Part shown: piece after piece, positions 1-23,487 of the stretch
How positions within the stretch are numbered: the first letter of the stretch is position 1
Layout of the letters: the number at the start of each line of letters is the position of its first letter
Source of the DNA: a virus
Virus record (IMG/VR): IMGVR_UViG_3300006736_000094
Location: 1-23,487 of that record
Strand: one strand, 5' to 3'
DNA: 23,487 nucleotides
The notes under the pieces: model-generated
Told to the model about the DNA's origin: nothing
The model's input: the letters and a program-made list of their open reading frames with translations, nothing else
Databases searched by the model: none
Program-made: the position numbers and the translations under genes

Positions 1-12
1 AGCACGGAAAGG
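1..12. repeat. Terminal 12-bp direct repeat, left copy (possible cos)
   Basis: The first 12 bases (AGCACGGAAAGG) are identical to the last 12 bases of the window. The position just upstream of the terminase gene, with lambda-like gene order downstream, fits a cohesive-end site. Lambda cohesive ends are also 12 nt and lie close upstream of its terminase genes. Alternatives are an assembly overlap of a circular genome or a prophage att core. The att reading is less likely because the integrase is not at either end. Confidence 0.6.
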
Positions 13-218
13 GGCCAGGAATAGCGCGACTGTTAGCAGGTGTTTTGAGGGTTAATTAAATGAAGCTCGGCAGATATTACATATACATATACAAGCGGCC
101 TCCTAACGATAGATTTATGCTGCATTTATAGCGTAGCCCTTATTCAAGAGAGTGGGTTTTTATTTTTAGATGTTGTTTTGTTTTATGGATATCAAAATAT
201 ACCAAAAAAGGAGAGTAC
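13..218. other. Terminase upstream region with one tiny ORF
   Basis: This stretch has no convincing gene. A 23-codon ORF starts at ATG 60 and stops at 129-131, preceded by GAGGG with suitable spacing. It encodes an aromatic and basic peptide (MKLGRYYIYIYKRPP...), but nothing else supports it. The rest is AT-rich with T-tracts around 155-185, and AAGGAG at 208-213 serves the terminase. If the genome is cos-type, terminase binding sites would be expected here, but I see no obvious repeated motif. Confidence 0.35.
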
Positions 219-2282
219 TTGAGTAAAACTCGGCGCGTATATCAACGATCAATGATGCGCAAGGTACGCGCCGAGAAAAAAGATCTCGAGATACCTAAAG
301 TTAACGCCGCGGCCAAGCGGCGCCGTAAAAAGTACCGGCACGATCCAGAGGGCTTTTGCCGGTATTATTTCTCAGAGATATTTTATAATGATTTCACGGC
401 GGATCAGCGGGATTTAATAAAAGCTATTACCGATCGGATCCGCCGCGGCGGTTGGAAAGCGCACGCCGCCACGCGCGGCGATGGCAAGAGCTCTATAACC
501 AGGGTAATAGGCGGAGCCTACGCGGTAGTTTACGGGCTCATTAGATATATAGTGATAGTCCAGGCTAACGGGCCGGCGGCGGAGCAAGCTCTAAACGAGA
601 TCAAGGAATACTATGAGGCTAATCCGCTATTGCAAAATGATTTCCCGGAGGTTTGCTTTCCTATTATGGCGCTCGAGGGGGCTAACCAGAAAGCTAAAAC
701 CCAAACGGTGGCCGGCGAGCGTACGTTTTTAACCTGGAAAGATAAAGCTATCAGGTTTCCGCGGGTAAAAGGATCGGCTGCTAGTGGGATAGTAGTTACT
801 ACGCGCGGGATCGATTCACCGATAAGAGGGCTCGTTTCCGGTAACTTTAGGCCGGATCTGGTAATCCTGGACGATATAGAAACAGGAGAGAGCGCGGCTT
901 CGATCGCACAAATGAACGCGCGAGAGCGTACCATAGAAAAGGATATCTATCCGCTCGCGGGGCCAGGTAAAAAAATAGCTCTAGTTTTACTCTGTACGAT
1001 TATCCGCTCCGGATGCCTGGCCGACAAATATACCGATCGGAAAATTATGCCGGCCTGGTTTGGCGATCGTAAAAAGTTTTTGATCTCCGAGCCTACGAAT
1101 ATAGATCTATGGGATAAGTATATAGAGCTCCGGCGTACCGATCAGCTAGGCGGCGATCCGTTCGGCCGTAACGCGCATAGATATTATTTTAAGAATAGGA
1201 AAAAAATGCACGATGGCGCTAAGGTTAATAATCCCTATCGCTACCGGCGGATCCAGTTACAAGATGGAACGCTCGAAGAGATCTCCGCTCTCGAGCACGC
1301 TTATAATTTAATATGTGATATGGGAATAGACACTTTTCAAACGGAGTATCAAAACAATCCGCCGGATGAGCTCTCCGCGGAGGGATCGGGGATCTCAGTG
1401 CAGGCGGTATGCAAAAAGGTTAACGGATTACCGCGCGGCATTATACCTACCTGGAGCGAATGCGTTACTGCTTATATCGATATTCACGGCCGTTTATTAT
1501 ATTGGGTTATAGCGGCCTGGCGAAAAGGCGCGTATGGAGTGGTAATAGATTACGGTACGGCTCCGGTGTATTCTCCGACCGAGGGCCGGCTAACCGCTAC
1601 CGATAATATACGCGGAGTGCAGGAGGCTATATTTAACTCGCTCCTCGAGTGGGCTACCTGGGAGGCGGATAACGGCTATCCGCTCGCCGATAGCGATAAT
1701 ATAAATCATGTAGATTTATGCTTGATCGATAGCGGATGGATGAGCGATCCGGTTTATAAGTTTGTAGCTACTCGAGGCTCGAAGTTTAGAGCGTCTAAAG
1801 GGTTCGGAACGGGCTCACAGATGAATAGATACCGATCGCCATCTAAAAACACGCCGGCCGGTTTACGCGGTGCGCACTGGCACGCCGGCCGGATCCCTAA
1901 AGAGCGGCTCTATCTCTATAGCCTGGATAGCGATTATTATAAAAATGCAGTTCATAGCGGATTGTTAACGCCGGCCGAGCATATGCAAAGCATTACGCTA
2001 TTTGGATCCGAGCCGGTATTGCATAGAACATTTGCCGAGCAGATCTGCGCCGAGGTTTGGAAAAAGCAATTTACTACCGGCCGCGGCTGGCGCGAGGGCT
2101 TCCATGTTGCCAGCCGGCATAACCATTATCTCGACTGCCTGGCCGGCGCATATGCCGCGGCTAATATGCTCGGAATCTCGCCGCTCGGATCTGATAAGAT
2201 TGTTAAACCTGTAAGGGCTCGCCAGTTAAAATTTTCCGAGCTGCAACGCCAAAAAAGAGAAAAGAGGGCTCGTTATGGCTAA
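219..2282 (+). CDS. Phage terminase large subunit (packaging ATPase/nuclease)
   Basis: Motor protein that pumps phage DNA into proheads and cuts the concatemer. An ATPase half carries a Walker A-like segment RGDGKSS (residues 86-92), a Walker B LVILDDIE (215-222) and a coupling-type motif CTIIR (260-264). The nuclease half carries spaced acidic residues typical of the RNase H-like fold: Asp422 in YIDIHG, Asp505 in LIDSGW and Asp640 in HYLD. At 687 aa it is longer than most large terminases and close to lambda gpA (about 640 aa). The start is TTG 219, chosen because AAGGAG lies just upstream. The N-terminus is very basic. The stop overlaps the methyltransferase start by 8 nt. It is the first gene of the late operon, and no small subunit is recognisable beside it. 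Confidence 0.9.
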   Translation: MSKTRRVYQRSMMRKVRAEKKDLEIPKVNAAAKRRRKKYRHDPEGFCRYYFSEIFYNDFTADQRDLIKAITDRIRRGGWKAHAATRGDGKSSITRVIGGAYAVVYGLIRYIVIVQANGPAAEQALNEIKEYYEANPLLQNDFPEVCFPIMALEGANQKAKTQTVAGERTFLTWKDKAIRFPRVKGSAASGIVVTTRGIDSPIRGLVSGNFRPDLVILDDIETGESAASIAQMNARERTIEKDIYPLAGPGKKIALVLLCTIIRSGCLADKYTDRKIMPAWFGDRKKFLISEPTNIDLWDKYIELRRTDQLGGDPFGRNAHRYYFKNRKKMHDGAKVNNPYRYRRIQLQDGTLEEISALEHAYNLICDMGIDTFQTEYQNNPPDELSAEGSGISVQAVCKKVNGLPRGIIPTWSECVTAYIDIHGRLLYWVIAAWRKGAYGVVIDYGTAPVYSPTEGRLTATDNIRGVQEAIFNSLLEWATWEADNGYPLADSDNINHVDLCLIDSGWMSDPVYKFVATRGSKFRASKGFGTGSQMNRYRSPSKNTPAGLRGAHWHAGRIPKERLYLYSLDSDYYKNAVHSGLLTPAEHMQSITLFGSEPVLHRTFAEQICAEVWKKQFTTGRGWREGFHVASRHNHYLDCLAGAYAAANMLGISPLGSDKIVKPVRARQLKFSELQRQKREKRARYG

Positions 2283-2913
2283 ACCAAAAGTTTTAGATTT
2301 ATTTTGCGGAGCCGGCGGCGCGGCTATGGGGTATCATAATGCGGGGTACGAGATAGAAGGAGTAGATATAGAATATCAAAAGAATTATCCTTTTAAATTT
2401 CATGCCCTCGATGCCCTCGATGCCCTCGATGCCCTCGATGCCGGATCCCATAAATACGACTTAATTCATGCAAGCCCGCCCTGCCAAAAGTGGGCCAGGC
2501 AGACACTCAAAAAAAACAAAAAAAAACTACATAACTTAATAGATATAATTAGGCCAAAGCTAATAAAAACCGGCATAGATTATGTTATAGAAAATATAGA
2601 AGGATCCCCATTGAATCCATATACTATAAAATTATGTGGGATAATGTATGATATGAAGATATTCCGTCATAGATTGTTTGAGTGCTCTTTTTGGATAGAG
2701 CAACCTCATCATATTAGCCATAGAGGTAAATCTTTAGGAAATGGTTATTATTGTGTTGTAGGGAATCCAAATAAAAGGAATGGATCATTAAAAAAATGGA
2801 AGGATGCTATGGGAATAAATTGGATGACTAGATCGGAGCTAGTGGAATCAGTTCCGCCTAAATACACGGAATATATAGGTAAAAAATATTTAGAGTATTA
2901 TTATGGCCGATAA
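2275..2913 (+). CDS. DNA cytosine-5 methyltransferase
   Basis: Transfers a methyl group from SAM to cytosine C5 in DNA, probably to protect phage DNA from host restriction. Visible motifs are motif I DLFCGAGG (residues 8-15), motif IV SPPCQ with catalytic Cys70, motif VI ENIEG (106-110) and a terminal motif X-like VPPKYTEYIG near residue 195. At 212 aa it is a compact phage-type enzyme with a small target-recognition region, and it looks complete. The gene overlaps the terminase stop by 8 nt and the next gene by 11 nt. From about 2490 onward it is much more AT-rich than its neighbours and lacks their GC-rich palindromic words, so it is probably a transferred cargo gene within the head operon. 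It contains four exact 9-bp repeats between motifs I and IV. Confidence 0.88.
   Translation: MAKPKVLDLFCGAGGAAMGYHNAGYEIEGVDIEYQKNYPFKFHALDALDALDALDAGSHKYDLIHASPPCQKWARQTLKKNKKKLHNLIDIIRPKLIKTGIDYVIENIEGSPLNPYTIKLCGIMYDMKIFRHRLFECSFWIEQPHHISHRGKSLGNGYYCVVGNPNKRNGSLKKWKDAMGINWMTRSELVESVPPKYTEYIGKKYLEYYYGR
2404..2439 (+). repeat. Four perfect 9-bp tandem repeats inside the methyltransferase
   Basis: The unit GCCCTCGAT occurs four times back to back and encodes Ala-Leu-Asp four times (residues 44-55), between motif I and motif IV. The unit length is a multiple of three, so copy-number change lengthens or shortens a surface loop without breaking the frame. Confidence 0.95.
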
Positions 2914-3121
2914 AAAAAAACCAGCTGGTTTAAAATGTCCTCGGTGCGGCTGCGAGGATTTCAGAGATACACTCGGCCGGCCGTGGAGTGTTGCCAAAAC
3001 GATACCTTTTGCCGGATTTATCCGGCGCTATCGGATATGCCGCTATTGTGGTAAGCGGATCCGGACGCGCGAGATTATCGATCGAGGTAATAATGGCACA
3101 ACTTCCACCGGGCCAAAATAA
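2903..3121 (+). CDS. Small zinc-ribbon protein
   Basis: A 72-residue basic protein with two CxxC pairs: CPRCGCEDF near residue 12 and CRYCGKRIRTRE near residue 47, separated by about 30 residues. This spacing and the Arg-rich stretch before the second pair resemble the zinc ribbon of NrdR or Ogr-type DNA-binding proteins. It therefore probably binds nucleic acid, although the exact role is unknown. It overlaps the methyltransferase end by 11 nt, which suggests translational coupling. It sits between packaging and head genes, where small regulators or cargo genes are common. Confidence 0.6.
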   Translation: MADKKKPAGLKCPRCGCEDFRDTLGRPWSVAKTIPFAGFIRRYRICRYCGKRIRTREIIDRGNNGTTSTGPK

Positions 3122-3414
3122 AACCGATCTGGAAGTTTGCAGGAAGTTCCTAGAGATACTCCCACAGATCCGCCGTTTAAGGGGGCTAGCCGCTCGCGAG
3201 AGCTCATATCTTTTAATTGCAGTCTAAAATACCATATTGCAGAAAAACTCGGCAATCGATATCCGCATATCGAGCCTTTACTCGAGTAAAAGCTCGATGC
3301 GCGGAAACAGCAGATCCATCTAATATCGTAAAAATACGGGCTTTTTTCTACGAGCTCGGGCTCGATCCGCCAGCTACTAGATACGATTATCGTAAAATAT
3401 CGGGCTATATATAG
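3093..3414 (+). pseudogene. Broken small gene, disrupted by an 11-nt duplication
   Basis: An ORF starts at ATG 3093 behind GAGG and has phage-like codons up to about 3137. The same style of coding then continues in a different frame from 3149 to 3286, encoding ...FKGASRSRELISFN... and ...YHIAEKLGNRYPHIEPLLE. It then moves to a third frame up to the stop at 3412-3414 (...IRAFFYELGLDPPATR...). Removing 3138-3148, an insert flanked by copies of GGAAGTT, joins the first two pieces in frame. A second lesion lies around 3287-3320. Read literally, the window offers only short ORFs here (3093-3227 and 3217-3414). I do not recognise the product. A sequencing error could explain part of this. Confidence 0.5.
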
Positions 3415-3424
3415 CCATATTACG
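3391..3424. repeat. Inverted repeat after the broken gene
   Basis: A perfect 14-bp palindrome, GGCTATATATAGCC (3403-3416), is flanked by further pairing between CGTAA at 3391 and TTACG ending at 3424. It spans the stop codon at 3412. A T6 tract follows at 3435-3440, about 10 nt beyond the arm, so a weak terminator or mRNA-end structure is possible. Confidence 0.45.
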
Positions 3425-3479
3425 GCTGGATCCTGTTTTTTGCTTGCATGGATCCGCGGCCAGATGATATGGCTCAATT

Positions 3480-3710
3480 ATGGCAGGTACATACAGCTAT
3501 CAAGAGATTATAGATCAGATCGACGATGCGATTTATGCGTTTTCGGCCAGCGATAAGCCAGTAGCTATAACGATCGATGGTAGGTCTAAAACCTACCGCT
3601 CGCTCGGAGAGCTACAGGCGGCGCGTACTTATTATGCAAATCTCCTGCGCTCACAGAGCGGAGCTCAAGGATTCCAGCTAACCAGGATCAAACCAGGGGG
3701 GCCGGTATAG
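3480..3710 (+). CDS. gpW-like head-tail joining protein
   Basis: A 76-residue protein with a helical N-terminus and a central segment (AITIDGRSKTYRSLGELQAA, residues 28-47). This matches the pattern of the lambda gpW family, in which a short beta hairpin with a DGR-type turn is followed by a Leu-rich helix. In lambda, gpW fills the portal channel after packaging and prepares the head for tail attachment. Its position between terminase and portal is the lambda A-W-B order. The stop TAG (3708-3710) overlaps the GTG start of the portal gene, so the two are coupled. The identification rests on pattern and context. Confidence 0.6.
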   Translation: MAGTYSYQEIIDQIDDAIYAFSASDKPVAITIDGRSKTYRSLGELQAARTYYANLLRSQSGAQGFQLTRIKPGGPV

Positions 3711-5245
3711 TGTGGCCGTTTAAGCGCAAACCGCGGAGAGTTTCGGTTATGCCGGTAAGGTTTGGCGGCAACCGCTCATTTGATGCAGCCAGCAGCAGCC
3801 GCTATAACGAGACTCACTGGAGCAATGCTGCCGGCGAGGATCCAAACGCTTTAATCTCGGCGGATCTGCCTACACTCCGCAACCGCGCACGATACGAGGC
3901 GCGGAATAATTGTTACTCGCGCGGGATCATTGATACGCTCGCTAATGATGTAGTAGGGTCAGGGCCGCGGGTTCAGATCATATCTCAAAATAAAAGGTTT
4001 AATAAAAAAGTGGAGAGAGAGTTTACGGCCTGGATGCGCGAGGCCGATATCACCGGCCGGCTCTCGCTCGGTGATATGGCGCGGCTGGCGATCGTGCAAC
4101 TATGCGAGAGCGGCGAGGCTTTAGTTATCAAGCAGAATTACGAGCCGGCGGCTAATGTCAAGCTCCGGCTGGCAATGATCGAGCCGGACAGATTGGAAAC
4201 TCCGTACGGTGTTACGGGTAATCAGGAGCGGGATCAGGGGATAGAGTACGATAAATATGGACGGCCGAGCAACTACTATATACTAAAAAATCATCCTGGA
4301 TCTAATACGGTGCATATCGGCTCGAGTGTTACCGATGCCGATAAAGTGCCGGCCGGCCAGGTAATGCACGTTTATAAAATGGATCGGCCAGGACAGCGGC
4401 GAGGGATTCCCTGGATAGCGCCGGCGTTACCGCTATTTGCACTACTCCGGCGCTTTACCTTAGCTTCGGTGCGAGCCGCGGAAACGGCCGCTAATTTTGC
4501 CGGAGTTATGGAGAGTACCTCTCCGGATCTACAGCCGACCGATGCAGATGATAACGCTTTTGATCCGGTAGAGCTCGAGGCCGGCTCGCTCTTAACGCTA
4601 CCGCTCGGGTGGAAAGCCAGCCAGATGAAAAGCGAACAGCCGGCGACTACATATGATATGTTTAAGGCGGAGATCATAAACGAGATCGGCCGGCCGTTAA
4701 ATATGAGCTATAACGTAGCGGCGGCTAATAGCTCCGGCTATAACTACGCGAGCGGCCGGCTCGATTGGCAGGTATATTATAGATTTATTAAAACCGTGCG
4801 CACTATGGCCGAGATGCAAATTTTGAATAAAGTATTATACTCATGGCTACTCGAGGCTCGCTCGATAGTAGGGTTGGTAGATCCGGCGCTAATTCTCAAA
4901 TCTAATATTACTATAAACTGGTATTGGCCTGGCACGGAGCCGATGGATCCGGTTAAAGAAGCCAACGCGCAAAAAATCCGGCTCGAGATGGGAATAGATA
5001 CCTATGCAGATGCCTGCGCGGTGGCCGGCAAGGATTGGGAGAAGCAATTCGAGCAACGGGTTAAAGAAAAAGAGCGCAAGGCCGAGCTCGGGCTCGATCA
5101 GGGTATAGCGCCGCCGGCAGAGCCGGCCGGCCAGGAGGAGGATACCGAGGAGGAGGAGGCCGAAACCGAGGAGGATACCGGCGGCAATGGTAAGCTCAAT
5201 AAAAACGCTCGGATCGGATTAAAAAGAGATTATTTCCGGAGGTAG
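3710..5245 (+). CDS. Phage portal protein, lambda gpB-like family
   Basis: Forms the dodecameric ring at the capsid vertex through which DNA enters and leaves. The N-terminal third has the lambda-portal family pattern: RNRARYEARNNCYSRGIIDT near residue 56, then VVGSGPRVQ. The start is GTG 3710, overlapping the previous stop as TAGTG, with a G-rich stretch upstream. The length of 511 aa is normal for the family. The C-terminus ends in a highly acidic Glu-rich tail (about residues 470-495) followed by a basic end. Such tails occur in portals but no role can be read here. It is followed after 5 nt by the protease-capsid gene. Confidence 0.9.
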   Translation: MWPFKRKPRRVSVMPVRFGGNRSFDAASSSRYNETHWSNAAGEDPNALISADLPTLRNRARYEARNNCYSRGIIDTLANDVVGSGPRVQIISQNKRFNKKVEREFTAWMREADITGRLSLGDMARLAIVQLCESGEALVIKQNYEPAANVKLRLAMIEPDRLETPYGVTGNQERDQGIEYDKYGRPSNYYILKNHPGSNTVHIGSSVTDADKVPAGQVMHVYKMDRPGQRRGIPWIAPALPLFALLRRFTLASVRAAETAANFAGVMESTSPDLQPTDADDNAFDPVELEAGSLLTLPLGWKASQMKSEQPATTYDMFKAEIINEIGRPLNMSYNVAAANSSGYNYASGRLDWQVYYRFIKTVRTMAEMQILNKVLYSWLLEARSIVGLVDPALILKSNITINWYWPGTEPMDPVKEANAQKIRLEMGIDTYADACAVAGKDWEKQFEQRVKEKERKAELGLDQGIAPPAEPAGQEEDTEEEEAETEEDTGGNGKLNKNARIGLKRDYFRR

Positions 5246-5250
5246 ATCCT

Positions 5251-7326
5251 ATGACTAAAAAAAATAAAGTTATTACGGCACAGCGCCAAGAGTTTGATCG
5301 GGATTTAACTACTCGGAGCTATAAGCCGAGCCCAAAAACAATCTCGGTAGCAAATAGGACGGTGGATTCCGTATTGGCTACCGAGCGGCCGGTAGTTGCG
5401 TTCGATCTGGCGCGTATGGAGCCGGTGCTCGAGGTGCTCTTAATGGAGGGCGCGCGGTTTACCAAGCAAGTGCCGCTCCTGGATAGTCATAACAGGTATA
5501 CAATTAAAGCGATGCTCGGCTCGGTGCGGGATCTCCGGATAGAGGGCTCCGAGCTCATAGGCACTCACCACTACAGCAAAACCGCCGCCGGCATGGAGGC
5601 TTTTGATCTGGTAGCGGAAAAACATTTAACCGATAACTCGATTGGCTACCAGGTGAGCCGGTCGCAAATGTTAGAGCCTGGCGAGCGAAAAAAGTTTAGT
5701 AAACGGTTTGTAAAAGCGCCGGCAGATATGGCACTAAGGGTAGGTGTCGAGTGGACAGTTAAAGAGGTATCGGCTACACCTATCGGCGCTGATACCGCTG
5801 GTAAAGTTAGATCTAATATGGAGGTTAAAACCATGAAAATTACAAAAAAGCAACGACAGTACATCGAGGATACCGGATTAGATCCCGATAATATCGACGA
5901 TGAGCAGATCCGGAAAATGGTAGATATGCAAAAGCGCGAGGAAGCGCTAGATAGACGCGAGGCCGCTATTGATAATAAGATAGCGCCGGCTCGTACGCCG
6001 GGGGAGATCGCGGCACAAGCGGAGCTCAAACGGGAGGCACGCGAGGCCGAGATAACGCGACGCAATGCGATCTATGATCTGGCAGGCGATGATATACCGG
6101 CCGAAACGGTAGAAGAATGCGTATCGAGCGGGCGGAGCCTGGACGATTGCCAGGCTATATTTTTGCGGATCGTTCGCGATCAACGCCAGGCGGTAGCGCC
6201 GGCGATCCATGTTATCGATCATACGCAGGGCCGCGAGGATCTCGAGTGTGCTCTTTTGATCCGATCCGGTATGCAGGACATAGCGGAAAAGCATTTTTCA
6301 GAGCGGCAGCTAGATAAAGGCGACAAAAACCGCCGGCTCCCGTTATTCGATTTGGCGCGGTATGCGTTAATCGTGGATAAAAAAGATGTTCCGATCGGTA
6401 CGGAGGCAATGTTACGCGCGGCGTTTACGAGTGTCACTCTACCGTATATCCTGGGCGCGGTAGCTAACAAGAGCTCGCTCCGCGGTTACAACCTGGCAAA
6501 AAGTACCTGGCGCTCCTGGTGCTCGGTTGGATCGATCTCTAATTTTCAAACGCAAACGAGAGCGCGCCTAACGGATGCAGGCGAGCTCGAGCTCGTTAAC
6601 TCCGCCGGCGAGATTAAATCGGGTACGGTAGTCGAGGAGTACGAGCAATATTCTATTGCTACCTATGGTAAAAACTTTACCATAACGCGGCAGAATATTA
6701 TAAATGATGATCTCTCGGTACTAACCAAGATCCCGCAAGCGTACGGCGGCAAGGCCGCGGCTAAAGTATCGAAGCTGGTATATACTCATTTACTCGCTAA
6801 CGGCAATATGAGCGATAGCGTAGCGCTATTCCACGCGACACACAAAAACCTGATAACGAGTAACGGGCTCTCCGCGGATGCACTATCTAAAGCTCTTTAC
6901 ACCTATGAGCAACAGGTAGACGCCGATAGCGAGCCGATCGGAGTGGATCCCGCGGTTTTACTTGTACCGCCGGAGCTGCACTCGCTCGGTGAGGAGCTCG
7001 CCGATTCGAGCGAGCAACTTATTACCGGCACGACCGATGCACGGCGCGGCAAAAAGAACGTTTTGAAAAAAGCTAATCTAAAGGTTGAATCGGAATCGCG
7101 GCTATCTAATAGCAGCTATACCGGTTACTCGGCTACTACCTGGTTTTTGATGGGTAATCCTAACCAAGTAGATACTATCGAGGTGGGATTCCTCAACGGC
7201 AAACAGGAGCCAACGGTAGAGCAGATCTCGGTACTCGAAGATGTCCTAGGAGTAAAATATAGATGTTACCTGGATGTTGGAGCTAAGAGCCTCGATCATA
7301 GAGGCGGGCAGAAGTCAACGGCCTAA
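5251..7326 (+). CDS. Prohead protease-scaffold-major capsid fusion protein
   Basis: Residues 35-185 are an S78-type prohead protease, with His80 in PLLDSHNR and Ser130 in TDNSIGYQ as the probable catalytic pair. Residues 200-275 are charged and helix-prone (QKREEALDRREAAID...), as expected for a scaffold or delta domain. Residues of about 370-691 match HK97-fold capsid proteins of the protease/MCP fusion type, including GKNFTITRQNIINDD and the region around LLANGNMSDSVALFHATH. The start at 5251 has GGAGG eight nt upstream. The precursor would assemble into the prohead and be cleaved by its own protease. An in-frame internal start at Met195 is preceded by a strong ribosome binding site, so capsid protein can also be made without the protease. 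Confidence 0.9.
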   Translation: MTKKNKVITAQRQEFDRDLTTRSYKPSPKTISVANRTVDSVLATERPVVAFDLARMEPVLEVLLMEGARFTKQVPLLDSHNRYTIKAMLGSVRDLRIEGSELIGTHHYSKTAAGMEAFDLVAEKHLTDNSIGYQVSRSQMLEPGERKKFSKRFVKAPADMALRVGVEWTVKEVSATPIGADTAGKVRSNMEVKTMKITKKQRQYIEDTGLDPDNIDDEQIRKMVDMQKREEALDRREAAIDNKIAPARTPGEIAAQAELKREAREAEITRRNAIYDLAGDDIPAETVEECVSSGRSLDDCQAIFLRIVRDQRQAVAPAIHVIDHTQGREDLECALLIRSGMQDIAEKHFSERQLDKGDKNRRLPLFDLARYALIVDKKDVPIGTEAMLRAAFTSVTLPYILGAVANKSSLRGYNLAKSTWRSWCSVGSISNFQTQTRARLTDAGELELVNSAGEIKSGTVVEEYEQYSIATYGKNFTITRQNIINDDLSVLTKIPQAYGGKAAAKVSKLVYTHLLANGNMSDSVALFHATHKNLITSNGLSADALSKALYTYEQQVDADSEPIGVDPAVLLVPPELHSLGEELADSSEQLITGTTDARRGKKNVLKKANLKVESESRLSNSSYTGYSATTWFLMGNPNQVDTIEVGFLNGKQEPTVEQISVLEDVLGVKYRCYLDVGAKSLDHRGGQKSTA
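5820..5824 (+). promoter_or_regulatory. Internal ribosome binding site for the capsid protein
   Basis: GGAGG lies inside the protease-capsid ORF, eight nt upstream of ATG 5833 and exactly at the domain junction. Six bases around it match the signals before 12178, 16443 and 22004. Confidence 0.65.
5833..7326 (+). CDS. Nested in-frame product: scaffold plus major capsid protein
   Basis: ATG 5833 (residue 195 of the fusion) is preceded by GGAGG at 5820-5824 with an 8-nt spacer. The same ATGGAGGTT-type signal is used before other starts in this phage, for example 22004. Translation from here gives a 497-aa protein lacking the protease but keeping the coiled scaffold and capsid domains. This resembles lambda C/Nu3 nesting, where an internal start supplies extra scaffold. 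Here the internal product would be the capsid protein itself, needed in hundreds of copies against few protease copies. The start is inferred from the site only. Confidence 0.65.
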   Translation: MKITKKQRQYIEDTGLDPDNIDDEQIRKMVDMQKREEALDRREAAIDNKIAPARTPGEIAAQAELKREAREAEITRRNAIYDLAGDDIPAETVEECVSSGRSLDDCQAIFLRIVRDQRQAVAPAIHVIDHTQGREDLECALLIRSGMQDIAEKHFSERQLDKGDKNRRLPLFDLARYALIVDKKDVPIGTEAMLRAAFTSVTLPYILGAVANKSSLRGYNLAKSTWRSWCSVGSISNFQTQTRARLTDAGELELVNSAGEIKSGTVVEEYEQYSIATYGKNFTITRQNIINDDLSVLTKIPQAYGGKAAAKVSKLVYTHLLANGNMSDSVALFHATHKNLITSNGLSADALSKALYTYEQQVDADSEPIGVDPAVLLVPPELHSLGEELADSSEQLITGTTDARRGKKNVLKKANLKVESESRLSNSSYTGYSATTWFLMGNPNQVDTIEVGFLNGKQEPTVEQISVLEDVLGVKYRCYLDVGAKSLDHRGGQKSTA

Positions 7327-7348
7327 AGGTAAAAATCCTTTTTCGATC

Positions 7349-7390
7349 GCCGGAGCTCTTGGGGTTACATGATCCTGGCAGAGCTCCGGC
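7349..7390. other. 11-bp perfect stem-loop between capsid and decoration genes
   Basis: GCCGGAGCTCT (7349-7359) pairs perfectly with AGAGCTCCGGC (7380-7390) around a 20-nt loop. No U-run follows on either strand, so it is not a classical terminator. It may stabilise or process the capsid mRNA, or damp transcription into the next genes. Confidence 0.6.
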
Positions 7391-7433
7391 AATTATTAAA
7401 AAAACTTAAACTACTTAATAGGAGATATAAATT

Positions 7434-8183
7434 ATGGCTAAACAAAAGGCAACTCCAATAGCGCCAGGGGATAAGCTCGACTATACCGCGAGCTCGACGA
7501 TAACCGGCGGCGATCCGGTACAAATCTCCGATGGGATTGTAGGTATCGCGCAAACGGATCTAGCGAGCGGCGATACGGACGGCTTGCAGATCTCCGGCCT
7601 GATATCGATCGAGGCTACTACTGCGATCGGTAACGCCGGCGATAATGTCTGGTATGATAATAATGGCTCTCCGTACGGCGGCACAGCGAGCTCCGGAGCG
7701 GCTACTACCGCCGCGGGCAGCGGAGATTTTTGGATAGGGATCCTGGCTAAAGATAAAGGCGCTACCGATACGCATGCGCGTGTATTGCTAAACCAGCCTA
7801 ATCCAACGCTACCTCATTGGCCTGGCAAAGTACATACTACTACCGCGGCTGATGATACGATGGTGGCGGCCGACGATTCGGGCGGCGTTATCCATGTTAC
7901 CGCGGATGCCGCATTTGACACCACGATCACGCTACCGGTGGGTGTGGTTGGGATGGATTTTTTCATTCAAAATGACGAGGCAGACGCGGGGCTTGGGTTA
8001 ATAGTAGATCTAAACGGTAACGAGATTATCGAGGGCACAAACCTAACTATTGCGGCAACTAAAACCGCGATTAATACCAAAGCTACCAGTATTCGCGGCG
8101 ACTATATACATCTTGTTTGTGTGGTGGCGGCTTCTACTTGGACTTGTATTAATAAGCGCGGAACCTGGGTTACTTCGACCTAG
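7434..8183 (+). CDS. DUF2190-type capsid decoration protein with extra C-terminal domain
   Basis: Residues 1-120 follow the DUF2190 pattern of small beta-barrel proteins encoded next to the major capsid gene: APGDKLDYTASSTITGGDPV, then a VGIAQTDLASG segment, then GDNVWYDNNG and FWIGILAKD. These are thought to decorate or stabilise the capsid surface. Residues 125-249 form a second beta-rich domain (VIHVTADAAFDTTITLP..., TSIRGDYIHLVCV) like those found in phage fibre and surface proteins. The length of 249 aa is about twice the usual DUF2190 length, so this looks like a domain fusion. The start has AGGAG upstream. The gene follows a hairpin and is separated from the capsid gene by 107 nt. Confidence 0.7.
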   Translation: MAKQKATPIAPGDKLDYTASSTITGGDPVQISDGIVGIAQTDLASGDTDGLQISGLISIEATTAIGNAGDNVWYDNNGSPYGGTASSGAATTAAGSGDFWIGILAKDKGATDTHARVLLNQPNPTLPHWPGKVHTTTAADDTMVAADDSGGVIHVTADAAFDTTITLPVGVVGMDFFIQNDEADAGLGLIVDLNGNEIIEGTNLTIAATKTAINTKATSIRGDYIHLVCVVAASTWTCINKRGTWVTST

Positions 8184-8266
8184 TTGATCTGCGGCGGTAT
8201 CTGGGCAGAATAAAAAAATAAGTTCTGGCACTATTGGCAGAGGTAAGGTTACGGGCCGGATCGCTC

Positions 8267-8288
8267 TAAAACGGTTCGGCTCGTTTTA
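8267..8288. other. Short stem-loop before the 8307 gene
   Basis: TAAAACG (8267-8273) pairs with CGTTTTA (8282-8288) around an 8-nt loop, ending 6 nt before GCGGAGG. It could be a weak terminator or a translation-control hairpin. The 123-nt gap 8184-8306 shows nothing else that I can support. Confidence 0.3.
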
Positions 8289-8306
8289 TAGCGGAGGTTT
8301 AAGATC

Positions 8307-8642
8307 ATGGCGGTGTTTACACTTAAAAAATTATCGTATGGCGATGCCTGGATAGTTAACGGCTTGAGCGCGGACGCGAGCGGAGCGGAAACTCTGCTAG
8401 CGGCCGAGAGTGGCAAAACTCATTATATAACCAGTATGGTTATCAGCTTCGCCACTAATGGAGTGGTAAGTATCGAAGATGGTACTACAACGATCCTTGG
8501 GCCGTATAACTTCAAAGCGGCCGGCGGTAACACTCTGGCAAAAGAGTTTAAAAACCATCCTCATACTACCGCCGGCGCTCTCCTGGGCGCTACGGCAACG
8601 GCTGGTGCGGTATGCATCACGATTGAAGGATACACTCGCTAA
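8307..8642 (+). CDS. Small beta-rich virion protein, probably capsid-associated
   Basis: A 111-residue protein starting behind GGAGG. It is rich in alternating hydrophobic residues, Thr and Gly (ITSMVISFATNGVVSIED..., AVCITIEGYTR), which suggests a single beta-sandwich. It lies between the decoration gene and the head-tail connector region, so a minor head, decoration or stopper role is likely. I do not recognise a named family. It is followed after 14 nt by a membrane protein gene. Confidence 0.55.
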   Translation: MAVFTLKKLSYGDAWIVNGLSADASGAETLLAAESGKTHYITSMVISFATNGVVSIEDGTTTILGPYNFKAAGGNTLAKEFKNHPHTTAGALLGATATAGAVCITIEGYTR

Positions 8643-8656
8643 ATGGAGGGCACAAC

Positions 8657-8914
8657 ATGACAGCGAATCAAAAGGATAAAATAGTTTTATTGCTGAGATG
8701 GTCGATACCGGTAATCGGAGCGCTACTCGCTATTATATGGGCCGGCTTAAATAATCGGGTCGATTCGTGCGAGGTGAAATTAGAAAATCATTGTATCGAT
8801 GCTAAAGGTATCGAGCGTGATATGGTGGAAGTTAAAACCGATGTAAAATGGATCAAAAAAGAGCAAAGCGAGCTCGGCGATAAAATGGATGCGGTATTAG
8901 AAAAACTGGACTAA
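8657..8914 (+). CDS. Small membrane protein with coiled coil (possible lysis protein)
   Basis: An 85-residue protein with one hydrophobic segment at about residues 10-30 (IVLLLRWSIPVIGALLAIIW). A charged helical part with heptad-like spacing follows to the end (VEVKTDVKWIKKEQSELGDK). A single N-terminal anchor plus coiled coil is the layout of inner-membrane spanins, and somewhat resembles XhlA-type lysis accessory proteins. It lies in the middle of head genes, which is unusual for a lysis gene, so another membrane or virion role is possible. It has two cysteines, at about residues 35 and 44. Confidence 0.5.
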   Translation: MTANQKDKIVLLLRWSIPVIGALLAIIWAGLNNRVDSCEVKLENHCIDAKGIERDMVEVKTDVKWIKKEQSELGDKMDAVLEKLD

Positions 8915-8919
8915 CGGCA

Positions 8920-9270
8920 ATGGAAATAGATCTAACTAAATATATGCTAATGGTAGAAAAACACGCCGAAGCCAAGCTAACCACAGAGCAAGCCGAGGCG
9001 CTCGACAACGCCGCGATCCAAGCGGTCATAAAGGATCCGATCCGTTTACCGTGGGGGATATTAAATAAATTACGCTACGCCGCGATCCGGACGGCGCAAC
9101 GGGTAGAGAATGAGAGCACTCTAGCGGCGCTGCGATTTCGCGAGAGTAACTACCTGGGGGCAAAAGCGGAGTTTGAGCTCGACGATCGCGAGCCAGGTAA
9201 TCCGACAATCAAAATATATCCTAAAGGTAAGCCGGCTATAGAGGTAGATAGGGGGCTCGATCTTGGCTAG
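8920..9270 (+). CDS. Hypothetical protein, possible head-tail connector
   Basis: A 116-residue mixed helical and beta protein. The N-terminal half is helical and Ala-rich, and the C-terminal half carries beta strands (NPTIKIYPKGKPAIEVDRG). I do not recognise a family. It is placed between capsid genes and the joining domain of the next gene, where small connector proteins are usual. Its end overlaps the TTG start of the next gene by 8 nt. The ribosome binding site is weak. Confidence 0.5.
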   Translation: MEIDLTKYMLMVEKHAEAKLTTEQAEALDNAAIQAVIKDPIRLPWGILNKLRYAAIRTAQRVENESTLAALRFRESNYLGAKAEFELDDREPGNPTIKIYPKGKPAIEVDRGLDLG

Positions 9271-11089
9271 GATAGATGATTTTATTTTCTTTACCGGCGG
9301 TATTAATAATAATACCGGATGCTCGGCAATTGCCGGCGGGGTAACGCGCGAGTGGTGGGATGCCAATGTATCAGGTGAGCTCGATCGGTCGCTAATTATG
9401 GGAGTAGATGGATCTCCGCTCTGCGAGGGTACGGGCGGGGTTGACAACGATCCGGCAAATCCTGGTAAGGTCAGAATAAGCACCTCGCCTTATACATTTG
9501 ATGGGGTGGCGGATGGAATGTTAGCCTATGTTAATTTTGTAGATGTTTATACGGATGGGATCTATAAGATTATCGATCATGTATCTAATATATCTATCAC
9601 TCTAGAGTTAACTTATATCTCGGCTTGCTCCTCGCCTACCGCGTATGTAGGCGGCGCGTTTGATGGGCTGCAAAACCCAATCACTTACGCGCCGGAGCCG
9701 GTTGACATAGATGGCGATGTACATATATTCGATAAGATCGGATTCGAAGCGCTCTCCGGTCTGAATATGTATATCAACGCCGGATCCCTTAACTATAATA
9801 ATCATGTCCATTTGCGCGGCTTTACTTCGATAATTTATGATGACTTTTCGACCGATCATTCCAACGGGCGGAGTCGGTACGGCGGCGCCCTGGGGTCATT
9901 GACCGGCGCCTTTGCGCTGCAGTCTTTTACGCCGATCCAATCGCTGAACGCGACCGCGGCGGTCAAACAGTACGAGGCCGATAATATTCATTTTTACGGA
10001 TATGAGTTTACCGGAGTAGTTGAAACAGAGCCGATTTTAGATCGGGGCGCCTCTACTAGTTACGATTGGACTTTTACAAATTGTAAGTTTACAGGCATTG
10101 GTAGGCTACTAGATGAAACTTGTTATAATTTTTGTTTTTACGATTGCTATTTTGATAATTATCGAGCGGGATCAGTCTATATCTCCTATGCAACATCGGG
10201 TAATATTACTTTAGATTCATGTGTTATTGCAATGGCGGCGGGCAAGACCTTTGCTTATCATTATAGGGTGTTCGCTAAAAATAATATATTTATCGGCGGC
10301 GCCCGGGCGATCCTTGTTCGTGCTTATTGCGAGATCAACAACAACATATTTTATAAGCAGACAACAACCGCGATCCAAACCAACCTATTAACTACCTGGG
10401 TTCGGGAATTTAACAATATATTTATCCTGGCCGCGGTCGATGATTACGCCGTTAAAGTTATGACTAATCTAGGAAGTGTAAACAGCGACTATAGCCTTGC
10501 CTACTGCGCGGACGGGACGATCACAACGGATCCCTGGTATGATTACACCAACGCCCGATCGATCCGGGGCGAACATTCTTTGATCGATATCGATCCTTTA
10601 TTTCAGGACGAAGCAAATTATCTAACCGCGCTGGACGCTTTCGAGCTCGAGCTAACCTCGCCGGCCAGGGGAACGGGCCGCGAGCGATTGGATGGCAAAT
10701 CAGACATGGGAGCTTTCGAGCTATGGTGCGATCCGGTTACTTACTCCGAGGTAGCGGTAGCGGATCCCACAGGTAACGCCGCCGAGTGGTTAGTTGAGTT
10801 TGGAGAGAGCGTAGTATATAAGCCGGCCGGCGGATCCAACCGAGCTATAAAAATGTATGTTATCCGCGGCGAGATCTACAAGCCGGCCAGCGGGCCGCCG
10901 TACGGGTTAACCGCGAGTTTAAAGGGCTGGTGTGCTAACAGCGATACGGAGGGGATCTCCTCAGAGGAGCTCAATAAGGGCGGAGATCTGATAGCGCTCT
11001 CGGTAGAGATCGGCGAGGCCGCGCAGGATCGCCGGGTAATTGACATAAAGCCGCACGATGCGGACATGTGTTGTATATGGATAGAGTAA
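9263..11089 (+). CDS. Right-handed beta-helix protein fused to an FII-like head-tail joining domain
   Basis: The start is TTG 9263, behind a GGGGG stretch. Residues of about 100-470 look like a right-handed parallel beta-helix of surface or tailspike type, with repeated short strands and Asn-rich turns (KNNIFIGGARAILVRAYCEI, NNNIFYKQ). They end in the typical closing pattern DIDPLFQDEANY ... SPARGTG ... SDMGAFE. Residues 489-608 form a separate beta-rich domain. It ends in GGDLIALSVEIGE ... RVIDIKPHDADMCCIWIE, which follows the pattern of the lambda gpFII C-terminus and holds the FII position before a Z-like gene. Fusing a receptor-type spike to a neck protein is unusual. Parts around 9850-9960 and 10060-10260 differ in composition from the rest, suggesting spike exchange. 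Confidence 0.7.
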   Translation: MARIDDFIFFTGGINNNTGCSAIAGGVTREWWDANVSGELDRSLIMGVDGSPLCEGTGGVDNDPANPGKVRISTSPYTFDGVADGMLAYVNFVDVYTDGIYKIIDHVSNISITLELTYISACSSPTAYVGGAFDGLQNPITYAPEPVDIDGDVHIFDKIGFEALSGLNMYINAGSLNYNNHVHLRGFTSIIYDDFSTDHSNGRSRYGGALGSLTGAFALQSFTPIQSLNATAAVKQYEADNIHFYGYEFTGVVETEPILDRGASTSYDWTFTNCKFTGIGRLLDETCYNFCFYDCYFDNYRAGSVYISYATSGNITLDSCVIAMAAGKTFAYHYRVFAKNNIFIGGARAILVRAYCEINNNIFYKQTTTAIQTNLLTTWVREFNNIFILAAVDDYAVKVMTNLGSVNSDYSLAYCADGTITTDPWYDYTNARSIRGEHSLIDIDPLFQDEANYLTALDAFELELTSPARGTGRERLDGKSDMGAFELWCDPVTYSEVAVADPTGNAAEWLVEFGESVVYKPAGGSNRAIKMYVIRGEIYKPASGPPYGLTASLKGWCANSDTEGISSEELNKGGDLIALSVEIGEAAQDRRVIDIKPHDADMCCIWIE

Positions 11090-11093
11090 TAAA

Positions 11094-11705
11094 ATGGCTA
11101 GTTTAGTAGAGGTTAAAGTACCAAAGCGCGAGCTCAAGCGTATAGATAATATGATGAGCGCGATACCAAAGCGGATACCGTCCGTTATGAGTACCTCTAT
11201 AAACCGTACCGCTAAAACAGCGCGGAGCCGGATAACTAAAGAGATCGCTAAACATATAACGCTTAAACAAAAAGATATCCGCTCTCAGATCTATATAGAA
11301 AAAGCGAGCCGCTCGCGCTGGCGCGCAGATGTTCGGGTACGAGGTAACAAGATCCCGCTAATAAAATTTGGAGCTCGCAAACTAAAGGGCGCTAAAGGCG
11401 GGATCGGCTACAAGATATCTAAAACCGGATCGCGGGAAAAGATCCTGTATGATCCGGATACTAACCGAGTTTTTATCGGTACAATGCGTTCAGGTTATAT
11501 AGGAGTATACGCGCGGCTCGAGCGGCCTACATGGTCAGGCGGTAAGCGAACAAAAATTATACAGAGATTCGGGCCGAGCCTGCCGAGCGTATACGAAAAC
11601 GCGCAAGGGCTGGCGCGAACGATATTAAGAGATACTAAAGATACCTTAATAAAAAACCTACGCGATCGGGTAGAGTGGGAATTGCTAAAGGCTAAGAAAA
11701 AATGA
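11094..11705 (+). CDS. Lambda gpZ-like tail completion protein
   Basis: A 203-residue, very basic protein. It begins with a helical segment containing AKTARSRITKEIAKHITLKQ (about residues 41-60), which is the hallmark pattern of the phage minor tail protein Z family. Beta strands and a basic C-terminus follow. In lambda, gpZ completes the head-proximal end of the tail and helps position DNA for ejection. The gene follows the FII-like domain and precedes the U-like gene, matching the lambda FII-Z-U-V order. Its stop overlaps the next start as ATGA. Confidence 0.75.
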   Translation: MASLVEVKVPKRELKRIDNMMSAIPKRIPSVMSTSINRTAKTARSRITKEIAKHITLKQKDIRSQIYIEKASRSRWRADVRVRGNKIPLIKFGARKLKGAKGGIGYKISKTGSREKILYDPDTNRVFIGTMRSGYIGVYARLERPTWSGGKRTKIIQRFGPSLPSVYENAQGLARTILRDTKDTLIKNLRDRVEWELLKAKKK

Positions 11706-12163
11706 GCACGCCGGTAATAGAAAATATCGCGATTAATGTTTATGATGCAGTTAACCTGATCACTACCGGTAACGGCTTTAATCAAACGCTAACCGGATAC
11801 CGGCCAAAGCGGATCGATCTCTCCGATATAACTTTCAAAACGGGAGTAGTTCTTATCGAGCAAGGGGATCCGGAAAAGCTCGGTGCGGTTAACCTGGCTA
11901 CCGAGTGGATCCAGCCGTTTTATCTACACGTTTGTATTTTAGAATCAGATGCAATCGCTACTACCATAGATACCGCTATTAATAAAGCTCGCTCGGATAT
12001 AGAGAAAAAATTAACAGAGGATGTTACGCGAGGCGGTTATGCGATCGATACAGAGATCCTCGCGCCTACTAAATGGCAAGCGGCCGAGGGTTACTCGGGA
12101 ATAACCGTTAACGTATCGGCGAAATATCGCACGCTCTCAAATGATCCTTATACACAATCTTAA
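11702..12163 (+). CDS. gpU-like tail terminator protein
   Basis: A 153-residue protein in the lambda U position between the Z-like and tube genes. U-type proteins form a hexameric ring that stops tail tube growth and makes the interface to the head. Visible features are an N-terminal helix (IENIAINVYDAVNLI), a central beta segment (KTGVVLIEQGDPEK) and a final beta strand typical of such proteins (SGITVNVSAKYRTL). The start ATG 11702 overlaps the previous stop codon. The assignment rests mainly on gene order and fold-like features. Confidence 0.6.
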   Translation: MSTPVIENIAINVYDAVNLITTGNGFNQTLTGYRPKRIDLSDITFKTGVVLIEQGDPEKLGAVNLATEWIQPFYLHVCILESDAIATTIDTAINKARSDIEKKLTEDVTRGGYAIDTEILAPTKWQAAEGYSGITVNVSAKYRTLSNDPYTQS

Positions 12164-12177
12164 ATGGAGGTATAGCT

Positions 12178-13116
12178 ATGGCTTTATCAGCGCCACTATT
12201 AAGCAGATTAAATGTTGTTCAGATTAAAGAGGAGGCCGCTAAAGGAACGTACATCTCGCCGGATGTAGATCTAATAGCCTATGACCTGGAAGCGGAGCCG
12301 ACCGCCGATTTTATCGAGCGTAAGAGCGGATCCAAGGCGCTCGGCCATGCTAACAAGGGGGTAATAGGCGCTCGGGCCGGCGTATGTCGTTTCCGTGCGG
12401 CTCTCCGCGGCAATGGCAGCAATGCTATGGATGCAGGGATAACCTCTTGTTTAAAAGCCTCCGGCATGGCTAATGCCTCCGAGGTTTACTCTCCTACCTC
12501 GGCGATCGCGACGATGAAAACTCTCTCGATCGCGGCCTATAAAGGCGGCAAGGTGCGCAAGCTACAAGGTGCAATGGGTAACTGGACACTCGAGGGAGAT
12601 ATCGGCCAGCCGCTATATTTTAACTTCGAGTTTATGGGAACCTGGATAGCGCCGGCCGATGCAGCCTTGCCTACATGGGCTCCTAATGCAACGCTACCTC
12701 CTCATTTGCTAGCCGCCACGTTTACGCTCGGCGGAGAGAGTATCAAGATCTCTCATTTTGAGTTAACTCCTAACAATGTGGTAGTGCCGCGGGCGGATGC
12801 AGATAACGCCGCCGGCATTATTTACCATATGATAACGGACAGAGATCCGATCTTAACATTGGATCCCGAGGATGATCTAGTAGCGGGTTACGCGTACGAG
12901 GCTAACTGGCTGGCCGGTACTACCGCGGCGGTTAACCTGGTCATAGGATCCGGAGCCGGCGAGCAGATTACCATCAATATACCGGTTTATCAGTTCAAAG
13001 AGGTTTCTCCGGACGATCGAGAGGGGATCGCTACGATCGCGCTCACCGGCCAATGTGTGCAGAGTACAATCAATACTGGGAACGATGAGTTTACTATAAC
13101 AGTTGCAACTAGTTAG
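12178..13116 (+). CDS. Major tail tube protein
   Basis: A 312-residue protein forming the stacked rings of the tail tube. The N-terminal region (VQIKEEAAKGTYISPD) and the following RFRAALRGNG and beta-strand patterns are typical of siphovirus tube proteins. A central segment, KLQGAMGNWTLEGDIGQPLY, is followed by FNFEFMGTW, a common tube-protein strand. The C-terminal part, from about residue 230, may be an extra Ig-like or tube-decorating domain. The start at 12178 has GGAGG upstream. It lies directly before the tail chaperone genes, as V precedes G and T in lambda. Confidence 0.8.
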   Translation: MALSAPLLSRLNVVQIKEEAAKGTYISPDVDLIAYDLEAEPTADFIERKSGSKALGHANKGVIGARAGVCRFRAALRGNGSNAMDAGITSCLKASGMANASEVYSPTSAIATMKTLSIAAYKGGKVRKLQGAMGNWTLEGDIGQPLYFNFEFMGTWIAPADAALPTWAPNATLPPHLLAATFTLGGESIKISHFELTPNNVVVPRADADNAAGIIYHMITDRDPILTLDPEDDLVAGYAYEANWLAGTTAAVNLVIGSGAGEQITINIPVYQFKEVSPDDREGIATIALTGQCVQSTINTGNDEFTITVATS

Positions 13117-13136
13117 CTGGCTTTTTATCGCTCGAC

Positions 13137-13184
13137 GGTACTACCTGGGTTATACCTAGGTACTACCTAGGTAGTACCTAAGTA
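13137..13184. repeat. Nested palindromes and direct repeats between tube and chaperone genes
   Basis: GGTACTACCT occurs at 13137-13146 and 13159-13168. Its reverse complement AGGTAGTACC directly follows at 13169-13178, making a perfect 20-bp palindrome, and pairing extends to 13153-13184 with one mismatched pair. No U-run follows. It may limit read-through from the highly expressed tube gene to the chaperones, serve as an mRNA processing site, or be a protein-binding site. Confidence 0.7.
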
Positions 13185-13232
13185 ACAAAAGAGCGCCTAA
13201 ACGTAAACGAATATTAAAGGTAATAGAATAAA

Positions 13233-13475
13233 ATGATATTAAAAGAGAACATATCAAAATACAGGAGAGCCATAACTAAACATATGGGAGGGCTCGGAGA
13301 GCTAACCGATAACCAGGTGTTAACGATATGGAGCACGATAGCTCCGGACGATAAAGAGCGATATTTAGGAGAGTTACAAGATGCCAATATCAGCGGATCC
13401 AACAAAAATATTCGAGCTGGTGCTCGAGAGCGATCTCCAAAAACCGGAGGCGATCCGGCCGAGGTTCAAGTTTAG
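13233..13475 (+). CDS. Small protein upstream of the tail chaperone, unknown function
   Basis: An 80-residue reading frame. The first 50 residues look genuinely coded (ELTDNQVLTIWSTIAPDDKE, helical and charged). The last 30 overlap the start of the next gene by 95 nt in another frame and look less natural (basic, Gly- and Arg-rich). It may be a real small tail-assembly gene with a long overlap or a gene whose end was overrun. Only a weak ribosome binding site is visible. I do not recognise the family. Confidence 0.5.
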   Translation: MILKENISKYRRAITKHMGGLGELTDNQVLTIWSTIAPDDKERYLGELQDANISGSNKNIRAGARERSPKTGGDPAEVQV

Positions 13476-13830
13476 ATATTTAACCTCTTTAGAGTGGAGG
13501 AGATGCGCCGAGTTTCAAGAGCAAATCGAACAAGTCGAGCGGCCGACCGAGATTGTCGATGGTGTTTTTAAGTTTGTCAAATTAGGGTTGGTTGGTTGGG
13601 ATCATATGATAACTGCCGGCGGGATCGAGGGAGTAGCGCCAGGAGCGGCGATCCCATACGATCCGGAGAAGCTCATAGAAATTTTAACAATATTCGAGGC
13701 TCAAGAATTGCTGGCTAAGTTACTCGGATCCTCGCCTAATGCTGGGCCGACGATCGAGGATAAAAAAAAATTAGAATTGCAACCGGTAGTAGATACGGTG
13801 CGATCTGCGCCGCCGGCTGCGGAGGGCTAG
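13381..13830 (+). CDS. Tail assembly chaperone, gpG-like
   Basis: A 149-residue acidic protein located between tube and tape-measure genes, the position of the lambda G gene. G-type proteins coat the tape measure during tail assembly. The start ATG 13381 has GGAGAG about 9 nt upstream. It contains FELVLESDLQKP and FRYLTSLEWRRCAEFQEQIE, patterns common in tail chaperones. At codons 128-130 it carries three consecutive AAA codons within T-A9. This is a slippery run from which a -1 shift continues into the zinc-finger frame that ends at 14129. Confidence 0.75.
   Translation: MPISADPTKIFELVLESDLQKPEAIRPRFKFRYLTSLEWRRCAEFQEQIEQVERPTEIVDGVFKFVKLGLVGWDHMITAGGIEGVAPGAAIPYDPEKLIEILTIFEAQELLAKLLGSSPNAGPTIEDKKKLELQPVVDTVRSAPPAAEG
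13761..13770 (+). promoter_or_regulatory. Probable -1 frameshift site (T followed by A9)
   Basis: The run lies near the end of the G-like gene, as required for a lambda-type G/G-T frameshift. The downstream frame has its last upstream stop at 13761-13763. It can therefore only be entered from the 13381 gene between 13764 and 13830, and the A9 run lies at the start of that gap. I see no convincing stimulatory structure at the usual short distance. Confidence 0.6.
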
Positions 13831-14129
13831 CTACCTGTAAACAAAAGCCAAACGAGATCGAGTTTATAGAGGTTATCTGCCCTGGCTGCGGTGGGTTTGG
13901 CTGCGAGCATTGCCAGGGCGGGCGGATGCGTTTAACGGAGTGTCCTCTTTTATATTGCGGCGAGCTTATAAATGATATTATCGATCTTTGTATTTTGTGG
14001 TCTAAAGGGATCCCGCCGATCGCCGGCGGCGCGCTCGATCAAACACAGAGTTTTATTCGTACGGCGATATTTACGCTCGGCGAGATAGACTACTGGAAAA
14101 AGAAAACAGGTGTAATAGATGGGAGTTAA
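13770..14129 (+). CDS. T-like extension of the tail chaperone (zinc-finger domain), made by frameshifting
   Basis: This frame is open from 13764 to the stop at 14127-14129. It encodes a zinc-knuckle pattern CPGCGGFGCEHCQGG followed by a helical domain (LPPVAGG-like segment IPPIAGGALDQTQSF). A start at ATG 13926 would delete the zinc knuckle, and no ribosome binding site precedes it, so frameshift expression from 13381 is preferred. The fusion would be about 249 aa (130 from the first frame, 119 from the second). In lambda, the T part of G-T recruits tube subunits to the tape measure. The end overlaps the tape-measure start by 11 nt. Confidence 0.65.
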   Translation: MRIATGSRYGAICAAGCGGLATCKQKPNEIEFIEVICPGCGGFGCEHCQGGRMRLTECPLLYCGELINDIIDLCILWSKGIPPIAGGALDQTQSFIRTAIFTLGEIDYWKKKTGVIDGS

Positions 14130-15588
14130 AGACAGCGTAAATGTCCTGGTAAAAACGCGGGATGAGGCCAGCCGCAAGTTTAACAAGATCGGAGCCTCCG
14201 CCGGCGGGATGGGTAAAATGTTACGCCGAGCCGCGGCCGCTGGCGCAGCTTTTCTCGGGCTCCGGCAGATGGTGAGATTTTCCGTCTCGGTCACAAAAGC
14301 ATTTATGGAGCAAGAGGACGCGGAGGCTCGGTTAAATCAGACTATCAAGGCTACCGGAGCCGCGGCCGGCTTTACATTAAAAGAGATGAAAAGTTTTGCC
14401 TCTGAATTGCAGCGGGTTACGATCGTAGGCGATGAAGTAACGCTCTCGGGGATGAATATACTCGCGACATTTAAGAACATTAAAGGCGATATATTTAAGA
14501 GCGCCACGGTAGGCGCGCTCGATATGGCCGCGGCAATGAATCACGGCGAGGTTAACAGCGGCAACTTGCAAGCAACTATGATCCAGATGGGAAAAGCCTT
14601 AAACGATCCGATCGCGGGCCTATCGGCTCTCTCGCGGGTGGGTGTTACGTTTTCCGATCAACAAAAAGACCAGATAAAAACATTAGTGGAATCGGGTAAC
14701 GTTATGGCCGCGCAACAGATAATGCTTAACGAGCTCGAGAGCGAGTTCGGCGGCGCGGCCGGTCAGATCCATACTACCTCCGGAGTAGTTAAGCAAATGG
14801 GTAATGCCTGGGGCGATCTCAAGGAGAAAATCGGAGAGGGGATTAAGAGCTATCTACCAGGGGTAACTAATAAGATTAAATATATGACTAAGGTTATAGC
14901 TAATCTGCCGGAGATCCTGGCGATCGCCGGCTTGTCTTTTAAGTTAAAAATAATCGGCATGGGCAAGGACATTAAGCATACTTTTACCAAAGTTATACCG
15001 GATCTTTTGTCCTGGTTTGGCCGTAACTGGAAAGATGTTTTCGAAACGCTCTGGCGCGGCACAAAAAGTATATTTGTTAATCTGGATAAAAACATAGTCG
15101 ATTTTATCAATTCCGTTTGGTCATGGGCAAGGGGCTATGATTTCAACTTCGAGTGGACAGGGCTCCTGGACGGTTTCGAGAGCACGTTAAAAGAGCTACC
15201 GGTTATAGCCAAGCGCGAGCTAACCGGTACGGAGAAATTTTTAGCTAAAGAGATATCCGGCATGAAAAGCGAGCTCGGCAAGAAAATGGCGGAAAAAATA
15301 TTCCCTGGTGTTGATACCGCTCAAAAATTGATAGCAGCCGGCAAGATCGATATACCTACAACCTCGGCGAGCAAGGCCGCTCCTGGTCAGCGCAAGCAAC
15401 TTGCCGCGGCTGAAAACAGGTTTTTAACCTACCAGCCAGGCAGGGCGCTGGATCCGGTAGCGGATAACACAAAAAAGCTCGTAGATCTAACCAAAAAAGT
15501 AGTAGAGGGGATCGCTAGCCTGGGCGCTAAGGATCAGGATCCGCAAGCGCAGCCGGCTACTATTAAGGTTACGAATATGAGAGGCTAA
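14119..15588 (+). CDS. Tail tape measure protein
   Basis: A 489-residue protein that sets tail length and is ejected ahead of the DNA. The N-terminus (VLVKTRDEASRKFNKIGASA) is the standard tape-measure opening. It is followed by an Ala-rich helical segment and hydrophobic stretches (IANLPEILAIAGLSF, about residues 265-280). Long helical regions dominate. It is short for a siphovirus: by the lambda ruler of about 0.15 nm per residue, the tail would be roughly 70-75 nm. It overlaps the chaperone frame by 11 nt and is followed after 3 nt by the next tail gene. Confidence 0.85.
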   Translation: MGVKDSVNVLVKTRDEASRKFNKIGASAGGMGKMLRRAAAAGAAFLGLRQMVRFSVSVTKAFMEQEDAEARLNQTIKATGAAAGFTLKEMKSFASELQRVTIVGDEVTLSGMNILATFKNIKGDIFKSATVGALDMAAAMNHGEVNSGNLQATMIQMGKALNDPIAGLSALSRVGVTFSDQQKDQIKTLVESGNVMAAQQIMLNELESEFGGAAGQIHTTSGVVKQMGNAWGDLKEKIGEGIKSYLPGVTNKIKYMTKVIANLPEILAIAGLSFKLKIIGMGKDIKHTFTKVIPDLLSWFGRNWKDVFETLWRGTKSIFVNLDKNIVDFINSVWSWARGYDFNFEWTGLLDGFESTLKELPVIAKRELTGTEKFLAKEISGMKSELGKKMAEKIFPGVDTAQKLIAAGKIDIPTTSASKAAPGQRKQLAAAENRFLTYQPGRALDPVADNTKKLVDLTKKVVEGIASLGAKDQDPQAQPATIKVTNMRG

Positions 15589-15591
15589 ACA

Positions 15592-16443
15592 ATGGAGATA
15601 ACCGAAGAATATAAAGCGATGGGAGCCTCGATCGATACCGAGAGTGGCTCGGCTCCGCGGCAATGGATCGTAACTTTCGAGCAAGACGAGGCTCCGGCGC
15701 AACAGATGCCGCTATTAGCTCGCGATGCCGCCGGCATACCGATAATTTATGAGAGCCATCCATACGATCCCTGGCTATACGTTAAAAATAAAAATTCACG
15801 CTACCTCTCGGCGCTCTGCTATCAGGTGGATGTATATTATACCTCGATCGCCGATCCGCTCCAGATCCCTGCGGAGATTACCTGGACTGATGCAAGCACT
15901 AATGAGCCGATCGATAAGGACAAAGACGGTAAACCGATTACTAATAGCTCACATGAAACATATGATCCGCCGATTGCTGAAGATTTTCACGATGTGGTAT
16001 TGCGTATTGTGCGCAATGAGGCTAACTTTGATCCTATAATAGCGAATGATTATAAAAATAGCGTTAACAGTGATACTATTTTCGGTTTCCAGCCAGGAGT
16101 AGCGCGGGTTAAGGTATTCGAGGGGGTACGCAGTAGAGCGGCGAATTTATTTTTTTACAATATTACCTATGAGATACAGTTCCGTAAGGATGGATGGAAG
16201 CGCCGCCCGCTCGATCAAGGCTTCCGGACAATAAAAGTAGATGATAACGGTGTGCCGGTGCTAACCGACGATAAATATCAATATGAGATTCTAAAAGATG
16301 CCAACGGCAAAACGCTAACACAGCCGCGGCTCCTGGATGGCAACGGCCAGTTATTGAAAAAGGATGTACCGGCAGTGAATATGGAATATGAAACGCTCGA
16401 TCCGCTCCCCTACGCGGATCTTAATTTGGAGGTATCTCTCTAA
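15592..16443 (+). CDS. Tail tip/baseplate protein (distal-tail-like)
   Basis: A 283-residue, beta-rich protein directly downstream of the tape measure, where distal tail and hub proteins are encoded. The central part, NLFFYNITYEIQFRKDGWK followed by LDQGFR, resembles a conserved protein I associate with this tail type, but I cannot name a family with certainty. It starts behind GAGAGG with a 7-nt spacer. The end overlaps the next ATG as TAATG. It probably forms part of the ring that closes the tail tube and carries the fibres. Confidence 0.55.
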   Translation: MEITEEYKAMGASIDTESGSAPRQWIVTFEQDEAPAQQMPLLARDAAGIPIIYESHPYDPWLYVKNKNSRYLSALCYQVDVYYTSIADPLQIPAEITWTDASTNEPIDKDKDGKPITNSSHETYDPPIAEDFHDVVLRIVRNEANFDPIIANDYKNSVNSDTIFGFQPGVARVKVFEGVRSRAANLFFYNITYEIQFRKDGWKRRPLDQGFRTIKVDDNGVPVLTDDKYQYEILKDANGKTLTQPRLLDGNGQLLKKDVPAVNMEYETLDPLPYADLNLEVSL

Positions 16444-17312
16444 TGGCTGATAATCTATGGCTAGGAAACGACAGCGGGAATGAAGGGGATGTAAACGTAG
16501 CGGCTAACTGGTCGATAAACGTACCGATAGCCGGCGAAAATCTCTACTTTAGAGAGAGCAGCCAGTCTCTTACCTCTAACCTGAACGCTTTAACCGGTAT
16601 CGATTTCGATGATGTTCATTTTGAGCAATCTTTTACCGGTAGTATCAACGATGGATCCGATAGCTATTTCTTGTTTGAGTGCGATAATCTCTATATTGGC
16701 GCTCACGATGGGGCCGGCACGCCAGGCGGATCGGGTAAGCTCCTGCTAAACATCGAGGCAAAAGCCGCTAGTGTGTATATATATAATACCGGTACGAGTT
16801 CGGATGCCAATAATCCGGCGGTGCGCTTGCTCTGTAATAACGCCGCGGATGTAGTACACGTTATAAAAGGCTCGGTGGGGATCGCTAAAAAATACGGCGA
16901 AACGGCTACACTCGCTACTCTTAATATTGGTTATGATAAAAACCAGCGGGCCGATGCTAATGTAGTGCTCGGTTCCGGCGTAACGGTTACGACTATCTTA
17001 AAAACCGGCTCGATGTTGACTACCAGGGCCGGAGCCACTACGTTAACTCATCACGCCGGCGAGCTAATAACCGAGGGAGCCGGTGCGATTACTAATTTAT
17101 ATAGCGTAGGAGGTAGTTTAACTTTAAATTCCTCCGGCACGATCGGCACGCTAACAATATTAGGAGGTACGGAGGTAGATTTTACTAGATCTACAGTAGC
17201 TAAAACGGTAACAAACTGCACTAACTATGGCGGGAAAATTAGATATGATGATGCTATTGTTACCTTTACCAATGCTCCGGCATCCGATCAGGTAATTACG
17301 TTAACGGTGTAA
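16443..17312 (+). CDS. Beta-helical fibre or tail surface protein
   Basis: A 289-residue protein with almost no Cys and many short strands separated by Gly, Asn or Thr turns. It opens with DNLWLGNDSGNEGDVNVAANW and continues through repeated segments such as GELITEGAGAITNLYSVGGS, giving the rhythm of a beta-solenoid. Proteins opening with W-x-G-x2-(S/D)-type turns and a NW segment are common as phage fibre or spike parts. GGAGG lies 10 nt upstream of ATG 16443. Its place after the baseplate-type gene supports a tail-tip adhesin or spike role. Confidence 0.6.
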   Translation: MADNLWLGNDSGNEGDVNVAANWSINVPIAGENLYFRESSQSLTSNLNALTGIDFDDVHFEQSFTGSINDGSDSYFLFECDNLYIGAHDGAGTPGGSGKLLLNIEAKAASVYIYNTGTSSDANNPAVRLLCNNAADVVHVIKGSVGIAKKYGETATLATLNIGYDKNQRADANVVLGSGVTVTTILKTGSMLTTRAGATTLTHHAGELITEGAGAITNLYSVGGSLTLNSSGTIGTLTILGGTEVDFTRSTVAKTVTNCTNYGGKIRYDDAIVTFTNAPASDQVITLTV

Positions 17313-17313
17313 T

Positions 17314-17832
17314 ATGACAGATTCTTTTGTTGTATCTGAACGCGACATGAAGCGGCTCCAAACTATGCTCACCTGGTTTGAGCATACCGGCCGAGCCATG
17401 AGCCAGGGCCGCCGCCGGCAGGTTGTGCTGGATTCCGAGGAGAATACCTACATAGCGGAGGTTGATAGCAACGCAACGGGGGGGGGGTATTATAATTGTT
17501 ACTTGCAATCCCTGGATGCTACTAACTGGGATACTAATAACGATATCTGTAGCGATACCGGAGATACGATTGTAGTATTAAATTTAGCTGAAACTGGAAC
17601 TTCCGGCCATGTATTGACTGCCGACGATAAAATAATATGTAGTAAGTTTATCGACGACGAAGGCAACGACAGATATATTGGCATCGGCTGGACAGCTATT
17701 ACGGTTATTACTGATGTACAGGTTGACGGGCCCAATAGCGAGCTCGAAGATAAAACAAGAACGAATGTTATGGTTTTGGCTGCAAGTGCCGAAAGTGCCT
17801 GGACGGTATTTCATACCGGAGATACCTGTTAG
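17314..17832 (+). CDS. Tail-tip protein with poly-G tract, possible host-recognition role
   Basis: A 172-residue protein following the beta-helical gene. The N-terminal 35 residues are helical and basic (RDMKRLQTMLTWFEH). The rest is beta-rich and acidic with many Asp, Asn and Thr. The codons for Thr-Gly-Gly-Gly (residues 55-58) form an uninterrupted run of ten G. One extra G would stop translation three codons later (TAA), and one fewer would give a stop about 30 codons on. The tract could therefore switch the gene on and off by slippage. No named family is recognised. The position suggests attachment to the tail tip or fibre. Confidence 0.55.
   Translation: MTDSFVVSERDMKRLQTMLTWFEHTGRAMSQGRRRQVVLDSEENTYIAEVDSNATGGGYYNCYLQSLDATNWDTNNDICSDTGDTIVVLNLAETGTSGHVLTADDKIICSKFIDDEGNDRYIGIGWTAITVITDVQVDGPNSELEDKTRTNVMVLAASAESAWTVFHTGDTC
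17478..17487 (+). repeat. G10 homopolymer in a tail gene
   Basis: Ten consecutive G bases lie within the 17314 gene, by far the longest G run in the window. Such tracts are hot spots for slipped-strand mispairing and are also prone to sequencing error. Confidence 0.95.
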
Positions 17833-18267
17833 ATGGGAAATGTACAATTTAAAGACAACAAAATATTATTCGTTAATAATAAAATAGCTATGCATGAAGA
17901 TTGTTGTTGTGATACATGCCCAGTTGATTGTTCAGGCTGCGATAGCTCTTATACGGTGGATATTTCTGGTTTTACTGGTACTTGCGGAACTTTTTTTAAT
18001 GGCACGCATACAGTAGAAAATGATTCGGATTGTATGTGGGTACAGGCCTCGGGCGGTTTAGGCGCAGGGGATGCACCGGGAATAATTCTTAGTTGTTATT
18101 TGGGTATATGGAGTTTAGTTGCTACCAAATTATACCAGCCCGGTCCAATACTTTATGTTTATAAAATAAGCGGACAAATTGACGCAAAAAATTGCCCGGA
18201 TGATACATATGATATGCATAATGTGTTAAGATGTTCCGGGCAAACAGGAACTGCGGTTGTAAGTTGA
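17833..18267 (+). CDS. Cysteine-rich tail-end protein, unknown function
   Basis: A 144-residue protein with an N-terminal motif FKDNKILFVNNKIAMHEDCC followed by C-DTCPVDCSGC (Cys cluster at residues 24-36) and more Cys spread along the sequence (about 13 in total). The opening resembles small proteins found at the end of tail operons in some phages, but I cannot name a family. The many cysteines suggest metal binding or disulphides in a beta-sheet protein exposed on the virion. Composition shifts here to more T and fewer GC-rich palindromes. It overlaps the next gene by 37 nt, or only a few bases if that gene starts at TTG 18264. Confidence 0.5.
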   Translation: MGNVQFKDNKILFVNNKIAMHEDCCCDTCPVDCSGCDSSYTVDISGFTGTCGTFFNGTHTVENDSDCMWVQASGGLGAGDAPGIILSCYLGIWSLVATKLYQPGPILYVYKISGQIDAKNCPDDTYDMHNVLRCSGQTGTAVVS

Positions 18268-18737
18268 ATATATCATGCCCATACTGGAAACCGTCCAGCA
18301 CGTTTTTTAAAGGCGAATGTTTAAAAGGTAATTTTAATTTTAAACCTAGTTTTGGGCAATGTGTTTTTGGCTGCCCAAAGTGTCAAACAACCATAGAGGC
18401 ATTAACTGGATATATGGCAGATCTTCCGAGAGACGAATGTTGTGGTAAATTCAAAAATATTATAAAAGGTTTTGGTAAATTAATAGCCGATGAGATATTA
18501 GGCAAGGATCCGGCGGAGTGGGTTGTTAAGCGAGCGGAAATCTGCGCGGCCTGCGAGTATCGAACTTTTTTGAATGTTTTAAAATGGGCGGAGGGTTATA
18601 TATTCAAACGCGGCGAGGATTTACCGATCAATCATACGCCAGGCAGGTTCGATAAGCTCTGGTGCTCTAAATGTAAATGTTGCATCGAGGCAAAAATTCG
18701 CGTACAAGGTGAGCGGTGCATAATAAACAAATGGTGA
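18231..18737 (+). CDS. Zinc-binding protein with CxxC pairs, last gene of the late operon
   Basis: A 168-residue protein rich in Cys. CPYWKPSSTFFKGEC and FGCPKC lie in the first third. ICAACEYRTF lies at about residue 103, and LWCSKCKCCIEAKIR ... ERCIINKW closes the protein. The last part matches a zinc-ribbon pattern seen in phage proteins (a DUF6171-like C-terminus ending in CPxxKW). The start is uncertain: ATG 18231 overlaps the previous gene by 37 nt, while TTG 18264 overlaps its stop codon. It ends 4 bp before the convergent YqaE-like gene. The role may be tail-end assembly or nucleic acid binding. Confidence 0.55.
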   Translation: MFRANRNCGCKLNISCPYWKPSSTFFKGECLKGNFNFKPSFGQCVFGCPKCQTTIEALTGYMADLPRDECCGKFKNIIKGFGKLIADEILGKDPAEWVVKRAEICAACEYRTFLNVLKWAEGYIFKRGEDLPINHTPGRFDKLWCSKCKCCIEAKIRVQGERCIINKW

Positions 18738-18741
18738 TTAT

Positions 18742-18951
18742 TTACTTTTTTTGGTTTGCGATTTTTGCCGTTCCTCTAATAATCCTATCGGTGCGCTTAT
18801 CTTCTATATGATGGTTAAGCACCCAAAAAGCGTGCATAACGCCAGGGATCCAAAATAAACAGGTCAAGAAGATATTAATAATAGTGCTACCGAGTTTACC
18901 GCAAAGCAATACACACAGGGGCGGGAATAGAATAGCTAATAAATAACGCAT
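18742..18951 (-). CDS. YqaE/Pmp3 family small membrane protein
   Basis: A 69-residue protein with two hydrophobic helices (about residues 3-18 and 24-44) and the family signature: ILFPPLCVLL, then a Gly turn, then NIFLTCLFWIPGVMHAFWV. A polar, basic tail follows. YqaE/Pmp3 proteins sit in the inner or plasma membrane and influence membrane potential and ion or stress tolerance. The ATG lies 2 nt after the integrase stop, with GGAGGA inside the integrase end, so it is translated from the integrase mRNA. A phage copy would be a prophage-expressed accessory gene (moron), perhaps changing host membrane properties or blocking superinfection. That role is inference. Confidence 0.85.
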   Translation of the reverse strand: MRYLLAILFPPLCVLLCGKLGSTIINIFLTCLFWIPGVMHAFWVLNHHIEDKRTDRIIRGTAKIANQKK

Positions 18952-18953
18952 GA

Positions 18954-19868
18954 TTAGTCCTCCGAATCATAAAGGTTTTTTAATACTTCTATCCGCGGAT
19001 CGTATTTTTCCGGCACTAGATTACCGTAGTAATCAAGAGTGGTTTGTATGTTACTATGTCCGAGCCATTCTGATACCAGGTGGATACCTGGGCCGTTAGG
19101 TTGTCTTAATAGTTGAGTAGCGAATGTATGCCTTAAAACGTGCCAGGTCTGATGATCGGTAAAACAGTTATATTTCTCTCTTACCTTTCCCAATATCATA
19201 GTCCAGCTACGAAGCGATCGCGGCCGATCCTTTTTTTTACCTGGAAAAACATAACCTGATTTCTCCCGAAAAATAATTAAATCATCGGCAAGATCTTTTA
19301 GCAGCGGTATGGATCGGGATTTTCGGTTTTTAGTGGGATCTTGGATCGTTGACACTATGCGAATTATCCCCAAGTCAAAATCTATATTTTCCCATCTTAG
19401 AAATCTGAGTTCGTTCTCTCTCATGCCGGTAGAAATAGCGGTTTTGATCTCGTAGTAATAGCCTAACCTTTTAGACCAAATCAGCAAGATTTTAATTTGT
19501 TCTTTCTCCAGGTAAACCGGCGGATTAACGATAATACGCGGCAATTTAATTTTAAGGGCCGGATTGTATGATAAATACTGATTATCACAACAATAATTAC
19601 AGAATGATCGAATAGCAAAATAATGGTTATGGGTAGTATTAGGCCGGTTTTTTTGGGAAAGATGCAGGATATATCCCTGAATTTTTTTGGAGGTAATATC
19701 ATTAACAGCGGATATGTGATTATACCAGATAAATCCGTTAACTTGCTGTAGGTAGTGCTCGGCGGTATGTTTGTCGTTTAAACAGTTAATCTGTAAGTGC
19801 CAATCCTCTAAGCAGTTATTTAATTTGACCGTTCCTTGATCTCGCTTGTTATTTGAGTAACGAAGCAT
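18954..19868 (-). CDS. int: Tyrosine recombinase (phage integrase)
   Basis: Catalyses site-specific recombination between phage and host attachment sites. It has an N-terminal SAM-like core-binding domain (residues of about 20-105) and a catalytic domain from about 115. All catalytic residues are visible: Arg150 in TGMRENELR, Lys183 in the NRKSRSIPL hairpin, His243 and Arg246 in HVLRH, His271 in EWLGHSN and Tyr280 in TTLDYYG. The length of 304 aa is typical, and no arm-binding domain is obvious. It is transcribed leftward, divergent from the early leader, and shares an mRNA with the YqaE-like gene. It is more AT-rich than the structural genes. attP is expected nearby, but I cannot define it. 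Confidence 0.92.
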   Translation of the reverse strand: MLRYSNNKRDQGTVKLNNCLEDWHLQINCLNDKHTAEHYLQQVNGFIWYNHISAVNDITSKKIQGYILHLSQKNRPNTTHNHYFAIRSFCNYCCDNQYLSYNPALKIKLPRIIVNPPVYLEKEQIKILLIWSKRLGYYYEIKTAISTGMRENELRFLRWENIDFDLGIIRIVSTIQDPTKNRKSRSIPLLKDLADDLIIFREKSGYVFPGKKKDRPRSLRSWTMILGKVREKYNCFTDHQTWHVLRHTFATQLLRQPNGPGIHLVSEWLGHSNIQTTLDYYGNLVPEKYDPRIEVLKNLYDSED

Positions 19869-19928
19869 AATTTCCCATCGGTTTATTAGGCATATAATAT
19901 GAGCTCAATTATTTTTTAATTTTTTCTG

Positions 19929-19956
19929 TTGACGATTTGACCGAATGGCCGATAAT
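19929..19956 (+). promoter_or_regulatory. Sigma70-type promoter of the early operon
   Basis: TTGACG (19929-19934) and GATAAT (19951-19956) are separated by 16 nt. Each matches the consensus at five of six positions. The promoter points rightward, so transcription would start near 19963 and produce the structured leader. Confidence 0.6.
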
Positions 19957-19965
19957 TCCCTATGA

Positions 19966-20108
19966 CAATTCAGGCTGAAAATAAAAACTTTTCGGCAAGA
20001 ATTGCAGATTAGACGGTTTTTCGTGGAACGCTATCTAAAGTATACTCCGAATACCGCCAAAAGCCAGGGATTGAGCCGAAAATGGATAAAAAAAAGCTGT
20101 CAATTCTT
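19966..20108 (+). promoter_or_regulatory. Mutually exclusive pairing elements in the leader
   Basis: The segment 19989-20004 (TTTTCGGC, AA, GAATTG) can fold back on 19966-19981 (CAATTC, AG, GCTGAAAA) to give 6 plus 8 bp. The same bases also pair downstream. TTTTCGGC matches GCCGAAAA at 20075-20082 exactly. AAGAATTGCAG (19997-20007) pairs with CTG and CAATTCTT at 20097-20108, 11 bp with one bulged base. These structures cannot all form together, which is what a switch or an antisense target would look like. Confidence 0.5.
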
Positions 20109-20150
20109 AACGATTATAACAATTGCGTAAATCCTCGCGTTTTTATCCAA

Positions 20151-20200
20151 CCCAGGAGCAAGGGCCGTATCGGTGACGATGCGCCCTTGTTAATCCTGGG
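20151..20200 (+). other. Long hairpin with GTGA tetraloop
   Basis: CCCAGGA (20151-20157) pairs with TCCTGGG (20194-20200), CAAGGG with CCCTTG, and CGTATCG (20166-20172) with CGATGCG (20177-20183), closing a GTGA loop. That is 20 bp with one G-U pair, a 1-nt bulge and one internal loop. G-to-U wobble use instead of perfect DNA symmetry favours an RNA-level structure. Confidence 0.75.
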
Positions 20201-20242
20201 TAATGGCTCCTATCGCAAAGTTTACTGCGATTGCGAATTTCT

Positions 20243-20293
20243 ACCTCGGGGCGCTCCGGTTTTTCAAGCGCAGCGCCTCGGGGTTCTTTTTTT
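20243..20293 (+). terminator. Intrinsic terminator directly before the first early gene
   Basis: ACCTCGGGGCGCT (20243-20255) pairs with AGCGCCTCGGGGT (20272-20284), 13 bp with two G-U pairs around a 16-nt loop. It is followed by T7 at 20287-20293. GAGGAG, the ribosome binding site of the next gene, begins at the next base. This position suggests attenuation of the early operon instead of the end of a separate gene. Confidence 0.75.
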
Positions 20294-20308
20294 GAGGAGT
20301 TTCAAGTT

Positions 20309-21052
20309 ATGCGCGAGAAAAACAAGGTGTATCACGTTAAAGGTTATACAGATCGCTATGTACCGCTCACAAAAAAAGGCGCGCCGTTTAAGTGTATCCC
20401 GCCGTTTTTGCTCATCCCCAACAAACCGCAAGGCCGCGGGATCCGGAAACTATTCCGCCGAGCGGTAGCGCCGCTATTTAGCGAGGGTATAGCCGCCGAA
20501 AAAGATAACGTGCCGGAGCCGATCCGGAGGGTTACATATTTTGGCATATTTATTCTATTGCTCGAGGAGAGCACACAACATAGCGCAGCCTGGCTAAGAG
20601 GCTATCTGCTAAATAATGACGATCAGCCGGCGGAGATCGCCGACATAGCCGAGGCGCTCAAGCTCGAAGATCATAAAGAGTTTTTAACTCACGCGCTCGA
20701 TTTTCTGGTTAAAGGGATGGGATGGATAGAGCTAGCGCCATGGCCGATCATTAAGCCGGCCGATCCGGTTAAACCGGTTATCGTAAACGAACAGGAGAAA
20801 GCCTGGCTCTACTTTTTTAATCGGTTTGATCGCGTTATACCTATCTATAGCTCGGACGGTAAAAAAGAGCTTTTAACGAGGAGCGATTATACCTCGATAA
20901 AAAACATATTTAAGGATCACTATAGAAAATGCAATAACGGAGAGTGGGATAAACGCCGGAATGAGCTTATACAGATCGCCGATCGAGCCAGCGACCAGGC
21001 GAGCAAGCCTATAGCTTATTTTATCTCGGAGGTCAAAAGGATCTATGGTTGA
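20309..21052 (+). CDS. Possible phage replication protein (helix-turn-helix type)
   Basis: A 247-residue protein. The start ATG 20309 is chosen because GAGGAG lies 9 nt upstream. A longer frame from 20231 would run through the terminator hairpin. It is helical, with a middle part (ADIAEALKLEDHKEFLTHAL, then LDFLVKGMGWIEL) that looks like a winged-helix domain followed by a Pro-rich linker and a charged helical C-terminus. First gene after the early promoter, and this layout, are typical of phage replication initiators, but no family signature is certain. It could be a regulator instead. Its stop overlaps the next gene by 8 nt. Confidence 0.4.
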   Translation: MREKNKVYHVKGYTDRYVPLTKKGAPFKCIPPFLLIPNKPQGRGIRKLFRRAVAPLFSEGIAAEKDNVPEPIRRVTYFGIFILLLEESTQHSAAWLRGYLLNNDDQPAEIADIAEALKLEDHKEFLTHALDFLVKGMGWIELAPWPIIKPADPVKPVIVNEQEKAWLYFFNRFDRVIPIYSSDGKKELLTRSDYTSIKNIFKDHYRKCNNGEWDKRRNELIQIADRASDQASKPIAYFISEVKRIYG

Positions 21053-21239
21053 TAAAGTATTGTTTAGTAGTGAATCGGTAGAGTGGGCAACGCCGCAAGA
21101 AACTTTTAATATATTAAATGAGGAGTTTGATTTCACTCTAGATCCCTGCGCGAACAAGGATAACGCGAAATGCAAAAAATACTTCACAAAAAACGAAGAT
21201 GGATTAAATCAATACTGGGAGGCAATAGATCATGGATAG
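21045..21239 (+). pseudogene. Truncated phage Dam-type N6-adenine methyltransferase
   Basis: The 64 residues match the N-terminal part of the phage DNA N-6-adenine methyltransferase family: SVEWATPQETFNILNEEFDF, then TLDPCA, NAKC, YFT and DGL-x2-YW. Family members continue for about 100 further residues with a catalytic (N/D)PP(Y/W) motif shortly after this point. Here the frame stops at TAG 21237, followed at once by TAA two codons on, and the DNA belongs to the next gene. The catalytic motif is therefore missing and the product cannot methylate. The surviving fragment supplies the ribosome binding site (GGGAGG) for the next gene. It may be a relic or a reduced SAM-binding peptide. Confidence 0.75.
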
Positions 21240-21591
21240 TTATAAAGTAATATTAACAGAGGCAAATATAGAGAGTTTCTGGCGCGAGAGTACGGGTAAT
21301 TTTGTGGCCTGGGATCTAATCGCTCCGGATCCGGCCGAGACCGCTCTCTTAAAATTGGGTACGGAGCTCGAGTTTATCTATAAAAGCAAGGTTATAGCTA
21401 CGGCGCTAATGGTGAGCCTTAACAGGTTCAGTAAAAATATTACTGTCTACTGGAATAGATCTACTTTTTTAGATCAGCGCCAATGTTCTAAATGTAAAGA
21501 GAAAAATATACTTCTCGGTAGCTACCTGGCGATCGGTACGCGGCGCACAATTAAGCTATGCCAAAAATGCAGAGCGAGTATAGACAAATGA
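21232..21591 (+). CDS. Protein with possible PUA-like N-terminus and zinc-ribbon C-terminus
   Basis: A 119-residue protein starting behind GGGAGG with a 9-nt spacer. Residues 1-75 contain FWRESTGNFVAWDLIAPDPA and LGTELEFIYKSKVIATALMV. The latter is similar in rhythm to small beta-barrel PUA/ASCH domains that bind modified bases or RNA. Residues 84-115 hold CSKC and CQKC pairs about 26 residues apart, a likely zinc ribbon. The function is unknown. It overlaps the previous fragment by 8 nt and the next gene by 4 nt (ATGA). The PUA-like reading is tentative. Confidence 0.5.
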   Translation: MDSYKVILTEANIESFWRESTGNFVAWDLIAPDPAETALLKLGTELEFIYKSKVIATALMVSLNRFSKNITVYWNRSTFLDQRQCSKCKEKNILLGSYLAIGTRRTIKLCQKCRASIDK

Positions 21592-21992
21592 AGCTAGGAG
21601 CTCCAAAGCGCAAGAATAAATATAACGCTCGCCGGCGGTTTGCGTTTGGTGAGTGGTTCGATAGCCAGGCGGAGTATGACTATATGTGCGTATTGTTGCT
21701 GCTTAAAAGCGCGCAAAAAATAATCTGGTTTGCGCACCATCCAGGCAGGATAGAGCTAGCTCCTGGGATTACCTATGAGCCTGATTTTATCGTTATGGAT
21801 CCCGATCTATCGGTTTACTATGTGGAGGTTAAGGGGATCCAACAGGCTACCTGGTTAATAAAAAAGAAGCTATGGCTATCTAACGGGCCGCGGCCGCTCA
21901 AGGTAGTTAAACAGCGCAAACATTTAATGTTTGATCTTATCGGAGAGGTTAAGCCGGTATGTAGGCCGGAGCGGATACAGTTAACTCTATAA
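21588..21992 (+). CDS. DUF1064 family protein, PD-(D/E)XK nuclease-like fold
   Basis: A 134-residue protein. It matches the DUF1064 pattern: KNKYNARRR, then FDSQAEYDYMCVLL (Glu29), then ITYEPDFIV (Asp66), then YYVEVKG (Glu80 and Lys82). These residues form the E-D-ExK set of restriction-endonuclease-like folds. The family is frequent in phage early regions and is suspected to act in recombination or resolvase-like DNA processing, but this is not established. The start ATG 21588 is preferred because it overlaps the previous stop as ATGA. An upstream ATG at 21558 would add ten residues and lies deep inside the previous gene. Confidence 0.75.
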   Translation: MKLGAPKRKNKYNARRRFAFGEWFDSQAEYDYMCVLLLLKSAQKIIWFAHHPGRIELAPGITYEPDFIVMDPDLSVYYVEVKGIQQATWLIKKKLWLSNGPRPLKVVKQRKHLMFDLIGEVKPVCRPERIQLTL

Positions 21993-22003
21993 TGGAGGTT
22001 ATT

Positions 22004-22522
22004 ATGAAAAGGTTATTATCCGTTTTGCTATTGTTTTTTGTGTTTATGGGCTATGGATGCCAGGAGAGCCTAACTGCTAGTTTAGCAGGAGTGCCGGCTC
22101 TGGCGGCTACCGAGCGGATCCTCGATGATCTCGAGGGTATTACCGATCGGGAAAAAGCGCTAGTGCTCGCCGAGCGGCTCGCGCTCGAGGATAAATTACA
22201 AGCCGCTACCAGTGAATCGGAGCGAGCCAACCTCGAGGTAGAGATCGCCAAGCGGGTTAAAACCGAGGAGGCGCTATCCATAGCTAATGAGAGTATCGAT
22301 ACGCTCGGTATTGCGAGGCGTACCGATTGGAAAGATCCGGCCGGCGTAGCGCCATGGTTACTGGCGGCATTAACTACAGGGCTCGGTGTATGGACGCGCA
22401 AAGGTAAGACAACTCTCGAGGCCGAGCTAAAGCGCTATAATGCCGAGGTCAATAAATATATGGCCGAGGCGGAGCCGGCAGAGGCTAAAAAGTTAGTTAC
22501 CAGGTTAAACGGTGGATCTTAA
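22004..22522 (+). CDS. Lipoprotein with C-terminal membrane helix (u-spanin candidate)
   Basis: The start is ATG 22004, because GGAGG lies 6 nt upstream. An ATG at 21992 contains that signal and is unlikely to be used. Residues 1-18 are a signal sequence (KRLL, hydrophobic core) ending before Cys19. The lipobox MGYGC is imperfect, with Gly at -3. Residues 35-105 form a long charged helix, likely a coiled coil. Residues 114-131 (GVAPWLLAALTTGLGVW) form a membrane helix, followed by a basic, helical tail. A lipoprotein anchor at one end and a membrane helix near the other is the layout of unimolecular spanins such as T1 gp11, which fuse outer and inner membranes during lysis. A virion or exclusion role is also possible. 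Confidence 0.55.
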   Translation: MKRLLSVLLLFFVFMGYGCQESLTASLAGVPALAATERILDDLEGITDREKALVLAERLALEDKLQAATSESERANLEVEIAKRVKTEEALSIANESIDTLGIARRTDWKDPAGVAPWLLAALTTGLGVWTRKGKTTLEAELKRYNAEVNKYMAEAEPAEAKKLVTRLNGGS

Positions 22523-22594
22523 TTTAAATACTATTTTTTCCTTTCGAATCCTGGCCGGTTAATGCGCCGGCTAAGTAATATTCCAACATTTTGA
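22523..22594. other. Short intergenic region with a small hairpin
   Basis: It contains a short inverted repeat GCCGG/CCGGC (about 22553-22570) without a following U-run and a T-rich stretch at 22532-22540. A weak terminator for either strand is conceivable but not supported. Confidence 0.25.
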
Positions 22595-22741
22595 ATGATG
22601 CCTATGAGCTCGATAAACAACATAAAAAAAACTTATGGAGGATCAGTTATCCTGCCGCCGCCGGAGCCGGATCCGGCAGTTGGGCTCATAGGCAATTATA
22701 TAAATCAGTCAACGGATCAACTCATGTTAGAGGCGATATAG
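22595..22741 (+). CDS. Small 48-residue protein, unknown function
   Basis: A short frame from ATG 22595 to TAG 22739-22741 with the phage's typical codons (CCG CCG CCG GAG CCG GAT). The product is acidic in its second half and contains SVILPPPEPDPAVGLIGNYI. Its stop overlaps the GTG start of the next gene as TAGTG, the same arrangement as at 3708-3712, which argues for a real coupled pair. Which of the three consecutive-looking ATG codons (22595, 22598, 22604) is used cannot be told, as no clear ribosome binding site is visible. Another frame over the same DNA is also open and cannot be excluded. Confidence 0.45.
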   Translation: MMPMSSINNIKKTYGGSVILPPPEPDPAVGLIGNYINQSTDQLMLEAI

Positions 22742-23079
22742 TGGACATAGAAAAAGGCCGTTTATTATGGGATCCCACAGATCCGCCGAGCGTACGCCAG
22801 GCAACCAGCGAGGCCGCGGCCAAGAGCGTTAAATCTAAAGTGCCGGTGCAAGAATACCGGATACTCTATTATCTCCGCTCTCGCGAGCTCTCAGGGGCCA
22901 CGGATGAGGAGATCCAGAGCGCTCTAGGTATGCCAGGTAATACCGAGCGGCCGAGGCGGATAGGGCTACTCAAAAAGGGGGATATATTCCAGAGTGCCGA
23001 TCGGCGTAAAACCAAGAGCGGCAAGAGTGCTATCGTATGGTGTATATCGGCAGAGGGCTATAGAAAGGTAAGGCTATGA
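22741..23079 (+). CDS. Winged-helix DNA-binding protein
   Basis: A 112-residue protein. GTG 22741 is chosen as start: GAGG lies 7 nt upstream and it overlaps the previous stop. A longer open frame back to TTG 22591 has no signal. Residues 35-100 show a winged helix: YRILYYLRSRELSGATDEEI, the recognition-helix region ALGMPGNTERPRRIGLLKKG, then a wing with RRKTKSGKSAIVWCIS. This pattern is common in small phage proteins that bind DNA. Possible roles are a late regulator or, since it is the nearest DNA-binding gene upstream of the terminase on a circular map, a small terminase-like packaging factor. Both are speculative. Confidence 0.6.
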   Translation: MDIEKGRLLWDPTDPPSVRQATSEAAAKSVKSKVPVQEYRILYYLRSRELSGATDEEIQSALGMPGNTERPRRIGLLKKGDIFQSADRRKTKSGKSAIVWCISAEGYRKVRL

Positions 23080-23459
23080 GTACAAGGGTAGTCAATATAA
23101 AAAAGTGTAGGGCTTTCGGTGCATATATAGGCCGCAAGTACAGGCGGGATACTAAGCATAAGGTTAATATAAATCCGTACGCTAATCCTTTTACCGTTGG
23201 GCCGGATGGTAACAGGGATTAGGTATTATTAAAATACGTCGAGTGGTTGCTCCAACCAGGACAAAGACGGCTCTTGGATCATATGAGATTACACTTAAAA
23301 GATAAGGTGCTCGGCTGCTATTGCGGCGGTAAAGCCGGCCTAACCGCTCCGGATCCTATCATATGCCACGGTAAGATTATAGCTACGATCTGCGATTCTC
23401 CATGGCCTGGCTTATTTGCGTTTAAGATCGCTAACTCTATATACTATAGGTACTACTAG
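23076..23459 (+). pseudogene. DUF4326 family gene interrupted by an in-frame amber codon
   Basis: The ATG at 23076 overlaps the previous stop and opens a frame of 48 codons ending in NPFTVGPDGNRD. TAG then falls at 23220-23222. The same frame continues as VLLKYVEWLLQPGQRRLL ... KVLGCYCGG ... CHGKIIATI to the stop at 23457-23459. Both halves belong to one DUF4326 domain, in which the Gly-x-R-(D/E)-(E)-V segment is normally uninterrupted. A single change GAG to TAG explains the interruption. The family is common in phages and has a Cys/His pattern (CYC ... CH) but no established activity. The gene may be dead, or read through in a host with an amber suppressor. Confidence 0.8.
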
Positions 23460-23475
23460 AGATCCCCACGGTGCG

Positions 23476-23487
23476 AGCACGGAAAGG
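23476..23487. repeat. Terminal 12-bp direct repeat, right copy (possible cos)
   Basis: Identical to bases 1-12. It ends the window 17 nt after the last stop codon, which fits a genome end between the rightmost gene and the terminase region. Confidence 0.6.

What the first reader, a model, noticed from the sequence alone, without database searches (positions are those of the whole stretch)
19929..20308. Structured early leader with promoter and terminator: possible RNA-based lysogeny switch
Seen: a good promoter, about 280 nt of strong nested inverted repeats, then an intrinsic terminator ending at the ribosome binding site of the first early gene. Also seen: an integrase but no recognisable repressor anywhere in the window. 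Known: in satellite phage P4, immunity is provided by a small RNA from the early leader that causes premature termination, and the C4 RNA of P1/P7 acts in a related way. Inference: this phage may use such an RNA switch, or the leader may be a new structured RNA class or the replication origin.
Basis: partly seen in the sequence, partly recalled or inferred. Interest (0 to 1): 0.8.

Follow-up and report, generated by a model that had tools for sequence, protein, structure and literature searches.

The report
Structured early leader with terminator

Summary
The feature is real but smaller than described. The significant structure is 20073-20284 (212 nt, z -6.6), the most structured such stretch of the genome: a predicted three-way junction (20073-20209) with a 22-pair GUGA-capped hairpin, then a -27 kcal/mol intrinsic terminator (20243-20284, U-tract to 20293). 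GAGGAG follows directly at 20294 and the ATG is at 20309. The first 110 nt fold no better than shuffles; the promoter is plausible but not above chance; the 20082 frame does not score as coding. The genome looks complete (12-bp terminal repeats) and has an integrase; no repressor family was detected.

Best reading: a transcriptional attenuator. Transcription stops at 20293 by default and the early operon needs readthrough, by a mechanism not identified; no competing antiterminator fold was found. The P4/C4-like immunity reading has no positive support: no Rfam match and no significant pairing with the terminator arm. Relatives at 30-45% terminase identity show no homologue of the integrase or first early gene, so the decisive covariation test could not be run. 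Gene 20309-21052 is an orphan; a replication role is a guess. A new member of a known kind.

The parts
19929..19956 (+). candidate early promoter TTGACG-16-GATAAT; start of RNA expected near 19963
   Evidence: consensus scan, 10/12, not above chance
19964..20005 (+). 5' hairpin of the predicted leader RNA
   Evidence: pair probability up to 1.0, but the 5' region as a whole is not structured above shuffles
20073..20209 (+). predicted three-way junction: P1 20073-20077/20205-20209, P2 20083-20092/20140-20149, H1 20150-20201
   Evidence: pair probabilities 0.6-1.0 for these three helices; z -5.2 for 20060-20240
20150..20201 (+). hairpin H1, 22 pairs, GUGA loop, -37 kcal/mol
20243..20293 (+). intrinsic terminator: stem 20243-20284 (-27.2 kcal/mol), tail TTCTTTTTTT
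20294..20299 (+). ribosome binding site GAGGAG, directly after the U-tract
   Evidence: sequence
20309..21052 (+). first early gene, 247 aa, orphan; possible DNA-binding or replication protein
   Evidence: ORF and codon usage typical of this phage; no family match; poor structure model
20259..20272 (+). terminator loop and inner arm complementary (12 of 14) to 20310-20323 at the gene start

Best explanation
The region is the untranslated leader of the early operon and acts as a transcriptional attenuator. RNA polymerase starts near 19963, transcribes a structured RNA domain, and by default stops at the intrinsic terminator ending at 20293. The first early gene is made only by polymerases that read through, because its ribosome binding site begins directly after the U-tract and leaves no room for a promoter in between. 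The structured domain would set how much readthrough occurs, by acting on polymerase in cis or by binding a host or phage factor. Shown (by computation): the fold, the terminator, its position against the RBS, and the lack of a good competing antiterminator fold. Inferred: that transcription starts at 19929-19956, that readthrough is regulated and by what, and any role of the gene in replication.
For: Terminator of -27 kcal/mol whose U-tract touches GAGGAG. The folded core is the top-ranked structured 212-nt stretch of the genome, z -6.6. The plus strand folds better than the minus strand and alone carries the U-tract. The ORF through the hairpins scores below 99% of real 70-codon segments of this phage. 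Forbidding the terminator costs 27 kcal/mol, so termination is the default. The geometry, about 330 nt from start to SD, resembles pIP501, whose repR promoter lies 300 bp upstream of the repR SD with an attenuating leader (PMC4981023).
Against: No relative with the leader was found, hence no covariation. The promoter is not above chance. No antiterminator fold was identified. In control loci, terminators directly before an RBS also occur where nothing suggests regulation, e.g. L050-L052. No expression data.
Confidence: 0.5

Rival explanations
1. A stand-alone small RNA gene of about 220-330 nt that acts in trans; the terminator is simply its 3' end and the downstream gene lives on leakage.
For: Compact fold ending in a strong terminator. 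Terminator loop and inner arm complementary to the start of gene 20309, -18.3 kcal/mol, reached by 0.2% of shuffles and the best of 30 gene starts. IsrK of Gifsy-1 shows that one prophage promoter can yield a short terminated RNA and a longer readthrough mRNA (PMC4825925).
Against: The complementarity was found among many comparisons; no relatives; no Rfam match.
Confidence: 0.17
2. An insulator: the terminator blocks host transcription from entering the early genes of the integrated prophage, as terminator T1 does in Tn916, and early transcription passes it by antitermination.
For: Position next to the integrase, at the start of the early operon; Tn916 precedent of an insulating terminator with a structured antiterminating RNA, canT (PMC11658703).
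Against: The attachment site is not located; a plain insulator does not need the 137-nt junction upstream.
Confidence: 0.13
3. A P4-CI- or C4-like immunity RNA that causes early termination in lysogens and replaces a protein repressor.
For: Integrase but no repressor family detected in an apparently complete genome; alternative pairings of 19997-20004 with 19966-19971 or 20101-20108.
Against: No Rfam match; the 5' region that would hold the complementary segments is not structured above chance; uncharacterised proteins remain that could be repressors (20309, 21232, 22591).
Confidence: 0.07
4. Antisense attenuation as in pIP501: a minus-strand RNA from within the leader drives termination.
For: Perfect extended -10 TGTTATAAT on the minus strand at 20121-20113; similar leader length.
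Against: About 3% expected by chance (four TGNTATAAT in the window); no -35; no alternative fold to be trapped.
Confidence: 0.07
5. The hairpins act as DNA, for instance as an origin of replication, or the 20082 frame is a real gene.
For: Orphan first gene that may be an initiator; a 128-codon open frame.
Against: No iterons, no DnaA boxes in the leader; codon score not coding-like; strand asymmetry and U-tract point to RNA.
Confidence: 0.06

Closest known systems
pIP501/pT181-type attenuated rep leader
   Same: untranslated leader of about 300 nt with a terminator before the SD of an early gene (pIP501: PMC4981023; pT181 from own knowledge)
   Different: no antisense RNA shown, gene function unknown, phage rather than plasmid, no antiterminator fold found
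HK022 put RNA
   Same: structured nascent RNA in an early phage leader upstream of terminators, no phage protein needed (PMC9378689)
   Different: put is about 70 nt with two stem-loops and acts on distant terminators; here about 212 nt with a junction and its own terminator; antitermination not shown, no sequence comparison made
Tn916 canT RNA and terminator T1
   Same: cis RNA of 341-452 nt and a terminator near the end of an integrating element (PMC11658703)
   Different: no sequence comparison made; antitermination and insulation not shown here
Gifsy-1 IsrK
   Same: one promoter can give a short terminated RNA and a longer mRNA (PMC4825925)
   Different: no Rfam match; different genes around it; trans action not shown here
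P4 CI RNA and P1/P7 C4 RNA
   Same: early leader RNA tied to termination in an integrating element (own knowledge)
   Different: no Rfam match, no significant complementarity with the terminator arm, a full phage rather than a satellite

Membership tests
Transcriptional attenuator leader | intrinsic terminator in the 5' leader just upstream of the regulated gene's start | tested here: met
   hairpin 20243-20284 with U-tract, RBS directly after
Transcriptional attenuator leader | leader transcribed from an upstream promoter | tested here: inconclusive
   candidate 19929-19956, not above chance
Transcriptional attenuator leader (self-refolding type) | mutually exclusive antiterminator structure | tested here: not met
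   best partner of the 5' arm is matched by 25% of shuffles; the default fold favours the terminator by 27 kcal/mol. This speaks against a self-refolding switch, not against factor-dependent readthrough
Transcriptional attenuator leader | regulated readthrough | not testable with these tools
   needs expression data
P4 CI / C4 immunity RNA | match to a described RNA family | tested here: not met
   no Rfam match at gathering score; at E up to 10 only three unrelated chance matches. That Rfam holds a C4 model is from own knowledge
P4 CI / C4 immunity RNA | complementary leader segments that redirect transcription to termination | tested here: inconclusive
   19997-20004 can pair with 19966-19971 or 20101-20108, but the 5' region is not structured above chance
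P4 CI / C4 immunity RNA | a stable RNA confers immunity on the lysogen | not testable with these tools
   needs experiment
HK022 put RNA | about 70-nt two-stem-loop RNA with put sequence, bound by RNA polymerase | not tested
   no put alignment at hand; the predicted structure here is larger
pIP501-type antisense attenuation | antisense promoter and RNA inside the leader | tested here: inconclusive
   extended -10 on the minus strand at 20121-20113, about 3% by chance

The most novel reading that the evidence does not exclude
A full-sized integrating phage without a protein repressor that decides between lysogeny and lysis with a new class of structured leader RNA controlling readthrough at the early terminator.
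Probability: 0.07. Interest if true: 0.8.

Novelty: new member of a known kind. Interest (0 to 1): 0.33.

Why it matters
If readthrough is regulated, this is a further case of RNA-level control of early phage transcription, and it would give a test of how a small integrating phage without an obvious repressor keeps its early genes quiet. As it stands it is one sequence without relatives: a lead, not a discovery.

Tried and rejected
Peptide-pattern scans of IMG/VR with gene 20309 (whole, middle, C-terminal part), terminase, portal and integrase, and of GTDB genomes with the capsid protein: only a near-identical contig covering the first 11.6 kb and two distant matches. tblastn of gene 20309 in phages and plasmids: nothing. 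Exact 20-base loop patterns in viral and genome contigs: 11 hits, all chance (38-48 identical of 100 bases, pattern included). Terminase-profile scan: relatives at 30-45% identity, but no match to gene 20309 or the integrase in 17 of their records, so covariation could not be counted. The closest relative, L018/G001, ends in a tail gene and lacks the early region. TAG readthrough of the leader ORF (opens 19962-20597): rejected, as TAG is a common ordinary stop here and the upstream frame does not score as coding. A -1 slip on the T-run joining the 20082 frame to gene 20309: possible on paper (T TTT TTG) but dropped, since the 20082 frame is not coding-like. boxA-like CGCTATCTAAA at 20029: one of 18 such matches in the window, 12 expected. 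Origin of replication: no iterons, no DnaA boxes in the leader. Fold search with the gene 20309 model was not run because the model is poor (pLDDT 47).

Full report
What is there. The intergenic region lies between a minus-strand tyrosine integrase (18954-19868) and a plus-strand run of early genes beginning at ATG 20309. A promoter-like site TTGACG-16-GATAAT lies at 19929-19956. It is well placed but not above chance: 9 promoter-like sites were found against 9.8 expected, and 8.7% of shuffles of this region contain a match of at least 10/12.

Structure. 20140-20295 folds at -74.7 kcal/mol (z -7.5, none of 200 shuffles as good). The core 20073-20284 has z -6.6, and the top-ranked of 219 212-nt windows along the genome lies over it. 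By contrast 19962-20140 has z -0.6, so the strongly structured part is about 212 nt rather than 280. Pair probabilities give a three-way junction: P1 20073-20077/20205-20209, P2 20083-20092/20140-20149, and H1 20150-20201, a 22-pair hairpin capped by a GUGA tetraloop (-37 kcal/mol). A moderate hairpin at 20212-20236 follows (probability about 0.5), then the terminator 20243-20284 (-27 kcal/mol) with TTCTTTTTTT. The plus strand folds better than the minus strand and alone carries the U-tract, so the functional form is most likely RNA of the plus strand.

Coding or not. The 20082 frame is open for 128 codons, but its first 70 codons score -0.025 per codon on this phage's own codon usage, below 99% of real 70-codon segments, and within the upper 7% of stop-free wrong-frame segments. 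It has no family match. It is most likely not a gene, though the test is not absolute.

Arrangement. The U-tract runs directly into GAGGAG (20294-20299), with the start codon at 20309. There is no room for a promoter between terminator and RBS, so the first early gene depends on transcripts that pass the terminator, unless a promoter lies within the hairpins. In a control of 1.24 Mb (window and fetched phage loci), 453 terminator-like sites were found by lax criteria and 27 were followed by an RBS and ORF, several of them ordinary compact terminators. The arrangement is uncommon but not diagnostic.

How it may work. Forbidding the terminator hairpin costs 27 kcal/mol, and the best upstream partner of its 5' arm is matched by 25% of shuffles. 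Termination is thus the default and no refolding switch is visible. Readthrough would need something more: a structured RNA acting on polymerase in cis, as HK022 put does without a phage protein (PMC9378689) or canT in Tn916 (PMC11658703); an antisense RNA as in pIP501, whose repR promoter lies 300 bp upstream of the SD (PMC4981023); or a protein. One further observation: the terminator loop and inner arm (20259-20272) are complementary at 12 of 14 positions to 20310-20323 at the gene start; the duplex of -18.3 kcal/mol is reached by 0.2% of shuffles and is the best of 30 gene starts. It could link the terminated RNA in trans, or the loop in cis, to translation, but it was found among many comparisons.

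Relatives. No homologue of gene 20309 was found in IMG/VR, the phage and plasmid collections or the profile libraries. A terminase-profile scan gave relatives with 30-45% terminase identity that share terminase, portal and capsid, but none of 17 records matched gene 20309 or the integrase. AlphaFold2 without an alignment gave a poor model of gene 20309 (mean pLDDT 47); its helical middle resembles a winged helix to my eye, which suggests but does not show a DNA-binding or replication role.

Immunity. The genome appears complete: a 12-bp direct repeat at its ends, and a near-identical contig starting at the same base, suggest cohesive ends. No repressor family was detected among the proteins scanned, so that part of the finding stands, but uncharacterised proteins remain (20309, 21232, 22591). 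The P4/C4 reading has no Rfam match and no significant complementarity of the needed kind. It is possible but unsupported.

Verdict. A real, probably non-coding structured leader with a strong terminator, best read as an attenuator of the early operon. It is a new member of a known kind, without detectable relatives in the collections searched.

Noticed in passing
1-12 and 23476-23487: 12-bp direct terminal repeat AGCACGGAAAGG; a near-identical contig (L002) starts at the same base, so probably filled-in cohesive ends and a complete 23.5-kb genome.
   Followed up: partly
23076-23456: DUF4326 gene (Pfam E 2e-12 with X at the stop) with an in-frame TAG at 23220-23222; TAG is otherwise a common ordinary stop in this genome, so a broken gene or suppression.
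   Followed up: partly
21045-21239: Dam methyltransferase reduced to its first 64 residues, ending in a TAG that overlaps the next gene's start region.
   Followed up: no
179-390: Second most structured 212-nt stretch of the genome (z -6.5), around the terminase start near the genome end; may relate to packaging or terminase translation.
   Followed up: partly
13137-13184 and 3262-3305: Two further palindromes of about 45 bp between genes; the first is built from repeated CCTAGGTA-type units.
   Followed up: no
22588-22695: Inverted repeat TGCCTATGAGC...GGCTCATAGGCA around the start of gene 22591 (window z -6.4); the product matches phrog_1123 and mycobacteriophage proteins, one annotated as helix-turn-helix.
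   Followed up: no
20113-20121 (minus strand): Perfect extended -10 TGTTATAAT inside the leader, a possible antisense promoter; about 3% by chance.
   Followed up: partly
18742-18951 (minus strand): Phage-borne Pmp3-family membrane proteolipid gene next to the integrase.
   Followed up: no
17314-18267: Two tail-region genes in one frame separated only by TAG, the second starting with ATG immediately after it; the second has its own GGAG, so readthrough is not needed.
   Followed up: no
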